Assembly (NCBI GenBank): GCA_020354665.1
Contig: CP070653.1
Coordinates: 2,805,439-2,869,438, forward strand
Reading direction: 5' to 3'
Source of the DNA: Burkholderiales bacterium
GTDB taxonomy: Bacteria; Pseudomonadota; Gammaproteobacteria; Burkholderiales; Burkholderiaceae_C
DNA: 64,000 bases
Shown: piece after piece, positions 1-64,000 of the stretch
Layout: each line of letters starts with the position of its first letter
How positions within the stretch are numbered: position 1 is the stretch's first letter
The notes under the pieces: model-generated
What the model was told of the DNA's origin: nothing
The model's input: the letters and a program-made list of their open reading frames with translations, nothing else
Databases searched by the model: none
Program-made: the position numbers and the translations under genes

Positions 1-153
1 CGGTTCGATGCCCACCACGTTAACGCGCGTCGGCTCCTGTCCCGGCAGTGCTGCGCAGCCCGAAAGCAACGCGGCAAGCATCAGCGCACGCAGCGCGTAG
101 GCCCAGGCGGTGGGCCGACTCAAGAAGGAAGACTGCAGATTGACGGCTTGCAT
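1..153 (-). CDS. LEA-type lipoprotein, N-terminal part (cut by window edge)
   Basis: The 51 visible codons start at the ATG on the minus strand at 153 and run off the window. The peptide has a basic N-terminal part, a hydrophobic stretch (LRALMLAALLSGC) and a lipobox with cysteine 33, so it should be an outer- or inner-membrane lipoprotein. After the cysteine it reads AALPGQEPTRVNVVGIEP, which resembles the start of small LEA14/WHy-type lipoproteins common in betaproteobacteria. The family call rests on a short stretch and is inference; the lipoprotein signal is seen directly. It is divergent from the YD-repeat gene at 321. Confidence 0.65.
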   Translation of the reverse strand, partial: MQAVNLQSSFLSRPTAWAYALRALMLAALLSGCAALPGQEPTRVNVVGIEP

Positions 154-217
154 GAGTGGGCTCCCGATGGCGTTGCGACGTGGTGCGGGCACCGGCGTCA
201 GACGAATGCCGGCCCCT

Positions 218-297
218 GCTTAACGCACGACACCGCGCCGGGGTGACGCACGGCTCGACGACGATTCGGGCAGAGGCTGCTATGGCTTGACGCACGA
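218..297. promoter_or_regulatory. Three direct repeats TRACGCACGR in a divergent intergenic region
   Basis: TAACGCACGA (221-230), TGACGCACGG (244-253) and TGACGCACGA (288-297) lie between the divergent lipoprotein and YD-repeat genes. The first and third copies share a longer match (GCTTRACGCACGA, 12 of 13). Spacing is 23 and 44 bases, about two and four helical turns, as expected for a regulator bound on one DNA face. No regulator is identified; this may be chance in GC-rich DNA. Confidence 0.3.
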
Positions 298-320
298 TCT
301 TGGGTCGGCAAACTCCGCGC

Positions 321-1511
321 ATGACCGATTTACGTCCCGGCGTGGCGAGGCGATTCTGCCGAGCTCGCGCCTTCCTGACGACACTGGCCGTTGCCCTGGC
401 GATCAGCGGCACGTCGGCCGGCGCTGCGGACGTGCCGATCGACCCCTGGACGGATGAAGTGTGGAGAGGCGCGCTGGTCGGCCTCCAGCCAGAGGCCGTG
501 CGCGTGGTGCGGTGGACCGAGCAGTTGCTCGCGCCGCGCGCGGGCGGCCCTTCGTTGCAGTTGAGCCTGCGCACGACACGGATGGAATTCGACGAAGCAG
601 GCCGGTTGCACGGACTCGAGGTGGACTACAACGCGGCGAACGAGCCGCCCACCCATCGCGAATACCGCTATCAGTACAGTGGGCAGGGGCGATTGGTGCG
701 CATCGAGCAAATCGGCCAAGCGCTGCCGCTGATCGAGCGCCGCTACGACGAGGCGGGACGCGTGCTCGAGGAGACCGAACAGACCGGAGCGGCGTTGCGG
801 CGTACCCGCTGGCGATACGACGCGGCAGGGCGCGAGGTCGAGCGCAGCACCGAGATCGGCGGTGCGGAAGGGAACATGCGCGAGGTGCGTGAGTACCGGC
901 CCAACGGAACGCTGGCCCGGCTTGTGCGGCACGGCGCGAGCAACGAGCGCGTCGAGATGGCGTTCGATGCGATCGGGCGCCCGGTGCGCATCCAGGAGCG
1001 TGAGGCGTCGCGGCGCCAGTCGACCGAGATCCGCTACACCAACCCGCTCGTCGCCGAGTATCGCGTGCGCGGCGTTGGGGCTTCGCCGGACAACGCCGGT
1101 CGGTTCGAGCGCACGATCACGCTGCGCGTGCGCTTGCCCGAAGAGTTTCAGCGCGTCGGTGAGCCACGCTGGCCGGTGAGCCGACGCATGCGTGACAGCG
1201 AGCACGGCAGCTACGAGACGCAGATGGACTTCGACGCACGCAATCGACCGCTCGCCGAGCGCTGGCTCGATGGACAAGGGCGGCTCGTGTGCGCGAGCGA
1301 ATGGCGCTGGCATGCGTCGGGTCCGCCCGAATGGATTCGCACGCGGCAGATCCTGCCGGGTGCATCGTGCGGGCTGGCCAACGGCACGATCGAGGTGTCC
1401 ATCGACACCGACGAGCGCGGCCGCTGGGTGCGCCAAGCGATCGATGCGGTGCAACCCGATGGGCAGCACTTGCGCACCGCGGTACAAACACGCGAGATCG
1501 AGGACAGGTAG
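321..1511 (+). CDS. Exported YD/RHS-repeat protein
   Basis: The 396-residue product has an N-terminal signal peptide (basic residues, then FLTTLAVALAISG, with likely cleavage near SAGAA). The rest contains spaced YD/RHS-like units: FDEAGRLHG, YDEAGRVLEE, YDAAGREVER, FDAIGRPVRI, FDARNRPLAE and TDERGRWVRQ. Such repeats form a beta-rich shell or fibre in RHS and wall-associated proteins. Here there is no C-terminal toxin or core domain, so this is a small standalone repeat protein, probably periplasmic or surface-exposed. A TTG at 300 would add seven residues; ATG at 321 gives a more normal signal peptide. A 411-codon reading frame on the opposite strand is a codon-bias shadow. Precise function unknown. 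Confidence 0.75.
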   Translation: MTDLRPGVARRFCRARAFLTTLAVALAISGTSAGAADVPIDPWTDEVWRGALVGLQPEAVRVVRWTEQLLAPRAGGPSLQLSLRTTRMEFDEAGRLHGLEVDYNAANEPPTHREYRYQYSGQGRLVRIEQIGQALPLIERRYDEAGRVLEETEQTGAALRRTRWRYDAAGREVERSTEIGGAEGNMREVREYRPNGTLARLVRHGASNERVEMAFDAIGRPVRIQEREASRRQSTEIRYTNPLVAEYRVRGVGASPDNAGRFERTITLRVRLPEEFQRVGEPRWPVSRRMRDSEHGSYETQMDFDARNRPLAERWLDGQGRLVCASEWRWHASGPPEWIRTRQILPGASCGLANGTIEVSIDTDERGRWVRQAIDAVQPDGQHLRTAVQTREIEDR

Positions 1512-1644
1512 AGGATTTTGCCGTGCAGGACTGGGCGTGCAAGGGCGACGTGATTGATAAGCCACAACCGCAGGCCACTCGGAGGGCTTAGGATGGTCCC
1601 ATGTTCACTAACCCACCCGGGCCTTGATCAGTCGGAGTTGGATC

Positions 1645-1974
1645 ATGAAACGCGCGTCACGCCACACCCCCGTCCCCGCAGTACCGCCGGAGGATCTGCC
1701 GGCGACTGACGAAGAGCTGAGCGCGCCGGAAGAGGGAACGATCGTCTCGCACCCCGACGGCTTCTACTGGGTCCCGCCCGACGGTCGCCAGGAGTTCGGC
1801 CCGTTTGCGACGATCGAGGACGCGCGCGCCGACATGATGAGCGCAGTCGACAGCAACTGGGAGCCAGGTGAGGCACTGCGCGAGGCGGAAGAGGAACTTG
1901 GCATCGCCGACTGGATGGATCCCGAGACGGGCGGCCCAGCCGAGGACACCCACCTGCGGTTCAGCGACGACTGA
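1645..1974 (+). CDS. Small acidic hypothetical protein
   Basis: The product has 109 residues and is strongly acidic, with a proline-rich N-terminus and a central block (HPDGFYWVPPDGRQEFGPF) that looks like a small WW- or GYF-like surface, followed by Asp/Glu-rich helices. The ATG at 1645 is preceded by GGAG seven bases upstream; the TTG at 1624 in the same frame lacks this and is rejected. No signal peptide or membrane segment is visible, so it is probably cytosolic. It converges with the next gene, the two stop codons being three bases apart. I do not recognise a family with confidence. Confidence 0.6.
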   Translation: MKRASRHTPVPAVPPEDLPATDEELSAPEEGTIVSHPDGFYWVPPDGRQEFGPFATIEDARADMMSAVDSNWEPGEALREAEEELGIADWMDPETGGPAEDTHLRFSDD

Positions 1975-1977
1975 ACC

Positions 1978-2172
1978 TCACTGCCGCGGCAGCGTAGCGA
2001 AATAGCCGCGACGCTCGGCCCAGCGGCGGGCGACGGCGATCGCGACGCGGATGCAGCGCCCTTCGTCGTAGCCTTGCGCGTACAGCGCGTTCGCGATTTC
2101 GATTGCTTTGTCGAGCACCGGCCGCGGCAGGTGCGTCATCGCGGTCGGCGGACGGTCCAGTGTCCAGGGCAT
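1978..2172 (-). CDS. Small YdaT/DUF2188-like protein
   Basis: This 64-residue protein reads MPWTLDRPP, then DKAIEIANALYAQGYDEGRC and a final ARRWAERRGYF. The pattern K-A-I-E-I-A-N-A-L-x-x-x-G-Y-x-E-G-R followed by A-x-x-W-A-E matches the short helical segment I remember from YdaT-type uncharacterised proteins of Bacillus and many proteobacteria. Function is unknown for the family. The start is not backed by a clear ribosome site; an internal methionine at codon 12 is an alternative. The helical motif makes a real gene likely despite the small size. Confidence 0.55.
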   Translation of the reverse strand: MPWTLDRPPTAMTHLPRPVLDKAIEIANALYAQGYDEGRCIRVAIAVARRWAERRGYFATLPRQ

Positions 2173-2292
2173 CGCCGCAGTGTCTGCGACCCCAGGATGC
2201 GGTGCGCTTGACCTGCGTCACGGCGCCTGTGGATGCGCGCGGGATGATGAGGCCGCGATCGCCCCGCTCGAGCGAGGCGCCAGGAGTTATCG

Positions 2293-2751
2293 ATGAACGC
2301 CGAAGCCTATGTCATTGCCAATGCGGCTCAAGCACGACTGATGGTACGCAGCGATCCGGACGGCCCGTTGCGGCCGGTGGTCACGCTCGAGCACCCGGAG
2401 AGCCGACTCACCGGGCACGAGCTGGCCACCGACCGGATGGGCCAGGGGCTGGCCGACCAGCGCGGCGGTGCCGGGACGGTGTACGAGCCGAAGACCGATA
2501 CGCGGCGCAAGGAACACGCGCGCTTCGCGCGTGAGGTGGCGCAACATCTGAAAAGCGGGCTGCGTGCGAGGGAATTCGAGCGTTTCGTCCTGTTCGCGTC
2601 GAGTCCCTTCCTCGGTGAGCTCAAGGCCGTACTCGACGACGAACTGCGGCGCGCGCTGCGCGCGGCCGTAGACGTCGACCTGACGAGCTACGAGCACCGG
2701 GACCTCGAGCAACGGGTAGCCGACGCGCTGAAGACAGCAGGCGCCGGCTAG
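2293..2751 (+). CDS. Host-attachment-family protein
   Basis: The 152-residue product begins with a short beta strand and a nucleotide-like loop (YVIANAAQARLM), continues with DPDGPLRPVVTLEHPESR and a TDRMGQG segment, and ends with a helical half containing ARFAREVAQHLKSGL and FERFVLFASSPFLGELKAVL. This order of blocks is typical of the family annotated as 'protein required for attachment to host cells' (Host_attach, related to the archaeal/bacterial RF1-like baeRF superfamily). The name comes from a plant-associated bacterium; the biochemical role is not known. AGGAG sits just upstream of the ATG. The gene stands alone. Confidence 0.8.
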   Translation: MNAEAYVIANAAQARLMVRSDPDGPLRPVVTLEHPESRLTGHELATDRMGQGLADQRGGAGTVYEPKTDTRRKEHARFAREVAQHLKSGLRAREFERFVLFASSPFLGELKAVLDDELRRALRAAVDVDLTSYEHRDLEQRVADALKTAGAG

Positions 2752-2792
2752 GCGACCGGAGGCTGGCGACGCGGCGCGCGGGCCGCGCGGTT

Positions 2793-3886
<1,094 letters not shown>

Positions 3887-3890
<4 letters not shown>

Positions 3891-4462
3891 TGGGTAATCG
3901 GTAACTCCTCGAATTTGCGCACCCGGTAGCGCGCGAGCTGCACTTCGGTATGCCAGAAATCGGCTCGCAGGCCGGCCTTGCGCTTGAGCTGCGCAAGAAA
4001 CACGCCGGGATCGGGCAGCTGCTCCCACACCTGAGGCAGGAAGGTCGATCGGTGGCCGCGCCACTCGAAGATCACGCCGTCTTCGCCCGGCCTGAGCAGG
4101 CCGAGCGCGTGCGCCTCGCTGTTGACCGTCATCGGCTCGGGCGTGTCGAGCAGAGAAACCTCGACCTCGAGCCCAGACCACTCGTGCACCTCGAGCGCCG
4201 GAAAGCGCGGGTCGGAAAACGCGGCGCGACGCGCGTTCAGCCGCACGTCTTCATCGAGTGAATGCGAACCAGCCTCAAGCCGGCCGATGCACCCCCGCAG
4301 CGCACCGAGCCGATGCAAGGTCACGAAGGTCGCGCCGGGCTGCGCGAGTGCGGGATGAGCGGGCTCCGCCTGCAGCGACAGGCCGAGCTGTTGCGCGATC
4401 GCGTTGCGTGCACGGCTGAGCAGCGCCGGGCCGAGCTTGTCGTCGAAGGGTGCGCTGGCCAT
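3887..4462 (-). CDS. amrA: AmmeMemoRadiSam protein A (AMMECR1 domain)
   Basis: The 191-residue protein matches the AMMECR1 domain: a helical start (LLSRARNAIAQQLGL), FVTLHRLGALRGCIGRLEA containing the conserved LRGCIG core, DVRLNARRAAFSDPRFPAL, then EVEVSLLDTPEPM and a C-terminal FLPQVWEQLPDP block. LRGCIG is the signature of the family, including human AMMECR1. The cysteine in that motif is conserved and may be functional. The gene begins five bases after the stop of amrB and overlaps amrS by four bases. The strict linkage suggests the three proteins act on one substrate; that is inference. Confidence 0.92.
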
Positions 4463-4467
4463 TGCAG

Positions 4468-5295
4468 TCAGGAGCTGACGGTCGATAGAGCAACGCCTGA
4501 CGGCACTTCGAACGCCAGTGCGCCGTACCCGACAACGCGCGATCGATCGCCTGCGGTATCGCCGGAGTTGCGCAGGTCAAGCAGGCGGGGCACGAGACCG
4601 CGCCGGCGTGCCACGAGCAGCGCGCCGTTGAGCGGCGTGGCGCCGCAGGCCTCGTCGTGCGCGATCGAGGCGTCGAACTGCAGAATGCGGCTCACCGTCT
4701 GTGCGTCGATGCGGCCTGCATCGGCATAGGGCAGATAGTGCGAAAGGTCCGAGCTGATGACGACGAGCGTCTCGTCGCCACCCCACAGGCGCTCGATCAC
4801 CTCGGCGACCTGCGCAGCGCTCGCATGACCGACGGCCAGCGGCACGAGCGTGAACGCGCCGAGCAGGCTCTGCAAGAACGGCAGCTGCACCTCGAGCGAA
4901 TGCTCGCGCGCGTGCGCCGCATCGCTGCGCACCACCTGCACGAGGTCTTCCAGCGCATCGATCGCGGCGCGGTCGATTGGCACGGCGCCCAGGGGCGTCT
5001 CGAATGCGGCCGCGGTCGGGGCGGCAAGCCCTCGCACCGCGACACGGTGGGTCGGGCCGAGCAGCACGACGCGCGCGATCTGCTCGCGCCAGGGCTCGAG
5101 CAGTGCGTACGCATGGGCGGCGACCGGCCCCGAGTAGATGTACCCCGCGTGGGGCACGACGACCAGCTTGGGCATCGTCGATGCCTTCGCCGGCGCGACC
5201 GCTCGAAGGTACTCGCTCACCTGATCTCGCAGCGAGCGAGCCTCGGCGGGGTAGAACATCCCCGCGACGGCAGCAGGTCGGTGTAGCTGCGGCAT
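4468..5295 (-). CDS. amrB: AmmeMemoRadiSam protein B (Memo family)
   Basis: The 275-residue protein is a Memo-like protein related to extradiol dioxygenase folds. It shows RPAAVAGMFYPAE near the N-terminus, VVPHAGYIYSGPVAAHAY (H49), LGPTHRV (H83), HSLEVQLPFLQ, and the late block DEACGATPL (C217). Two histidines plus a cysteine correspond to the metal-binding set described for human MEMO1. The start at 5295 has a strong ribosome site (AGGGAGGAG) and is the first gene of the leftward amrBAS operon. The divergent NnrU-like gene begins 102 bases away, so both promoters should lie in that gap. Confidence 0.92.
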   Translation of the reverse strand: MPQLHRPAAVAGMFYPAEARSLRDQVSEYLRAVAPAKASTMPKLVVVPHAGYIYSGPVAAHAYALLEPWREQIARVVLLGPTHRVAVRGLAAPTAAAFETPLGAVPIDRAAIDALEDLVQVVRSDAAHAREHSLEVQLPFLQSLLGAFTLVPLAVGHASAAQVAEVIERLWGGDETLVVISSDLSHYLPYADAGRIDAQTVSRILQFDASIAHDEACGATPLNGALLVARRRGLVPRLLDLRNSGDTAGDRSRVVGYGALAFEVPSGVALSTVSS

Positions 5296-5397
5296 GATTG
5301 TCTCCTCCCTTGCGTATTTGAGGTGCTCGGCGGGGATCGTCAAGACCACGGCCGAGCAATACATCAAAGAGTCCTCTTTTCCGGGAAAGTTGCCACG

Positions 5398-5976
5398 ATG
5401 AGCGTGCTGTTGCTGGGACTGGTGCTGTTTCTCGCTGCCCATTCGGTGCGGATCGTCGCGGACGGCTGGCGCAGCCGCACGATCGCGCGGCTCGGCGAAG
5501 CGCCATGGAAGGGCATCTACTCGCTGGTGTCGCTGGCCGGCTTCGCGCTCGTCGTTTGGGGCTACGGTCTGGCCCGCCAGCAGCCTGTGCCGCTGTGGGA
5601 CCCGCCGGCATGGACACGGCATCTGGCGGCGCTGCTGATGGTCGCCTCGTTTGTGCTGCTGGTGGCCACCTACGTACCGCACAGCGGCTTGAAGGCGCGG
5701 CTGCACCACCCGATGGTGCTCAGCGTGAAGGTCTGGGCGCTGGCCCACCTTCTGGCAAACGGGATGCTCGCCGACGTGGTGCTGTTCGGCGCATTTCTCG
5801 CGTGGTCGGTGCTGGACTACCGATCGGCGCGTCGGCGCGACGAGGCGGCCGGCACGAGCTACGCGGCCGGCACTTCGGGCGCCACCGCGACGACCGTGGT
5901 GATCGGGCTGGTCGCATGGGCGCTGTTCGCGTTCTGGGCCCACCGTTGGTTGATCGGCGTGCCGGTGTTCAGCTGA
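5398..5976 (+). CDS. NnrU family membrane protein
   Basis: The 192-residue integral membrane protein has about five to six hydrophobic helices. It begins VLLLGLVLFLAAHSVRI, which has the conserved His after the first helix, and continues with a KGIYSLVSLAGFALVVWGYG segment and LMVASFVLLVATYVP. This matches the NnrU family, named for a gene linked to nitric-oxide/nitrite metabolism in alphaproteobacteria and related to NADH-ubiquinone-like and isoprenylcysteine methyltransferase-like membrane folds. No denitrification gene is nearby, so the name should not be read as function. It is divergent from the amr operon and convergent with the next gene. Confidence 0.8.
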   Translation: MSVLLLGLVLFLAAHSVRIVADGWRSRTIARLGEAPWKGIYSLVSLAGFALVVWGYGLARQQPVPLWDPPAWTRHLAALLMVASFVLLVATYVPHSGLKARLHHPMVLSVKVWALAHLLANGMLADVVLFGAFLAWSVLDYRSARRRDEAAGTSYAAGTSGATATTVVIGLVAWALFAFWAHRWLIGVPVFS

Positions 5977-5994
5977 GAGGGCAACGGGCGGCTT

Positions 5995-7023
5995 TCACCG
6001 CGTGCGGATCATCGAGATGTGCTCGGTGCCGCTTTCGGGCAACCACACCTCGCCGGGGCGACCGAGGATCTGCCGGATGCCCGCTGCTTCGCGCGGGAAC
6101 GCCCAGCTGTCGAATTTCTCCGTTTCCGGATCGAAGCGCAGCACCGCGTTCGCCCCGAAATCGCTGACCCAAACCTTGTCGCGCTCGTCGACGTAGACGG
6201 CGTAGGCCTGCGGGGCGCTGCCGGGTAGCCGCCAGCTTCGCCACGGCCGCTGCGCGTTGCGCGGGTCGTGCACCGAGAGATTGCCGCTGTTCCATTCGCT
6301 GACCCAGATGCGGCCGCGGCTGTCGCTCCAGACGCGGCGCGCACCCTGGTTGGGCGTCGGCGGCTCGACGACGACCGAGTCGCCGGTGGCGCGGTCGATC
6401 CGCGCGATGAACGACTGCGCGAGCGAGCACCACCAGACGTCGCCCTGCGGTGTCGCGCAGATGCCATAGGGGCCGCGGCCGCGCGGCGCGGCCTTGACGC
6501 TGACCTGGCCCGTCTTGACGGCGACTTTGCCGATGTAGCCGCTCTGGCCGGTAAACCACAGGTCGCCGGCACCGTCGAAGGCGCAGGTGTTCAGGTTGGC
6601 ATACGGCGTGCCGTCGGGCAGCGGGAACCGCTTGACCGCACGCTCGGGCCAGCTCACGCGAACGATCGCGTTTTGCCCGCCGTCGGTGATCCATGCGGCC
6701 TTGTCGGCACCCTGGATCACGCCGTGCGGTGCCGAGCCAGGGCCGAGCGCGATCAGTTCACTGCGACCGCTCTGCGGATCGAACCAGCCGAGGTGGCCGC
6801 TCGCCTGCGCGGTGAACCACACGCCGTGGTCCGGCGCCGGCGCGACATCGTGGATGCGGGTTCGCTGCGGTGTGCGCAGCGGCCACGATTGCAGCGGCGG
6901 TAGCGATTGCGATCGTGCCGCCGGCGCCAGCCCGGCCAGTGCTGCGAGCCCGACCAGCGCGAGCACAGTTTCGCGTCTGCGGGGCGTTGCTGCGAATGGT
7001 GTCTGGTCGAGGCGATAGTTCAT
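5995..7023 (-). CDS. Vgb/streptogramin-lyase-like beta-propeller, exported
   Basis: The 342-residue protein has an N-terminal RRRETVLALVGLAALAGL segment that looks like a twin-arginine or Sec signal with cleavage near ARSQS. The mature part has repeated propeller blades containing W-F-T and G-x-I-x-x-V units: HGVWFTAQASGHLGWFDPQSG, AAWITDGGQNAIVRV, DLWFTGQSGYIGKV, DVWWCSLAQSFIARI, RIWVSEWNSGNLSVH and KVWVSDFGANAVLRFDP. This is the virginiamycin B lyase-like (Vgb/SMP-30) fold. Exported members are usually of unknown substrate, and resistance to streptogramins should not be assumed. ATG at 7023 is preferred over the longer frame to 7110. Confidence 0.8.
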   Translation of the reverse strand: MNYRLDQTPFAATPRRRETVLALVGLAALAGLAPAARSQSLPPLQSWPLRTPQRTRIHDVAPAPDHGVWFTAQASGHLGWFDPQSGRSELIALGPGSAPHGVIQGADKAAWITDGGQNAIVRVSWPERAVKRFPLPDGTPYANLNTCAFDGAGDLWFTGQSGYIGKVAVKTGQVSVKAAPRGRGPYGICATPQGDVWWCSLAQSFIARIDRATGDSVVVEPPTPNQGARRVWSDSRGRIWVSEWNSGNLSVHDPRNAQRPWRSWRLPGSAPQAYAVYVDERDKVWVSDFGANAVLRFDPETEKFDSWAFPREAAGIRQILGRPGEVWLPESGTEHISMIRTR

Positions 7024-7132
7024 GCGAGTGATGGTGCGCGCACAGCAGGCCACTGTCCAGCGCCCTTGTGGCGAACCGCAATTCCGTAAGGTATGCCGAG
7101 ACCGTGCCAATGGCGGGGCCGGCCCGTAATGC

Positions 7133-8722
7133 TCAGGCGGCCCCGGCCGCGGTCCATGCCTGCGCCAACTCGACGCAGCGCACGGCGAGGCGGTCGGCCG
7201 TCACGTCGGTGTCGATCCGCGCGGCACCGGCGAGCTCGTCGTCCGCGAGGGGCTCTCGCACCTGCAGCTGCAGGTCGAGTACGGTACCCGTGGCGTCGGA
7301 GGCGTCCGCTTCGTGCGCGGCGCGGTGCGACAGGCGTTCGCGCAATACCGGCTCGGGCGCGGTGCATTCGACCACGACACACCGCACGCCGAGCTGCCGG
7401 GCCAGCGAACGCATCGCGTCGCGCTCGCTGCGGCGCAGGAACGCGGCGTCGACGATCGCCGGGATGCCACCCTCGATCAACGCGCGCGCCAGCTCGCCCA
7501 ATCGCGTGTACGTGCGTGCCGTCGCCTCAGCGCCATAGAGCACCGCCGTGTCGGCCGGCCGTTCGGTGGCGGCGAGGCCGTACAGGCGCTTGCGCTCGAC
7601 GTCAGAACGCACGCACACCGCACCCAGCGACTCGACGAGCGCCCGCGCGACCGTACTCTTGCCGCTGCCCGACAGGCCGGTGGTCATCACGAGCAGCGGC
7701 AGCGCCGGCGCGGCCAGTGCTTCGGCGAGGTCCAGGTGCTCGCGATAGGCAGCGAGCGCCGATGCATCCGCACTACCGCCTTGCGCCGCGCGCAGCAGCG
7801 CGACCTTGGCGCGCACCAGTGCGCGGTAGACGGCGAACCAGCGCAGCAGCGGTGCGCCGGCGTGGTCACCGGTCGCCTGGAGATAGCCGCTCAGCAGCCG
7901 CCACGCCAGCGCCGGCAGTCGGTGCGCGAGCAGGTCCATGAACGTGAAGGCGACGTCGCTCAGCACGTCGATGTGGCGCAGCTCCGGGTTGAACTCGATC
8001 GCGTCGAAAGGCACGGGCTCGCCGTCGAGGAGCACGATATTGCCGAGATGCAGGTCACCATGGCCTTCGCGTACGCGACCCTGCGCGCGGCGCTCGGTCA
8101 TCAGTGCCGCGAGCGCTGCGTGGCGTTGCAGCGTCCACTGCTCGAGTGCAGCCATGCGGTCACGTTCGGCAGCCGCCAACGGGTGCGCGGCGAGCGCGTG
8201 CAGGTTGTCGGTCGCCCAGCGCAAGGCGACGGGCGCATCGCCGAACGGTGCAGGCGACGGCGACGCCATATCGTGCAAGGCCGCCACGCGCCGCGCGAGG
8301 ACATCGATCTGTGCCGCCGTCAGCCGCCCTGCCTTGGCCAGGCGGTCGAGCAGCAGCGCATTGTCGAACCGACGCATCAGCAGCGCCCATTCGATCGCAG
8401 CGCCCTCGCCGTCAAGCAGCGGCGCGTCGAGTGAGCCGGTCACCGGCAGCACCCGCAGGTACAGCGACGGTGCCGTGCGGCGGTTGATGCGCAGCTCTTC
8501 CTCGCAGAAGTGCTTTCGCTGCGCAAGGGTGGAGAAGTCGACAAAGTCGAGCGCAACCGGCTTCTTGAGCTTGAGCGCATACGGGCCGGCAAGCACGAGC
8601 GTCGAGATGTGTGTTTCGATCATCTCGAAGCCGGCCACGGGCTCGAACCAGGCGTCGGCGCGGCAGAGCCGCCGCGCAAGCACGCGATGGCGGTCGAGGG
8701 TGTCGGTGGCCGAGCTGCTCAT
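7133..8722 (-). CDS. Phosphotransferase-like/P-loop kinase fusion protein
   Basis: The 529-residue protein has two domains. The N-terminal two thirds resemble aminoglycoside-phosphotransferase/choline-kinase-like enzymes, with HGDLHLGNIVL (the catalytic HGDxHxxN loop) followed by PFDAIEFNP supplying the metal-binding acidic residue. The C-terminal part starts near residue 342 and has a Walker A motif (GLSGSGKST at 349-357), VRSDVERKRL, and a RxxxRxxxR-like lid, as in gluconate-kinase-type P-loop proteins. This two-domain arrangement is widespread in proteobacteria as an uncharacterised 'AAA family ATPase/bifunctional aminoglycoside phosphotransferase'. No substrate can be assigned. The start at 8722 is the first Met of the conserved part. 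Confidence 0.85.
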   Translation of the reverse strand: MSSSATDTLDRHRVLARRLCRADAWFEPVAGFEMIETHISTLVLAGPYALKLKKPVALDFVDFSTLAQRKHFCEEELRINRRTAPSLYLRVLPVTGSLDAPLLDGEGAAIEWALLMRRFDNALLLDRLAKAGRLTAAQIDVLARRVAALHDMASPSPAPFGDAPVALRWATDNLHALAAHPLAAAERDRMAALEQWTLQRHAALAALMTERRAQGRVREGHGDLHLGNIVLLDGEPVPFDAIEFNPELRHIDVLSDVAFTFMDLLAHRLPALAWRLLSGYLQATGDHAGAPLLRWFAVYRALVRAKVALLRAAQGGSADASALAAYREHLDLAEALAAPALPLLVMTTGLSGSGKSTVARALVESLGAVCVRSDVERKRLYGLAATERPADTAVLYGAEATARTYTRLGELARALIEGGIPAIVDAAFLRRSERDAMRSLARQLGVRCVVVECTAPEPVLRERLSHRAAHEADASDATGTVLDLQLQVREPLADDELAGAARIDTDVTADRLAVRCVELAQAWTAAGAA

Positions 8723-8823
8723 GAAAGCGAATCCCCCATCGGGGTGCACCCCTCGTGGTGATGGCTGCCGCAGGCTGCCGCGCCGACGATGCGGCCCCAC
8801 GACGAAACCCCGAGGAGGACACC

Positions 8824-9258
8824 ATGATTGTGATGCGCACCGCAGTCACGCCGCTGAATCCAGCCCCGATGAGATGGAGTGCCGCGCCGCTGGCCGCCGG
8901 GCGGTCACGCACGGACCGCGCAGACGAACCGTTCCGTGACGACGAGGCCGCCCCATCGGCGCCCCTGGCGTGGCTGGAGCTGTCCATCGCGCGGCTTCGC
9001 AACGGGCTCAAAGAATCCAGGCCCCTGCCGAACCGTTCCGGTCTGGGCGCAGCCCAGGCGTCTAAGAGCGAGCTATCAACCACCGATACGGCGGGCAGCG
9101 GCGATGTTGCGGAGCCCGAGCGTGCGGACGAGCCGGCGCGCGACGAGCCGGTCCAGAGTTGGTACGACTCGAGCTATGAATTGCGGCGTGGCTTGCTGGT
9201 GATCGAATTGGAGCTGGACCCCCGGGTGACCCATGGTGTGCTCGTCGCGGCGCTGTAG
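8824..9258 (+). CDS. Hypothetical protein
   Basis: The reading frame codes for 144 residues and has an excellent ribosome site (GAGGAGG five bases before ATG 8824). The N-terminus reads MIVMRTAVTPLNPAP; the middle is polar and probably disordered with many Arg/Asp/Ala; the C-terminus (SSYELRRGLLVIELELDPRVT) is more ordered and ends near the stop. It has no signal peptide, membrane helix or motif I know. The strong Shine-Dalgarno sequence is the main support. It is divergent from the kinase fusion gene, with 101 bases between. Confidence 0.5.
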   Translation: MIVMRTAVTPLNPAPMRWSAAPLAAGRSRTDRADEPFRDDEAAPSAPLAWLELSIARLRNGLKESRPLPNRSGLGAAQASKSELSTTDTAGSGDVAEPERADEPARDEPVQSWYDSSYELRRGLLVIELELDPRVTHGVLVAAL

Positions 9259-9448
9259 CAGGCCATCGAAGCGCCCTCAGAGGCAGCCGCCTTGCGGCTC
9301 TTCGCGGCGATCCAGACGAAGCGGCCAAGCCGCGGTCCAGGCGGTAAAACTGCCGAACGGCTGACCGATCGGCGGCGCGTGGGCAACAATTCGCTCATGC
9401 CCGATCGACGGCCGTCCCACGCCGCGCTGCGGGCGATGGAGCGATGCA

Positions 9449-10738
9449 ATGAAGCGAAGAACCCTGCTGCTGGGCGCAGCGACGCTGCCCGCGACCGGCT
9501 GGCTGACGGGCTGCGGCGGTGGCGACGACGTCACCAAGGCCCGGGTGCGTCTCGTCAACGCCGCCGACGTACTGGGCTATCCGTCGCTGGACATGCGCGT
9601 CGACGGGGCGCTGCGCCAAGGCGATGTGGCCTATGGCGGTAGCGCTGCCTACGTCGAGGTCGATCCGGACAAGGCGCTGACGACGATCTCGGCCACCGGC
9701 TCGCCGACGGCCCTGCTGACCTTCACGCCCAGCGTCACCGAGAAAAAGCATTACACGGTGCTGGCCTTCGGCGGGGTGGGCACGCTGCGGCAGCTGCTGA
9801 TCGACGAGAACGTCGGCGAGCCGTCTGACAAGCGCGCAACGCTGCGCGTCGTCAACGCGGCGCCCGACGCCGGCAACCTCGACGTCTACATCACCAACGA
9901 GGCCGACCCTATCGAATCGGCCGTGGCCGTGCTGGCCGGCGCCACTTACGGCGAGCTGAGCCCCCGCCTCGACGTGGCCAGCGGCACCTGGCGGCTACGC
10001 GCGGCGGCAGCGAACAGCAAGACTGATCTGCGGCTGGATGTGCGCGGCATGGTGCTGGGCAACCGCCAAGTGGCGACCCTCGTGCTGACGCCGTCGCTGG
10101 GTGGCGCGCTCGTCAATGCGCTCTTACTGGTGCAGGAGGGTGACGTAACGCGACTCGACAGCACGCAGGCACGGGTGCGTGTGCTGGCGGGCGTGGCCGA
10201 CAGCGGCGCCGTCACGGCCACCGTCGGCGGCACGCCGTTGATGTCGGCAATCGGTTCTCCGGCGGTCGGCGGCTACGCGCTGGTTTCCGCGGGCTCGCCG
10301 GAGGTGGCCATCTCGGTAAACGGCAACAACGTGGCCGCGCCGGTGACGACGCTCGCCGCCGGGAGCGACTACACGCTGCTCGTCTACGGGGCGCTCGCCT
10401 CGGCGCAGGCGGCCTGGGTGACCGATGACAACCGGCTGCCTGCAGTGACCGGCCAGGTGAACATCCGGCTCGTCAATGCGGTGACGGGCCTGCCGGGCGC
10501 ACTGTCGATGACGGTCGACGCATTCCCGGTGGCTGGCGGCGTGGCGGCAGGCACAGCGTCGTCGCCGTACGTCGCCGTCGACGCTAACGATGTGGCGGCG
10601 ATCTCCGTCGCCGCGGAGGGTGCGGCCACGCCGGTGTTCACGACCACCGGACAGCCCCTCACCGCCGGTGGCGTCTACAGCGTCTTCGTGGTTGGCACGG
10701 CCGGTTCGACCTCGGGCATCGTGCGCAAGGACCGCTAA
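9449..10738 (+). CDS. DUF4397 lipoprotein
   Basis: The 429-residue protein has a lipoprotein signal (MKRRTLLLGAATLPATGWLTGC, with the modified cysteine in LTGC followed by a Gly-rich linker). It then has two or more DUF4397-like immunoglobulin-fold repeats: ARVRLVNAADVLGYPSLDMRVDG, ATLRVVNAAPDAGNLDVYI, and later NIRLVNAVTGLPGALSMTVD. The R-x-V-N-A-x-x-x-x-x-x-D pattern is the hallmark of DUF4397. It is probably an outer-membrane-anchored structural or binding protein; no substrate is known. It converges with the pirin gene, the two stops being 13 bases apart. Confidence 0.85.
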   Translation: MKRRTLLLGAATLPATGWLTGCGGGDDVTKARVRLVNAADVLGYPSLDMRVDGALRQGDVAYGGSAAYVEVDPDKALTTISATGSPTALLTFTPSVTEKKHYTVLAFGGVGTLRQLLIDENVGEPSDKRATLRVVNAAPDAGNLDVYITNEADPIESAVAVLAGATYGELSPRLDVASGTWRLRAAAANSKTDLRLDVRGMVLGNRQVATLVLTPSLGGALVNALLLVQEGDVTRLDSTQARVRVLAGVADSGAVTATVGGTPLMSAIGSPAVGGYALVSAGSPEVAISVNGNNVAAPVTTLAAGSDYTLLVYGALASAQAAWVTDDNRLPAVTGQVNIRLVNAVTGLPGALSMTVDAFPVAGGVAAGTASSPYVAVDANDVAAISVAAEGAATPVFTTTGQPLTAGGVYSVFVVGTAGSTSGIVRKDR

Positions 10739-10751
10739 GGCCGCTGCGCGA

Positions 10752-11627
10752 TCAAGCCAAGCGGCCGGCGCGGAAGTCCTCGACCGCCTGGAAGATCTCT
10801 TCGTTGCTGTTCATCACGAACGGCCCGTGCTGCACGATCGGCTCGGCCAGCGGAGCCCCGGCGATGAGCAGCGCGCGCGCCGGCGTGTCGGCGGTGGCAC
10901 TGAGGATAACGCCGTCACTGGCCGCGTCGTTGGTGAGGATCGCCATGCGCTGCGCAGGCACCTCTGTGCCCTCGATGCGCATAGCGCCGCGGTAGACGTA
11001 GACGAACGCGTTGTGCGACGCGGCCAGCGGCTGCGCGAACACCGCGCCGGGATCTAGGTGGAGGTCAAGATACAGCGGCTCGGTCACCGCGCGTTGCACG
11101 GCGCCCGCTACGCCGTGGCTCTCGCCGGCAATCACGCGTACCGTTCCGCCCTCGGCGGTGCGCAGTTCTGGGATCTCGGCCGGTGCGATATCGCGGTACC
11201 AGGGTGGACTCATCTTGTCCTTGCCCGGTAGATTGAGCCAGAGCTGGAAGCCCTCCATGCGGCCTTCCTGCTGCTCGGGCATCTCGCTGTGGATGACGCC
11301 GCGGCCCGCCGTCATCCACTGCACCGCGCCTGGCGTCAGCAGCCCTTCGTGGCCGGCGCTGTCGCGATGTCGCATGCGGCCCTCGAGCATGTAGGTGACG
11401 GTCTCGAAACCGCGGTGCGGGTGGTCCGGGAAGCCGCCGATGTAATCGCCCGGGTTGTCGGTGCCGAACGCGTCGAGCATCAGGAACGGATCGAGCCGGC
11501 GCTGCAGGTCGTGCGTCAGCACCCGGGTGAGCTTCACGCCGGCGCCGTCGCTGGTGCGCTGGCCAGTGACGACGCGCTCGACGCGGCGCGGGCGGGCAAC
11601 GGTAAGGGATGAGAGGGCTGCAGTCAT
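10752..11627 (-). CDS. Pirin family protein
   Basis: The 291-residue protein is a bicupin of the pirin family. The first cupin has GGFPDHPHRGFETVTYMLEGRMRHRDSAGHEG, giving metal-ligand histidines in the DHPHRG motif, and then GVIHSEMP, giving the third histidine and a glutamate. The second cupin (AAEGGTVRVIAGE to AILTNDAASDG) is less conserved, as is usual. Some bacterial pirins have quercetinase activity and others regulate metabolism; no assignment is possible here. The start at 11627 (MTAALSSLTVARPRRVERVV) fits the family. It stands alone, divergent from nothing close. Confidence 0.9.
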   Translation of the reverse strand: MTAALSSLTVARPRRVERVVTGQRTSDGAGVKLTRVLTHDLQRRLDPFLMLDAFGTDNPGDYIGGFPDHPHRGFETVTYMLEGRMRHRDSAGHEGLLTPGAVQWMTAGRGVIHSEMPEQQEGRMEGFQLWLNLPGKDKMSPPWYRDIAPAEIPELRTAEGGTVRVIAGESHGVAGAVQRAVTEPLYLDLHLDPGAVFAQPLAASHNAFVYVYRGAMRIEGTEVPAQRMAILTNDAASDGVILSATADTPARALLIAGAPLAEPIVQHGPFVMNSNEEIFQAVEDFRAGRLA

Positions 11628-11784
11628 ACCGCCATCGTGTCACGAGTGGCGGCGCCGGGGTTGCAGCGATATTGAAGGCCCCGTTCAGTCCGGGCGAATA
11701 CACCGTCGCCGGATGCGGTCAGTCAAATGCGGCCCCAGACCGGGACCGGTCCGCGGGCCACGCCTTTAAGTGACAGCAACGAGG

Positions 11785-12024
11785 TCAGATACCGAGCAGC
11801 TTCTTGGCTTCGCCGAGCTTCTTGACCGAGTCGGCGTGCTTGCCGGCCTTGTGGTCGGCCTCGCCGTCGGCGCGCAGCTGCTTGACCTTGGCCATGGCGT
11901 CAGCAGACAGCGTGGGGTTGGTTGCGAGCTTGGCGTCGATCGCCTTCATGTCGCCCGGGCACTGTGAGGCAAAGGCGGTTCCGGCCAAGGCGGCCAGCGC
12001 CAGCGGTAGTAACAGCTTCTTCAT
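11785..12024 (-). CDS. Small exported helical protein
   Basis: The 79-residue protein has a clear Sec signal (MKKLLLPLALAALAGTAFA, cleavage before SQCP) and a mature part of about 60 residues with one Cys. The rest is Lys/Ala/Asp-rich amphipathic helix (MKAIDAKLA, AKVKQLRADGEADHKAGKHADSVKKLGEAKKLLG). GAGGAG precedes the ATG. Similar small periplasmic proteins are common in Burkholderiales and are annotated hypothetical. The helix pair resembles a tetratricopeptide-like or small binding protein, but this is only a resemblance. It is probably periplasmic. Confidence 0.7.
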   Translation of the reverse strand: MKKLLLPLALAALAGTAFASQCPGDMKAIDAKLATNPTLSADAMAKVKQLRADGEADHKAGKHADSVKKLGEAKKLLGI

Positions 12025-12186
12025 TGCATCTCCTCGAGTTTCGGTTAACGGGGTACGCCGGACGGCGCGGGGCGATAAGGTACTGCGGTGGCAGCGACCG
12101 CGCGCAGGGTCCCTGGAAGACCCTAACGACGTCAGTCTGTCGAACGCCCCGGCGGAATACGCGGAGGTCTGGGGCAATATTCCGCC

Positions 12187-12924
12187 ATGACCGAGTTACC
12201 GATCGGCGTCCACCACCGACGACGCTTGCGGGCGATCTGGCGCTCGGCCGGCTGGCCGAGCCAGGACGCGGTCGAGATCGAGCTGCTTGCCGCAGGGCTG
12301 GTCGAGCGTGTCGGCGACGGCGCCGGGCGAGAGATCTTGCGCGTCACCGAATCGGGCATCGCGCTGCTTGCGCAGACGCTGCAGCGCAACCGCGCGACGC
12401 TGGATGCGCACCAGCAGGTCGTCGATGCGGTGGCGCGCGAGATGGCGCGCGCCGGCCGCATCGTCTGGACCGAGCTCAGCTTGCGCGCCCCGGTCGACGA
12501 CGCGTGGTCGATGGTGAGGCCGGATGTGTTCTCGGTGCGCCACACGACCGTTGAGGCGTATCTCGAGCCGATCGCGCATGAGGTCAAGGTGCGGCGCGCC
12601 GATCTGCTTGGCGACCTGCGGCGACCGTCAAAGGGGGGCGCGTACCTCGCGCTCGCGAGCCAGTGCTGGTACGTGCTGCGCGAGGGCATCGGCGAGGCCG
12701 ACGAGATCCCGGAGCTTTACGGTGTGCTGTTGGCACGCGGCGAAACCGATGCGATGCGCTTCGAGATCTTGCGCGCTGCGCCGAAGCGGGCGATGCGGCT
12801 GCCGTTCGCGGCATGGATGGCGCTGGCGCGCACAGCGGCGCGCGCCGCCGGCGACGACGACGACGATCAGCAGCGCGCGCTCGGTGACCCCAGCGCAGAC
12901 CGCCCGGCCGCACCCGGCCAGTGA
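12187..12924 (+). CDS. Winged-helix plus PD-(D/E)XK-like protein (MmcB-like)
   Basis: The 245-residue protein is usually annotated hypothetical. Residues 9-65 look like a winged helix (RRRLRAIWRSAG, EIELLAAGLVERVG, EILRVTESGIALL). Residues 90-165 have the layout of a PD-(D/E)XK nuclease core: E96 in TELSLR, D113 in RPDVFSV, E132 and K134 in HEVKVRRADLLGDL, then a helix and GAYLALASQCWYVL. The RxD...EVK-xx-x-D-x-x-x-D...Y-x-x-x-Cx-xx-YxV spacing resembles MmcB-type DNA-repair nucleases. The tail is Asp- and Pro-rich and probably disordered. The domain calls are by eye and are inference. ATG 12187 is 72 bases upstream of the yej region's own GC-rich leader. Confidence 0.6.
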   Translation: MTELPIGVHHRRRLRAIWRSAGWPSQDAVEIELLAAGLVERVGDGAGREILRVTESGIALLAQTLQRNRATLDAHQQVVDAVAREMARAGRIVWTELSLRAPVDDAWSMVRPDVFSVRHTTVEAYLEPIAHEVKVRRADLLGDLRRPSKGGAYLALASQCWYVLREGIGEADEIPELYGVLLARGETDAMRFEILRAAPKRAMRLPFAAWMALARTAARAAGDDDDDQQRALGDPSADRPAAPGQ

Positions 12925-12996
12925 CCCACCGGCCGGGAGGACTGCGGCGTGCAACGCACAATCGGGACGTCGAACAACTTGCCGGACCGTGCCACG

Positions 12997-14901
12997 ATGC
13001 ACCGATTACCGCTGTCTGCCGCGCTGGGTGCACTCTGCCTGGCGATGTCGTGCCACGTCATGGCAGCAGCGAACGCGGCTGCGCCCGCGCCCGCCAACGG
13101 CCCCGCCGACGTGGCGCACGCGCCGATCGTCACGGGCCGCTGGGTGCACGCGTTGTCGGCGTACGTGCCGCCGAAGTACCCGCCGACGCTCTCCCACTTC
13201 GAGTACGTCAACCCCGATGCGCCGAAGGGTGGTGTGCTTCGACTGCGCAACCCCGACCGGCGCTCGAGCTTCGACAAATTCAATCCTTTCACGGTGCGCG
13301 GCAACGCACCGGCCGGCCTGTCGATCTTCGTCTTCGAATCGCTTGCGACCTCGTCGCAAGACGAGTTGCAGGCGATGTATGGTCTGCTCGCCGCAGAGAT
13401 GTACGTCGCACCGGACCTGTCGTCGATTTCGTTCCGGCTGCGGCCGCAGGCGCGCTTTTCAAACGGCGACCCGGTCACCGCCGCAGACGTCGTCTACAGC
13501 TTCGAGCAGATCACGAGCAAATTCGCGGCGCCGGGTTACCGTGCGGCGTTCGAAGGCGTCGCGCGCGCGGTGGCGGTCGACGAGCGGACGGTACGTTTCG
13601 AGCTGCGCGAGAAGAAACTCGACAACGTCTTCCTCGCCGGCGGCGTACCGGTCTTTTCGAAGAAATGGGGTGCGGGCAAGCCCTTCGACGAGATCGTGCT
13701 CGAGCATCCGATCGCCACCGGCCCCTACACGATCGACAAGGTCGACATGCCGCGGCGCATCGAGTTCAAGCGCGACCCCAACTACTGGGGCCGCAACCTC
13801 GGCGTCAGGCGTGGGATGTTCAACTTCGACCGCGTCGTCTACCGGATGTACTCGGACCAGGCGGTCGCGCGCGAGGCGTTCAAGGCCGGCGAGTTTGACA
13901 TCTTCAAGGAATACGGCTCACGCTCGTGGATGCGGCAGCATCAGGGGGCGAAGTGGCGCGACGGTCGTATCGTTCGCCGTGCGTTCGAGACCGACGTCGG
14001 CCAAGGCCTGCAGTCGATGCACTTCAACCTGCGCCGGCCGATCTTCCAGGATATCCGCGTGCGCGAGGCACTCGTCTACACGTGGGACTTCGAGAACCTC
14101 GACAAATACAAGGCGTTTCGGCGCGCGCGCAGCGTTTTCAACAACTCAGAGTTCGCCGCGCAGGGGCTTCCGTCAGCCGGCGAACTCAAACTGCTCGAAC
14201 CGTTCCGCAGCGAACTGCCGCCGCGCGTGTTCGGGCCGGCGTGGCAGGCACCGAGTACCGAGGGCGATCCGCACGGGCTGCGCCGCAACCTGCTGAAAGC
14301 ACGGGCGTTGCTCGAGGCGGCGGGCTGGCAGCTGGGGACCGACGGCAAGCTGCGCAATGGTCAGGGCGAGCCTTTCGAGTTCGAGTACCTGAACCCCAGC
14401 GACGGCGGGCGCAATACGGCTTGGGAGCGCAATCTCGAGAAGCTCGGGATCACCTACAAGGAGCGCAATGTCGACTTCGCGCTGTACCGGCGGCGGCTGG
14501 AAAACTACGACTTCGACGTGATCACGATCGTCGAAGGCGATTTCACGCTGCCGTCGGCCTCGGATCTGATCACGTCCTATGGCAGCGCGGCGGCCGACGA
14601 GCCCGGCAACAACAACTTCCGCGGCATCAAGAGCAAGGCAGTCGACGCGCTGATCGAGGCCATGGGCCGGGCCGAGACGCTCGATGAGCTGCGCGACGCG
14701 GCCCGCGCCTTCGACCGGGTGGTGATGTGGAGCTTCTGGCAGCTGCCCGAGCTTTACCTGAGCGCCGAATGGGCGTCGTACTGGAACAAATTCGGCATAC
14801 CGAAGGTGCGGCCGAAGTACTTCACGATCGATACCAGCGGCTTCGGTCCCTGGCCGCTGATGGCTTGGTGGGACAAGGCGCTCGCTGGGGGTGACAGGTA
14901 G
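12997..14901 (+). CDS. yejA: YejA-type periplasmic oligopeptide-binding protein
   Basis: The 634-residue solute-binding protein has a Sec signal (MHRLPLSAALGALCLAMSCHVMA). It has the typical family 5 features: LSHFEYVNPDAPKGGVLRLRNPDRRSSFDKFNPF, SFRLRPQARFSNGDPVTAADVVYSFEQ, and late YFTIDTSGFGPWPLMAWWDKAL. The start at ATG 12997 is chosen because the GTG at 12949 would place extra polar residues before the signal. It is followed directly by yejB without a gap. In E. coli the Yej system imports peptides including microcin C and other antimicrobial peptides; in other species it helps resist host peptides. Role here is inferred from homology. Confidence 0.92.
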   Translation: MHRLPLSAALGALCLAMSCHVMAAANAAAPAPANGPADVAHAPIVTGRWVHALSAYVPPKYPPTLSHFEYVNPDAPKGGVLRLRNPDRRSSFDKFNPFTVRGNAPAGLSIFVFESLATSSQDELQAMYGLLAAEMYVAPDLSSISFRLRPQARFSNGDPVTAADVVYSFEQITSKFAAPGYRAAFEGVARAVAVDERTVRFELREKKLDNVFLAGGVPVFSKKWGAGKPFDEIVLEHPIATGPYTIDKVDMPRRIEFKRDPNYWGRNLGVRRGMFNFDRVVYRMYSDQAVAREAFKAGEFDIFKEYGSRSWMRQHQGAKWRDGRIVRRAFETDVGQGLQSMHFNLRRPIFQDIRVREALVYTWDFENLDKYKAFRRARSVFNNSEFAAQGLPSAGELKLLEPFRSELPPRVFGPAWQAPSTEGDPHGLRRNLLKARALLEAAGWQLGTDGKLRNGQGEPFEFEYLNPSDGGRNTAWERNLEKLGITYKERNVDFALYRRRLENYDFDVITIVEGDFTLPSASDLITSYGSAAADEPGNNNFRGIKSKAVDALIEAMGRAETLDELRDAARAFDRVVMWSFWQLPELYLSAEWASYWNKFGIPKVRPKYFTIDTSGFGPWPLMAWWDKALAGGDR

Positions 14902-15939
14902 ATGCTCGCGTACATCGCCAAGCGCATTCTGCTGATGATCCCGACGCTGCTCGGGGCGCTGACGATCACCTTCGTGGTGATGCAGTTCGTGCCGGGCGGC
15001 CCGGTCGAGCAGATCCTCGCCGAGGCGCGGGCGACGCAGAAGGGCGGCGAAGGCGGCGGCTACAAGGCAAGCCGCGACATTGACAAGAAGCAGATCGAAG
15101 AGCTCAAGAAGCTCTACGGCTTTGACAAGCCGGCGCATGTGCGTTACGTCGAAATGCTCGGCAACTTCGCGCGCTTCGACCTGGGCCGCAGCTTCATGTT
15201 CAACAAGGACGTCTGGCAACTGATCAAGGAGAAGCTGCCGGTGTCGATCTCGCTGGGTCTGTGGACCTTCCTGATCTCGTACGTGGTGTCGATCCCGCTG
15301 GGCGTGGCCAAGGCGGTGCGCGAGGGCTCGCGCTTCGACATCGCCACGACGATGGTCGTGCTGCTCGGCTACGCGATCCCCGGCTTCGTGCTTGGCGTGC
15401 TGCTGATCGTGCTGTTCGCCGGTGGTACCTACCTCGACTGGTTTCCGCTGCGCGGGCTCACCTCGGACAACTGGTACGAGCTGTCGTGGCCGGCGCGCAT
15501 TGCAGACTACTTCTGGCATCTCACGTTGCCGCTCACCTGCCTGGTGATCGGCAGTTTTGCGGTGATGACGATGCTGACGAAGAACACCTTCGTCGAGGAG
15601 ATGCGCAAGCAGTACGTGCTGGTGGCCAAGGCCAAGGGGCTGGATGACCGGCGGGTGCTGTACAAGCACATCTTCCGCAACGCGCTGATCCCGCTCGTGA
15701 CCGGCTTTCCGGCCGCGTTCATCGGGGCGTTCTTCGCCGGGTCGGTGCTGATCGAAACGCTGTTCTCGCTCGATGGCCTCGGGCTGCTGAGCTACGAGGC
15801 GGTGATCCGGCGCGACTATCCGGTGGTGCTCGGCTCGCTGTATCTGTTCACGCTGATCGGGTTGGTGGTCAAGCTGGTGTCGGACCTGCTTTACGTGGCG
15901 ATCGATCCGCGGGTGCAGTTCGGGAGCGCCGCGAAATGA
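14902..15939 (+). CDS. yejB: YejB-type ABC transporter permease
   Basis: The 345-residue inner-membrane permease begins with a hydrophobic helix (MLAYIAKRILLMIPTLLGALTITFVVMQFVPGG), the standard start for oligopeptide permease B proteins. It contains the EAA-type loop for ATPase contact (VLVAKAKGLDDRRVLYKHIFRNALIPLVTG) and ends in DLLYVAIDPRVQFG. The extra loop GEGGGYKASRDIDKKQIEELKKLYGFDKP is characteristic of YejB. Its ATG follows the yejA stop codon immediately, and its stop overlaps yejE by four bases, so translation is coupled. Confidence 0.93.
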   Translation: MLAYIAKRILLMIPTLLGALTITFVVMQFVPGGPVEQILAEARATQKGGEGGGYKASRDIDKKQIEELKKLYGFDKPAHVRYVEMLGNFARFDLGRSFMFNKDVWQLIKEKLPVSISLGLWTFLISYVVSIPLGVAKAVREGSRFDIATTMVVLLGYAIPGFVLGVLLIVLFAGGTYLDWFPLRGLTSDNWYELSWPARIADYFWHLTLPLTCLVIGSFAVMTMLTKNTFVEEMRKQYVLVAKAKGLDDRRVLYKHIFRNALIPLVTGFPAAFIGAFFAGSVLIETLFSLDGLGLLSYEAVIRRDYPVVLGSLYLFTLIGLVVKLVSDLLYVAIDPRVQFGSAAK

Positions 15940-17021
15940 GCGCGGTCCTGCCTGGACCTACCCCTTCCTCCGGCACGGCACCCACAGCGACGGTGCCGGC
16001 CAAGCATGCTTCGCCGAACCGGCGCGCCTGGCTGCGCTTCACGCGCAATCGGCTGGGCTACCTGTCGCTGTGGGTCTTCGCGGTGATGCTTGTCGTGTCG
16101 ACGCTGGCCGAACTGGTCAGCAACGATCGGCCGATCGTCGCGCGGATCGGTGAACGGTGGTACGCACCGATGTTTGTCAACCCGAGCGAGCGGGCGCTGG
16201 GCGGCGATTTCGGCACGCCCACGGACTGGAAGGACCCGCTCATCGCCGATCTGCTCGCCCGGCCCGGCAACGTGGCTCTCTTCACACTGAATACGCATTC
16301 GGCCACGTCGACTGACTACTTCAGTCCGCTCGCCGACCCGGCGCGGCCGAGTCAGCGCAACTGGTTGGGTACCGACAGCAACGGCCGCGACATGGTCGCG
16401 CGACTGCTCTACGGTTTTCGCGTCAGCATCTGGTTTGCCATCGCGCTGACCGTCGTCGGCACGGCGATCGGCGTCGCGATGGGCGCTCTGCAGGGCTTCT
16501 TCGGCGGACGGGTCGACCTGACGCTGCAGCGCCTGATCGAGATCTGGGGCTCCGTGCCGGAGCTTTACCTGCTGATCATCTTCGCGTCGATCTTCGAGCC
16601 GAGCCTGTTGCTGTTGCTCGTGCTGCTCGCGCTCTGGGGGTGGATGGGTCTCGCCGACTACGTGCGCGCCGAGTTTCTGCGCAACCGCAACCTCGAGTTC
16701 GTCAAGGCGGCGCGCGCGCTCGGCCTGTCCAACGCGCAGATTATCTGGCGCCACATCCTGCCGAACTCGATGACGCCGGTGATCACGTTCCTGCCGTTTC
16801 GCATGAGCGCGGCAATCCTCGCGCTCACGTCGTTGGATTTCCTGGGGCTCGGCGTGCCGAGCTCGGTGCCGTCGCTCGGCGAACTGCTCAAGCAGGGCAA
16901 GGCCAACCTCGATGCGTGGTGGATCATCGTGCCGACATTCGTCGTGCTGACGGTGACCATGCTGCTGCTCACCTTTATCGGCGATGCGCTGCGCGACGCC
17001 TTCGACACGCGCAAGTCGTGA
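15936..17021 (+). CDS. yejE: YejE-type ABC transporter permease
   Basis: The 361-residue permease has a proline/threonine-rich start, then RRAWLRFTRNRLGYLSLWVF as first helix region. A long periplasmic segment (about residues 60-150) contains the conserved WLGTDSNGRDMVARLLYGFRVS block. The EAA loop is EFVKAARALGLSNAQIIWRHILPNSMTPVI. The domain order matches YejE/OppC/DppC proteins, and the periplasmic insertion is typical of YejE. The ATG at 15936 overlaps the yejB stop (ATGA). Confidence 0.93.
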   Translation: MSAVLPGPTPSSGTAPTATVPAKHASPNRRAWLRFTRNRLGYLSLWVFAVMLVVSTLAELVSNDRPIVARIGERWYAPMFVNPSERALGGDFGTPTDWKDPLIADLLARPGNVALFTLNTHSATSTDYFSPLADPARPSQRNWLGTDSNGRDMVARLLYGFRVSIWFAIALTVVGTAIGVAMGALQGFFGGRVDLTLQRLIEIWGSVPELYLLIIFASIFEPSLLLLLVLLALWGWMGLADYVRAEFLRNRNLEFVKAARALGLSNAQIIWRHILPNSMTPVITFLPFRMSAAILALTSLDFLGLGVPSSVPSLGELLKQGKANLDAWWIIVPTFVVLTVTMLLLTFIGDALRDAFDTRKS

Positions 17022-17031
17022 ATGCCTTGAA

Positions 17032-18636
17032 ATGACTCACGATACCCTGCTCGACATCGAGCACCTCACCGTTCGCTTCGGCGCCAACACCGCGGTGGAC
17101 GACGTGTCGTTCTCGATCGCGCGCGGCGAGAAGTTCGCGCTCGTCGGCGAGTCGGGATCGGGGAAGTCGGTGACCGCGCTGTCGGTGCTGCGGCTGCTCG
17201 AGGCGGCAGCCACGATCGGCGCGATTCGCTTCGGCGGCGAGGACCTGCGCGCCAAGAGCGAGCGCGAGATGCGCGGCATTCGCGGCGCGCGCATCGCGAT
17301 GATCTTCCAGGAGCCGATGACGGCCCTGAACCCGCTGTACACCGTGGGCAACCAGATCGCCGAGGTGCTCGAGCTGCACGAGGCGATGCGCCCCGAGGCG
17401 GCGCGCGCGCGCGCGGTCGAGCTGCTCGGCAAGACGGGCATTCCCGAGCCCGAGCGGCGGGTCGATGCTTACCCGCATCAGCTCTCGGGCGGTCAGCGCC
17501 AGCGCGCCATGATCGCCATGGCGCTCGCGTGCACGCCCGAACTGCTGATTGCCGACGAGCCGACCACCGCGCTCGATGTCACGATCCAGGTGCAAATCCT
17601 CGCGCTGCTCGACGAGCTGCAGCGAGAAATGGGTATGGGCCTGCTGTTCATCACTCACGACCTGGGGACGGTCAAGCGCTTCTGCGACCGCGTCGGCGTG
17701 ATGGAGCGGGGCCGGCTGGTCGAAGTGGGCGAGGTAGCGAACGTGTTCGCCCATCCGCAGCATCCGTACACGAAACGCCTACTGGCCAGCCGCCCGCAGC
17801 GTGTCGTCCGGCCGGTGCCTGCGGACGCGCCGGTGCTGCTCGAAGGGCGCGAGGTCGGCGTGACGTTCACGAGCAGCGCGGGCTGGTTCCGCAAGCGGCA
17901 TTTCGAGGCGGTCAAGCGCGCGACGCTGCAGCTGAGGCGCGGCGAGACGCTGGGCATCGTCGGCGAATCAGGCTCCGGCAAGACCACGCTGGGCATGGCA
18001 CTGCTGGCGCTGCAGGGCGTCTCGAGCGGCGAGGTACGCTTTGCCGCGAATAGCGACATGCAGCGCATCGACAATGCCGAGCGCCCGGTGTTGCGGGCCA
18101 TGCGCCGGCGCATGCAGGTCGTGTTCCAGGATCCGTTCGGTTCGTTGAGCCCGCGGCTGACGACGGGGCAGATCGTCGGTGAAGGGCTCGCCCTGCATCG
18201 ACCGGAACTGGGCGACGTGGAAAGGCAGCGCCTGGTGCTGCAGATGCTCGACGAGGTAGGGCTGTCCGAGCGAGACGGTGTGACCGACCTGCTGCTACGC
18301 TACCCGCACGAATTCAGCGGCGGCCAGCGCCAGCGCATTGCGATCGCGCGCGCGGTCGTGCTGCGTCCCGATGTGTTGGTATTGGACGAACCGACCTCCG
18401 CGCTCGATGTCTCGGTCCAGCAGCAGGTGCTGGCGCTGCTCGGTGAGCTACAGCAGCGCTACGGCATGAGCTACATCTTCATCAGCCACGACCTGGCCGT
18501 GGTGCGCGCGATGAGCCATCGCGTGCTGGTGATGAAGGACGGGGAGATCGTTGAGGAAGGGGACGCGCAGGCGCTATTCGAGGCGCCGCGGATGCCGTAC
18601 ACGAAGGCGCTGCTGGAAGCCGCACAGGCGGGTTGA
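17032..18636 (+). CDS. yejF: YejF-type ABC transporter ATPase (two NBDs)
   Basis: The 534-residue ATPase is a fusion of two nucleotide-binding domains. The first has [26 protein letters not shown] and [14 protein letters not shown]; the second has [43 protein letters not shown]. Both have Q-loops ([25 protein letters not shown]) and switch histidines ([16 protein letters not shown]). The ATG at 17032 starts just past the yejE stop. A TTG or earlier ATG in frame (16984) is inside yejE. It energises import through YejB/YejE. Confidence 0.94.
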
Positions 18637-18697
18637 GGCCGCGCGTGATGTGATTAGGCGAGCATCGTGCGGCCCCTGATTGGTCGAGGAGTAGGCA

Positions 18698-19051
18698 ATG
18701 GGCTGGTTTTCGAAGAGGGATCCCGGGTTCTTCTTGGCCACGATCGTGCCGTCCGGTGACGGACCTCGGGTGGCGCAGTACCTGGGGGTGGTGCACGGCG
18801 AGGCGATCATCGGGGCCAACATCTTCCGCGACATGTTCGCGTCGATCCGCGACGTGGTCGGCGGACGCGCCGGCGGCTACGAGCGAGCCCTTTCGGGGGC
18901 GCGCGACGCGGCCCTGGACGACATGATTGACGCCGCCAAGGAACTGGGCGCGAACGGCGTGGTCGGCGTCGACTTCGACTACGAAGTGCTCGGTGAGAAC
19001 AACGGCATGATGATGGTCGCCGTCAGCGGCACGGCGGTGCAGATGGCGTGA
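18698..19051 (+). CDS. YbjQ/UPF0145 family protein
   Basis: The 117-residue cytosolic protein begins [16 protein letters not shown] and has the block [38 protein letters not shown], then [37 protein letters not shown]-x-G-A-N and [12 protein letters not shown] are the conserved stretches of the UPF0145 (YbjQ) family, sometimes called heavy-metal-binding domain proteins. Function is unresolved. A ribosome-binding sequence (CGAGGAG) lies before the ATG. The gene stands alone between yejF and the convergent ankyrin gene. Confidence 0.88.
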
Positions 19052-19074
19052 CCGGCGTTCGTCCAGCAGCGCCC

Positions 19075-19737
19075 TCAGCGCCGCGCGGTAGCTCCCGCGG
19101 CGCGCAGGATGGCGGCAACGGCGCGCTGCCCGCGTTGCTCGGCGTGAGTGAGTGGCGTCACGCCTCGTGCGTCGCCGAGGTTCACATCCGCGCCGTGCGA
19201 CACCAGCAGCGAGACGATCTCGGTATACGGCGGCCCGCCATCGCCAAGGATGACGGCCTCGAGCAGCGCCGTCCAGCCCAGCCTGTTGACGTGATTGACT
19301 TCGATTCTCGTCTTGAGTAATTCGCGCACCGTCTGCACGTGCCCATGATGCGCGGCCGGAATCAGCGCGGTGCCACCGTAGCGGTTCGTGCTTGCCAGGT
19401 CGGCGCCCGCGGCCAGCGTCAGGCGCAGAATTTCGATGCGACCTTCGGCGGCTGCGTAGAGGAACGGCGAGTCCTGCAGGTCATCCTGTGCGTTGACGTC
19501 GGCACCGCGCTTGATCAGCAGCTTGGCCACGTCGATGCGGTTGGCATGCGTGGCCGCGAGCAGTGCCGTCCGGCCGCGACTGTCACGCCCATCGATGGGT
19601 AGGCCGGCCTCCAACAAGCGCTGCAGCGCGGCGAGATCGCCCGCTTCGGCGGCAGCCACGAGCGGCGCCGGCGTGCCCTGCGCGGGTGCCCTATTGATCA
19701 TGCCGCAGGCGGCGAGCAGCAGCGCGCGGCGCATCAT
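19075..19737 (-). CDS. Exported ankyrin-repeat protein
   Basis: The 220-residue protein has a short signal sequence (MMRRALLLAACGMINRAPAQG) that reads either as a lipobox (LAAC) or a Sec site after APAQ. After it come about five ankyrin repeats with the usual pattern, for example DSRGRTALLAATHANRIDVAKLLIKRGADVNAQ, NRYGGTALIPAAHHGHVQTVRELL, NRLGWTALLEAVILGDGG and DARGVTPLTHAEQRGQRAV. It should act in the periplasm or at the envelope in protein binding. Its ATG overlaps the stop of the upstream deaminase by four bases, so both are translated from one message. Confidence 0.88.
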   Translation of the reverse strand: MMRRALLLAACGMINRAPAQGTPAPLVAAAEAGDLAALQRLLEAGLPIDGRDSRGRTALLAATHANRIDVAKLLIKRGADVNAQDDLQDSPFLYAAAEGRIEILRLTLAAGADLASTNRYGGTALIPAAHHGHVQTVRELLKTRIEVNHVNRLGWTALLEAVILGDGGPPYTEIVSLLVSHGADVNLGDARGVTPLTHAEQRGQRAVAAILRAAGATARR

Positions 19738-20219
19738 CGCGGCGCGCCTGCATCCGTGAGTGCGTCGCCGTACACCATGCGCGAGATGCCGGCCCACATC
19801 GCGGCGCCCTCGCACATGCGGCACGGCCGCGACGTCGACACCAGCACGCAGCCCGAGAGGTCGCGCGAGCGCAAGCGACGCGCTGCGTCGCGAATCGCCT
19901 CCATTTCGGCGTGTGCGGTCGGATCGTTGGCAACGACGACACGGCTCGGGGCCGCGCCAACGATCTCGTCGCCACGCAACACGACCGCGCCGTACGCCTG
20001 GTCGCCGGACCGCACCGCCGCGTCACGAAGCGCCTGCGCATGCTGCATGGCCTCGCGAAGGGTCGCGGCCGATTGCGCGGCCGCCGTGCCATACATGCCT
20101 GTGGTCGTCGCGATCGCAACGGCGAAAGCCGAACGGGACGACGACCGCAGTGCCACTGAGCGCCAAGGACCGACCACACCTGACGCAACTGCCGCCGCCA
20201 GCCATCGTCGCCGGCCCAT
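19734..20219 (-). CDS. Probable exported zinc nucleoside deaminase
   Basis: The 161-residue protein has the cytidine/deoxycytidylate deaminase-like catalytic motifs: H103-A-E105 in PTAHAEMEAIRDAARRL and PC133RMC136 in SRPCRMCEGAAMWAGISRMVYGDA. The order HxE...PCxxC with H, two cysteines as zinc ligands and E as the proton shuttle is typical of guanine/cytosine/tRNA-adenosine deaminase relatives. The first 50 residues are unusual: MGRRRWLAAAVASGV with a twin-arginine motif, then a hydrophobic AFAVAIATTTGMYGTAAAQ that ends in an AxA site. The protein therefore appears to be exported. A longer in-frame extension to 20594 has no domain and is not used. Confidence 0.75.
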   Translation of the reverse strand: MGRRRWLAAAVASGVVGPWRSVALRSSSRSAFAVAIATTTGMYGTAAAQSAATLREAMQHAQALRDAAVRSGDQAYGAVVLRGDEIVGAAPSRVVVANDPTAHAEMEAIRDAARRLRSRDLSGCVLVSTSRPCRMCEGAAMWAGISRMVYGDALTDAGAPR

Positions 20220-20715
20220 GGCTGCTGCAGGCAGAGCGGTCGCCGCACGTGCGTCGTCTGTGGTGGCGTTGCTCCCGTCGCGGAACCGTAAGACGCCGAT
20301 TTCCGGCACGCCGAGCCCGGTCTCGCATGTCGCACCGGCTGTCGCCGGCGCCGCCACCGCCGTCGACTCGGTTGCCGGCCGTCGGCGAAGCGTCCGGCAA
20401 GTCGTGGGGCTGTATCGAGGTTTCACGGCTTTCTTGGCAAACGGTGCGTCAAGCCGCAACGATAGCGCCACGGCAGCAACAACCCCCGACGCGAGGCATC
20501 GCCGTGCTGCCGCAGAGCATGGCGAGGCAGCTATGCCGTGCGTGGCGGGCCAGCTTCGGGACTGTTCACCTCTGCCGGTCTGACCCCCTGTCAATCGCTG
20601 ACAGAAGTGATCGCACTGGTTGCGCGAGAACCCGCGCCGGCGGACGGGTGGTCGCGATCGCGACGTCAGTGCTGCCGGCGTCGGCTAGCGAGGGGTGCGG
20701 CCGACCCGCCGGGAA
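20220..20715. other. Intergenic stretch, no gene supported
   Basis: About 500 bases separate the deaminase start from the small DUF2892 gene. Both strands hold long open frames, but their predicted proteins are Arg/Ala/Pro-rich, lack motifs and overlap each other, which is what GC-rich noncoding or shadow sequence gives. I see no RNA gene, clear repeat or promoter. It could contain the promoter of the deaminase/ankyrin operon. Confidence 0.55.
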
Positions 20716-20910
20716 TCAGCTCTTCTGCGTAGCGCACGTGCTCATGCCGAGCAGTGAATACAGCGGGCAGACCTTGATCAAGCCGGTGGCCAGCGGAAGA
20801 ACACCGATCCAGCCCCATGCGCCGATCGTGCCGGCCAAGGTGAGCGCGATCAGGGCGATGCCCAGGACGATGCGCAGGACGCGGTCGATGCTGCCAACGT
20901 TTGCTTTCAT
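20716..20910 (-). CDS. DUF2892/YgaP-like small membrane protein
   Basis: The 64-residue protein begins MKANVGSIDRVLRIVLGIALIALTLAG and continues WGWIGVLPLATGLIKVCPLYSLLGMSTC. N-x-G-x-x-D-R-x-x-R-I-x-x-G-x-x-L and the C-P-x-Y-x-x-x-G-x-x-T-C ending are the hallmarks of the DUF2892 family, found also as the membrane domain of the rhodanese protein YgaP. GAGGAG is placed well before the ATG. The two cysteines suggest a role in thiol or sulfur chemistry, which is inference. It lies just downstream of a Crp/Fnr gene and next to a CRP-like palindrome. Confidence 0.85.
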   Translation of the reverse strand: MKANVGSIDRVLRIVLGIALIALTLAGTIGAWGWIGVLPLATGLIKVCPLYSLLGMSTCATQKS

Positions 20911-20982
20911 GACAAGTCTCCTCAATCGATGCGGCGATAGCGCCGTTGTCACCAAGTCTGGATCATGGTGCGAGCGGCCGTC

Positions 20983-20998
20983 TGTGACCAGGGTCACC
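20983..20998. promoter_or_regulatory. CRP-type palindrome TGTGA-N6-TCACC
   Basis: TGTGACCAGGGTCACC matches the E. coli CRP consensus TGTGA-N6-TCACA in 9 of 10 positions. It overlaps the 3' end of the Crp/Fnr-family gene and lies 73-88 bases upstream of the DUF2892 start, a reasonable activator position. The neighbouring regulator has R-E-x-x-x-R in its recognition helix, the residues that read GTGA in E. coli CRP. Inference. Confidence 0.5.
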
Positions 20999-21671
20999 TA
21001 GACGCGCCAGCGGCCAACTGCCGCAACGCGGCCGGATCAATCAGCTCGATGCGCTCCCGGGCGAGCGCGATCCAGCCCGCACGCTCGAAGCGCCGGAGCA
21101 AACGGGTGACGATTTCGCGAACCGTGCCGAGCTCGTCGGCCAGTGCCTGGTGCGTCGCGTTGACGATTGCGCCGCGCCCGAGCAGCGCGGTGGCCAACCG
21201 CTGATCGAGGCGCTGGAAGGCCACGGCCTCAGCCAGCGCCATCAGGTCGGCGAGCCGATCGGCGAAGATGCCGAAGACAAAGCGTCGGAATGCTTCGTTG
21301 CCGATCCAGCGCTCGAACCCGGCGGGGGAAAGCAGCACGAGTTCGCTGTCGGCCGTGGCCACGCCGTGTGCGACCAGTGCAGCGTGTCCGAACAGGCACG
21401 ACGTCGACGCCACGCACAGCTCACCCGGTGTCACGCGGTACAGCTCGATCGAACGGCCACCCGGGGAACCTCGCGCAACGCGCACCTCGCCGCCGAGCAC
21501 CATCGGGAAGCTGCGGCACGGCGCGCCTTCCTCGAACAGCACCGTGCCGGACGGTACGTGCACGGTCTGCGCCTCGGTGGCGACGACGTGGGCGCGGTCG
21601 GCCGGATCGAGTTCGGTGAGCGCCGGGTACAGCGCGAGCAATCGGTCGGCGAGTGGGCTGGCGACATTCAA
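20994..21671 (-). CDS. Crp/Fnr family transcription regulator
   Basis: The 225-residue protein has an N-terminal cyclic-nucleotide-binding-like beta roll (LDPADRAHVVATEAQTVHVPSGTVLFEEGAPC, FPMVLGGEVRVARGSPGGRSIELYRVTPGELCVASTSCLFG) and a C-terminal winged helix (GRGAIVNATHQALADELGTVREIVTRLLRRFERAGWIAL). There are no N-terminal Fnr cysteines for an iron-sulfur cluster. The effector loop lacks the usual GELALL-R-A pattern, so cAMP binding is doubtful. Translation probably starts at a TTG (21671) that overlaps the upstream gene's stop (TTGA), with GAGGGGG before it. It is co-transcribed with the YkgJ-like gene and sits next to DUF2892. Confidence 0.8.
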   Translation of the reverse strand: MNVASPLADRLLALYPALTELDPADRAHVVATEAQTVHVPSGTVLFEEGAPCRSFPMVLGGEVRVARGSPGGRSIELYRVTPGELCVASTSCLFGHAALVAHGVATADSELVLLSPAGFERWIGNEAFRRFVFGIFADRLADLMALAEAVAFQRLDQRLATALLGRGAIVNATHQALADELGTVREIVTRLLRRFERAGWIALARERIELIDPAALRQLAAGASR

Positions 21672-21964
21672 GACGAGGCCCCCTCTGCTTTGCGGCACAC
21701 CGATGCCGCGTGCGGCCTGGTCATGCGCTCGAGTCGTGCGAGCCAGCGCAACGCATGATCGCGAGAGGTGCCACACATCACGGGATCGGGCGCCAACGAC
21801 ACGCACACCGCCGGTCGCGTTGCGTCGGCAAACAAAGCGCAACGCAGGTCGGTCGTCAGCTGCAGGCACGGCACGCCCGCGGGCTTGCCGCCGGGCATTC
21901 CGGGAACCGGTGTCGAAATCGAAGGCGCAATGCAGCAGGCGGCACAACCCTGGCGGCAGCTCAT
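21668..21964 (-). CDS. YkgJ family cysteine-cluster protein
   Basis: The 98-residue protein starts MSCRQGCAACCIAPSIS with a CX3CX2CC motif (C3, C7, C10, C11), then GVPCLQL, LRCALF and PAVCVSL; these cysteines match the zinc- or iron-chelating cluster of YkgJ/UPF0153 proteins. The start ATG at 21964 agrees with the family start; the longer frame to 22036 lacks conserved residues. Its stop overlaps the TTG start of the Crp/Fnr gene by four bases. The operon's upstream region is shared with the divergent DUF2061 gene and holds a Fur-like box. Confidence 0.8.
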   Translation of the reverse strand: MSCRQGCAACCIAPSISTPVPGMPGGKPAGVPCLQLTTDLRCALFADATRPAVCVSLAPDPVMCGTSRDHALRWLARLERMTRPHAASVCRKAEGASS

Positions 21965-22107
21965 GACTGAATTGTCGGCCTGGGCCCACTCCGCTGCGCG
22001 GATCGCGCCCCGTCGGGTGGCGAGGTCCGGCACCAAGCGCAGCCTTGATAATCTATCATGAAGTTAGTTTGAATCAATTTTGTCTATTGATCAGGTGCCC
22101 AGACAAT

Positions 22108-22126
22108 GTGGATGAGAATCATTATT
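22108..22126. promoter_or_regulatory. Fur-box-like 19-mer
   Basis: GTGGATGAGAATCATTATT matches the classical Fur box consensus at 14 of 19 positions, with the core GAGAATCATTAT the commonest form in Fur-regulated promoters. It ends 14 bases before the DUF2061 start, inside an AT-rich gap (about 22040-22140) that separates the divergent YkgJ/Crp operon from DUF2061. Both directions could be iron-regulated. Not tested. Confidence 0.45.
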
Positions 22127-22140
22127 GACAAGGACCGTCG

Positions 22141-22392
22141 ATGGCAAAGTCAGCGACTTTCGGCGTGATGCACATTGCGATTGCGTTCGGGGTGAGTTAC
22201 TTGCTCACCGGGAGCGTCGCGATCGCAGGCGCGATTACCCTCATCGAGCCACTGGCCAACACCGTGGCCCATTACTTCTTCGACAGGCTGTGGGGCCACC
22301 CCGGGCTGGTTCGCCGGTGGCAAGCCTGGCGTCGCGGTCCGAGGGCGCCATCCGAGACTGCCTACGTGGCGGCATCAACCGCCCAGTCGTGA
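22141..22392 (+). CDS. DUF2061 small membrane protein
   Basis: The 83-residue product has one or two hydrophobic helices ([47 protein letters not shown]), then a positively charged tail ([13 protein letters not shown]). The sequence G-V-x-H-x-x-x-A-F-x-V-x-Y-x-x-T-G-S and E-P-x-x-N-x-x-x-x-Y-x-x-x-R-x-W is the DUF2061 pattern. Function is unknown. It precedes mnmG by about 100 bases and may be separately expressed. A Fur-like box lies at 22108-22126, immediately upstream. Confidence 0.85.
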
Positions 22393-22489
22393 GGCGATCC
22401 GACTGGCCTCCGGCGGATCTCCCGAAGCTCTCTCTAGAATCGCGCATTTCCTCTGTGCGCCGGCGCTGCGAAGCTCCGGTCGTGACCAG

Positions 22490-24511
22490 GTGTTCTTCCC
22501 GCGCGATTTCGATGTCATCGTCGTCGGTGGCGGTCATGCCGGCACCGAGGCGGCGCTCGCGGCTGCGCGGCTGGGTTGCGCCACGCTGCTGCTGACGCAC
22601 AACATCGAGACGCTCGGCCAGATGAGCTGCAATCCGTCGATCGGTGGCATCGGCAAGGGACACCTGGTCAAGGAGGTCGATGCACTGGCTGGGGCGATGG
22701 CGGCAGCCACCGACGAGGCGGGTATCCAGTTCAGGATTCTCAACTCGAGCAAGGGACCGGCTGTGCGTGCCACGCGGGCGCAGGCCGACCGTCTGCTCTA
22801 CAAGGCCGCGATCCGGCGTCGGCTGGAGAGCCAGCCGAACCTCTGGCTGTTCCAGGCCGCCGTCGACGATTTGACTGTCGAAGCCGGGCGCGTGACCGGC
22901 GCAGTGACGCAGACGGGCGTGTGGTTCTCGGCCCGTGCCGTTGTGCTCACGGCCGGCACCTTCCTCGATGGCCGCGTCCACGTCGGGCTGCAAAACTACA
23001 GTGCCGGACGCGCCGGCGATCCGCCGGCGGTGTCACTGGCGGCTCGACTCCGCGAGTTGAAGCTGCCGCAGGGCCGGCTCAAGACCGGGACGCCGCCGCG
23101 CATTGACGGCCGCACGATCGACTTCACCCGGTGCACCGAGCAGCCGGGCGACGGCATGCCGGGACCGGGCGGCGAGCCCTCCAATGGCCCGCTGCCGGTG
23201 TTCAGCTTCATGGGTTCGGCCGCCCGGCACCCGCAGCAAGTGCCCTGTTGGATCACGCACACGACCGAGCGGACCCACGAAATCATCCGCAGTGGTTTCG
23301 ACCGCAGCCCGATGTTCACCGGCGTCATCGAAGGGGTGGGGCCCCGTTACTGCCCGAGCATCGAAGACAAGGTCAACCGGTTTGCCGACAAGACGAGCCA
23401 TCAGATCTTCCTCGAGCCCGAGGGACTCACGACGCATGAGTTCTATCCGAATGGCATATCAACGTCGCTGCCGTTCGACGTTCAGATTGCCGCGGTCCAT
23501 TCGATTCCCGGCCTCGAAGAGGCGCACATCCTGCGCCCCGGGTACGCGATCGAGTACGACTACTTTGATCCACGCGATCTGCGCTCGACTTTCGAGACGA
23601 AGTCCATTGCGGGCCTCTTCTTCGCTGGGCAGATCAACGGGACCACCGGCTACGAGGAGGCCGCGGCGCAGGGGCTCTACGCGGGTGTCAATGCCGCGTT
23701 GCAGGTTCAGGGCCGCGACCCGTTCACGCTAGGGCGCGATCAGGCCTACTTGGGCGTGCTGGTCGATGACCTCATCACCAAGGGGGTCAGTGAGCCCTAC
23801 CGGATGTTCACCAGCCGGGCCGAATATCGATTGCAGCTGCGCGAGGACAACGCCGACCTTCGCCTGACCGCGATCGGTCGGCAGCTGGGATTGGTCGATG
23901 ACGCGCGCTGGGACGCCTTCTGCCGCAAGCGCGAGATGATCGAGCGTGAGACGCAGCGGCTGCGGTCCACGTGGTTGCATCCAGGGCGGTTGCCGGCGGA
24001 GGACGCCAAACGCCTCGTCGGCAAGCCGCTTGAGCGCGAGTACAGCCTGACGGATCTGCTGCGCCGACCCGGCGTGGACTTCGACGCGGTCAGCGAGGCC
24101 CTGGCGATCGCGCGTCCGCAGGGGGCTGTTTCACGTGAAACACTGCGGCGAGAATTCGGCGTTCCGCTGGCGGACGCGGTCATTGAGCAGATCGAGATCA
24201 CGACGAAGTACGCGGGCTACATCGACAAGCAGATCGAGGAGGTCAATCGCGCTGCGCACTACGAGCACTTGAGACTGCCGCCGGACCTCGACTACAGCTG
24301 CGTCTCTGCGTTGTCGGTCGAGGCGCGACAGAAGCTCGGGCGGCACCGCCCGGAGACACTCGGGCAAGCCTCGCGCATCTCGGGAGTCACCCCGGCGGCA
24401 ATTTCGCTGCTGCTCGTGCACCTCAGGAAAGGCAGGTCTCAGGTGGTTTTGCCTCCCGCGCCGGCTGATGGGAGTGCCGCGAACGATCCGGCCGCCGATG
24501 TCGCTGCCTGA
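22490..24511 (+). CDS. mnmG: tRNA uridine-5-carboxymethylaminomethyl modification enzyme MnmG
   Basis: The 673-residue protein is the FAD-binding subunit of the MnmEG complex that modifies U34 of tRNAs reading split codon boxes. It has the Rossmann start [51 protein letters not shown], and the C-terminal helical block with [10 protein letters not shown]. The GTG at 22490 gives the family's usual short N-terminus ([14 protein letters not shown]). It heads the mnmG-rsmG-par region. A perfect parS sequence (24127-24142) lies inside this gene, near its 3' end. Confidence 0.95.
24127..24142. other. parS site (perfect)
   Basis: TGTTTCACGTGAAACA is an exact match to the 16-bp palindromic parS consensus bound by chromosomal ParB (Spo0J). 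It lies inside mnmG and 4.7 kb upstream of parB, consistent with the usual clustering of parS near parAB and the replication origin. Confidence 0.92.
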
Positions 24512-24596
24512 CCGGCGCGCCCCGCCGGACCCAGGACGGGAGGGCCGTCGCCGGCGGCGTGCCACTGGGTCCTCGTCGCCGACCACCGGCGGGGCC

Positions 24597-25265
24597 ATGA
24601 TGGCGGACGCGTCCGACTCAGCGCTGCGTGAGACGCTGGCCGAAGGCGCCAGCCGATTGGGCGTGCTCCTCCGTCCCGATCAGCTCGACAGGCTGCTCAA
24701 GTACCGGGCCTTGCTGGAGAAATGGAGCCGGGTTCACAACATCACCGCGGTGCGTGACGGACCGGCGATCATCGCGCGCCACTTGCTGGACAGCCTAGCG
24801 ATCGTCCCGGCGCTGCGCCGGCAGGCTGAGTGCTCGGCCGGCCGGCCGCTTCGCGTGCTGGACGCCGGAAGCGGCGCGGGACTGCCGGGTATCGTTGTCG
24901 CGATCGCGATGACCGATGTTGAGGTCTGCTGCGTGGACACCGTGGCGAAAAAAGCCGCATTCGTCCGCCACGCCGTGGCGGAGCTCGCTTTGCCAAACAT
25001 TAGGGTGGAACACGCGCGCGTCGAAGCGCTCGACGCCGGGCCGTTCGATGTGGTCGTTTCGCGCGCGTTCGCGTCGCTGGCCGATTTCGTGCGGCTGACG
25101 CGTCGGCACATCCGACCGGGAGGAATTTGGCTGGCCATGAAGGGGCGGCGCCCCGACGAGGAGACCGCGGCACTGCCCGCGGACGTCGAAATGTTTCACG
25201 TGGAACCGGTCGCCGTCCCGGGCGTTGCTGCGCCGCGCTGCCTGATCTGGATGAGGGCGAGATGA
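24597..25265 (+). CDS. rsmG: 16S rRNA (guanine527-N7)-methyltransferase RsmG
   Basis: The 222-residue methyltransferase has the family motif LRVLDAGSGAGLPGIVVAI (SAM-binding loop), CCVDTVAKKAAFVRHAVAEL, and RAFASLADFV near the end of the Rossmann part. N-terminal LLEKWSRVHNITAV is the conserved RsmG helix. It methylates G527 in the 16S decoding region. ATG 24597 (with a second ATG at 24600) is chosen as the first Met near the conserved part, leaving an 85-base gap after mnmG. Its stop overlaps the lipocalin start by ATGA. A variant parS is inside its 3' end. Confidence 0.93.
   Translation: MMADASDSALRETLAEGASRLGVLLRPDQLDRLLKYRALLEKWSRVHNITAVRDGPAIIARHLLDSLAIVPALRRQAECSAGRPLRVLDAGSGAGLPGIVVAIAMTDVEVCCVDTVAKKAAFVRHAVAELALPNIRVEHARVEALDAGPFDVVVSRAFASLADFVRLTRRHIRPGGIWLAMKGRRPDEETAALPADVEMFHVEPVAVPGVAAPRCLIWMRAR
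25192..25207. other. parS-like site (two mismatches)
   Basis: TGTTTCACGTGGAACC matches the 16-bp parS consensus at 14 of 16 positions; the central CACGTG and the left arm are intact. It is 1,065 bases from the perfect site in mnmG, inside rsmG. Many parS sites in proteobacteria have this kind of A-to-G change in one arm, so it is likely a functional secondary site. Confidence 0.65.
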
Positions 25266-25849
25266 AGCGTCTGGGCAGACTCAAGTGCCTTGCGGCGGCT
25301 GGACTGGTTCATGCGACGACGTTGGCGGTTGCAGCGCCCGCCGCCGCGGCCCCGCTTCAGGCGCTCGCGCAACTCGACCTCGCGAGCTACTCGGGCCGGT
25401 GGTTCCAAGTCGCGCTGTACCCCAACTTCTTCCAGCGCAATTGCGTCAGCGACACCTCCGCCGATTACCGCCTGCTTCCGGATGGAGCTGTCGAAGTGCT
25501 CAACCAATGTCGGCTCGCCGACGGGTCGTTTGACTCGATACGCGGCGAGGCCCGGTCGACGGGGCGGGTCGATGATCAGACCATCCGCCCCGCGCAACTG
25601 GAGGTCAGTTTTCTGCCGAGATGGCTCAGGTGGCTACCGTTTGGCTGGGGTCGCTATTGGGTGATCCGGCTCGCCGACGACGGCCGCTATGCAGTTGTCA
25701 GCGAGCCCTCGCGCGAATACCTGTGGGTGCTGTCGCGCGAACCGCGCCTCTCGGACGCTGACGAATCTGCGATACGCTCTTGGCTGGAAGAGCAGGGGTT
25801 CGACCTGGCGCGCCTGCAGAAACATCCACACACGGCGCCGGCCCGCTGA
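25262..25849 (+). CDS. Exported lipocalin (Blc-like)
   Basis: The 195-residue protein has a Sec signal (MKRLGRLKCLAAAGLVHATTLAVAA). The mature domain has the lipocalin opening LASYSGRWFQVALYPNFFQRNCVSDTSADYRLLPDGAVEVLNQC (G-R-W is the GxW motif), LEVSFLPRWLRWLPFGWGRYWVIRLADDGRYAVVSEPSREYLWVLSREP, and the typical final helix. It resembles bacterial Blc, but without a lipobox, so it is likely a soluble periplasmic lipid- or hydrophobe-binding protein. Its ATG overlaps the rsmG stop codon. It lies in the operon between rsmG and a LysE gene. Confidence 0.88.
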   Translation: MKRLGRLKCLAAAGLVHATTLAVAAPAAAAPLQALAQLDLASYSGRWFQVALYPNFFQRNCVSDTSADYRLLPDGAVEVLNQCRLADGSFDSIRGEARSTGRVDDQTIRPAQLEVSFLPRWLRWLPFGWGRYWVIRLADDGRYAVVSEPSREYLWVLSREPRLSDADESAIRSWLEEQGFDLARLQKHPHTAPAR

Positions 25850-25880
25850 AGCCGGTTGCCGCATCCCGCGACAAGTTCAA

Positions 25881-26492
25881 ATGTTCGGCATTGCCGATTA
25901 CGGCGCTTTCTGTGCCGCGATTCTGGTCTTTCTGGCGCTGCCCGGGCCCGGCACCTTCGCGCTCTTGACATCGACCGCCAAAGGCGGTTTCCGCGCAGGC
26001 GCCGCCGCAACGGCGGGCCTGATCATCGGCGATCAAGTGCTGCTCTGGCTGGCTGTTGGCGGCGTAGCCGCGCTGCTTGCGGCGAATCCGATCTGGTTCC
26101 GCGCCGTGCAATACGCCGGTGCTGCCTACCTGGCGTGGGTCGGTTTGCGACTGGTCTTCTCCCGCAGCGCCGGCGGCTCGCCGATCCGCATCGAGCCTCG
26201 CCAATATGCGCGCCAAGCCTTCCTGATCACGTTGCTCAATCCGAAGGCGATCGTCTTCTACATGGCGTTCTTTCCGTTGTTCATCGACCCCGCTCGCCAC
26301 CAAGGGCTGGCCACTTTCGGCGCAATGGCCCTGACGATCGCTGCGATCACCGCAGCCTATTGCCTGACGCTGTGCGCGATGGCGCATCTCGTCACCGAGA
26401 AGGTACGTGCCCACCGACGCTTGGCGCGCTGGCTGGAGCGAATGGCCGGCACCCTGCTGATCGGCTTCGGTATCAAGCTCGGCACGTCATGA
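25881..26492 (+). CDS. LysE/RhtB family amino-acid exporter
   Basis: The 203-residue protein has about six membrane helices and the family's conserved start (GAFCAAILVFLALPGPGTFALLTSTAKGGFRAGAAATAGLIIGDQ) followed by AYLAWVGLRLVFSR and FLITLLNPKAIVFYMAFFPLFI, the L-L-N-P-K-x-x-x-F motif. It is a small efflux carrier of amino acids or derivatives; the substrate is not predictable. It overlaps parA by four bases, so it is in the par operon. Its occurrence there is common in Burkholderiales as I remember. Confidence 0.9.
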   Translation: MFGIADYGAFCAAILVFLALPGPGTFALLTSTAKGGFRAGAAATAGLIIGDQVLLWLAVGGVAALLAANPIWFRAVQYAGAAYLAWVGLRLVFSRSAGGSPIRIEPRQYARQAFLITLLNPKAIVFYMAFFPLFIDPARHQGLATFGAMALTIAAITAAYCLTLCAMAHLVTEKVRAHRRLARWLERMAGTLLIGFGIKLGTS

Positions 26493-27265
26493 CGCGGATC
26501 TTCTGCATCGCCAACCAGAAGGGTGGGGTCGGCAAGACGACCACCACCGTCAACCTTGCCGCCGGTCTGTCGCAGATCGGGCAGCGCGTGCTCGTCGTCG
26601 ACCTTGATCCGCAGGGCAATGCAACGATGGGGTCGGGGATCGACAAGCGCGCTCTCGAACTCAGTGTCTACGACGTGTTGCTGGACTCGGCCAGCATCGC
26701 CGAGGCGCGCCAGCGCAGCGCGAAGGGGGGCTACGACGTGCTGGGCGCCAACCGCGAGCTCGCCGGCGCGGAGGTCGAACTCGTCGAGCTCGACCGGCGG
26801 GACCGGCGGTTGAAGCGAGCACTTGCTGCGGTGTCTGGCGAGTACGATTTCGTGCTGATCGACTGCCCGCCGAGTCTGAGCCTGCTGACTGTCAATGGGC
26901 TCACCGCCGCGCACGGCGTGCTGGTGCCGATGCAGTGCGAATATTTTGCCCTCGAAGGGCTTTCGGACCTGGTCAACACGATCAAGCAGGTGCATGCCAA
27001 CCTGAACCCGGACCTGCAGATCATCGGCCTGCTGCGCGTGATGTACGACCCGCGCATCACGCTGCAGCAGCAGGTGAGCGAGCAACTCAAGGCGCACTTC
27101 GGCGACAAGGTCTTCGACACCGTAATTCCGCGCAACGTGCGCTTGGCCGAGGCGCCGAGCTACGGACAGCCCGGCGTCGTCTTCGACCCCGCCTCAAAGG
27201 GCGCCCAAGCGTTTGTCGAATTCGCGCGCGAATTGGTTCGGCGTCTCGAGTCGTTGAGGCGCTGA
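26489..27265 (+). CDS. parA: Chromosome partitioning ATPase ParA
   Basis: The 258-residue protein has the deviant Walker A KGGVGKTTTTVNLAAGL with the signature lysine, VVDLDPQGNATMGSG, DFVLIDCPPSLSLLTVNGL and the ParA arm VIPRNVRLAEAPSYGQP. It is a short (Soj-type) ParA without an N-terminal DNA-binding extension. It acts with ParB and parS in origin segregation. It overlaps the LysE gene by four bases. parB is not directly downstream: argC in opposite orientation and a hydrolase gene lie between them. Confidence 0.95.
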   Translation: MTRIFCIANQKGGVGKTTTTVNLAAGLSQIGQRVLVVDLDPQGNATMGSGIDKRALELSVYDVLLDSASIAEARQRSAKGGYDVLGANRELAGAEVELVELDRRDRRLKRALAAVSGEYDFVLIDCPPSLSLLTVNGLTAAHGVLVPMQCEYFALEGLSDLVNTIKQVHANLNPDLQIIGLLRVMYDPRITLQQQVSEQLKAHFGDKVFDTVIPRNVRLAEAPSYGQPGVVFDPASKGAQAFVEFARELVRRLESLRR

Positions 27266-27290
27266 CACGGCGCGTCAGCGCTCGGCCCGC

Positions 27291-28232
27291 CTAAAGGCCG
27301 AGGCCTTCGTCGATGCCCAGATGCACGTTCATCGATTGCACGGCGGCGCCGCTCGCCCCCTTGCCCAGGTTGTCCAGACGCGCCATCAGCAACGCCTGAT
27401 CGGCGGCGGCGAAGACGAAGATGTCGACTCGGTTCGTGTCGTTGCATCCTTGCACGTCGAAGAATCCTGCTTCGATCGTCGCCGGGTCCGACAGCGGCAT
27501 GACACGCACGAACCGCTCGCCGTCATAGCGGCGTGCCAGGGCGGCATGAATCGCGGCGCCGTCCGGACGAGTAGGCAAACCCTGCAGGTGCAAGGGCACA
27601 CTTACTGCTAGACCCTTGTAAAACCTAGCAACGATTGGCATGAACAGTGGCCTGTTGGTGAGGCAGGCATGCACCATCATTTCGGGCACATGCTTGTGCG
27701 CGAGGCTGAGCGCATAAGGGCGCGGTGAATCGAGCGCTGGATTGCCGGTAGCCTGGTACTGCTCGATCATCTTCTTGCCGCCGCCCGAATAGCCGGTGAT
27801 CGACGAAGCCGATATCGGATGCACGGCCGGCACCAAGCCGGCATCGACGAGCGGCCGCAACAGCAAGATGAACGCGCTCGCATGGCACCCGGGGTTGGCG
27901 ATGCGCTTCGATGCGCGAATCTTCTGGCGCTGATCTGCGCTCAGCTCGGGCAGGCCGAACACCCACGCCGGGTCGGTGCGATGCGCGGTGCTCGCGTCGA
28001 TCAGGCATGTGTGCGGATTGGTGACCACGCTCACCGCCTCGCGCGCAGCCGCGTCGGGAAGACACAGGAATGCAACGTCGGCCGTATTGAGCAAGCGAGC
28101 GCGCTCTTGGGGGTCCTTGCGCCTGTCGGCGTCGATGCGCAGCAACTCCACATCCGGCCGCGCCGTCAGGTACTCGTGGATGCGCAATCCAGTGGTGCCT
28201 TCCTGGCCGTCGACGAATACGCGATGCTTCAT
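27291..28232 (-). CDS. argC: N-acetyl-gamma-glutamyl-phosphate reductase (type 2)
   Basis: The 313-residue enzyme has the start [20 protein letters not shown], the nucleophile motif [17 protein letters not shown] with Cys in NPGC, and [17 protein letters not shown], typical of the shorter ArgC form (about 310 residues) that is distinct from E. coli ArgC. It reduces N-acetylglutamyl phosphate in arginine synthesis, using NADPH. It runs opposite to its neighbours and lies between parA and the parB-linked hydrolase; the stops of parA and argC are 25 bases apart. ATG at 28232 is chosen over 28283. Confidence 0.92.
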
Positions 28233-28281
28233 GATTCGGTCCCGCACGCGAAAGGCGCGCGCTTCAGGATAAAGCAAACCC

Positions 28282-28836
28282 ATGTCAGGAACACGCGTGC
28301 TGCTGCTGCCGGGCTGGCAGAACTCGGGTGACGACCATTGGCAGACGCACTGGGAGCAACGCTTCGGCTACGCTCGAGTCAAACAGGATGACTGGTGGTC
28401 GCCCAGACTTGCCGACTGGCTCGCACGCCTCGACGATGACGTGCAAGGCAGCGAGGGGCCGATTCTGCTGGCTGCGCACAGCTTGGGCTGCCATCTTGCG
28501 GCGGCGTGGTCCGTGCGATCGGCGCATGCGCGAAGGATCGCCGGCGCACTGCTCGTGGCGCCGCCGGACATCGAGCGCGATGACGCGCCGCCTCGGCTGC
28601 ACAGCTGGCGGCCGATGGTGCGCGACCGGCTGCCGTTCGCGGCCGTCGCGGTGGTCAGTCAGGATGACCCCTACTGTGAGTTCGAGTGTGCCGTCGATCT
28701 CGTTCGTGGGTGGGGTGCGGGCCTGGTCGTCGCGGGCCGGTGCGGCCACCTCAACGCTGAGTCGGGCCTGGGAGACTGGACCGAGGGCCATGAGCTGCTG
28801 CAAGCGTTGACCGCTGGCGAAACGGCAGGACGCTGA
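28282..28836 (+). CDS. RBBP9/YdeN-type alpha/beta hydrolase
   Basis: The 184-residue protein shows the RBBP9/YdeN pattern: [23 protein letters not shown], a nucleophile elbow [11 protein letters not shown] (Ser in HSLGC), PVSQDDPYC-like Asp region and final [15 protein letters not shown] (catalytic His). It is a small serine hydrolase without lid domain. It lies 20 bases upstream of parB and 49 bases from the divergent argC start. Its role next to parB is unknown, though the pairing is common in related bacteria as I remember. Confidence 0.85.
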
Positions 28837-28856
28837 CAGGGACGACAATTACAGTC

Positions 28857-29759
28857 ATGGCAACCAAGAAACCCAAGGGGCTCGGACTGGGCCTCGAGGC
28901 TTTGCTCGGTCCGAAGGCCGTCGAATCGCAGTCATCCGCGCGCGAAGGCGCTCCCGCGATGCTGCCGCTCGACGCGCTGCGGCCTGGCCGATACCAGCCG
29001 CGCACCCGCATGGACGAGGGTTCGCTGTACGAGCTCGCCGAGAGCATCAAATCGCAGGGCGTCATGCAGCCGGTGCTGGTGCGGCCACTCAATGCAGGCC
29101 GCTACGAGATCATCGCCGGCGAGCGACGCTACCGCGCCGCACGGCTCGCAGGCCTGGACGCCATACCCGTCATCGTCAAGGATGTTCCCGACGAGGCGGC
29201 GGCCGTGATGGCACTGATCGAGAACATCCAGCGCGAGAACCTCAACCCGCTCGAAGAGGCGCAGGGGCTGAAGCGCCTGACCGACGAATTCGCGCTGACG
29301 CACGAGCAGGCCGCCCAAGCGGTGGGGCGCTCGCGCAGTGCGGCGAGCAACTTGCTGCGGCTGCTGAGCTTGACCGAACCCGTTCAGCAGATGCTGATGT
29401 CCGGCGAGATCGAGATGGGTCACGCGCGTGCGCTGCTGGGGCTGGCCGGGGCGCAGCAGATTGCGGCGGCCACCGCGATCTCGAAGAAGAGGCTTTCGGT
29501 GCGCGAGGCGGAGAAGTTGGTGGCGCGCCTGGCCTCGGGCGCGTCGGCGGGGCGACAGTCACCGCTGTTGCGATCACAGAAGAGCAAGCCGCGCGACTTG
29601 CTTCGCCTCGAAGAAGAACTCGCCGACCGGCTGACCGCGCCGGTCGAGATCCGAATCAAGAAGCGAACCAAGCGCGGCGAACAGGGCGAAGTGGCGATCG
29701 GATTCGGCTCGCTCGAAGAGCTCAACGGGCTGCTCGACAAGTTGCGCGGCTCGACCTGA
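28857..29759 (+). CDS. parB: Chromosome partitioning protein ParB
   Basis: The 300-residue protein has a Gly/Leu-rich start (KPKGLGLGLEALLG), the conserved CTPase/box I region LRPGRYQPRTRMDEGSLYELAESIK and GVMQPVLVRPL, box II IIAGERRYRAARLAGLDAIPVIV and ALIENIQRENLNPLEEAQGL, then a helix-turn-helix (LTHEQAAQAVGRSRSAASNLLRLL) that binds parS. The C-terminus is a dimerisation domain. Two candidate parS sites lie 3.7 and 4.7 kb upstream. It ends the par region. Confidence 0.95.
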   Translation: MATKKPKGLGLGLEALLGPKAVESQSSAREGAPAMLPLDALRPGRYQPRTRMDEGSLYELAESIKSQGVMQPVLVRPLNAGRYEIIAGERRYRAARLAGLDAIPVIVKDVPDEAAAVMALIENIQRENLNPLEEAQGLKRLTDEFALTHEQAAQAVGRSRSAASNLLRLLSLTEPVQQMLMSGEIEMGHARALLGLAGAQQIAAATAISKKRLSVREAEKLVARLASGASAGRQSPLLRSQKSKPRDLLRLEEELADRLTAPVEIRIKKRTKRGEQGEVAIGFGSLEELNGLLDKLRGST

Positions 29760-30193
29760 CGGCCATTGACCCGCACTCCTGTAGGGTCAAAGACGAGCTG
29801 CCAGCCGCCCGCGCACCCAGGTCAGCGGAAGGCGGACCGCCAGCGTTTTGGCAGCTATGACCGGATGCGGAACCACACCTGACCAGATGTGTCGAAATGC
29901 ACGTCGCACATCCCGAAAGTGCGACCACGCAGAGGAGGCACGATCCTTGCTGCCCCTCTCGGCGCGTGAAGTGCGTGACAAACCGACGGCTTCTCGGTGC
30001 TTCTAACGACGTTCGATGAACGAAGCTCGAGACCTAGGCACAATGATTCGCACCGAGCGCTGACCGAACAGGAAAGCTCTGATGGAGCCCTGAGTCCAAC
30101 CCGCGGGACGAACGGGGCGGACTTCATCAGAACTTCCCGGGCGACCCCAGGTTGATCTCCTGACGTCGCCTCACCTGACCGCAGGAGGTCCGC
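29760..30193. other. Intergenic stretch; terminator-like inverted repeat, no gene
   Basis: About 430 bases lie between parB and prkA. An inverted repeat TTGACCC (29766-29772) and GGGTCAA (29784-29790) with an 11-base loop lies seven bases after the parB stop and may be a weak terminator or a binding site; it lacks a T run. The remainder is less GC-rich than the genes and should contain the prkA promoter; the prkA ribosome site is CAGGAGG at about 30181. Open frames on the minus strand here show no domain. I find no RNA gene and no clear sigma-54 promoter. Confidence 0.5.
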
Positions 30194-32116
30194 ATGGATG
30201 TGATCAGCAGCTTCGCTGCGCGCTACGAGCGCACCCGCGAGGAAGAGCTCTCGCTCGAGGAGTACCTCGCCGAGTGCAAGGGCGACCCGCTGGCGTATGC
30301 CACGGCGGCCGAACGGATGCTCCGCGCTATCGGCGAGCCGCAGACGATCGACACCCGCAACGACCCACGGTTGTCACGCATCTTCCAGAACAAGGTCATC
30401 AAGATCTACCCGGCCTTCGCCGAGTTCTATGGCATGGAGGACTCGATCGAGCAGGTCGTCTCGTATTTCAGGCATGCCGCCCAGGGGCTCGAGGAGAAGA
30501 AGCAGATCCTCTACCTGCTCGGGCCGGTGGGCGGCGGCAAGAGCTCGATCGCCGAGCGCCTCAAGCAATTGATGCAGGACGTGCCCTTCTACGCGATCAA
30601 GGGATCGCCGGTCAACGAGACCCCGCTCGGCCTGTTCAGCGCCGAGGAGGACGGGCCGATCCTCGAAAAGGAATACGGTATCCCGCTGCGCTACCTCAAC
30701 CGCGTCATGAGTCCGTGGGCCGTCAAGCGGCTGGAGGAATACGGCGGTGACATCCGCAGGTTCAAGGTCGTCAAGCGCTATCCGTCGATCCTCAAGCAGG
30801 TCGCGGTCAGCAAGACCGAGCCCGGCGACGAGAACAACCAGGACATCTCGTCGCTGGTGGGCAAGGTTGACATTCGCAAGCTCGAGACATACGCGCAGGA
30901 TGATCCGGACGCCTACAGCTATTCCGGTGGTCTCTGCCTGGCCAACCAGGGGCTGCTCGAATTTGTCGAGATGTTCAAGGCGCCGATCAAGGTGCTGCAC
31001 CCGTTGCTCACCGCGACGCAGGAGGGCAACTTCAAGGGTACCGAGGGCTTTGGTGCGATCCCGTACGACGGCGTGATCCTCGCGCACAGCAACGAGAGCG
31101 AGTGGAAGGCGTTCCGCAACAACAAGAACAACGAGGCCTTCCTCGACCGCATCTACATCGTCAAGGTGCCGTATTGCCTGCGCGTCACCGAAGAGGTCAA
31201 GATCTACGAGAAGCTGATCCGCAACTCGTCGCTCGCGCAGGCCACCTGTGCGCCGGGTACGCTGAAGATGATGGCGCAATTCTCGGTGCTCACGCGCCTG
31301 AAGGAGCCGGAGAACTCCAGCCTGATCAGCAAGATGCAGGTCTACGACGGCGAGAACCTGAAGGACACCGACCCGAAGGCGAAGTCGATCCAGGAATACC
31401 GCGACTACGCGGGCGTCGACGAGGGGATGAGCGGAATCTCGACGCGCTTCGCGTTCAAGATCATCTCCAAGGTGTTCAACTTCGACTCCACGGAGGTCGC
31501 CGCAAATCCCGTGCACCTGATGTACGTGCTCGAACAGCAGATCGAGCGCGAGCAGTTCCCGCCCGAGCTGGAGCAGAAGTACATCGGCTTCGTCAAGGAG
31601 TTGCTCGCGCCGCGCTATGCGGAGTTCATCGGCAAGGAGATCCAGACCGCGTACCTGGAGAGCTACAGCGAGTATGGGCAGAACATCTTCGACCGCTACG
31701 TGACCTACGCCGATTACTGGATTCAGGACCACGAATACCGCGATACCGACACCGGCGAAGTGTTCGACCGGGTGGCGCTCAATGCCGAGCTGGAGAAGAT
31801 CGAAAAGCCTGCAGGCATCGCCAATCCGAAGGATTTTCGCAACGAGATCGTCAACTTCGTGCTGCGCGCGCGTGCCGGCAATCACGGCAAGAACCCGCTG
31901 TGGACGAGCTACGAGAAATTGCGTAGTGTGATAGAGAAGAAGATGTTCTCGAACACGGAGGAGCTTCTGCCGGTGATCAGCTTCAACGCCAAGGCGAGCG
32001 CCGACGAGGCGAAGAAGCACGAGGACTTCGTCACGCGCATGGTCGCCAAAGGCTACACGGCCAAACAGGTTCGGCTGCTGTGCGAGTGGTACCTGCGCGT
32101 GCGCAAGAGCAGCTGA
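30194..32116 (+). CDS. prkA: PrkA-type serine kinase/AAA ATPase (YeaG-like)
   Basis: The 640-residue protein belongs to the PrkA/YeaG family: AAA domain with Walker A LGPVGGGKSSIAERLK, IYPAFAEFYGMEDSIEQ before it, then NNKNNEAFLDRIYIVKVPYCLRVTEEVKIYEKL and a C-terminal kinase-like module with FVLRARAGNHGKNPLWTSYEKLR. It is a nutrient-stress protein co-occurring with YeaH and SpoVR; E. coli YeaG has kinase activity and affects survival during nitrogen starvation. A strong ribosome site precedes the ATG. It heads a three-gene operon. Confidence 0.93.
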   Translation: MDVISSFAARYERTREEELSLEEYLAECKGDPLAYATAAERMLRAIGEPQTIDTRNDPRLSRIFQNKVIKIYPAFAEFYGMEDSIEQVVSYFRHAAQGLEEKKQILYLLGPVGGGKSSIAERLKQLMQDVPFYAIKGSPVNETPLGLFSAEEDGPILEKEYGIPLRYLNRVMSPWAVKRLEEYGGDIRRFKVVKRYPSILKQVAVSKTEPGDENNQDISSLVGKVDIRKLETYAQDDPDAYSYSGGLCLANQGLLEFVEMFKAPIKVLHPLLTATQEGNFKGTEGFGAIPYDGVILAHSNESEWKAFRNNKNNEAFLDRIYIVKVPYCLRVTEEVKIYEKLIRNSSLAQATCAPGTLKMMAQFSVLTRLKEPENSSLISKMQVYDGENLKDTDPKAKSIQEYRDYAGVDEGMSGISTRFAFKIISKVFNFDSTEVAANPVHLMYVLEQQIEREQFPPELEQKYIGFVKELLAPRYAEFIGKEIQTAYLESYSEYGQNIFDRYVTYADYWIQDHEYRDTDTGEVFDRVALNAELEKIEKPAGIANPKDFRNEIVNFVLRARAGNHGKNPLWTSYEKLRSVIEKKMFSNTEELLPVISFNAKASADEAKKHEDFVTRMVAKGYTAKQVRLLCEWYLRVRKSS

Positions 32117-32138
32117 GGCGCTTGGAGACGGAGGGCGG

Positions 32139-33416
32139 ATGCTTCAGTCCATCATCGACCGGCGGCTGGCGGGCAAGAACAAGTCGATCGGCAACCGCGA
32201 GCGCTTCCTGCGTCGCTACAAGGACAAGATCCGCGAGGCGGTGCGGCGCGCAGTCGACGGTCGCGGCATCCGCGACATGGAGCGCGGCGAGGACATCCAC
32301 ATCCCGCGCAAGGACATCTCCGAGCCTGTCTTCCACCACGGCCAGGGCGGCGTGCGCGAGATCGTGCATCCCGGCAATCGCGAGTACGTGCGCGGCGACC
32401 GGATCGAGCGGCCCAAGGGCGGTGACGGCCGTGGCGGCGGCAGCCAGGCGAGCGACTCCGGCGAGGGTGAGGACGACTTCGTCTTTCACCTCAGCAAGGA
32501 GGAGTTCATGCAGGTCTTCTTTGAGGATCTCGCGTTGCCCCACCTGGTGCGCACCCAGCTCGCTGACGTGCCCGAATGGAAAAGTCAGCGCGCCGGCTTC
32601 ACCAGCGACGGTACCCCCAACAACCTGCACGTGCTGCGCTCGATGCGTGGCGCCATTGGCCGGCGCATCGCCATCGTTTCGGGGTCACGCCGCGAGTTGC
32701 GCGAGCTGCAGGCGCAACTGGCCGAGCTGCAGCGGTTCCCGGAGGGCCACGAGCACGAGATCACCGAGCTCGAGCGCGAGATCGAGGCGCTGCGGCAGCG
32801 CGTTGCGCGGGTGCCTTACCTGGACCCGATCGACCTGCGCTTTCGCAACCGCATCCGCGTGCCGGTGCCCACCAGCAAGGCGGTGATGTTCTGCCTGATG
32901 GACGTTTCGGGATCGATGGACGAGGCGCGCAAGGACCTGGCCAAACGGTTCTTCATCCTGCTGTACTTGTTCCTGACCCGACACTACGAGCGCATCGACA
33001 TCGTCTTCATCCGTCACCACACCCAGGCGCAGGAGGTCGACGAGCAGAACTTCTTCCACGCCACCGAGACCGGCGGCACGGTCGTGTCCAGCGCACTCGT
33101 GCTGATGGAAGAGATCATCCGTTCGCGCTACCGCCCGGGTGAGTGGAACATCTACGGTGCGCAGGCCAGCGACGGAGACAACTGGCACCACGACAGTGGG
33201 CGCTGCCGCGAGTTGCTCAACGACAAGCTGTTGCCGCTGTGCCGCTACTACGCCTATGTGCAGGTGGCCGAGGAGGAGCAGAACCTCTGGGAGGAATACA
33301 GCCAGCTGCTCGAGACGCACCGCCACTTCGCGATCCGCAAGGCCACCGAGGTGTCGCAGATCTATCCGGTGTTCCGCGATCTGTTCAAGAAGGAGGGGGC
33401 CCCCGCTGTGGCCTGA
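32139..33416 (+). CDS. yeaH: YeaH/DUF444 family protein
   Basis: The 425-residue protein starts MLQSIIDRRLAGKNKSIGNRERFLRRYKD and has a Gly/Asp-rich linker near 100. A coiled segment (ELRELQAQLAELQRFPEGHEHEITELEREIEALRQR) precedes the C-terminal von Willebrand-like part with the MIDAS motif CLMDVSGSMDEARKDLAKRFF. The late block FHATETGGTVVSSALVLMEEII is conserved in DUF444 proteins. It sits 22 bases after prkA and 28 bases before spoVR. Its partner role with PrkA is established by co-occurrence and E. coli genetics; the biochemical activity is unknown. Confidence 0.92.
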   Translation: MLQSIIDRRLAGKNKSIGNRERFLRRYKDKIREAVRRAVDGRGIRDMERGEDIHIPRKDISEPVFHHGQGGVREIVHPGNREYVRGDRIERPKGGDGRGGGSQASDSGEGEDDFVFHLSKEEFMQVFFEDLALPHLVRTQLADVPEWKSQRAGFTSDGTPNNLHVLRSMRGAIGRRIAIVSGSRRELRELQAQLAELQRFPEGHEHEITELEREIEALRQRVARVPYLDPIDLRFRNRIRVPVPTSKAVMFCLMDVSGSMDEARKDLAKRFFILLYLFLTRHYERIDIVFIRHHTQAQEVDEQNFFHATETGGTVVSSALVLMEEIIRSRYRPGEWNIYGAQASDGDNWHHDSGRCRELLNDKLLPLCRYYAYVQVAEEEQNLWEEYSQLLETHRHFAIRKATEVSQIYPVFRDLFKKEGAPAVA

Positions 33417-33444
33417 CAGCTGCTGCGCGGGCCGGGCACGCCGC

Positions 33445-35013
33445 ATGAACGCACCAGACACGCCGATCGGCACGCCGTTGCGGGCGCCGCTGCACGCGGC
33501 CGAGCGGCCGGCCGAGCCGCTGCCGGGGCCGAGCGACTGGTCGTTCGAGCTGATCGAGCGCTATCACGAAGTCATCAAGGCCACCGCACGCCGCTTCGGG
33601 CTTGACACCTATCCAAACCAGCTCGAGGTGATCACCGCCGAGCAGATGATGGATGCGTACGCGAGCGTGGGTATGCCGGTGAACTACCGTCACTGGAGCT
33701 ACGGCAAGGAATTCATCGCCAACGAGAAGAGCTACCGGCGCGGCCACATGGGGCTCGCCTACGAGATCGTCATCAACTCCAACCCCTGCATCGCTTATCT
33801 CATGGAGGAGAACACGATGGCGATGCAAGCGCTGGTGATCGCACACGCTGCATACGGACACAACAGCTTCTTCAAGGGCAACTACCTGTTTCGCATGTGG
33901 ACCGACGCATCGTCGATCATCGACTACCTGGTCTACGCCAAGAATTACGTTGCCGAGTGCGAGGAGCGGCACGGGCTCGACGCCGTCGAGGAGTTCCTCG
34001 ACAGCTGCCACGCGCTGTCCAACCACGGCGTGGATCGTTATCGTCGACCGAGCCGCAAGTCGCTGGCACAGGAACTCGCCGCCCGCAAGGACCGCGAGGC
34101 CTATGCGCAGCAGCAGGTCAACGACCTGTGGCGAACCTTGCCGCGGCGCAGCGACAAGGCCGAAAGCGAAAGGGGGCTGCGTCGCTTCCCCGAGGAGCCG
34201 CAGGAGAATCTGCTGTACTTCATCGAGAAGAACGCGCCGCTGCTCGAGCCGTGGCAGCGCGAAATCGTGCGCATCGTGCGTAAGGTCGCGCAGTACTTCT
34301 ACCCGCAGCGCCAGACCCAGGTGATGAACGAAGGCTGGGCGACGTTCTGGCACCACAAGCTGCTCAACACGATGTACGACGACGGCTGGCTGACCGACGG
34401 CGTCATGATCGAGTGGCTGAAGTCGCACACGAACGTTATCTACCAGCCGCCGGTGGGGCACCCCGCGTACAGTGGGATCAACCCCTATGCGCTGGGTTTC
34501 GCGATGTTCACCGATATCAAGCGCATTTGCGAGGCGCCTACCGACGAGGACCGCCAGTGGTTTCCCGAAATTGCTGGCAGCGACTGGTTGCCCACGCTCG
34601 ACCACGCGATGCGCAACTTCAAGGACGAGAGTTTCGTCGGCCAGTACCTGTCGCCCAAGCTGATACGCGAATTCCGCCTGTTCGCGATCGTCGACGACGA
34701 GCGGGAGGACGAACTCGAAGTCAGTGCGATCCACGACGATTCGGGTTATCGGCGCGTGCGCGAGGCGCTGTCGCACCAGTACGACCTGGGTTCGCGAGAA
34801 CCGAACATCCAGGTCTGGAGCGTCAATCTGCGCGGTGACCGATCACTGACCCTGCGTCACACGCAGCACAACGACCGGCCGCTCGATGACAGTGCGCAGG
34901 AGGTGCTGAAGCACGTCACGCGGCTGTGGGGATTCGGTGTGCACCTGGAAAGTGTCAACAGCGCGGGTGAAGCGACCCAGCGCTGGTCGGTCCAGCCGCC
35001 CACGCCCGCCTGA
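33445..35013 (+). CDS. SpoVR family protein
   Basis: The 522-residue protein has the SpoVR blocks: PNQLEVITAEQMMDAYASVGMPVNYRHWSYGKEF, YGHNSFFKGNYLFRMWTDASSIIDYLVYAKNYV, FYPQRQTQVMNEGWATFWHHKLLNTMYDDGWL and YALGFAMFTDIKRICEAPTDEDRQWFPEIAGSDWL. H-x-x-Y-G-H-N and N-E-G-W-A-x-F-W-H suggest a metal-binding active site. B. subtilis SpoVR is needed for spore cortex formation, but here the family is part of the PrkA-YeaH-SpoVR stress triad. ATG 33445 is the first Met after the yeaH stop; the longer frame overlaps yeaH. Confidence 0.92.
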   Translation: MNAPDTPIGTPLRAPLHAAERPAEPLPGPSDWSFELIERYHEVIKATARRFGLDTYPNQLEVITAEQMMDAYASVGMPVNYRHWSYGKEFIANEKSYRRGHMGLAYEIVINSNPCIAYLMEENTMAMQALVIAHAAYGHNSFFKGNYLFRMWTDASSIIDYLVYAKNYVAECEERHGLDAVEEFLDSCHALSNHGVDRYRRPSRKSLAQELAARKDREAYAQQQVNDLWRTLPRRSDKAESERGLRRFPEEPQENLLYFIEKNAPLLEPWQREIVRIVRKVAQYFYPQRQTQVMNEGWATFWHHKLLNTMYDDGWLTDGVMIEWLKSHTNVIYQPPVGHPAYSGINPYALGFAMFTDIKRICEAPTDEDRQWFPEIAGSDWLPTLDHAMRNFKDESFVGQYLSPKLIREFRLFAIVDDEREDELEVSAIHDDSGYRRVREALSHQYDLGSREPNIQVWSVNLRGDRSLTLRHTQHNDRPLDDSAQEVLKHVTRLWGFGVHLESVNSAGEATQRWSVQPPTPA

Positions 35014-35033
35014 GCGCAGCCGGCGCACTCGCG

Positions 35034-35591
35034 CTACTGCAGTACCCACACGCCCGCCGGCGGGGCGTTGCGCCAGATCGTCTTGACACGCCGCCAACCC
35101 AGGCCGCGGCTGTCGGCCGAATGCGGAAGGTCGAACGGCGGGCGCGGCTGGTAGGTGTACTGCACCAGCCGGCGCAGCGGGTCGGCGGAGAGAAACCGGC
35201 ACAGTGAACGCACGGTGCGATCCAGGACCTCCGCCGGCAGCGTGCGAAAGGGCAGCGACGAAACCACCACGGTCAGTGACGGCGCATGATGCTGCAGCGC
35301 GTCGACCACCTCGTGCGCCCACTGCGCGCGCACGTCGACGCCGGTAAAGCGCTCCCGCAGGTGTCGCGCCAGGTGGGGCTGCGCCTCGACCGCCACCAGC
35401 GGTACGTCCGGATGGTGCAACCGCAGCACGCGCGTGACGGCGCCGGTGCCCGCGCCGAGTTCCACAAGCAACTGCGCGCCTCGCGTCTGGGCGGTCATCG
35501 CCTGTGCCAGGTGGCGCGACGACGGCAACAACGAGCCGAAAGCGGTGGGCCGACGCAGCGCGTGGCGCAGGAAGAGGCCGGGTTCCATCAC
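35034..35591 (-). CDS. PmtA-like class I SAM methyltransferase
   Basis: The 185-residue protein starts LFLRHALRRPTAFGSLLPSSRHLAQAM and has SAM motif I QLLVELGAGTGAVTRVL, motif II ending LVAVEAQPHLARHLRERF and motif IV-like VVVSSLPFRTLPAEVLDR. The opening F-G-S-L-L-P-S-S-R-x-L-A and S-S-L-P-F resemble phosphatidylethanolamine N-methyltransferase (Rhodobacter/Sinorhizobium PmtA-type) and the related rRNA-dimethylase-like family. It may methylate a phospholipid or a small molecule. It is convergent with spoVR (20 bases apart) and 10 bases from the FAD dehydrogenase on the same strand. Confidence 0.7.
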   Translation of the reverse strand: MMEPGLFLRHALRRPTAFGSLLPSSRHLAQAMTAQTRGAQLLVELGAGTGAVTRVLRLHHPDVPLVAVEAQPHLARHLRERFTGVDVRAQWAHEVVDALQHHAPSLTVVVSSLPFRTLPAEVLDRTVRSLCRFLSADPLRRLVQYTYQPRPPFDLPHSADSRGLGWRRVKTIWRNAPPAGVWVLQ

Positions 35592-35601
35592 GCGGCCGCG
35601 G

Positions 35602-37023
35602 CTACAGGGCGAAGATCTTGCCCGGGTTCATGATGTTCTTCGGGTCGAGCGCGAGCTTGACGCTGCGCATCAGCGCGATCGCCCCCGGACCCGCCTCGTC
35701 GACGAGGTACGGCATCTTGTGCAGACCGATGCCGTGCTCTCCCGAGCAGGTGCCCGACAAGCGCAGTGCGCGCCGTACCATCTTCACGTTCAGCTCCTCG
35801 ACCTTCGCGCGCTCAACTTCGTCGTCGGGGTCCATCAGGTACGAGAGGTGGAAGTTGCCATCGCCCACGTGCCCGACGATCCAGTACGGGATACCCGAAG
35901 CCTCCGCCTCGGCGACCGACTCGTTGATGCTTTCGGCGAGGCGCGAGATCGGCACGCAGGTGTCGGTGCTCTGACAACGGCAGCCCGGACGCGTCTGCAG
36001 CGCGGCAAAGTAGGCTTGGTGGCGCGCCGTCCAAAGCCGTGTGCGCTCCTCAGGCGTGCGCGCCCACTCGAAGTCGGCCCCGTCGTGCTCCTTGGCGATC
36101 GCCTGCACGACCGCGGCCTGCTCGGCCACGCCCGCTTCGCTGCCGTGGAACTCCATCAGCAGCATCGGCGCTTCGCGCAGGGACAGCTTGGAGTGCAGAT
36201 TCACGGCACGGATCGCGTTGGCGTCAAGCAGCTCGCAGCGTGCGATCGGCACGCCCATCTGGATGATCGTAATCGTCGTCTGCACCGCAGCGTCGATGCT
36301 CGGGAAGAAGCAGATCGCCGCGCTCACCGCCTCGGGCAGCGGGTAGAGCCTGAGCGTGATCTCGGTGATCACGCCCAGCGTGCCCTCGCTGCCGACAAAC
36401 AACCGCGTCAAGTCGTAGCCGGCGCTCGACTTCTTGGCCCGCGTACCGGTGCGTACCACCTCGCCGCTCGCGGTGACCACCGTCAGGCCGAGCACGTTCT
36501 CCTTCATCGTGCCGTAGCGCACCGCATTCGTGCCCGACGCACGCGTCGCCGCCATGCCACCGATCGTCGCATTGGCGCCAGGGTCGATCGGAAAGAACAG
36601 CCCGGTGTCGCGGATCTCGCGGTTGAGCTGCTCGCGCGTCACGCCCGCCTCGATGGTGGCGGTCAGGTCCTCGGCATGGGTGACCACGACGCGGTTCATG
36701 CGCGACAGGTCGACGCTTACGCCACCCTGCACCGCGAGCAGGTGGCCCTCAAGCGACGAACCGATGCCGAACGGAATCACCGGGACGGCATGCTGGTCGG
36801 CGAGCCGAACCACCGCCGCGACGTCGTCGGTACTCTCGCAGAAGATCACCGCCTCCGGCGGCACCGCCTCGTACACTGACTCGCCGCGGCCATGCTGCTC
36901 GCGCACCGCGCGTGCCAGCGACAAGCGCTCGCCGAATCGCTCGCGCAGCGCATCGATCATGCCCGCAGGCACCGGTCGCGGATTGATCGTCGGCTGGTTC
37001 GGTATGGGGTCGGGAGCGTTCAT
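35602..37023 (-). CDS. FAD-binding D-lactate dehydrogenase/GlcD-like oxidase
   Basis: The 473-residue flavoprotein has a BBE/vanillyl-alcohol-oxidase FAD domain: IPFGIGSSLEGHLLAVQGGVSVDLSRMNRV, GLFFPIDPGANATIGGMAATRASGTNAVRYGTMKENVLGLTVV and SSAGYDLTRLFVGSEGTLGVITEITLRLYPLP. The C-terminal half has IVGHVGDGNFHLSY and GTCSGEHGIGLHKMPYL with the metal/substrate histidines. These match mitochondrial-type D-lactate dehydrogenase (LDHD) and glycolate oxidase GlcD. The physiological 2-hydroxyacid is not decidable. Its stop is 10 bases from the methyltransferase start, suggesting an operon. Confidence 0.88.
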   Translation of the reverse strand: MNAPDPIPNQPTINPRPVPAGMIDALRERFGERLSLARAVREQHGRGESVYEAVPPEAVIFCESTDDVAAVVRLADQHAVPVIPFGIGSSLEGHLLAVQGGVSVDLSRMNRVVVTHAEDLTATIEAGVTREQLNREIRDTGLFFPIDPGANATIGGMAATRASGTNAVRYGTMKENVLGLTVVTASGEVVRTGTRAKKSSAGYDLTRLFVGSEGTLGVITEITLRLYPLPEAVSAAICFFPSIDAAVQTTITIIQMGVPIARCELLDANAIRAVNLHSKLSLREAPMLLMEFHGSEAGVAEQAAVVQAIAKEHDGADFEWARTPEERTRLWTARHQAYFAALQTRPGCRCQSTDTCVPISRLAESINESVAEAEASGIPYWIVGHVGDGNFHLSYLMDPDDEVERAKVEELNVKMVRRALRLSGTCSGEHGIGLHKMPYLVDEAGPGAIALMRSVKLALDPKNIMNPGKIFAL

Positions 37024-37117
37024 GCAGGCCTCCTGCGCCGTCGGCTCGGAACCATTCTAGGGTGTGCGCCGGCCGCGCTGCCCGACGCGGGGTGCCGTTG
37101 GCGAATAACATCCGGGC

Positions 37118-37693
37118 ATGGCCAACCGACTGACGCAAATCGCTACACGTACCGGTGACGACGGCACGACCGGACTCGGCGACGGCACGCGCGTGCCGAA
37201 GGACCACCTGCGTGTGCAGGCGATGGGCGACGTCGACGAGCTCAATTCGACGATCGGCGTGCTGCTGGCCGAACCGCTGCCTGACGACGTGCGCGAATTG
37301 CTGGTGGCGATCCAGCACGAGCTGTTCGACCTCGGCGGCGAGTTGTCGATTCCGGGATATGAGTTGCTCCGAGCTGAAGCGGTGCTGCGGCTCGACGAGG
37401 CGCTCGCCCGCTACAACGGCCAGTTGCCGAAGCTCGCCGAGTTCATTCTGCCGGCCGGCACGCGCAGCGCAGCGATCGCACATGTCGCGCGCACGGTCGC
37501 GCGACGGGCCGAGCGCGCGCTCGTCACGCTGGCGGCAACTGAGCCGGTCAATGTTGCACCGCGCCAGTACCTCAACCGACTGTCGGATCTGATGTTTGTG
37601 CTCGCTCGCGTGCTCAACCGCGCGAACCTCGACGGCAAGGGCGGCGACGACGTTTATTGGCGCAGCAAACGCCTGCAACGCACAAGCGACTGA
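37118..37693 (+). CDS. PduO-type cob(I)alamin adenosyltransferase
   Basis: The 191-residue protein begins with RLTQIATRTGDDGTTGLGDGTRVPKDHLRVQAMGDVDELNSTIGVLLA, the N-terminal ATP-binding motif of the PduO/MMAB family. It then has LFDLGGELSIPGY and FILPAGTRSAAIAHVARTVARRAERALVTL, and ends YLNRLSDLMFVLARVLNR, all family blocks. It converts cob(I)alamin to adenosylcobalamin with ATP. It is alone here, divergent from the FAD oxidase. I see no cobalamin riboswitch upstream. Confidence 0.93.
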   Translation: MANRLTQIATRTGDDGTTGLGDGTRVPKDHLRVQAMGDVDELNSTIGVLLAEPLPDDVRELLVAIQHELFDLGGELSIPGYELLRAEAVLRLDEALARYNGQLPKLAEFILPAGTRSAAIAHVARTVARRAERALVTLAATEPVNVAPRQYLNRLSDLMFVLARVLNRANLDGKGGDDVYWRSKRLQRTSD

Positions 37694-37842
37694 CGCTGAC
37701 GCTCACGCGCGACAGAGCCCGCACCGCCGCGGTGCGTTGCGTGATGCGAACCACGGCCACCCGGCGTGGGGGGTCTCGTCACATTGACTCACAACGTTTA
37801 CGGCCGCACGCTTGTCGCTATCAGGACAGATGCTGCGTACCG

Positions 37843-38226
37843 ATGAAGGAGCTGCTTGTCACCCTCGAGACGATGAACTCGCCGCAGCTGGCGATGGCCC
37901 TCGTGTTCATTGCCGGCTACGGGCTGGCACTCGGCAGATTGGTCGAAGGCCGGGCGCGCGTGTGGAGTGCGGTCATGGCGATAAGCGCCGCGGCTGGATT
38001 TGTTTCACAGGCGGCCGACTGGGTGCCCGCAGTGATGCTGGTTGCACTGGTGTTCGCGCTTATCGCGGCGCTGATCGCGGCGTCGTGGACCCTCACCGCA
38101 TTCGTTGAACTGTCGCGGCGCGTGTCGCGGTTCAATGCGCACGCGGCTCCAGCGGCCGCGCGGGTGACAGCGCCGGTCCTCGTGGTAGCTCAGTCACCGG
38201 CGGCCGCGGCGCGAACCGTCTGGTGA
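37843..38226 (+). CDS. Hypothetical membrane protein with two to three helices
   Basis: The 127-residue protein has hydrophobic stretches LAMALVFIAGYGLALGRL, VWSAVMAISAAAGFVSQAADWVPAVMLVALVFALIAALIAASWTLTAFVEL, and a basic/Ala-rich cytosolic tail. Two or three membrane spans are likely. The ATG at 37843 is chosen because it begins the conserved-looking hydrophobic part; the longer frame from 37657 overlaps the cobalamin enzyme gene. No ribosome site of strength is visible (AAGGAG occurs just inside the coding region). I do not recognise a family. Confidence 0.5.
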   Translation: MKELLVTLETMNSPQLAMALVFIAGYGLALGRLVEGRARVWSAVMAISAAAGFVSQAADWVPAVMLVALVFALIAALIAASWTLTAFVELSRRVSRFNAHAAPAAARVTAPVLVVAQSPAAAARTVW

Positions 38227-38265
38227 ATGTGGCGCGCCCGCGATGTGCGCAGCCGCCGGACTGCG

Positions 38266-38934
38266 TCAGCCGACGAGGAGCGGGTGCTGCGCGACCCACT
38301 GCACCGCAGAACCCGCCGGCGCGCGCTGCAGCTTCATATTGACCAGCTGCCGTTCGTCCGCGCCAAGCCGACGGTAGATCATGTCGCCGGCGTTGCCCGG
38401 ATCGCCGGCGACGAACAGCTGAGAGGTCAGTTCGCCGAACGCCGGATGCCGTAGCTTCACGTGGATGTGCGGCGTGCGCCCCGGATACGGGACCGGCCGG
38501 ATCGTCCGGAAGCGGTATGCGCCGCGCCTGTCGCTGCGCGTGGCGCCGAAGCCCTGGAAGCCTTCGTCGACCTGTGCGCCGCCGCCGCGCGGATGCCGGT
38601 AGCTGGAAAAGGCATCGCACTGCCAGATCTCGATTTCCGCGTCATCGACGATGCGGTCGTCGGCATCAACGACGATGCCGAATAGGTCGAGGTGTTCTCC
38701 GGCAGCTCGGGCGAGTGTCCGCGTGCGGCTGCTACCAACCATCACCGTGGTCAGGTCGGCGTCCCAGTCAAGGCTGCGGGCGCGATAGTCCAGCGGCGGG
38801 TAGAAAGGCCCTTCGGTCATCGCGGGCAACGCGCGCCGCGACGAAGCGAGCGCGGGAAATGCCAGCACAGCCACCGCCGCGATGCTGCCCCCAAGAACCC
38901 GGCGGCGGGCGATCGATCGGGTCTGGGGCTTCAT
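38266..38934 (-). CDS. Tat-exported intradiol ring-cleavage dioxygenase-like protein
   Basis: The 222-residue protein has a twin-arginine-type signal (SIARRRVLGGSIAAVAVLAFPALA). The mature part has the intradiol dioxygenase core: ALPAMTEGPFYPP, LFGIVVDADDRIVDDAEIEIWQCDAFSSYRHPRGG with a tyrosine ligand, and then RTPHIHVKLRHPAF with two histidine ligands (H-x-H). A second tyrosine ligand should be YRFRTIRPVPYPG. These 2His-2Tyr ligands bind Fe(III) in protocatechuate/catechol dioxygenases. Exported members of this family are of unknown substrate. It has its own promoter region, 39 bases from the membrane gene stop (convergent). Confidence 0.85.
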   Translation of the reverse strand: MKPQTRSIARRRVLGGSIAAVAVLAFPALASSRRALPAMTEGPFYPPLDYRARSLDWDADLTTVMVGSSRTRTLARAAGEHLDLFGIVVDADDRIVDDAEIEIWQCDAFSSYRHPRGGGAQVDEGFQGFGATRSDRRGAYRFRTIRPVPYPGRTPHIHVKLRHPAFGELTSQLFVAGDPGNAGDMIYRRLGADERQLVNMKLQRAPAGSAVQWVAQHPLLVG

Positions 38935-38982
38935 CGGGGTTTCGAGTCCAGCGACGCGCTCGAGTTCATCCCAGCGGCGGGT

Positions 38983-40107
38983 TCAGCGCTTGTTGCGCCG
39001 CGCCTTTACAGCCTCGCTCAGCGATTCGAGCAACTCGACCGAGTCGTCCCAGCCGAGGCAAGGATCGGTGATGCTCTTCCCGTACTCGAGCTGCGCCGGG
39101 TCATCCTTGCCCGGCGAAAACTTCTGCGTGCCACCGTGCAGGTGGCTTTCGACCATCACGCCGAAGATGCAGCACGTCCCCGTGGCGAGCTGCGAAGCGA
39201 CGTCGCGCGCGACCTCGACTTGCCGGTGGTATTGCTTACCCGAGTTGGCGTGGCTGAAGTCGATCATCAGTCGGCAGTCGAGTCCGGCCACCTCGATCTC
39301 CCGGCATGCCGCCGCGACGCTCGTGGCGTCGTAGTTGGGTACCTTGCCGCCGCGCAGGATCACGTGGCAGTCCTTGTTGCCCTTGGTCGAGACGATCGCT
39401 ACCTGCCCGTTCTTGTGAACCGACAGGAAATGGTGTGACCGCGCGGCCGCCTGGATCGCGTCGATCGCGATCCGCAGATTGCCGTCGGTGCCATTCTTGA
39501 AGCCGATCGGCGCGGACAAGCCGGAGGCCAGCTCGCGGTGCACCTGGCTTTCGGTTGTGCGCGCGCCGATCGCACCCCAGCTGATCAAATCGCCGATGTA
39601 CTGCGGACTGATCACGTCAAGAAACTCGCTGGCCGCGGGCATCCCGATGCGATTGATGTCCACCAGCAGCTGCCGCGCGATGCGCAGCCCCTCGTGGATG
39701 CGGTAGCTCTCGTCAAGGTACGGGTCGTTGATTAACCCCTTCCAACCCACTGTCGTGCGCGGCTTCTCGAAGTAGACGCGCATGACGATCTCGAGCGTGT
39801 GCGCGTACTTGTCGCGCTGGGCCTTCAGTCGCCGCGCGTACTCGAGTGCGGCTGCCGGATCGTGGATCGAGCACGGACCGATCACCACCAGCAGTCGGTC
39901 GTCGTCGTTGTTCATCAACTGTCGGATCGTCGAGCGCGTACGGCCGATCAGCTTTTCCACCGGGGTGCCGGCGATCGGGAAGAACTTGATCAGGTGCTCC
40001 GGCGGCGGTAGCGGGCTCACGTCGCGGATGCGCTGGTCGTCGGTTTCGCTGGTCTTCTCGGCCAGCGCGTACCAACCCTCCGGCGTGCTGGCGGACTTGG
40101 CGTTCAT
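38983..40107 (-). CDS. aroG: 3-deoxy-7-phosphoheptulonate (DAHP) synthase, AroG/F/H type
   Basis: The 374-residue protein is a type I-alpha DAHP synthase, the first enzyme of the shikimate pathway (phosphoenolpyruvate plus erythrose 4-phosphate). Visible motifs are LLVVIGPCSIHDPAAALEYARRL, YFEKPRTTVGWKGLINDP, GFKNGTDGN, DCHVILRGGKVPNYDA, MIDFSHANSGKQYHRQ (metal-ligand histidine) and SITDPCLGWDDS. Which aromatic amino acid inhibits it cannot be read off. Upstream lies a leader peptide with a terminator/antiterminator, so expression is probably controlled by attenuation. The gene symbol is a family label; aroF or aroH are equally possible. Confidence 0.93.
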   Translation of the reverse strand: MNAKSASTPEGWYALAEKTSETDDQRIRDVSPLPPPEHLIKFFPIAGTPVEKLIGRTRSTIRQLMNNDDDRLLVVIGPCSIHDPAAALEYARRLKAQRDKYAHTLEIVMRVYFEKPRTTVGWKGLINDPYLDESYRIHEGLRIARQLLVDINRIGMPAASEFLDVISPQYIGDLISWGAIGARTTESQVHRELASGLSAPIGFKNGTDGNLRIAIDAIQAAARSHHFLSVHKNGQVAIVSTKGNKDCHVILRGGKVPNYDATSVAAACREIEVAGLDCRLMIDFSHANSGKQYHRQVEVARDVASQLATGTCCIFGVMVESHLHGGTQKFSPGKDDPAQLEYGKSITDPCLGWDDSVELLESLSEAVKARRNKR

Positions 40108-40146
40108 CGAGCGGCTCCTGAATTCGTGATGGGGATCGATGTGGAC

Positions 40147-40176
40147 AAGAAAAAACCGCCGGTGCTGCCGGCGGTT
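40147..40176 (-). terminator. Rho-independent terminator-type hairpin with U-tail before aroG
   Basis: On the minus strand AACCGCCGG (40176-40168), loop CAGCA, CCGGCGGTT (40162-40154) form a perfect 9-bp stem, and the RNA continues TTTTTTCTT. The stem flanks can extend by AAG/CTT. This is a strong intrinsic terminator. It lies 39 bases upstream of the aroG start codon, downstream of an aromatic-rich leader ORF; it may also end tldD transcripts. Confidence 0.8.
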
Positions 40177-40238
40177 CTTGGAGGTTCTTTGCGCTGCTGC
40201 TCTCGTCGCTTACGCCTTGCCCTCTCCTGCCGCCGGTG
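40154..40238 (-). promoter_or_regulatory. Attenuator region with alternative antiterminator/terminator pairing
   Basis: Read on the minus strand, segment 2 CACCGGCGG (40238-40230, within leader codons 17-20), segment 3 AACCGCCGG (40176-40168) and segment 4 CCGGCGGTT (40162-40154) occur in order. Segment 3 can pair with segment 2 (antiterminator) or segment 4 (terminator). Segments 2 and 4 are a 10-base direct repeat (plus strand CCGCCGGTGC at 40230-40239 and 40156-40165). A ribosome stalled early in the aromatic codons would leave segment 2 free; one reaching the stop codon would cover it. Inference. Confidence 0.65.
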
Positions 40239-40287
40239 CGGTAGAGAACCAAAAGTAGGCGAACAAGAAAGTGACATGCCCACGCAT
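40210..40287 (-). CDS. Aromatic-rich leader peptide of the DAHP synthase gene
   Basis: A 25-codon ORF begins at ATG 40287 and ends at TAA 40210. Residues 7-14 are F-L-F-A-Y-F-W-F: four Phe (7, 9, 12, 14), one Tyr (11), one Trp (13), six aromatics in eight residues. The ORF is followed by a terminator and then aroG in the same orientation, 102 bases from leader stop to aroG start. This is the layout of amino-acid attenuator leaders such as pheA or trp. The ribosome site is poor (TTCCGCCTC before ATG), so initiation may be weak or leaderless. The ORF is far too short for an ordinary protein call. Confidence 0.65.
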   Translation of the reverse strand: MRGHVTFLFAYFWFSTAPAAGEGKA

Positions 40288-40346
40288 GAGGCGGAATGTA
40301 ACACGCCACCCCGAGCAACCGCCAGCCAGAATGCGGCCCAGCAACA

Positions 40347-41810
40347 TCACGCCGTCCCGCCGACCGTCAGCCCGTCGATGCGCAGCGTTGGCTGCCCGAC
40401 ACCAACGGGGACGCTCTGCCCTTCCTTGCCGCACGTGCCCACGCCGGTGTCGAGCTGCAAGTCGTTTCCAATCATCGCGACACGCGTCAGCACGTCGGGG
40501 CCGTTGCCGATCAGCGTCGCGCCCTTCACGGGGTACTGGATACGGCCGTTCTCGATCCAGAACGCTTCGCTGGCCGAGAACACGAACTTGCCGCTGGTGA
40601 TGTCGACCTGGCCGCCGCCGAAGTTCGTCGCGTACAGACCGCGCTTGACGCTGGCGACGATCTCGTCCTTCGTCTTGTCGCCGGCGAGCATGTAGGTGTT
40701 GGTCATGCGCGGCATCGGCACGTGCGCGTAGCTCTCGCGCCGGCCGTTGCCAGTGGGCCCGACCCTCGTCAGGCGCGCGTTGAGCGTGTCCTGCATGTAG
40801 CCCTTGAGCACGCCGTCCTCGATCAGCACGTTACGCTGCGTCGCGCATCCCTCGTCGTCGACGTTGAGCGAGCCGCGACGGTCAGCGATCGTGCCGTCGT
40901 CGAGCACAGTCACGCCCTTGGCCGCGACGCGCTGGCCGATCCGGCCGGAAAACGCGCTCGAGCCCTTGCGATTGAAGTCGCCCTCCAGCCCGTGGCCGAC
41001 TGCCTCGTGCAACAACACGCCCGGCCAGCCCGGGCCGAGCACCACTGTCATCTCGCCGGCGGGCGCCGGCCGCGACTCCAGATTGGTGAGCGCGGCATTG
41101 ACCGCCTGGTCGACGTAGCTCGCGATGATCGTGTCGTGGAAGTAACCCAGGCCGAAGCGTCCGCCACCACCGCCGGTGCCGACCTCGCGCCGCCCGGCCT
41201 GTTCGGCAATCACGGTCACCGAGAGGCGTACGAGTGGCCGCACGTCGGCGGCGAGCAGGCCGTCGGCGCGTGCGACCATCACGACGTCGTACTCCGAGGC
41301 CAGGCCGGCCATCACCTGGACGATGCGCGGGTCGCGCGCGCGGGCGAGTTTTTCGACTTTCTCGAGCAGCGCCACCTTCTGCCCGCTGTCGAGCGTGGCG
41401 ATCGGATCGGTTGGTGCATAGAGGGTCCGGCTGCCCGCCACGCGCGGCTTGGCGCCTAGTCGAACGCGGCGGCTCTGACCCGCCGCGGCGATCGTGCGCA
41501 CCGTGCGCGCCGCGTCGAACAGCGCGGCTTCGGAGATGTCGTCGGAGTAGGCGAACGCGGTCTTCTCGCCGGTCACCGCGCGCACGCCGACGCCCTGGTC
41601 GATGCCGAAGCTGCCGCTCTTGACGATGCCCTCCTCGAGGCTCCAGCCTTCGGTGCGCGTGTATTGGAAGTACAGGTCTGCGTCGTCGATGCGGTGTTCG
41701 CCGTTGGTGGTGAGCGCGCGCGCGAGCGCCGTCTCGTCGACGCCGTATGGCTCGAGCAAAAGCGACCGCGCGGTCGTCAGGCGTTCGAGGGTGGGTTCGC
41801 GCGAGATCAT
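40347..41810 (-). CDS. tldD: TldD metalloprotease
   Basis: The 487-residue protein has the zinc motif HEAVGHGLEGDF (HExxxH), GRIGQRVAAKGVTVLDDGTIADRRGSLNVDDEG, and the C-terminal TNTYMLAGDKTKDEIVASVKRGLYATNFGGGQVDITSGKF. TldD acts with TldE (PmbA) to degrade unfolded peptides, process microcin B17 and degrade the CcdA antitoxin in E. coli; the partner gene is not in the window. It is followed downstream (leftward) by the aroG leader region. The start ATG at 41810 has AAGGAA before it. Confidence 0.95.
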   Translation of the reverse strand: MISREPTLERLTTARSLLLEPYGVDETALARALTTNGEHRIDDADLYFQYTRTEGWSLEEGIVKSGSFGIDQGVGVRAVTGEKTAFAYSDDISEAALFDAARTVRTIAAAGQSRRVRLGAKPRVAGSRTLYAPTDPIATLDSGQKVALLEKVEKLARARDPRIVQVMAGLASEYDVVMVARADGLLAADVRPLVRLSVTVIAEQAGRREVGTGGGGGRFGLGYFHDTIIASYVDQAVNAALTNLESRPAPAGEMTVVLGPGWPGVLLHEAVGHGLEGDFNRKGSSAFSGRIGQRVAAKGVTVLDDGTIADRRGSLNVDDEGCATQRNVLIEDGVLKGYMQDTLNARLTRVGPTGNGRRESYAHVPMPRMTNTYMLAGDKTKDEIVASVKRGLYATNFGGGQVDITSGKFVFSASEAFWIENGRIQYPVKGATLIGNGPDVLTRVAMIGNDLQLDTGVGTCGKEGQSVPVGVGQPTLRIDGLTVGGTA

Positions 41811-41922
41811 GGCGGTTCCTTGGTGCTGTCCCGGCCGATTCTAGAAGTCGCGCCGGCGCTCGCGGGCGGCAGGGTTTCGCGCAGTCCGGATCGGCCCGGC
41901 GCGCACGCGTGGCATGGCGCCG

Positions 41923-42834
41923 CTAGCGCGGCGATGGGCCGCCCTGCTTGTGCGCGAGTGCGCGCTCGTAGAGCGCATTGCGCGGCGCGCCGGTGAGTTC
42001 GGCCGCGAGCGCAACGGCCTGCTTCAGCGGCAGTTCGCGCAGCAGCACGCCGAGCACGCACTCTGCCTCGTCGGCCTGCAGGGAGGGCGGCGCTTGCGCC
42101 GCGTGCAGCACGACGACGTACTCACCCCGCAATCGGTGCGCATCAGCCGCGAGCCACGCCGGCGCCTGCGCGGCGCTCAGGGTGACTACTTCCTCGAACT
42201 GCTTGGTCAATTCGCGCGCGAGCGTCAGCGTGCGTTCGGGACACGCTTGCGCGAGTGCCTTGAGCAACGCCGCGATGCGGTGTGGCGCCTCGAAAATGAC
42301 CTGCGTGTTCTGGGAATGCGCCAGCGTCTCCAGCGCGGCGCCGCGGGCCGCGCCGCGCGACGGCAAGAACGCCACAAAGCACGCCGGTGCGTGGCTGGCA
42401 TCGCCGGCGACGCTCAGTGCCGCCATCGCAGCGCTCGCACCGGGCACTGGAACGCAACGGTGCCCGGCGGCCCGGACCGCCGCGACGAGTGCTGCGCCGG
42501 GGTCGGATATCGCCGGCGTGCCCGCGTCGCAGAGCAAGGCGACGCGCTCGCCGCGGGCGAGTCGGTCGATCACCGTCTTGGCTGCCATGCGCTCGTTGTG
42601 CTCGTGGACGGCGAGCAGCGGCTTGTCGAGGCCGAGGTGCCGCAGCAGCCCGGCACTGACGCGCGTGTCTTCGCAGGCCACTGCGTCGGCCAGCGCGAGC
42701 ACGTGGATTGCGCGCAGCGTCAGGTCGGCGAGGTTGCCGATCGGTGTGGCCACCACGTACAGCGCGCCTGCCGGATACTGTTGCGCGCCGGCTGCGGCGG
42801 CGGCCGCGGCGAGCAAGGAGGAGGATGTGGTCAC
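41923..42834 (-). CDS. rsmI: 16S rRNA (cytidine1402-2'-O)-methyltransferase RsmI
   Basis: The enzyme is about 303 residues from the GTG at 42834 (or 312 from another GTG at 42861; neither has a good ribosome site). It has GALYVVATPIGNLADLTLRAIHVLALADAVACEDTRVSAGLL, the SAM/tetrapyrrole methylase opening, LLCDAGTPAISDPGAALV, and VPVPGASAAMAALSVAG. RsmI methylates C1402 with RsmH. It runs opposite to yraN, and the two 5' ends overlap by a few bases. The E. coli cluster yraL-lpoA-yraN-diaA-dolP has the same members. Confidence 0.92.
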   Translation of the reverse strand: MTTSSSLLAAAAAAAGAQQYPAGALYVVATPIGNLADLTLRAIHVLALADAVACEDTRVSAGLLRHLGLDKPLLAVHEHNERMAAKTVIDRLARGERVALLCDAGTPAISDPGAALVAAVRAAGHRCVPVPGASAAMAALSVAGDASHAPACFVAFLPSRGAARGAALETLAHSQNTQVIFEAPHRIAALLKALAQACPERTLTLARELTKQFEEVVTLSAAQAPAWLAADAHRLRGEYVVVLHAAQAPPSLQADEAECVLGVLLRELPLKQAVALAAELTGAPRNALYERALAHKQGGPSPR

Positions 42835-43225
42835 GGCAGGAACCCCGGGGCGCACCGGCACGAAGGCGGCGGGCGACGCTGCCGAGGCGCACGCGCTCGT
42901 TCATCTGCAACGCCAAGGGCTCGTGCTGGTGCGGCGCAATTATCGGGTGGCCCGTGGGCCGCACGCGCGCGGTGGCGAGATCGACCTGATCATGCGCGAC
43001 CGTGACGGCACGCTCGTCTTCGTCGAGGTGCGCCACCGGCGCAGCAGCGAGCACGGGGGCGCGGCCGCGACCATCAGTGCGTCCAAGCAGGCGCGTGTCG
43101 TGTTTGCCGCGCAGTGCTTCCTGCAAGCGCTGGGCGGCAATCCGCCGCCGTGCCGGTTCGACGCTGTTGCCGTCGATGGCGAGCGCGTCGAGTGGCTGCG
43201 AGCGGCCTTCGACAGCGGGGCTTAA
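42827..43225 (+). CDS. yraN: YraN/UPF0102 endonuclease-like protein
   Basis: The 132-residue protein has GRTGTKAAGDAAEAHALVHLQRQGLVLVRRNYRVARGPHARGGEIDLIMRDRDGTLVFVEVRHRRSS. The G-x-x-A-E-x-x-A-x-x-x-L, NYR, G-E-I-D-L-I, V-F-V-E-V-(K/R) pattern is the YraN PD-(D/E)XK-like fold; here the last motif residue is R rather than the usual K (VEVRHR), as in most family members. GTG 42827 has AAGGAGG before it. It overlaps the divergent rsmI start. Function in E. coli is unclear. Confidence 0.88.
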   Translation: MVTAGTPGRTGTKAAGDAAEAHALVHLQRQGLVLVRRNYRVARGPHARGGEIDLIMRDRDGTLVFVEVRHRRSSEHGGAAATISASKQARVVFAAQCFLQALGGNPPPCRFDAVAVDGERVEWLRAAFDSGA

Positions 43226-43281
43226 TCGCGCGCCGGTGGAGTGAACCGAACGTTCACAGCGCTGTCTTATGATCGTCGACC

Positions 43282-43878
43282 ATGCTCGAGCAGCGGATCC
43301 AGCAGCAGTTCTTCGAAAGTGCCGACCTCAAGTACCAGTCGGCCGAAGTGCTGTCACGCCCGATCGCCGACGCGGTTGGCGCGTTGGTCGGCTGCATCAC
43401 GGCCGGCGGCAAAGTGTTGGTGTGCGGCGGCGGTCGCAGTGCGGGCGCGGCGCAGCAGCTGGCAGCTGATCTGGTGGGGCGATTCGAGCGCGAGCGCCCT
43501 GGCCTCGCGGCGGTTGCGCTGTCGACCGATGGCGCTGTGCTGGCGGCGCTCGCTGAAGGATCCGAGTACGCGGCGGTCTTCGCGCAGCAGGTGCACGCAC
43601 TCGGACAGCCCGGCGATGTGCTGGTGGCGATCAGCGCCACCGGCGATTCGCCGGTCGTCCTTGGTGCCGTCGACGCGGCGCGTGTCAAGGACATGACCGT
43701 GGTCGCGTTGACGGGCCGCGGCGGCGGCGCGCTAGCGAAGCGGCTGAGCGACACTGACGTCAACGTCTGCGTGCCGCATGACCGCGTGAGCCGCATCCGG
43801 GAAGTGCATCAACTGGTGCTGCACTGCCTGTGCGATGCGGTCGATCTGCAACTCCTCGGAGAACAGGACTCCGCATGA
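43282..43878 (+). CDS. SIS-domain protein, DiaA/GmhA type
   Basis: The 198-residue protein has an N-terminal helix (RIQQQFFESADLKYQ), then the SIS core AVGALVGCITAGGKVLVCGGGRSAGAAQQLAADLVGRF and PGDVLVAISATGDSPVVLGAVDAARVKDMTVVALTGRGGG, and a C-terminal RIREVHQLVLHCLCDAVDLQLLG. This is the DiaA/GmhA family. Position between yraN and a BON lipoprotein equals diaA in E. coli, where DiaA stimulates DnaA assembly at oriC. The glycine-rich loop GGGRSAG differs from the GNGGSA of canonical GmhA, arguing against a heptose isomerase. It overlaps the next gene by four bases. Confidence 0.82.
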   Translation: MLEQRIQQQFFESADLKYQSAEVLSRPIADAVGALVGCITAGGKVLVCGGGRSAGAAQQLAADLVGRFERERPGLAAVALSTDGAVLAALAEGSEYAAVFAQQVHALGQPGDVLVAISATGDSPVVLGAVDAARVKDMTVVALTGRGGGALAKRLSDTDVNVCVPHDRVSRIREVHQLVLHCLCDAVDLQLLGEQDSA

Positions 43879-44519
43879 ACGAACTGAAACTAACCGCCCG
43901 CGTCCAACGACGGGTACTGCCTTCAATCCTTTGCGCAGCCGTTGCTGTGGCCAGCCTCGCCGGCTGCGCGCCGTTGGTGGTCGGCGGCGCGGTCGTCGGC
44001 GGCACGATGGTGGCAATTGACCGGCGCTCGTCGGGCGCGCAGCTCGACGACGAGTCGATCGAGCTCAAGGCCGCCAACCGCGTGCGCGAGGCGATCGGCG
44101 AACGCGGCCACGTCAACGTGACGAGCTACAACCGCCAGGCGCTGATCACCGGCGAGGTTCAGAACGAGGCCGACAAGATGGCTGTCGAACAGGCGGTGGC
44201 GCGCGTCGAGAACGTGCGCACGGTGATCAACGAGCTGGCGATCATGGGGTCGAGCTCGATGTCGGGGCGGTCCAATGACGCGATCCTAACGAGCAAGGTC
44301 AAGGCCACGTTCGTCGATGCGGGGGACCTGCACGCGCAGGACGTCAAGGTCGTCACCGAGCGCAGCGTCGTCTACCTGATGGGCCGCGTGACCGAACGTG
44401 AAGCCAATCGCGCGAGCGACCTGGCACGGCGCGTCGGCGGTGTGCAGAAGGTGGTGCGCGCGTTTGAGATCATCACCGAGGCCGAACTGGCCGACATGAA
44501 GCCCAAAGCGGTAAAGTAA
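43875..44519 (+). CDS. BON-domain lipoprotein (DolP/YraP-like)
   Basis: The 214-residue protein has a lipoprotein signal (RRVLPSILCAAVAVASLAGC) followed by a Gly/Val-rich stretch. Two BON domains follow, each with the typical V-x-V-x-x-x-x-x-V-x-L-x-G-x-V-x-x-x-x-x-x-x-A pattern: HVNVTSYNRQALITGEVQNEADKMAVEQAVARV and DVKVVTERSVVYLMGRVTEREANRASDLARRV. DolP of E. coli is an outer-membrane lipoprotein that supports envelope integrity and BAM function. Its start overlaps the SIS gene stop (ATGA), so the two are co-translated. It is convergent with the next gene. Confidence 0.9.
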   Translation: MNELKLTARVQRRVLPSILCAAVAVASLAGCAPLVVGGAVVGGTMVAIDRRSSGAQLDDESIELKAANRVREAIGERGHVNVTSYNRQALITGEVQNEADKMAVEQAVARVENVRTVINELAIMGSSSMSGRSNDAILTSKVKATFVDAGDLHAQDVKVVTERSVVYLMGRVTEREANRASDLARRVGGVQKVVRAFEIITEAELADMKPKAVK

Positions 44520-44559
44520 GTACGCGCTTACTAAATGGCGGTATGACCGTCCAGGCCCC

Positions 44560-45453
44560 TCAGCGCAGCCGCCGGATCAGGCTCGAGCTGTCCCAGCGCT
44601 GTCCACCCATGCGCTGGATGTCGGCGTAGAACTGATCGACCAGCGCCGTCGCCGGCAACCGTGAACCGTTGCGCCGTGCCTCGTCGAGGCACAACGCCAA
44701 GTCCTTGCGCATCCAATCGACGGCGAAGCCGAAATCGAAGCGGTCCTCGACCATCGTCGGGCCGCGATTTTCCATCTGCCAGCTCTGCGCTGCGCCCTTG
44801 CCGATCACCTCGAGCACTTGCTTCATGTCCAAGCCGGCCCGCTGGCCGAATGCAATCGCCTCGGCGAGGCCCTGGATTAGGCTGACCACCGCGATCTGGT
44901 TGACCATCTTGGCGAGCTGGCCGGCACCACTGGCCCCCACCAGGGTCACTGCGCGCGCGAATGCCATCACGACCGGCCTGACCGCCTCGAACGGATCGGT
45001 GTCGCCGCCGCACATCACCGTCAGGACGCCGTTTTGCGCGCCGGCCTGCCCGCCGGAGACGGGCGCATCGATGAATTGCAGGTTGCGCGCACGCGCGGCG
45101 GTGTGCAGCTCGCGCGCCACCGCGGCGGAAGCGGTGGTGTGATCGACCATCACAGCGCCGGCGGTCATGCCAGCGAACGCACCGTCGGTGCCGAGCACCA
45201 CGCTGCGCAGGTCGTCGTCATTGCCGACGCACGAAAAGACGATCTCGGCGCCCGCCGCCGCCTCGCGCGGCGTGGCTGCGCTCGCTCCGCCGTATTCGGC
45301 GACCCAGGCCTGTGCCTTTGTCGCAGTGCGGTTGTAGACCGTGACGCGATGGCCGGCGCGCGCCAGGTGGCCGGCCATCGGCGCGCCCATCACGCCCAGG
45401 CCGAGGAAGGTGACGCGCCGGGGCGTCACGGGGTCGTAGGTCTTGGTGCTCAT
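44560..45453 (-). CDS. 3-hydroxyisobutyrate/tartronate-semialdehyde dehydrogenase family protein
   Basis: The 297-residue enzyme has the start PRRVTFLGLGVMGAPMAGHLARAGHRVTVYNRTATK (NAD(P)-binding GLGxMGxxM). It has FIDAPVSGGQAGAQNGVLTVMCGGD, and the catalytic lysine region GQLAKMVNQIAVVSLIQGLAEAIAFG. This matches the beta-hydroxyacid dehydrogenase family (GarR, MmsB, GlxR). The exact substrate (3-hydroxyisobutyrate, tartronate semialdehyde or glyoxylate) is not decidable. ATG 45453 is well placed. Its neighbour pilU is on the same strand upstream, with a hairpin between them. Confidence 0.88.
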   Translation of the reverse strand: MSTKTYDPVTPRRVTFLGLGVMGAPMAGHLARAGHRVTVYNRTATKAQAWVAEYGGASAATPREAAAGAEIVFSCVGNDDDLRSVVLGTDGAFAGMTAGAVMVDHTTASAAVARELHTAARARNLQFIDAPVSGGQAGAQNGVLTVMCGGDTDPFEAVRPVVMAFARAVTLVGASGAGQLAKMVNQIAVVSLIQGLAEAIAFGQRAGLDMKQVLEVIGKGAAQSWQMENRGPTMVEDRFDFGFAVDWMRKDLALCLDEARRNGSRLPATALVDQFYADIQRMGGQRWDSSSLIRRLR

Positions 45454-45475
45454 CGGGCGCTCCGTATCAAAGCGA

Positions 45476-45500
45476 CAACGGCCGCATTGTGCGGCCGTTG
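45476..45500 (-). terminator. Perfect 11-bp hairpin after pilU, probable terminator
   Basis: CAACGGCCGCA (45476-45486), loop TTG, TGCGGCCGTTG (45490-45500) is a perfect stem between the pilU stop (45538) and the next leftward gene start (45453). On the minus strand the following bases are TCGCTTTGAT, giving only a short U-rich tract, so it may be a weak terminator or an mRNA-stabilising structure. Confidence 0.55.
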
Positions 45501-45537
45501 GCGGGGGGTCTGTCGGCTTGGCGCCGGCGCCCCAACG

Positions 45538-46674
45538 CTAAACGATGTTGAGATGCTCGGTGCCAGCGGTGAGGTCGGTCTTGCGCGAGCGCTGGCTGTT
45601 GAGCTTGATGTGCAGCCGCAGGTCGTTGACCGAATCGGCGTTGCGCAGCGCATCCTCGTAGTTGACGAGGTTGTTCTCGTACAGGTCAAACAGCGACTGG
45701 TCAAACGTCTGCATGCCCAGTTCGCGCGAGCGCTTCATCAGCTCCTTGATCCCGCTGACCTCGCCCTTGAAGATCAGGTCGGAGACAAGCGGCGTGTTCA
45801 GCATCACTTCCACCGCCGCGATGCGGCCCTTGCCTTCCTGGCGCGGCAGCAGCCGCTGCGAGACCATCGCCTTCAGATTCAGCGACAGGTCCATCAGTAG
45901 TTGCGGGCGGCGCTCCTCGGGGAAGAAGTTGATCATGCGGTCGAGGGCCTGGTTGGCGCTGTTGGCGTGCAGCGTCGCCATGCACAGGTGCCCCGTTTCG
46001 GCGAACGCGATTGCATGGTCCATCGTCTCGCGATCGCGGATCTCCCCCATTAGGATTACGTCGGGCGCCTGGCGCAGCGTGTTCTTCAGCGCCAGTTCCC
46101 ACCCGTCGGTGTCCACACCGATCTCGCGCTGCGTGACGATGCAGTTCTTGTGGGGGTGGACGAACTCGATCGGATCCTCGACCGTGATGATGTGGCCGTA
46201 AGAGTTCGCGTTGCGATGGTCGATCATCGCTGCCAGCGAGGTGCTCTTGCCCGATCCGGTCGCCCCGACGAAGACGACGAGGCCGCGCTTGGCCATCGCC
46301 ACCTCCTTGAGCACCTGCGGGAGGTTCAGTCCGTCGATCGTCGGCAATGTCGCGGGGATCGTGCGCAGCACCAGGCCGACATTGCCCTGCTGGATGAAGG
46401 CGTTTACGCGGAAGCGCCCGATGCCCTGTGGCGCGATCGCGAAGTTGCACTCCTTGGTCTTCTCGAACTCGGCAGCCTGGCGATCGTTCATGATCGCCCG
46501 TGCCAGCGCGATCGTGTGCTGGCCGGTCAGCGGCTGGGGTGAGACCTTCGAAATGCGGCCGTCGACCTTGATCGCCGGCGGGAAATCCGACGTCAGGAAC
46601 AGGTCGGACCCGTTGCGCGAAAGCATGAGGCGCAGCAGGTCGTTGGTGAACTTGGATGCCTGGTCTCGTTCCAT
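45538..46674 (-). CDS. pilU: Type IV pilus retraction ATPase PilU
   Basis: The 378-residue ATPase has LLRLMLSRNGSDLFLTSDFPPAIKVDGRI, GRFRVNAFIQQGNVGLVLRTIPATLPTIDGLNLPQVLKEVAMAKRGLVVFVGATGSGKSTSLAAMIDHRN (Walker A), HIITVEDPIEFVHPHKNCIVTQREIG (Asp box) and ETGHLCMATLHANSANQALDRMINFFPEE (His box). Differences from PilT such as GATGSGKSTS and the longer C-terminus identify PilU. It assists PilT in pilus retraction. ATG 46674 begins the MERDQASKF N-terminus. It follows the cyclic-nucleotide-binding gene in the pilT cluster. Confidence 0.93.
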   Translation of the reverse strand: MERDQASKFTNDLLRLMLSRNGSDLFLTSDFPPAIKVDGRISKVSPQPLTGQHTIALARAIMNDRQAAEFEKTKECNFAIAPQGIGRFRVNAFIQQGNVGLVLRTIPATLPTIDGLNLPQVLKEVAMAKRGLVVFVGATGSGKSTSLAAMIDHRNANSYGHIITVEDPIEFVHPHKNCIVTQREIGVDTDGWELALKNTLRQAPDVILMGEIRDRETMDHAIAFAETGHLCMATLHANSANQALDRMINFFPEERRPQLLMDLSLNLKAMVSQRLLPRQEGKGRIAAVEVMLNTPLVSDLIFKGEVSGIKELMKRSRELGMQTFDQSLFDLYENNLVNYEDALRNADSVNDLRLHIKLNSQRSRKTDLTAGTEHLNIV

Positions 46675-46730
46675 CACTGATACCTCGGAAGGCGATTCGG
46701 TGCTGTTGGCGTGGCAGGGCGCGGGCGCCC

Positions 46731-47378
46731 TCAGGAGCGGGAAAGCAATGCCGACAGGCGTGCGCTGACCTGGCGCAGCCTCAACGAAAGGCGCCGCGTT
46801 AGACCAGCGAGCAGAGCGAGCGCGAGGCGCGGCTCCTTTTCGATCACTTGCGTCAAGCGCGGCGAGTCGACCACCGCGAACACGCACGGCGAAATCGTCG
46901 TGCCGGCGCAGCAGCGCGCGCCCGCATCGAGCAGCGACATCTCGCCGAGCATTTCACCGGCGCGCGCCTCGGCCAGCCGCACGCGGCCACCCCACGGCTG
47001 CACGCGGTCGACCGCCAGCGCGCCATCGAGCACGATCAACAGGTAGTCGCCCTGTTCGTCCTGGCCGATCACTTGCTGTCCGGCGGGCACACTGACGAAC
47101 TGAAGGAAGTCGGCCAGGCGGCGCAGGTCTTCGTCACCAAGCGCCGCAACCGGTCGGTCGCTGCCCCACAGATCAACGAACAGTTCGCATCCCCGGCGGC
47201 GGTCGAATGGCTCAGCACGGACGTCGGCCGCGCGCGCCACCCACGTCGCCTGCATCGGGCTCTCGTCGGCGGCACGCTCGGCGAACATGGTGGAGAAGAA
47301 GTCCGACGTCTCGTTGTCGAGAACCACCGGACGGGAGTTCCCGCCGGCGCTATGGACGTGGTCGAGCAGTCGTCTCAC
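46731..47378 (-). CDS. Cyclic-nucleotide-binding domain protein between pilT and pilU
   Basis: The 215-residue protein contains one cNMP-binding domain (LADFLQFVSVPAGQQVIGQDEQGDYLLIVLDGALAVDRVQPWGGRVRLAEARAGEMLGEMSLLDAGARCCAGTT) with the phosphate cassette GEMSLLDAGARCCAG, where the usual R-S-A reads R-C-C-A. The rest is helical, with no DNA-binding domain. The GTG start at 47378 has GGGGAG before it and lies 16 bases after the pilT stop, whereas the longer frame would overlap pilT. A cNMP gene between pilT and pilU is the usual order in Burkholderiales as I remember. Confidence 0.8.
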   Translation of the reverse strand: MRRLLDHVHSAGGNSRPVVLDNETSDFFSTMFAERAADESPMQATWVARAADVRAEPFDRRRGCELFVDLWGSDRPVAALGDEDLRRLADFLQFVSVPAGQQVIGQDEQGDYLLIVLDGALAVDRVQPWGGRVRLAEARAGEMLGEMSLLDAGARCCAGTTISPCVFAVVDSPRLTQVIEKEPRLALALLAGLTRRLSLRLRQVSARLSALLSRS

Positions 47379-47394
47379 GAACAGCTCCCCGCCT

Positions 47395-48438
47395 CTAGCC
47401 CGGGAAGTTCTCGGGGAACTTGGCCTTGCCGCGCGCTTCCGCGGCCGAGACGACATTGCGCCGCACCAGTTCCGTAAGGTTCTGGTCGAGCGTCTGCATG
47501 CCCTGGTTGTTGCCCGTCTGGATCGCGGAATACATCTGCGCGACCTTGTTTTCCCGGATCAGGTTACGCACCGCAGCCGTGCCGAGCATGATCTCGTGCG
47601 CGGCAACTCGGCCCGACCCATCCTTGAGTTTGCACAGCGTCTGCGAGATCACCGCAACCAGCGACTCCGACAGCATGGCGCGCACCATTTCCTTCTCGGC
47701 CGCGGGGAACACGTCGACGATGCGGTCGATCGTCTTGGCCGCGCTCGACGTATGCAGCGTGCCGAACACCAGATGGCCGGTCTCGGCGGCCGTCAGTGCC
47801 AGGCGGATCGTCTCGAGGTCGCGCATCTCGCCCACCAGGATCGCGTCCGGGTCCTCGCGCAGTGCCGAACGCAGCGCGTTGGCGAACGACAGCGTGTGCG
47901 GGCCGACCTCGCGCTGGTTGACGAGGCACTTCTTGCTTTCGTGCACAAACTCGATCGGGTCCTCAACCGTCAGCACGTGGCCGTACTCGTTTTCGTTGAG
48001 GTGGTTGACCATCGCGGCCAGCGTGGTCGACTTGCCCGAACCGGTCGGGCCAGTCACGAGGACCATTCCACGCGGCTTGAGCGCCAGATCGGCAAAGACC
48101 TTGGGCGCGTTGAGATTCTCGAGCGTGAGGATCTTGCTCGGGATCGTGCGGAACACCGCACCGGCGCCGCGGTTCTGGTTGAACGCGTTGACACGAAACC
48201 GCGCGAGCCCCTGGATCTCGAACGAGAAATCGCACTCAAGCGTCTCCTCGTACGCCTTGCGCTGGGCGTCGTTCATGATGTCGTAGATCATGTCGTGCAC
48301 CTGCTTGTGCTCGAGCGGATCCACGTTGATGCGTCGCACGTCGCCGTGCACCCGGATCATCGGCGGCAATCCTGCCGAGAGGTGCAGGTCCGACGCCTTG
48401 TTCTTGACCGAGAACGCCAGCAGTTGGGTGATGTCCAT
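47395..48438 (-). CDS. pilT: Type IV pilus twitching motility ATPase PilT
   Basis: The 347-residue ATPase has DITQLLAFSVKNKASDLHLSAGLPPMIRVHGDVRRI, PRGMVLVTGPTGSGKSTTLAAMVNHLNENEYGHVLTVEDPIEFVHESKKCLVNQREVG, AETGHLVFGTLHTSSAAKTIDRIVDVFPA and the C-terminal AIRLIRE-like motif AAVRNLIRENK required for retraction. It powers pilus retraction and twitching. ATG 48438 gives the family's MDITQLL start. It heads a leftward pilT-cNMP-pilU operon and is divergent from yggS, with 74 bases between. Confidence 0.94.
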   Translation of the reverse strand: MDITQLLAFSVKNKASDLHLSAGLPPMIRVHGDVRRINVDPLEHKQVHDMIYDIMNDAQRKAYEETLECDFSFEIQGLARFRVNAFNQNRGAGAVFRTIPSKILTLENLNAPKVFADLALKPRGMVLVTGPTGSGKSTTLAAMVNHLNENEYGHVLTVEDPIEFVHESKKCLVNQREVGPHTLSFANALRSALREDPDAILVGEMRDLETIRLALTAAETGHLVFGTLHTSSAAKTIDRIVDVFPAAEKEMVRAMLSESLVAVISQTLCKLKDGSGRVAAHEIMLGTAAVRNLIRENKVAQMYSAIQTGNNQGMQTLDQNLTELVRRNVVSAAEARGKAKFPENFPG

Positions 48439-48512
48439 GAAGCCCAGCGATTGAGCCAAACGAAGCGCGATGGGCCGCAGGCGGCCCAGCGAGCACATAC
48501 TATCGACGCATT

Positions 48513-49205
48513 ATGGCGACGATCGACCAGACGTTACATCAAGTGCGCGCGCGCGTGGCGCGGGCCTGTTCCGCGGCCCACCGCGACGTGCAAAGCGTCA
48601 CGTTGCTTGCCGTAAGCAAGACGTTTGGGGCGGACGCGATACGTGAAGCCTTCACGGCTGGCCAGCGCGACTTCGGCGAGAACTACGTGCAGGAGGCGCT
48701 GGAAAAGATGTCGGCGCTGGCCGACTTGCGCGGCGAGCTGCGCTGGCATCTGATCGGCGCCGTGCAAAGCAACAAGACGCGCGACATCGCGCAGCATTTC
48801 GACTGGGTGCACTGCATCGACCGCCTGAAGATCGCTCAGCGGCTGTCTGCCCAGCGTCCGCCTGATCGCCCGCCGCTGCAGCTTTGTATTCAGGTCAATG
48901 TCAGCGGCGAGGCGAGCAAGAGCGGTGTAGTGCCCGCCGACGCGGTTGCGCTCGCGCTCGGAATCGCTGAACTGCCGCGCGAGCGCGTCCGGCTGCGCGG
49001 GCTGATGTCGGTACCCGAGCCGCAGCAAGGATTCGAGGCTCAGCGCCGACCGCATCGTGCGCTGCGCGAACTGCTTGCGGCGGCCAATGAACGGGGCTTG
49101 GCGCTCGATACGCTTTCGATGGGCATGAGCGCCGACCTCGAGGCTGCTATTCACGAGGGCGCGACGATCGTTCGGGTGGGCACCGCAATCTTCGGTTCGC
49201 GCTGA
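48513..49205 (+). CDS. yggS: YggS family PLP homeostasis protein
   Basis: The 230-residue PLP-binding protein has SVTLLAVSKTFGADAIREAFTAGQRDFGENYVQEALEKM with the PLP-lysine in AVSKTF. It also has ELRWHLIGAVQSNKTRDIAQHFDWVHCIDRLKIAQRL, QLCIQVNVSGEASKSGVVPADA and LSMGMSADLEAAIHEGATIVRVGTAIFGSR. This family keeps pyridoxal phosphate levels in balance and has no known enzymatic activity. It is the standard neighbour of pilT or proC in this order of bacteria. ATG 48513 is used. Confidence 0.94.
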   Translation: MATIDQTLHQVRARVARACSAAHRDVQSVTLLAVSKTFGADAIREAFTAGQRDFGENYVQEALEKMSALADLRGELRWHLIGAVQSNKTRDIAQHFDWVHCIDRLKIAQRLSAQRPPDRPPLQLCIQVNVSGEASKSGVVPADAVALALGIAELPRERVRLRGLMSVPEPQQGFEAQRRPHRALRELLAAANERGLALDTLSMGMSADLEAAIHEGATIVRVGTAIFGSR

Positions 49206-49377
49206 GATTCGTGCGCATTGCGCCCGCCTGGTTCGGCCGTCCGACGGCGAGCTTAGGGACGGCGCGAAGCATTCGTGCAACGGCCCGTGTCGGCGCTCGC
49301 GGGTGGCTCAAAATCCACGCCGACTGCCGCGGATTCCGCGACAGGCTCGACTAACCCTTTTCGAACAGGACCCTGCG

Positions 49378-52300
49378 ATGCTTGCTCCCGCCGACGACCT
49401 GGTACGGCCGCAGGCGCGTCTTCCCTACCCGTACCGGGACGAGATTCCGGTCGTCCGAGATCTCGCCGACAGGCTCACCGGCTGTCTCGACTGGGACGCA
49501 ATCGTCGCGATGGCCACGCCATGGGTCGAGGCCGTGCGCCGCAATCCCGCGCCGTTCTGGGCGATGGAATCGTTGCTGCGCGAATACCCCATCACGACGA
49601 CCGAAGGCCTGGCGCTGATGCGGCTGGCCGAGGCGCTGCTTCGCGTGCCGGACACGGAAACCGCGATCGCGCTGACCGCCGATCAGCTCGGCCGTGCGGG
49701 CTTCGAGGCCGCACATGAAGGCCCGCACCGCGTGCTGGCGCAGCTGTCGGCCAGCGCGATCGCATTGTCCAAGCGTCTGCTGCCCGAAGGCCCGGACCCG
49801 CCCGGGCTGCTGCAGCGGCTCGGTGCCCAGACCGTCGTTGCCGCGACCGTGCGGGCGATCCAGCTGCTTGGTCGCCAATTCGTGCTCGGTCGCGAAATCG
49901 GGGAGGCGATGGCCGAGGCTGCGGCGCAGCGCGGTCAACCGGCGGTCGCCCAGCCAGCGATGACGGCTGATCAACCGATCGCGGGTGGAAGCTTGCACCG
50001 CAGTCGGCTGCGGTTTTCCTACGACATGCTCGGCGAGGGCGCCCGCACCGGGGCCGATGCGCAGCGCTACTTCGCGGCTTACCGGCGCGGCATCGAGGCG
50101 ATTGGCGGCGGACGCATTGCCGCGTCGCCGCAGTCGGCAGACGGCATCTCGATAAAGTTGTCGGCGCTGTTCGCTCGGTTCGAGGATGCGCAACGCGGCC
50201 GTGTGTTCGGCGAGCTGCTGCCACGCATCGCCGAGCTGGTCGCCGTCGCCGCCGGGGCTAATCTCAACCTCACAATCGACGCCGAAGAGAGTGAACGGCT
50301 CGAGCTGTCACTCGACCTGTTCGAGGCGATCGCAAGGCAAGTTGCGAACGCCCATCCCCACTGGCAGGGCTTCGGGCTGGCGGTGCAGGCGTACCAGACG
50401 CGCGCCCTCGAGGTGGTGGACGAAGTGGCACGTATCGCGCGCAGCCACCATCTGCATTTCATGGTGCGACTCGCAAAGGGCGCCTACTGGGACACCGAGA
50501 TCAAGCGCGCGCAGGAGCTCGGGCTGGCCGGCTATCCGGTGTTCACGTACAAGCACCATACCGACATCGCGTATCTGGCATGCGCGCAGGCACTGATCGG
50601 CCACGCGGACGTGCTCTATCCGCAGTTCGCGACGCACAACGCGGGGACGATTGCGGCGATCTTGCAGATGGCACGCGGCAGCGGCGCGGCCTTTGAGTTT
50701 CAGCGCCTGCACGGCATGGCCGAGGGCGTCTACCGCGAAGTGCTTGCGGATCTGGACGTGCCGCTGCGCATCTACGCGCCAGTCGGCGAGCACCGCGACC
50801 TGCTCGCATACCTCGTGCGGCGGTTACTCGAAAACGGGGCCAACTCGTCGTTCGTGCACCAGCTTGCCGACGCCTCGGTCGGCGTGGAGTCGCTGCTGGC
50901 CAACCCGATCTCCGTCGGCGGAGAGCCTTCGTTGCCGTTGCCACATGCGCTGTACGGTGCGCAGCGCATGAATTCGCGCGGCGTGGATCTCGCCTGCGTG
51001 GCCGACCGGGCACCCCTCGAAGCCGCGCTCGCGACGCAGCGCGTGCAGGCGGTTGGCGAGGCGACACCTGCCGAGACCGACGCGGCGATGACGCGGCTGG
51101 CGGGTGGGTTTGCCGCGTGGAACGGCTCGTCGGTCACCGCTCGGGCCGCGACGTTGCGGCGCGCGGCCGATGCGCTCGAGGCGCGCATGCCCGAGTTCTG
51201 CGCGCTGCTCGTACGGGAAGCGGGAAGGACGCTCGGCGATGCGGTGGCCGAGGTGCGCGAGGCGGTCGACTTCTGCCGCTACTACGCGCAGCAGGCGTGC
51301 GCGCTGTTGGCACCGCAGGCGCTGCCCGGCCCGACCGGCGAGAACAACACGCTCGAGTTGCATGGCCGCGGTGTGTTCGTCTGCATCAGCCCGTGGAACT
51401 TCCCGCTCGCGATCTTTACCGGCCAGGTCGTGGCCGCCTTGGTGACGGGTAACGCGGTGGCTGCCAAGCCCGCGGAGCAGACCCCCTACGTGGCGCAACG
51501 CATGGTCGAACTGCTGCACGAGGCCGGCGTCCCGCGTGACGCGCTGGCGGCGCTGCACGGGCCCGGCGAGACGGTCGGCGCACGGCTGGTGGCCGACACA
51601 CGCACCGCCGGCGTCTGCTTCACCGGCTCGACCGCGGTGGCGCGATCGATCAACCGCTCACTGGCCGACAAGGATGGGCCGCTCGTGCCGCTGATCGCCG
51701 AGACCGGTGGCATCAACGCGATGATCGTCGACTCCACAGCGTTGCCTGAGCAGGTCACCGATGCGGTGATGCAAAGCGCCTTCCGCAGCGCGGGCCAGCG
51801 TTGCTCGGCACTGCGGCTCTTGGCCGTGCACGAATCGATCGCCGATGCTCTGATCGAAATGATCCGCGGGGCGCTGGCCGAACTCCAGGTCGGTGATCCG
51901 GCCGACCTCGCGACGGACGTCGGTCCGCTCATCGACGACGAGGCGTTCGCGACAATTGCCGGCCATGTCCAGCGCCTGCGGCAAGACGCCCGATACATTG
52001 GTGAAGCGCAACGCGTGGCCGACTACCCGAGGCTGCAGCCACCGATCGCGTTCGAGGTGGCGCGGATCTCGGACGTGACTCAGGAGGTGTTTGGCCCCGT
52101 GCTGCACGTCGTCCGCTACGACGGGCCGGTCGAGGCGGTGCTGGAGCAGATCCACGCGCTGGGCTACGGGCTCACGATGGGCATCCAGACGCGGATCGAC
52201 TCGCGTGCACGGCGGCTGGCTGGGCGCGCGCGCATCGGCAACGTCTACGTCAATCGCAACATGATCGGCGCAGTGGTCGGTGTCCAGCCGTTTGGCGGCG

Positions 52301-52431
52301 AAGGCCTGTCGGGCACCGGCCCGAAGGCCGGCGGCCCACATTACTTGCCGCGCTTCTGTGCCGAGCGGACGGTGACCGTCAATACCGCCGCGGCGGGCGG
52401 CAATGCGGAGTTACTGGCGGGGATGCGCTAA
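49378..52431 (+). CDS. putA: Bifunctional proline dehydrogenase/P5C dehydrogenase PutA
   Basis: The 1,017-residue enzyme has an N-terminal helical region, a PRODH barrel (GISIKLSALFARFEDAQRGRV, LNLTIDAEESERLELSLDLFEAIAR, MVRLAKGAYWDTEIKRAQELGLAGYPVFTYKHHTDIAYLACAQALI, FATHNAGTIAAI) and an aldehyde dehydrogenase domain (VFVCISPWNFPLAIFTGQVVAALVTGN, LIAETGGINAMIVDSTALPEQVTDAV, RSAGQRCSALRLLAV with catalytic Cys). It oxidises proline to glutamate. There is no N-terminal ribbon-helix-helix DNA-binding domain, so it is not autoregulatory like E. coli PutA. ATG 49378 is preferred to the GTG at 49303. Confidence 0.95.
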   Translation: MLAPADDLVRPQARLPYPYRDEIPVVRDLADRLTGCLDWDAIVAMATPWVEAVRRNPAPFWAMESLLREYPITTTEGLALMRLAEALLRVPDTETAIALTADQLGRAGFEAAHEGPHRVLAQLSASAIALSKRLLPEGPDPPGLLQRLGAQTVVAATVRAIQLLGRQFVLGREIGEAMAEAAAQRGQPAVAQPAMTADQPIAGGSLHRSRLRFSYDMLGEGARTGADAQRYFAAYRRGIEAIGGGRIAASPQSADGISIKLSALFARFEDAQRGRVFGELLPRIAELVAVAAGANLNLTIDAEESERLELSLDLFEAIARQVANAHPHWQGFGLAVQAYQTRALEVVDEVARIARSHHLHFMVRLAKGAYWDTEIKRAQELGLAGYPVFTYKHHTDIAYLACAQALIGHADVLYPQFATHNAGTIAAILQMARGSGAAFEFQRLHGMAEGVYREVLADLDVPLRIYAPVGEHRDLLAYLVRRLLENGANSSFVHQLADASVGVESLLANPISVGGEPSLPLPHALYGAQRMNSRGVDLACVADRAPLEAALATQRVQAVGEATPAETDAAMTRLAGGFAAWNGSSVTARAATLRRAADALEARMPEFCALLVREAGRTLGDAVAEVREAVDFCRYYAQQACALLAPQALPGPTGENNTLELHGRGVFVCISPWNFPLAIFTGQVVAALVTGNAVAAKPAEQTPYVAQRMVELLHEAGVPRDALAALHGPGETVGARLVADTRTAGVCFTGSTAVARSINRSLADKDGPLVPLIAETGGINAMIVDSTALPEQVTDAVMQSAFRSAGQRCSALRLLAVHESIADALIEMIRGALAELQVGDPADLATDVGPLIDDEAFATIAGHVQRLRQDARYIGEAQRVADYPRLQPPIAFEVARISDVTQEVFGPVLHVVRYDGPVEAVLEQIHALGYGLTMGIQTRIDSRARRLAGRARIGNVYVNRNMIGAVVGVQPFGGEGLSGTGPKAGGPHYLPRFCAERTVTVNTAAAGGNAELLAGMR

Positions 52432-52540
52432 TAGGGGCTCTGGGGATTGCTTCGATCGAATGGGCAGTTGAGTCGGCCCAGCCGCGACGTCGGTTTCATG
52501 CGACGATGCACACCCTCAGAACAACGCCGCCTCCGCTTCC

Positions 52541-52972
52541 ATGCTCCGCATCGTCATGGCCGTCGTCGCTGCAGCCGTACTGGTAGCCCTGTACTTCGTT
52601 GCGGTCCTCAACTGGAGCTACTCGACTGGCGAGCGCGCCGGATGGGTGCAGAAGTTCTCCAAGAAGGGTTGGGTCTGCAAGACGTGGGAAGGCGAGCTTG
52701 CGCTCGTCTCGCTGCCGGGTAGCAGCGTCGAGAAGTTCTACTTCACGGTTCACGATGACGCCGTGGCCGGGCAGATCATGAACCTGATGGGTAAGCGCGT
52801 CAGCCTGCACTACGAGGAGAAGGTCGGTCTGCCGACCAGCTGCTTTGGTGACACGCGCTACTTCGTCACGAAGGTTGCCGTCACCCCGGACATTCCGCTC
52901 GGCCCTGGCGTCGTGCTGCCGGGGCAGGCCACCGCGCCCGGGCCGGCGGCATCGGCTGCATCGGCGCCGTAA
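52541..52972 (+). CDS. Membrane-anchored hypothetical protein
   Basis: The 143-residue protein has an N-terminal hydrophobic helix (MLRIVMAVVAAAVLVALYFVAVLNW). It is followed by a periplasmic domain with YSTGERAGWVQKFSKKGWVCKTWEGELALVSLPGS, KFYFTVHDDAVAGQIMNLMGKRVSLHYEEK, and a Pro/Ala-rich tail. The K-G-W-x-C-K-T-W-E-G-E-L block is shared by uncharacterised proteins of Burkholderiales and other betaproteobacteria in my memory. It is anchored to the inner membrane and has two or three periplasmic cysteines. Function unknown. Confidence 0.7.
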   Translation: MLRIVMAVVAAAVLVALYFVAVLNWSYSTGERAGWVQKFSKKGWVCKTWEGELALVSLPGSSVEKFYFTVHDDAVAGQIMNLMGKRVSLHYEEKVGLPTSCFGDTRYFVTKVAVTPDIPLGPGVVLPGQATAPGPAASAASAP

Positions 52973-53106
52973 GGCACGCCGTTCGCAGCGACCGCTTGGT
53001 CGGCCGGTGGCAGCCGTTCCCCGCGAGCTGCCGGGCGAGGCAGCGCGCGGTCGACCGATCTCGACCTTGGCCCGTCGGGTCTTGAATGCGCGCATACACT
53101 GAGTGC

Positions 53107-53922
53107 ATGGAGCTCGGGACGATCCACTTCATCGGTGGCGGCAACATGGCCAGCGCGATCATTGGCGGGCTGGTCCACGCGGGTCATCGCGCATCGGCGA
53201 TCCGCGTCGTCGATCCGCAGGCGCAGCAGCGGGCCAGGCTGGCCGCGCGGTATGGTGTTGCGGCCCAAGCGGCGGCCGATCCGTCGCTCGGCGAGGCGAC
53301 GATCGTCGTTTGGGCGGTCAAGCCGCAGCTCTTTCGGGAGGCCGCCGCGCCTTGCGCGCCGCATGCGGCCAACGCGCTGCACCTGTCCGTCATGGCCGGC
53401 ATCCGCAGCGACGCGATCGTTGCGGCGACCGGCAGCCCGCGGGTCGTCCGCGCAATGCCGAACACACCGGCGCTGATCGGGCGCGGCGTGTGCGGCCTGT
53501 ACGCACGCGAGGCGGTCACGCCTGCTGATCGGGCCACCGTCGAGCGCGTGCTCCACAGCACCGGTGAACTGCTGTGGTTCTCGCGGGAGCAGGATCTCGA
53601 CGCGGTGACCGCGCTGTCGGGATCCGGTCCGGCCTATGTGTTCTATTTCGTCGAGGCGATGGTGCAGGCTGCGGTGGAGATGGGGTTGACTGCCGAGCAG
53701 GGCAAGCGCCTCGCGCTGGCGACCTTCGCCGGAGCGGCCGCGCTCGCCCAGCAGTCCGGCGATTCGCCGAGCGTGCTGCGCGAGCGCGTGACCTCGAAGG
53801 GCGGGACCACGCACGCTGCGCTCACGTCACTCGAGGCCGACCGGGTCGGGCCGGCGTTTGTCAAGGCGCTGCATGCGGCGCAGCGGCGCGCCAAGGAGCT
53901 GGGCGACGCGTTCGGTGCCTGA
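53107..53922 (+). CDS. proC: Pyrroline-5-carboxylate reductase ProC
   Basis: The 271-residue enzyme has TIHFIGGGNMASAIIGGLVHAGH (NADPH-binding), VVWAVKPQLFREA, ATGSPRVVRAMPNTPALIGRGVCGLYA and the conserved C-terminal ALSGSGPAYVFYFVEAMVQAAVEMGLTAEQGKRLALATFAGAAAL with LRERVTSKGGTTHAAL. It makes proline from pyrroline-5-carboxylate. It lies 676 bases downstream of putA with a small gene between, so both proline degradation and synthesis are coded here. ATG 53107 is used; an in-frame start at 53086 would add seven residues. Confidence 0.95.
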   Translation: MELGTIHFIGGGNMASAIIGGLVHAGHRASAIRVVDPQAQQRARLAARYGVAAQAAADPSLGEATIVVWAVKPQLFREAAAPCAPHAANALHLSVMAGIRSDAIVAATGSPRVVRAMPNTPALIGRGVCGLYAREAVTPADRATVERVLHSTGELLWFSREQDLDAVTALSGSGPAYVFYFVEAMVQAAVEMGLTAEQGKRLALATFAGAAALAQQSGDSPSVLRERVTSKGGTTHAALTSLEADRVGPAFVKALHAAQRRAKELGDAFGA

Positions 53923-53951
53923 TTGCTGGAGTCCGCCGGGCGCGTGGCGGC

Positions 53952-54863
53952 TCAGCGCAGCAGGAGGTCGAGCGCCGTGCCAGCAAAGAGCGCGAAGCCG
54001 ACCCAGTGATTGAGGCGAAATGCCTTGAAGCAACCGTCCCGGTCGCGTTTGCGGATCAACGTGTAGTGCCAGAGTGCCTGCGCCGCAGCGACGGCGACGC
54101 CGGCCAGGAACCATCCATCCAGGCCGAGCGTGCGGCCGATCAACGCCCATGAGGCGAGATGGGCCGCGTAGAACACCATCACGCCGGCAATATCGTGGCG
54201 CCCGAGCGTCAGTGCCGCCGTGCGAATGCCGAGGCGAACGTCGTCGTCGCGATCGACCATCGCGTATTCGGTGTCGTAGGCGAGCACCCAGAACAGGTTG
54301 GACAGCAGTAGCCACCACGCCTGCGGTGGCACGGCTGCGGCGACCGCCGACGGCCCCCATTGCGGCCCGCCGAGTACCGCGGCAAACGCCATCGGTATGC
54401 CGAAGCTGAACGCCACGCCGAGCACCGCCTGCGGCATCGACACCAGCCGTTTCGCGTAGGGGTACGCCAGCGCGATCGCCAGCGCAGCGAACGAAAGCAC
54501 AATCGTCGGCGGGTTGGTGGTGAGCACCAGCCCGAACGCGACGACCGCGAGCACCGCGCCCACCGCGAGCGCCTCGCGCACCGGCAGCTCCCCGCTGGTC
54601 ACTGGCCGTCTGGCCGTGCGCTTGACATGCCGGTCGAACTCGCGATCCGCGACGTCGTTGGCGCAGCACCCGGCGCTGCGCATCAGAATCGTGCCGAGCA
54701 CGAACACCGCCAGGAGGTGCCATCCCGGAAACCCGTCGGCTGCGATCCACAACGCCGACAGGGTCGGCCACAGCAACAGCAGCCAGCCGGCAGGCCGGTC
54801 CCAACGAATCAGGTCGAGATAGACCGCAAGCCGCGGGCGACGCAAGGTGGACTCGGGGGTCAC
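53952..54863 (-). CDS. ubiA: 4-hydroxybenzoate octaprenyltransferase UbiA
   Basis: The enzyme is about 303 residues from the GTG at 54863. It has [62 protein letters not shown] (the first DxxxD motif, NDVADREFD) and [22 protein letters not shown] (the second DxxDD-type motif), with multiple membrane helices between. It prenylates 4-hydroxybenzoate in ubiquinone synthesis, in the inner membrane. No good ribosome site precedes the GTG; a possible -10 element GATAAT six bases before it suggests a leaderless message. It is convergent with proC. Confidence 0.92.
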
Positions 54864-55029
54864 GGGTCGATTATCTTGCGCACGCCCTTGAGCGAACTCA
54901 AGGCGTCGCACCCGTCCGCAGGCGGGCCAGAGTCGGGCGACGGTATGCTTCGCGCTGAGTTCGCCAGGGAACCCGGCGCTGGGTGGCACGAACAAACGCA
55001 GTGCGATTACCACGTTCGAGGAGAAGGTC

Positions 55030-55455
55030 ATGCTCGGCTCGGCAGGCAATACGTCGGAATGCTTGGCGCGGGCGTTGGCACTGTTGATCGGCGCGGACGC
55101 CCATCTCGACAGGCACGAGTTGGCAAGGCTCGAAGAGCTCGACGCTTTTCGTCGTATCGGCGTCAGCCGGGCGCGCTTTCTCGAACTCGTTGAGGCGTGC
55201 TGTCAGGAGGTGGGCGATTACTTGGTCGGCCAGTCGTGGCTGAGCAGCGCTGACCTGTACCGCATCGACTGCATCCTCGATGCGGTGGATGATCCACAAC
55301 AGCGCCTGCTTGTCTGCCGGCTGGCCGCCAGCGTGCTGCCGGCCGATGGCTGTGTCTCGGAGGCCGAGCGCCTGATCTACGACCACGTGCTCGGCTACTG
55401 GCACATCAATCGCTCGGCAGTGACAGAAGCAATCCTGCACGACGCCGTGCATTGA
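55030..55455 (+). CDS. TerB-like helical protein
   Basis: The 141-residue protein is all-helical with [52 protein letters not shown], and [51 protein letters not shown]. The paired A-D-x-x-L/V-x-x-x-E pattern, twice, is typical of the TerB (tellurite resistance B-like) fold, which binds metal through acidic residues. GAGGAGAAGG precedes the ATG. Not near other ter genes, so tellurite resistance should not be assumed. Confidence 0.72.
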
Positions 55456-55555
55456 CTCGCCCGGCGAGTCGGGACACGGGTGTCGAACGCGCGCCGCTCG
55501 CCGTGCCCGGTACTTCGGTAGCGCCGTGCCGTTTGCGGCCGGAGGCAATCACGAT

Positions 55556-56050
55556 TCAGGCGGATGAAGCAGCGCGTTTGGCTGCCGTCCAGCGGTCGAG
55601 CTTCTCGCGTGCGCCGTTGCTTGCAGGGTCCATCGCGCGGTCGTGCCCCTCACGCTTGGCGCACAGCTCGATCACATAGCCGTTCGGGTCGCGGAAGTAG
55701 ATCGAGTCGATGAATCCGTGATCCGACACGCCGCGCGTCTCGACGCCGAGCGCGTGCCCCCGGGCCAGCATCTGCCGAAGCACCGGCGGTGCCACCTCGA
55801 GCGCGATGTGCAGGTCGTAGTCGTGCTGCACCTTGAATTCGAACGGCATGTCAGGCGCCTCGAAGAAGGCGAGGAACGATCCGTCGTCGAGGCGGTAGAA
55901 GGTGTGCAGCGTATTGGTCGGGCGGCCGCTCTTGGTGTCCTTGATCTCGAGCGTGCCGGACAGCGGCAGGCCGAGGAAATCCTCGTAGAAGGCGCGCGTC
56001 TGCTCCGAGTCACGACACCGGTAGGCGTTGTGGTGCAGTTTGCTGATCAT
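55556..56050 (-). CDS. VOC family (glyoxalase-like) protein
   Basis: The 164-residue protein has two paired beta-alpha-beta-beta units: ISKLHHNAYRCRDSEQTRAFYEDFLGLPLSG (His metal ligand in HHNAYRC), and DLHIALEVAPP...HGFIDSIYFRDPNGYVIELCAK (His and Glu ligands). It belongs to the vicinal-oxygen-chelate superfamily and could be a glyoxalase or an extradiol dioxygenase-like protein. The start at 56050 is preferred to 56071 as the family begins close to the first strand. Alone, leftward. Confidence 0.78.
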   Translation of the reverse strand: MISKLHHNAYRCRDSEQTRAFYEDFLGLPLSGTLEIKDTKSGRPTNTLHTFYRLDDGSFLAFFEAPDMPFEFKVQHDYDLHIALEVAPPVLRQMLARGHALGVETRGVSDHGFIDSIYFRDPNGYVIELCAKREGHDRAMDPASNGAREKLDRWTAAKRAASSA

Positions 56051-56333
56051 CGACTTACTCCAAGGCCGCAATCACATCCGCGTCGCCGGCGGCGCGTCGC
56101 TCGGCCGCGCGACGGACCGACCGCCGGCGGATCGCTGACGCCCGACGGTCGTGGAACTTCGTCGCCTCTGGCCGCGGGCACATCGGAAGCCATGCTCCGC
56201 GATCACGGGTGACGCAGCTCGCGCACGCGATAGCATCGTCCCGAGCGGCTGCGACGGCAAGGTATAACCCCACTGGGACCTGTCAACGCTACCGAGGTCG
56301 TCGCGCGAGTATTCCTGGGGCTCGCAGCCCGAT

Positions 56334-57953
56334 TCAGCCGCTGAGCTGGCGCTGGAACACCAGGCCGGCATGGTCACGCAGGGCATGGAAGCGGATCTTC
56401 GGCCAATTACTCTCGATCGCGCGAAGCTCGGGCGCGTATTCGACGAGCACGGTGGGCGCGTCGACCGCGTCATATGCCACGCGGTGTCCGTTCGCGTCGA
56501 TGAAGCGTTTGAGCTCGGTCGGGTCATCGCAAGTGACCCAGCGCGCCACCTGGAAGCGGCTGGGCGCGATGCGCGCCTTCACGCCGTATTCATGCTCAAG
56601 ACGGTGTGCAACCACGTCGAACTGTAGCTGTCCGACGGCGCCGAGCAACAGCATCGAACCGGCCAGCGGGCGGAAGACCTGAATCGCGCCCTCTTCGCCA
56701 AGCTGTGTCAGCCCCGCCTTCAGTTGCTTGCCGCGCAGCGGATCGGCGACCTCGACGGTGCGGAACAGTTCGGGTGCGAAGAACCGCAGCCCGGTGAACT
56801 GCAGGGCCTCGCCTTCGGTGAGCGTGTCGCCCAATTGCAGTACGCCATGATTGGGGATGCCGATGATGTCGCCGGCAAAGGCTTCATCGAGCAGTTCGCG
56901 GCGTTGGCTCAGGAACGACACCACGCTGTTGGGCCGCAGCTCCTTGCCCGAGCGCACCACCTTCAGGCGCATGCCGCGCTCGAAGTGCCCTGAGGCGACG
57001 CGCACGAAGGCGATGCGGTCGCGATGCGCGGGGTCCATGTTGGCCTGGATCTTGAAGACGACACCGGCAAATTTCGGCTCGTCGGGGTTCACTTCGCGCT
57101 GGATCGCCGGACGCGGCCCGGGCGGCGGCGCCAGATCGACCAGCGCGTCGAGGACCTCCTTGACACCGAAGTTGTTGATTGCCGAGCCGAAGAACATCGG
57201 CGTCTGACGGCCGTCCAGAAACTGCTGCTCGTCGAACGTGGAGGCCGCCGCCTGCACCAGTTCGATGTCGTGGCGTGCGTGCTCGTACTCGGCGCCGAAG
57301 CGCTGCACATAGACGGGGTTGTCCACGCCGTCGATGATCTCGTCGTCGTTGCGATGGCGGTCCTCGCCCGGCGTGAAGACCCGCATGCGCTGGCTGCGCA
57401 GGTCGATCACCCCGCGGAACCGCTTGCCCATGCCGACCGGCCAGGTGAATGGCACCGCTGCCATGCCCAACTCGCGCTCGACCTCGTCCATCAGCGCGAG
57501 CGGCTCCTGCACCTCGCGGTCCATCTTGTTGTTGAAGGTGAGGATCGGCGTCGCGCGGGCCCGGCACACCTGCAGCAGGCGTCGCGTCTGCGGTTCGACG
57601 CCGTTGGCCGCGTCGATCACCATCAGCGCGGCGTCGACGGCGGTCAGCACGCGGTAGGTGTCCTCGGAGAAGTCCTGGTGCCCGGGCGTGTCGAGCAGAT
57701 TGATCACGCAGCCGCGGTATTCCATCTGCATCACCGAGCTCGCCACCGAGATGCCCCGCTGTTTCTCGATCTCCATCCAGTCGCTGGTCGCGTGACGCGC
57801 GGCTTTGCGCGCCTTCACGGAGCCGGCGATCTGGATCGCACCCGAGAACAGCAGCAGCTTCTCGGTCAGCGTGGTCTTGCCGGCATCGGGGTGGGAAATG
57901 ATCGCGAAAGTGCGGCGGCGCTGCACTTGGTCGCGGATAGGCTCGCTCGACAT
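56334..57953 (-). CDS. prfC: Peptide chain release factor 3
   Basis: The 539-residue GTPase has QRRRTFAIISHPDAGKTTLTEKLLLFSGAIQIAGSVKARKAARHATSDWMEIEKQRGISVASSVMQMEY (G1 and switch I), LLDTPGHQDFSEDTYRVLTAVDAALMVIDAANGVEPQTRRLL (G3) and LTFNNKMDREVQEPLALMDEVERELG (G4, NKMD). The rest is domain II/III (GVVFKIQANMDPAHRDRIAFVRVASGHFERGM). RF3 removes RF1/RF2 after termination. The order and length are those of bacterial RF3. ATG 57953 is used; nothing else starts upstream within 100 bases. Confidence 0.95.
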   Translation of the reverse strand: MSSEPIRDQVQRRRTFAIISHPDAGKTTLTEKLLLFSGAIQIAGSVKARKAARHATSDWMEIEKQRGISVASSVMQMEYRGCVINLLDTPGHQDFSEDTYRVLTAVDAALMVIDAANGVEPQTRRLLQVCRARATPILTFNNKMDREVQEPLALMDEVERELGMAAVPFTWPVGMGKRFRGVIDLRSQRMRVFTPGEDRHRNDDEIIDGVDNPVYVQRFGAEYEHARHDIELVQAAASTFDEQQFLDGRQTPMFFGSAINNFGVKEVLDALVDLAPPPGPRPAIQREVNPDEPKFAGVVFKIQANMDPAHRDRIAFVRVASGHFERGMRLKVVRSGKELRPNSVVSFLSQRRELLDEAFAGDIIGIPNHGVLQLGDTLTEGEALQFTGLRFFAPELFRTVEVADPLRGKQLKAGLTQLGEEGAIQVFRPLAGSMLLLGAVGQLQFDVVAHRLEHEYGVKARIAPSRFQVARWVTCDDPTELKRFIDANGHRVAYDAVDAPTVLVEYAPELRAIESNWPKIRFHALRDHAGLVFQRQLSG

Positions 57954-58190
57954 CTGGTGGCCGCCGCCCGGAGCAGCCAGGCGGCGGATAAAAACTTACC
58001 ATTATCAAGGCGCTTCAGCGACCTTCGCCCACGCCGGGCCGACCGGACACTGCGGGCGATCGTTGCAGTGCGCAGCCCCGGTGTGCTCCCCGACCGCATG
58101 CTGTCCCACCTGCTGCAAGACGGCTGCTGGCCCCGAGGCCTCGATGAGCCCGGCTGACCGGCGCTGCGGCTATGCCGCTCCCCTGCAGCG

Positions 58191-58802
58191 TCAGTGTCCT
58201 GCGTCGGGCAGGTACGGTCGCAGCGCGTCGAGTACCTGCGCGACGAAACGATCTTCGTCGCCAACGGGAGCGGCATACCGCAAGGCCGACGCGGCTGCAT
58301 CGCTGCCTGCGCTGCGGGCGATGACCCACGCGGCAAGGTAGACCGTTGCCAGCCGCCCGCCCGCCGTGGCAATCGGGCCGCGCGCGTGGAAGGGCTCGTC
58401 GACCGCCCGCACTCCGGCCTCGATCAGCCACGGGCGGACCGCCGGCTCGGCACACGCTGGCATCGTACCGAGCAGGCCGAGCCGTGCGAGCAGCAGACTG
58501 CCCGAACCGATCGCGCCGATCGTCTGCCGCAGGGGGTCGAGCGTCAGGCGGTCGAGCAGCGCCGAATTGCTCGACAGGGCGCGCGCGTACATGTTGCTGC
58601 CGAACAGCACTACATCGGCGTCGTTCGCGAACTCCAGTGGCCGCTGGGCCTGCACCGTGACGCCGTTCGTCGAGGTGACGTAGGCCGCGGGGCTGGCCAG
58701 CTCGGCCCGCCAGCCTTTGTCCTCGAGCCGGTTCAGCAGACCGAGCGCGACGAAAGTGTCGATCTCGCTGAAGCCATCAAAGGTGACGATTGCCACGTGC
58801 AT
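58191..58802 (-). CDS. DJ-1/PfpI-like protein without the nucleophile cysteine
   Basis: The 203-residue protein begins HVAIVTFDGFSEIDTFVALGLLNRLEDKGWRAELASPAAYVTSTNGVTVQ, a DJ-1/PfpI (GATase1-like) opening with the conserved E in SEIDTF. The nucleophile elbow, normally A-x-C-x-G, reads TIGAIGSGSLLLARLGLL; residue 99 is Gly where Cys is expected. Lack of the cysteine argues against peptidase, deglycase or hydratase activity and suggests binding or regulation. It has no DNA-binding domain. Next to dps on the same strand, 34 bases apart. Confidence 0.8.
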   Translation of the reverse strand: MHVAIVTFDGFSEIDTFVALGLLNRLEDKGWRAELASPAAYVTSTNGVTVQAQRPLEFANDADVVLFGSNMYARALSSNSALLDRLTLDPLRQTIGAIGSGSLLLARLGLLGTMPACAEPAVRPWLIEAGVRAVDEPFHARGPIATAGGRLATVYLAAWVIARSAGSDAAASALRYAAPVGDEDRFVAQVLDALRPYLPDAGH

Positions 58803-58836
58803 GGGAACCTCCCGACGGGCACCCGCGCCCGCAGCA

Positions 58837-59340
58837 TCAATCTTCGAGTAGCGAGCGCAGCATCCAGGCGGCCTTTTCGTGGATGTCCATGCGCTGGGTC
58901 AGCAGATCGGCGGTCGGCTGATCGTCGGCCTTTTCGGCCAGCGCGAACACGCTCCGCGCCGTGCGCGCCACCGCCTCGTGACCCTGCATGAGGATGCGCA
59001 CCATCTCGAGCGCTTGCGGTGGGTCAGGCGGCGCGTCCTTCAGCGACGACAACTTCCCGAACTGCGCGTACGAGCCAGGCGCCGGGTGACCGAGGGCGCG
59101 GATGCGCTCGGCGATCGGGTCCACCGCATTCCACAGTTCGGTGTACTGCTCCATGAACATCGTGTGCAGGGTGTTGAACATCGGCCCCGTCACGTTCCAG
59201 TGGAAATTGTGCGTCGTGAGGTACAGCGTGTAGGTGTCCGCGAGCAGCCGCGAGAGACCGCCGGCGATCGCGGCGCGGTCCTTGTCGCTGATGCCGATGC
59301 TGATCCGCGGTGCCTGCGGTTTCACTGCCTTCTTTGCCAT
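58837..59340 (-). CDS. dps: Dps ferritin-like DNA-protecting protein
   Basis: The 167-residue protein has a Lys-rich N-terminus ([11 protein letters not shown]) that may bind DNA. It has the Dps ferroxidase motif [49 protein letters not shown] with conserved His and Asp/Glu, and ends [14 protein letters not shown]. It should form a 12-mer that oxidises and stores iron with H2O2. GAGGAGAGA precedes the ATG. It lies downstream of oxyR on the same strand, with an OxyR-type site and promoter between (59535-59600). Confidence 0.93.
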
Positions 59341-59534
59341 CAATCTCTCCTCGTATTGCATGGATAGGGTTGGCGCTCCGGGTCGGTCGAGCCGCTGCGA
59401 GCTTGCCGGCACGTGAAAACGAGCCGCACTCACTGAGCCCGCTGGGTTTCCTGGCCGCAGCAAGCTGATTTCCACAGCGATCTCCGGCTTCGCGAGGGTT
59501 GGCCCAATGGTGCGCCGCCCGTACGGCGAGGAAA

Positions 59535-59600
59535 ATGATATCTAGGCACTATTGACATGGCAACACAAATAGTCAAATCTGACGAATAGCCGTATTCAAT
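59535..59600 (-). promoter_or_regulatory. dps promoter with adjacent OxyR-type operator
   Basis: On the minus strand TTGCCA (59563-59558), 17 bases, TATCAT (59540-59535) form a good sigma-70 promoter. Immediately upstream (59600-59564) is ATTG-N7-CTAT-N7-ATTT-N7-TGTG, the OxyR spacing, with matches in 10 of 16 tetrad positions, strongest in the first half. The site lies directly against the -35 box, as in OxyR-activated promoters. Confidence 0.5.
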
Positions 59601-59623
59601 CCATTTGCCGACTCGTCCCGGGC

Positions 59624-60547
59624 TCACGCTGTCAAGCGCCTGACGCCGGAGAGCTCGCACGCATAGACCGCATTGCGCAGCGCCGCGATGGCCTCGTAGC
59701 GCGGGAAGCTGCGTCGCCACGCCAGCACCACGCGACGGCTGGGCGCCGGCTGTGCGAACGGGATGTACACGACATGTTGCTGCGGCGCGCTCGGCACCGA
59801 AAGCATCGGCACCACTGTCACACCCATGCCCGAGGCAACCATGTGCTTGATCGTCTCGAGCGATGAACCCTCGAAGCTCTTGCGGATGCCCTCGGCGTCG
59901 CTTGAGAAGCGCGCGAACTCCGGGCACACCTCGAGCACATGGTCGCGAAAGCAGTGCCCCGTGCCCAGCAGCAGCATCGTCTCCTTCTTCAGCTCCTCGG
60001 CGCTGATCGACTTGCGCTTGGCCAGCGGATGCGACCTCGGCAGCGCCGCCATGAACGGCTCGTCGTACAGCGGTGCGATCGCCAGGCCGGCATCGGGGAA
60101 CGGCTCGGCCATGATCGCGCAGTCGAGCTCGCCAGTGCGCAGCATCTCGAGCAGCTTGACGGTGAAGTTCTCCTGCAGCATCAACGGCATCTGCGGCGTC
60201 AGCTCGATTGCGTGCCTGACCAGGTCGGGCAGCAGGTACGGACCGATCGTGTAGATGATGCCGAGCCGCAACGGTCCCGAAAGCGGGTCCTTGCCGCTCT
60301 TGGCGATCTCCTTGATCGCAGACGCCTGCTCGATGACCTGCTGCGCCTGGCGCACGATCTGCTCGCCCAAGGGGGTCACGCTGACCTCGCTGCCGCCGCG
60401 CTCGAAGATCTTCACGTCGAGCTCGTCCTCGAGCTTCTTCACGGCCACCGACAGGGTGGGCTGCGAAACGAAACAAGCCTCGGCTGCGCGCCCGAAGTGC
60501 TTCTCGCGGGCGACGGCCACGATATAGCGCAGTTCGGTCAACGTCAT
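59624..60547 (-). CDS. oxyR: Hydrogen peroxide-sensing regulator OxyR
   Basis: The 307-residue LysR-type regulator has the N-terminal winged helix TLTELRYIVAVAREKHFGRAAEACFVSQPTLSVAVKKLEDELDVKIFERG. The two redox cysteines lie exactly at positions 199 and 208 (GTGHC199FRDHVLEVC208PEF), as in E. coli OxyR. It activates peroxide-defence genes, here probably including the downstream dps. The start at 60547 overlaps the stop of a small upstream reading frame that carries a diverged copy of the oxyR start region. Strong identification. Confidence 0.95.
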   Translation of the reverse strand: MTLTELRYIVAVAREKHFGRAAEACFVSQPTLSVAVKKLEDELDVKIFERGGSEVSVTPLGEQIVRQAQQVIEQASAIKEIAKSGKDPLSGPLRLGIIYTIGPYLLPDLVRHAIELTPQMPLMLQENFTVKLLEMLRTGELDCAIMAEPFPDAGLAIAPLYDEPFMAALPRSHPLAKRKSISAEELKKETMLLLGTGHCFRDHVLEVCPEFARFSSDAEGIRKSFEGSSLETIKHMVASGMGVTVVPMLSVPSAPQQHVVYIPFAQPAPSRRVVLAWRRSFPRYEAIAALRNAVYACELSGVRRLTA

Positions 60548-60684
60548 CGCGCAGGGCTCCCCGCGGTGCACGCACGGCCGTCGCCCACCGCCTGCCGCGG
60601 GCTGCGCTCCCCGCCTGGGGCGGGGCCCCTCTTTCGCCCTCTGCAGGCGAGGGCCACGATACGGCGCAAGTCGGTCAGGGTCAT
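60544..60684 (-). CDS. Upstream ORF with duplicated, diverged oxyR start region
   Basis: The 46-codon frame begins MTLTDLRRIVALAC, like oxyR (MTLTELRYIVAVAR), over its first 39 bases (60646-60684 versus 60509-60547, 32 of 39 identical). It then becomes Arg/Pro/Gly-rich and stops at TGA 60546-60544, overlapping the oxyR ATG. The middle carries a palindromic unit. It may be a remnant of duplication or a translated leader; there is no known domain. Confidence 0.5.
   Translation of the reverse strand: MTLTDLRRIVALACRGRKRGPAPGGERSPRQAVGDGRACTAGSPAR
60589..60649. repeat. Nested palindromic unit upstream of oxyR
   Basis: CGCCTGC (60589-60595) and GCAGGCG (60643-60649) bound a 61-base element. Inside it, CCCCGCC (60609-60615), TGG, GGCGGGG (60619-60625) form a second perfect hairpin. 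The arrangement resembles REP-type intergenic palindromes. I do not see another copy in this window. Confidence 0.5.
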
Positions 60685-60749
60685 GCGCCGATTTTGCTCA
60701 CTTCCCGGGCGCCCTCGACGCGGTGGGGTCGAACACCCGCGTCATCGGC

Positions 60750-62822
60750 TCAGGCCTTCAGGAACTCGGTGCGGCTGGCGAGCCAACGCTGCACCAGCGC
60801 CTGCGCCTGTTGCGGATGGTCGTCGAGGAAGCGCGGGGCGACGCGCCGCGCATGCTGCAGCAACCCGCTGTCAGCATCGAGGTCGGCAAATCGCAACAAT
60901 GCGTCGCCGCTCTGCCGCGCGCCCATGAATTCGCCCGGGCCGCGGATCTCAAGGTCGCGCCGCGCGATCTCGAAGCCGTCGGTGGTCTCGGCCATCGCAC
61001 GCAGCCGCGCCTTGCCGGTTTGCCCGAGCGGCGGCGCGTAGAGCAGGACGCACACGCTTGCGGCTGCCCCTCGGCCGACGCGGCCGCGCAATTGATGCAG
61101 CTGCGCGAGGCCAAAACGCTCGGCATGCTCGATCACCATCAGGCTGGCGCCAGGCACGTCGACACCGACCTCGATCACGGTGGTGGCGACGAGGACCCGC
61201 ATCTGCCCGCCGGTGAACAGCGACATCACGGCTGCCTTCTCGGCAGGAGGCATCCGGCCGTGCAGCAAGCCCACCATCGTGTCAGGCAGCGCCCGGCTCA
61301 GTTCCGCGTGGGTGGCGGTGGCGTTCTGCAAGTCGACATGCTCGCTCTCCTCGACGAGCGGGCACACCCAATACACCTGCCGCCCCTGCGCAACCTCGTC
61401 GCGTATGCGCGCGAGCACCTGGTCGCGCCGCGTGTCGGCGAAGATCTTGGTCACGACGGGCGTCCGACCGGGCGGCAACTCGTCGATCGTGCTCACGTCG
61501 AGGTCGGCGTAATAGGTCATCGCCAGCGTACGCGGGATCGGTGTGGCCGACATCATCAGCAGGTGCGGCTCGAGCATGTGCCCCGCCAGCTTGCGCCGCA
61601 GATCGAGGCGCTGCGCCACGCCGAAGCGATGCTGCTCGTCGACGATGGCAAGCCCCAGTCGGGCAAACACCACGTTGTCCTGGATCACCGCATGCGTGCC
61701 GACGGCCAGCATCGCCTCGCCGCTGGCCACACGCTCGATCATCTGCGCCCGCGCACGGCCCTTGCGGCTGCCCGTCAGCCAGGCCACGCCCACGCCCAGC
61801 GGCTCGAGCCATTGCACGAGTCTCCTGAAGTGCTGTTCGGCGAGGATCTCGGTGGGTGCCATCAGTGCGCACTGCCAGCCGGCGTCGATCGCAACAGCGG
61901 CCGCGAGCGCCGCCACGACAGTCTTGCCCGAGCCAACGTCGCCTTGCAGGAGCCGGTGCATCGGCGTCGCACGCGCAAGGTCTTGCGTGATCTCTGCGGC
62001 CACGCGCCGTTGCGCAGTGGTCAGCGTGAACGGCAACGCCGCGAGCAGGCGCTCGTGCAGCCCGCCGGGACGCGCCTGCATTGACGGAGCGATGAGCGTC
62101 GCGCGTTGGCGTTGCGCCTGAAGCTGCGACACCTGCTGCGCCAGCAGCTCCTCGAACTTCAGGCGCTGCCACGCTGGATGGCTGCGATCCTCCAGCCCCG
62201 CCAGCGTGCTGCCCGGCGGCGGGTGGTGTAGCAGCTGCACCGCCTCGCGCAGCGTTGGCAACGGCGCGTTGCGCAGTGTCGGCAGCAGCGACGCTGGCAG
62301 CAGCTCGTCGACCGGCGCTCGCGCCAATGCGCCCGCGATCGCTTTTCGCAGATAGGCCTGCGGGAGCTCGGCGCTCGCCGGGTACACCGGGGTGAGCGTG
62401 CTCGGCAGCGGGGTTTCCTCGCGCACCGGCCGGAACGCCGGGTGCACCATCTCGCGTCCGAAGAAGCCACCGCGCACCTCTCCCCGAACGCGCAATCGCG
62501 CCCCTTCGTGCAATGTCTTCTGGTGCGATGGGTAGAAGTGCAGGAACCGCAGTACAAGCTCGGCGCTGCCGTCGTCGATGCGCACGACGAGCTGGCGGCG
62601 CGGCCGGAACTCGACGCGGCTCGCGCGCACTTCGCCCTCGACCTGCGCCATCTCGCCCCCTTGCAGATCGGCGATGCGCCTCAGGCGAGTTTCGTCGTCG
62701 TAACGGATCGGCAGGTGCAAGGCAAGGTCGATGTCGCGCACCAGGCCGAGCTTCTTCATCGCCCGCTGCGGAGCGGAGCTCCGGGGCGCGGGGGTGGCTA
62801 ACGTCGCGGTGCTGCGCGGCAT
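60750..62822 (-). CDS. recG: ATP-dependent DNA helicase RecG
   Basis: The helicase is about 690 residues. It has the wedge/OB region (LHLPIRYDDETRLRRIADLQGGEMAQVEGEV), FTLTTAQRRVAAEITQDLARATPMHRLLQGDVGSGKTVVAALAAAVAIDAG (Walker A), IVDEQHRFGVAQRLDLRRK (DEQH box), and LVATTVIEVGVDVPGASLMVIEHAERFGLAQLHQLRGRVGR (motifs V and VI). It reverses stalled forks and processes Holliday junctions. ATG 62822 gives a normal length; 62831 is the nearest alternative. The reading frame continues upstream to 63407 without conserved residues. Confidence 0.95.
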   Translation of the reverse strand: MPRSTATLATPAPRSSAPQRAMKKLGLVRDIDLALHLPIRYDDETRLRRIADLQGGEMAQVEGEVRASRVEFRPRRQLVVRIDDGSAELVLRFLHFYPSHQKTLHEGARLRVRGEVRGGFFGREMVHPAFRPVREETPLPSTLTPVYPASAELPQAYLRKAIAGALARAPVDELLPASLLPTLRNAPLPTLREAVQLLHHPPPGSTLAGLEDRSHPAWQRLKFEELLAQQVSQLQAQRQRATLIAPSMQARPGGLHERLLAALPFTLTTAQRRVAAEITQDLARATPMHRLLQGDVGSGKTVVAALAAAVAIDAGWQCALMAPTEILAEQHFRRLVQWLEPLGVGVAWLTGSRKGRARAQMIERVASGEAMLAVGTHAVIQDNVVFARLGLAIVDEQHRFGVAQRLDLRRKLAGHMLEPHLLMMSATPIPRTLAMTYYADLDVSTIDELPPGRTPVVTKIFADTRRDQVLARIRDEVAQGRQVYWVCPLVEESEHVDLQNATATHAELSRALPDTMVGLLHGRMPPAEKAAVMSLFTGGQMRVLVATTVIEVGVDVPGASLMVIEHAERFGLAQLHQLRGRVGRGAAASVCVLLYAPPLGQTGKARLRAMAETTDGFEIARRDLEIRGPGEFMGARQSGDALLRFADLDADSGLLQHARRVAPRFLDDHPQQAQALVQRWLASRTEFLKA

Positions 62823-63009
62823 GCGGCGCATTCTCGCCGCTGCGATCCGGCGTCTCGGGCTGCCGCCGGCACCGACGGCTGTCCCCAGGCACGTGACGAG
62901 GGAATCATTGTTGTGACTTATTTCCCACACCGAGTGAGCACCCGCTTGCATGTCTTGTTCGCTGCAGCAAAATCGCCCACTCCCCCAGTCCATCTGACCT
63001 GCCATCGTC

Positions 63010-63135
63010 ATGCCCATCGTGCGTCGCGTCATCGTCCTGGTCTTCGCCGTTCTTGCCACCAGCGTGCTTGCCGCGTGGGCGTGGGATCGCACCGACTCCG
63101 CGTCGGGCCGGACCGCGATCGAGCAGTCCAACTGA
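63010..63135 (+). CDS. Small putative membrane or secreted peptide
   Basis: A 41-codon frame encodes MPIVRRVIVLVFAVLATSVLAAWAWDRTDS and a short polar tail. It has a positively charged start and one hydrophobic segment, so the peptide would be inserted in the membrane or exported. It is divergent from recG with a 187-base gap. Upstream TTGCAT (about 62951) and CAAAAT (about 62969) could be a promoter. There is no clear ribosome site, so this call is weak. Confidence 0.35.
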   Translation: MPIVRRVIVLVFAVLATSVLAAWAWDRTDSASGRTAIEQSN

Positions 63136-63304
63136 CGCTCAGGCTCCTGCGCGGGCGTTGACGGCTCGCACTGGGGAGAAGCGGGAGCCGTCTCCAGCGG
63201 TTGCGTCGCCCAGCGCCGTCCAGGTCGGGCGGGGGCGGCCCGGCTGCCGCCGCCGTGAAACAATGGCCTTTGCTCCCTGACCAGGCCGGTACAGCCTGCA
63301 TGCA

Positions 63305-64000
63305 ATGCCATTCGGCCCTGCGAGCGACCTGCGCGTCGCCGATTTCGATTTCTCGCTGCCGACAGAGCTGATCGCGCAGCATCCGGCCCCGCAGCGCAGC
63401 GCGTCACGCCTGCTCGATGCGCGCGATCCGAACCGGCCCGCCGACTGCACGTTTCGCGACCTGCCGGACCTGCTTGATCCTGGCGATCTGCTGGTTTTCA
63501 ATGACACGCGCGTCATCAAGGCGCGGCTGTTCGGATGCAAGGGCACGGGCGGAGCCGTTGAGGCACTGGTCGAGCGCGTCCTGCCTGCGACCACCGAGGT
63601 ACATGCGCACCTGCGCGCCAGCAAGTCACCGCGCCGCGGCAGCCGCCTGATCTTTGGGTCGACCGGCGGCGAGCAATTCGAGGCCGAAGTGCTCGGGCGC
63701 TGCGGCGTCGACGACGCGCTCTTCCACTTGCGGTTTCCGGCCGATCCGCTCGCGCTGCTCGAGCGTTTCGGGCACGTGCCGCTGCCGCCCTACATCACAC
63801 ACGCCGACGAACCCGAGGACGAACGCCGCTACCAGACGGTGTTCGCGTGCCGGCCGGGCGCGGTGGCCGCACCGACCGCCGCGCTGCACTTCGACGAGCC
63901 GCTGCTCGACGCGCTGCGTGCGCGCGGCATCGGCATGGCCAGCCTGACGCTGCACGTGGGCGCTGGCACGTTCCAGCCGGTGCGCGCCGAGCGGCTGGCC
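63305..64000 (+). CDS. queA: S-adenosylmethionine:tRNA ribosyltransferase-isomerase QueA (5' part)
   Basis: The frame is open from ATG 63305 to the end of the window (232 codons). The protein starts [29 protein letters not shown] and has [20 protein letters not shown]. Near the edge it has [37 protein letters not shown], then [12 protein letters not shown], all highly conserved QueA blocks. QueA makes epoxyqueuosine in tRNA from preQ1-tRNA and SAM. The adjacency recG/queA is typical of Burkholderiales. About a third of the gene lies beyond the window. Confidence 0.93.

Follow-up and report, generated by a model that had tools for sequence, protein, structure and literature searches.

What regulates aroG, the only DAHP synthase gene found in the genome of a Burkholderiales bacterium? 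In E. coli, the DAHP synthases are under the control of TyrR/TrpR (PMC5343134). TrpR was not found in the genome examined here or in 20 relatives, and the DNA-binding (HTH) domain of TyrR was not found in this genome. The gene resides at positions 38983–40107 on the minus strand of the 64,000-nucleotide stretch of DNA that was analysed (the window). Its product matches model TIGR00034 with 528 bits (cut-off 173), which identifies it as a class-I DAHP synthase (a preliminary description of this locus had called it a DAHP synthase); neither a second class-I enzyme nor a class-II enzyme was found in the genome. The gene that follows aroG (38934–38266) encodes an intradiol-dioxygenase-like protein, which matched protocatechuate 3,4-dioxygenase models below their cut-off.

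Between tldD (41810–40347, minus strand) and aroG, and starting only ~60 bp past the end of tldD, lies a leader ORF of 25 codons (40287–40210, minus strand, as for all features below) with its ATG at 40287–40285 and a TAA at 40212–40210. The encoded peptide, MRGHVTFLFAYFWFSTAPAAGEGKA, carries six aromatic residues within codons 7–14, the putative sensor codons, exactly as first described. Further downstream, segments 3 (AACCGCCGG, 40176–40168) and 4 (CCGGCGGTT, 40162–40154), defined by sequence, alignment and folding, form the arms of a 9-bp stem with the loop CAGCA and a predicted stability of -16.2 kcal/mol. This stem is followed by the U-tract TTTTTTCTT of an intrinsic terminator (40155–40147), whose first two Ts are paired in the stem and whose end lies 39 bases from the aroG ATG (40107). 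The 3:4 hairpin was missed by a terminator scan of the window; a probable cause is that its stem runs into the U-tract and consumes the Ts there.

Segment 3 can pair instead with segment 2 (CCGGCGG, 40236–40230), an antiterminator partner recognized by sequence, comparison and folding. The preliminary description had located segments 3 and 4, their 9-bp stem and the U-tract correctly, but had drawn segment 2 slightly too long. The 2:3 helix comprises 7 bp rather than 9, formed by CCGGCGG with CCGCCGG (40174–40168), and folding adds an inner helix between GGAG (40227–40224) and CTCC (40183–40180). An aromatic-rich leader coupled to a switchable terminator before aroG is a real feature of this locus.

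The folding of window RNA in which a ribosome footprint was masked suggests how these segments might be used. When segment 1 (codons 12–17, 40254–40238) is unmasked, it is predicted by RNAfold to form the 5' arm of a protector hairpin of -13.9 kcal/mol, the 3' arm of which (40233–40215) overlaps segment 2. With the footprint at codons 7–14, 2:3 is the predicted fold of an RNA that does not yet include segment 4 (-26 to -31 kcal/mol); with the footprint at the stop codon, 3:4 alone remains. Such alternative folds are also predicted in other families, including the protector hairpin in several of them. The leading edge of a ribosome lies 12–13 nt from its A site, and the last aromatic codon is mostly found 9–16 nt before segment 2. 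This similarity of distances implies that a stall at codon 14 would leave the switch workable. An earlier concern that a ribosome stalled there would partly cover segment 2 is thus answered, because masked folding yields 2:3 even at this codon and the geometry is conserved.

The locus brings together the sequence hallmarks of a classical, ribosome-mediated amino-acid attenuator: a leader rich in codons for products of the pathway, a 3:4 terminator, a 2:3 antiterminator with compensatory change, a predicted 1:2 protector hairpin, and sensor codons at a distance from which a ribosome stalled on them would cover segment 1 and spare segment 2. The position of the leader stop varies. In one subgroup (L017, L018, L020, L048, L071, L074, L086 and L101) a TGA directly follows GGCGGA, which places the stop beside segment 2, and elsewhere the stop lies ~18–24 nt past the start of this segment. 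The codons that flank Trp (alignment columns of window positions 40254–40243) are nearly fixed in the family of this bacterium (the home family), with TTT before Trp in 95 of 98 leaders and TTC after it in 87 of 98. This constancy exceeds the needs of the peptide; a likely reason is that these codons pair with GAGAG within the protector hairpin.

The aroG loci of relatives were drawn from two genome collections, in which L111 and L141 represent one locus. All 109 loci that include upstream DNA carry a short aromatic leader, with a core F/Y-rich..YFWFS or a variant of it, roughly 130–250 nt before aroG, so the conservation of aromatic codons in relatives, named at the outset as a check, is borne out. 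Real same-family loci typically have 6–8 aromatics per 10 codons, and when the DNA upstream of aroG was Markov-shuffled, at least 6 per 9 codons were reached in only 2 of 3060 cases. The YFWFS core is tightly kept, changes among relatives are synonymous or aromatic-to-aromatic, and TTT makes up 65% of Phe codons in the leaders versus 13% in aroG genes. A covariance model built on the complete element yields one full-length match per genome in 37 of 37 same-family genomes, always immediately upstream of aroG (E-values of 1e-36 to 1e-15); its remaining hits are weak and mostly correspond to the terminator part only. Every relative aligned has a U-tract of at least 5 Ts. Segment 2 is imperfect in some family members (one mismatch or G-U). 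RNAalifold supports the terminator alone among same-family leaders because the stems are nearly invariant in this family, and more distant families were needed to reveal changes.

This conservation bears on the simplest alternative, in which the hairpin is merely the terminator of tldD, the ORF is a chance frame, and the aroG promoter lies further down. Terminators between two genes are common, and the short distance from tldD to the leader would suit such an arrangement. Nevertheless, it is a very unlikely account, since chance frames would not be expected to be conserved through synonymous and aromatic-to-aromatic changes, shuffled sequences rarely yield such an ORF, and segment 2 changes in coordination with the hairpin (see below). 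Moreover, the U-tract is followed by aroG within less than 40 nt in 33% of genomes, which leaves little space for a second promoter. The preliminary description had itself named an aroG transcript that starts downstream of the hairpin as evidence against an attenuator, and no promoter-like site was seen between the hairpin and aroG in the window.

The leader and terminator are found in 14 Burkholderiales families (f1, f3, f4, f8, f10, f11, f12, f13, f20, f23, f30, f32, f40 and f44). They were not found upstream of aroG in families such as f5, f14, f18, f21, f22, f28 and f50, and none of 28 genomes sampled from elsewhere in the class, outside the order, had the leader. A second DAHP-synthase paralogue, ~57% identical and present in the same organisms, lacks such a leader in the four cases read (L127–L130). 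One further locus, L174 of family f39, passed the automatic filter; it looks like a chance match and was left out of the count.

Across these families the three RNA segments change together. CCGGCGG/CCGCCGG/CCGGCGG for segments 2, 3 and 4 becomes CTGGCGG/CCGCCAG/CTGGCGG, such that the base next to GGCGG is C/G/C in 84 same-family loci. T/A/T is found in 11 loci from other families and, within the home family, in the single genome L084. Fisher tests that ignore shared ancestry give p = 4e-8 for segments 2-3 and 2e-23 for segments 3-4. Among the sequences aligned, the T/A/T of L084 is the best independent covariation event. The compensatory stem changes that the preliminary description proposed to look for are present in all three segments, and they are slight within the home family.

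The order of residues in the peptide also varies between families (MYTRAAHWFFFGFF, MLHRIAFYFFYFFGFF, MKFASPAFYFYFYGF and MLRTAPYFFWFWYP), and aromatic richness remains constant. This freedom of order with retention of richness favours the sensing of codons over a fixed arrest peptide, in which nascent YFWFS would stall the ribosome on a free ligand in the manner of TnaC. The strong conservation of YFWFS in the home family is what such a peptide would produce. However, the different aromatic orders used by other families, together with codons around Trp (TTT before, TTC after) whose fixation fits RNA pairing by segment 1, make an arrest peptide highly improbable. We assign a still smaller chance to a riboswitch or protein-bound leader that answers to an aromatic amino acid and in which the ORF is incidental. 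Alternative structures would be expected there as well, but Rfam covariance models at the gathering threshold (e.g. Trp_leader, His_leader) gave no match in the window, little is conserved beyond the short stems and the coding sequence, and the aromatic codons are the main element common to the families.

How the leader ORF might be translated is suggested by its promoter. A near-invariant extended -10 element, TGTGCTACATT, ends 6–8 nt before the leader ATG; in the window it reads TG-T-TACATT (40303–40295), 7 nt before the ATG, and transcription is predicted to begin on this codon or directly beside it. Hexamers of the -10 type occur 6–8 nt before the ATG in 106 of 112 same-family leaders and 9 nt before it in two more. 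When 108 relatives are aligned on the hexamer, the TG at -3/-2, which was not used in selecting the hexamer, is 99–100% conserved and no -35 signal is seen. A promoter scan of the window called nothing because this promoter has no -35. Outside the home family, about half of the leaders have no recognizable -10 at that spacing.

The leader in the window has no Shine-Dalgarno sequence, and 96 of 112 same-family leaders show no match to one; aroG is preceded by AGGAG in the window (40119–40115) and by a Shine-Dalgarno sequence of at least 4 nt in 82 of 112. Given a -10 element at 6–8 nt and no Shine-Dalgarno sequence, we infer that the leader mRNA is probably leaderless, with transcription starting at or beside the ATG. 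The poor ribosome site listed initially as a weak point thus finds an explanation in a probable leaderless transcript. The leader ORFs of Corynebacterium glutamicum aroR and Sinorhizobium meliloti trpL are leaderless, whereas E. coli pheL and trpL, unlike the aroG leader, carry a ribosome-binding site.

Conservation, compensatory changes and masked folding together support the original proposal, and we estimate a probability of roughly 0.92 that the element is a ribosome-mediated transcription attenuator sensing charged tRNA-Phe, tRNA-Tyr and tRNA-Trp. The sequence itself displays the parts, their conservation and coordinated changes, the place of the promoter and the lack of a Shine-Dalgarno sequence; from these we infer the start site, the translation of the leader, the stalling, which way control runs and which amino acids count, as follows. 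From the extended -10 promoter, RNA polymerase would start on the leader ATG or right next to it, producing a leaderless mRNA end on which a ribosome would load. With ample charged tRNA, the ribosome would pass the aromatic codons to the stop, where segment 2 would be covered or paired with segment 1, the 3:4 terminator would form, and aroG would go unread. If any of the three aminoacyl-tRNAs were scarce, a stall within codons 7–14 would cover segment 1 and leave segment 2 free, and 2:3 would form before segment 4 is made, which would allow polymerase to proceed into aroG. Most likely, then, aroG is turned up when Phe, Tyr or Trp runs short.

The notion of a general aromatic sensor suits the home family, in which F is present in 112, Y in 108 and W in 109 of 112 leaders, and does not extend to all others, in which W occurs in 14 of 34 leaders and the aromatics are mainly Phe and Tyr. 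By codon content, it is well founded to regard the element as a three-amino-acid sensor in the home family and as one for Phe/Tyr elsewhere.

Other genes in these organisms were also considered. The trpE gene in the window's genome (L231; contig G000:C1, 522899–524275) is preceded by a separate leader ORF with Trp codons (..DRGAWPWRR..), and a Trp-only frame (..RGAWPWR..) precedes trpE in most relatives as well (same-family loci among L225–L236). This ORF is probably a trp attenuator. No such leader was found before pheA in the same organisms.

The closest system described is aroR-aroF of C. glutamicum, in which an aromatic leader peptide likewise lies upstream of a DAHP synthase gene. Its Phe-Tyr-Phe leader is reported to respond to Phe and not to Tyr (PMC4046766; PMC11802643), and aroF transcription is raised on Phe limitation (Neshat et al. 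2014, as reviewed in PMC11802643). That organism belongs to a different phylum and its leader has three aromatics, whereas the leader before Burkholderiales aroG has at least six, which in the home family usually include Trp. The absence of the leader from the 28 genomes sampled in the class beyond the order suggests that the two have separate origins. E. coli pheL-pheA and trpL-trpE resemble the aroG leader in their sensor codons, their U-tract terminator and the 1:2, 2:3 and 3:4 hairpins that exclude one another, but they control terminal branches and respond to one amino acid each. The S. meliloti trpL leader (peTrpL) is also a proteobacterial attenuator, although it senses tryptophan only and controls trpE; its peptide acts in trans as well (PMC7298713).

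A survey of proteobacterial regulons covers TrpR/TyrR and not the aroG leader (PMC5343134), and a genome-wide survey of premature terminators mentions no aro gene in its main text (PMC2965389). In the literature searched, no description of the Burkholderiales aroG leader was found, and an earlier prediction may exist in subscription papers or attenuator databases. Prediction work and databases on attenuators are reportedly due to Vitreschak, Lopatovskaya and Merino. This outcome agrees with the initial impression that this leader had not been described; a DAHP-synthase attenuator as such is already known in Corynebacterium. Attenuation by leader peptides is classical, and the Burkholderiales aroG version is a newly described variant.

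The aroG leader is a possible addition to Rfam and to genome annotation, and the wealth of variants that nature provides allows its putative response to several amino acids and its probable leaderless translation to be tested directly. It is conceivable, if doubtful, that a leaderless three-input OR gate on charged tRNA-Phe, -Tyr and -Trp at the entry to the shikimate pathway replaces TrpR/TyrR across much of Burkholderiales, and that the YFWFS core of the home family adds a nascent-peptide or trans role. Located before the only DAHP synthase gene found in the genome, this one leader would control how much flux reaches Phe, Tyr, Trp and whatever else is made from chorismate. It offers an RNA route by which bacteria without detected TrpR/TyrR could control the first committed aromatic step.
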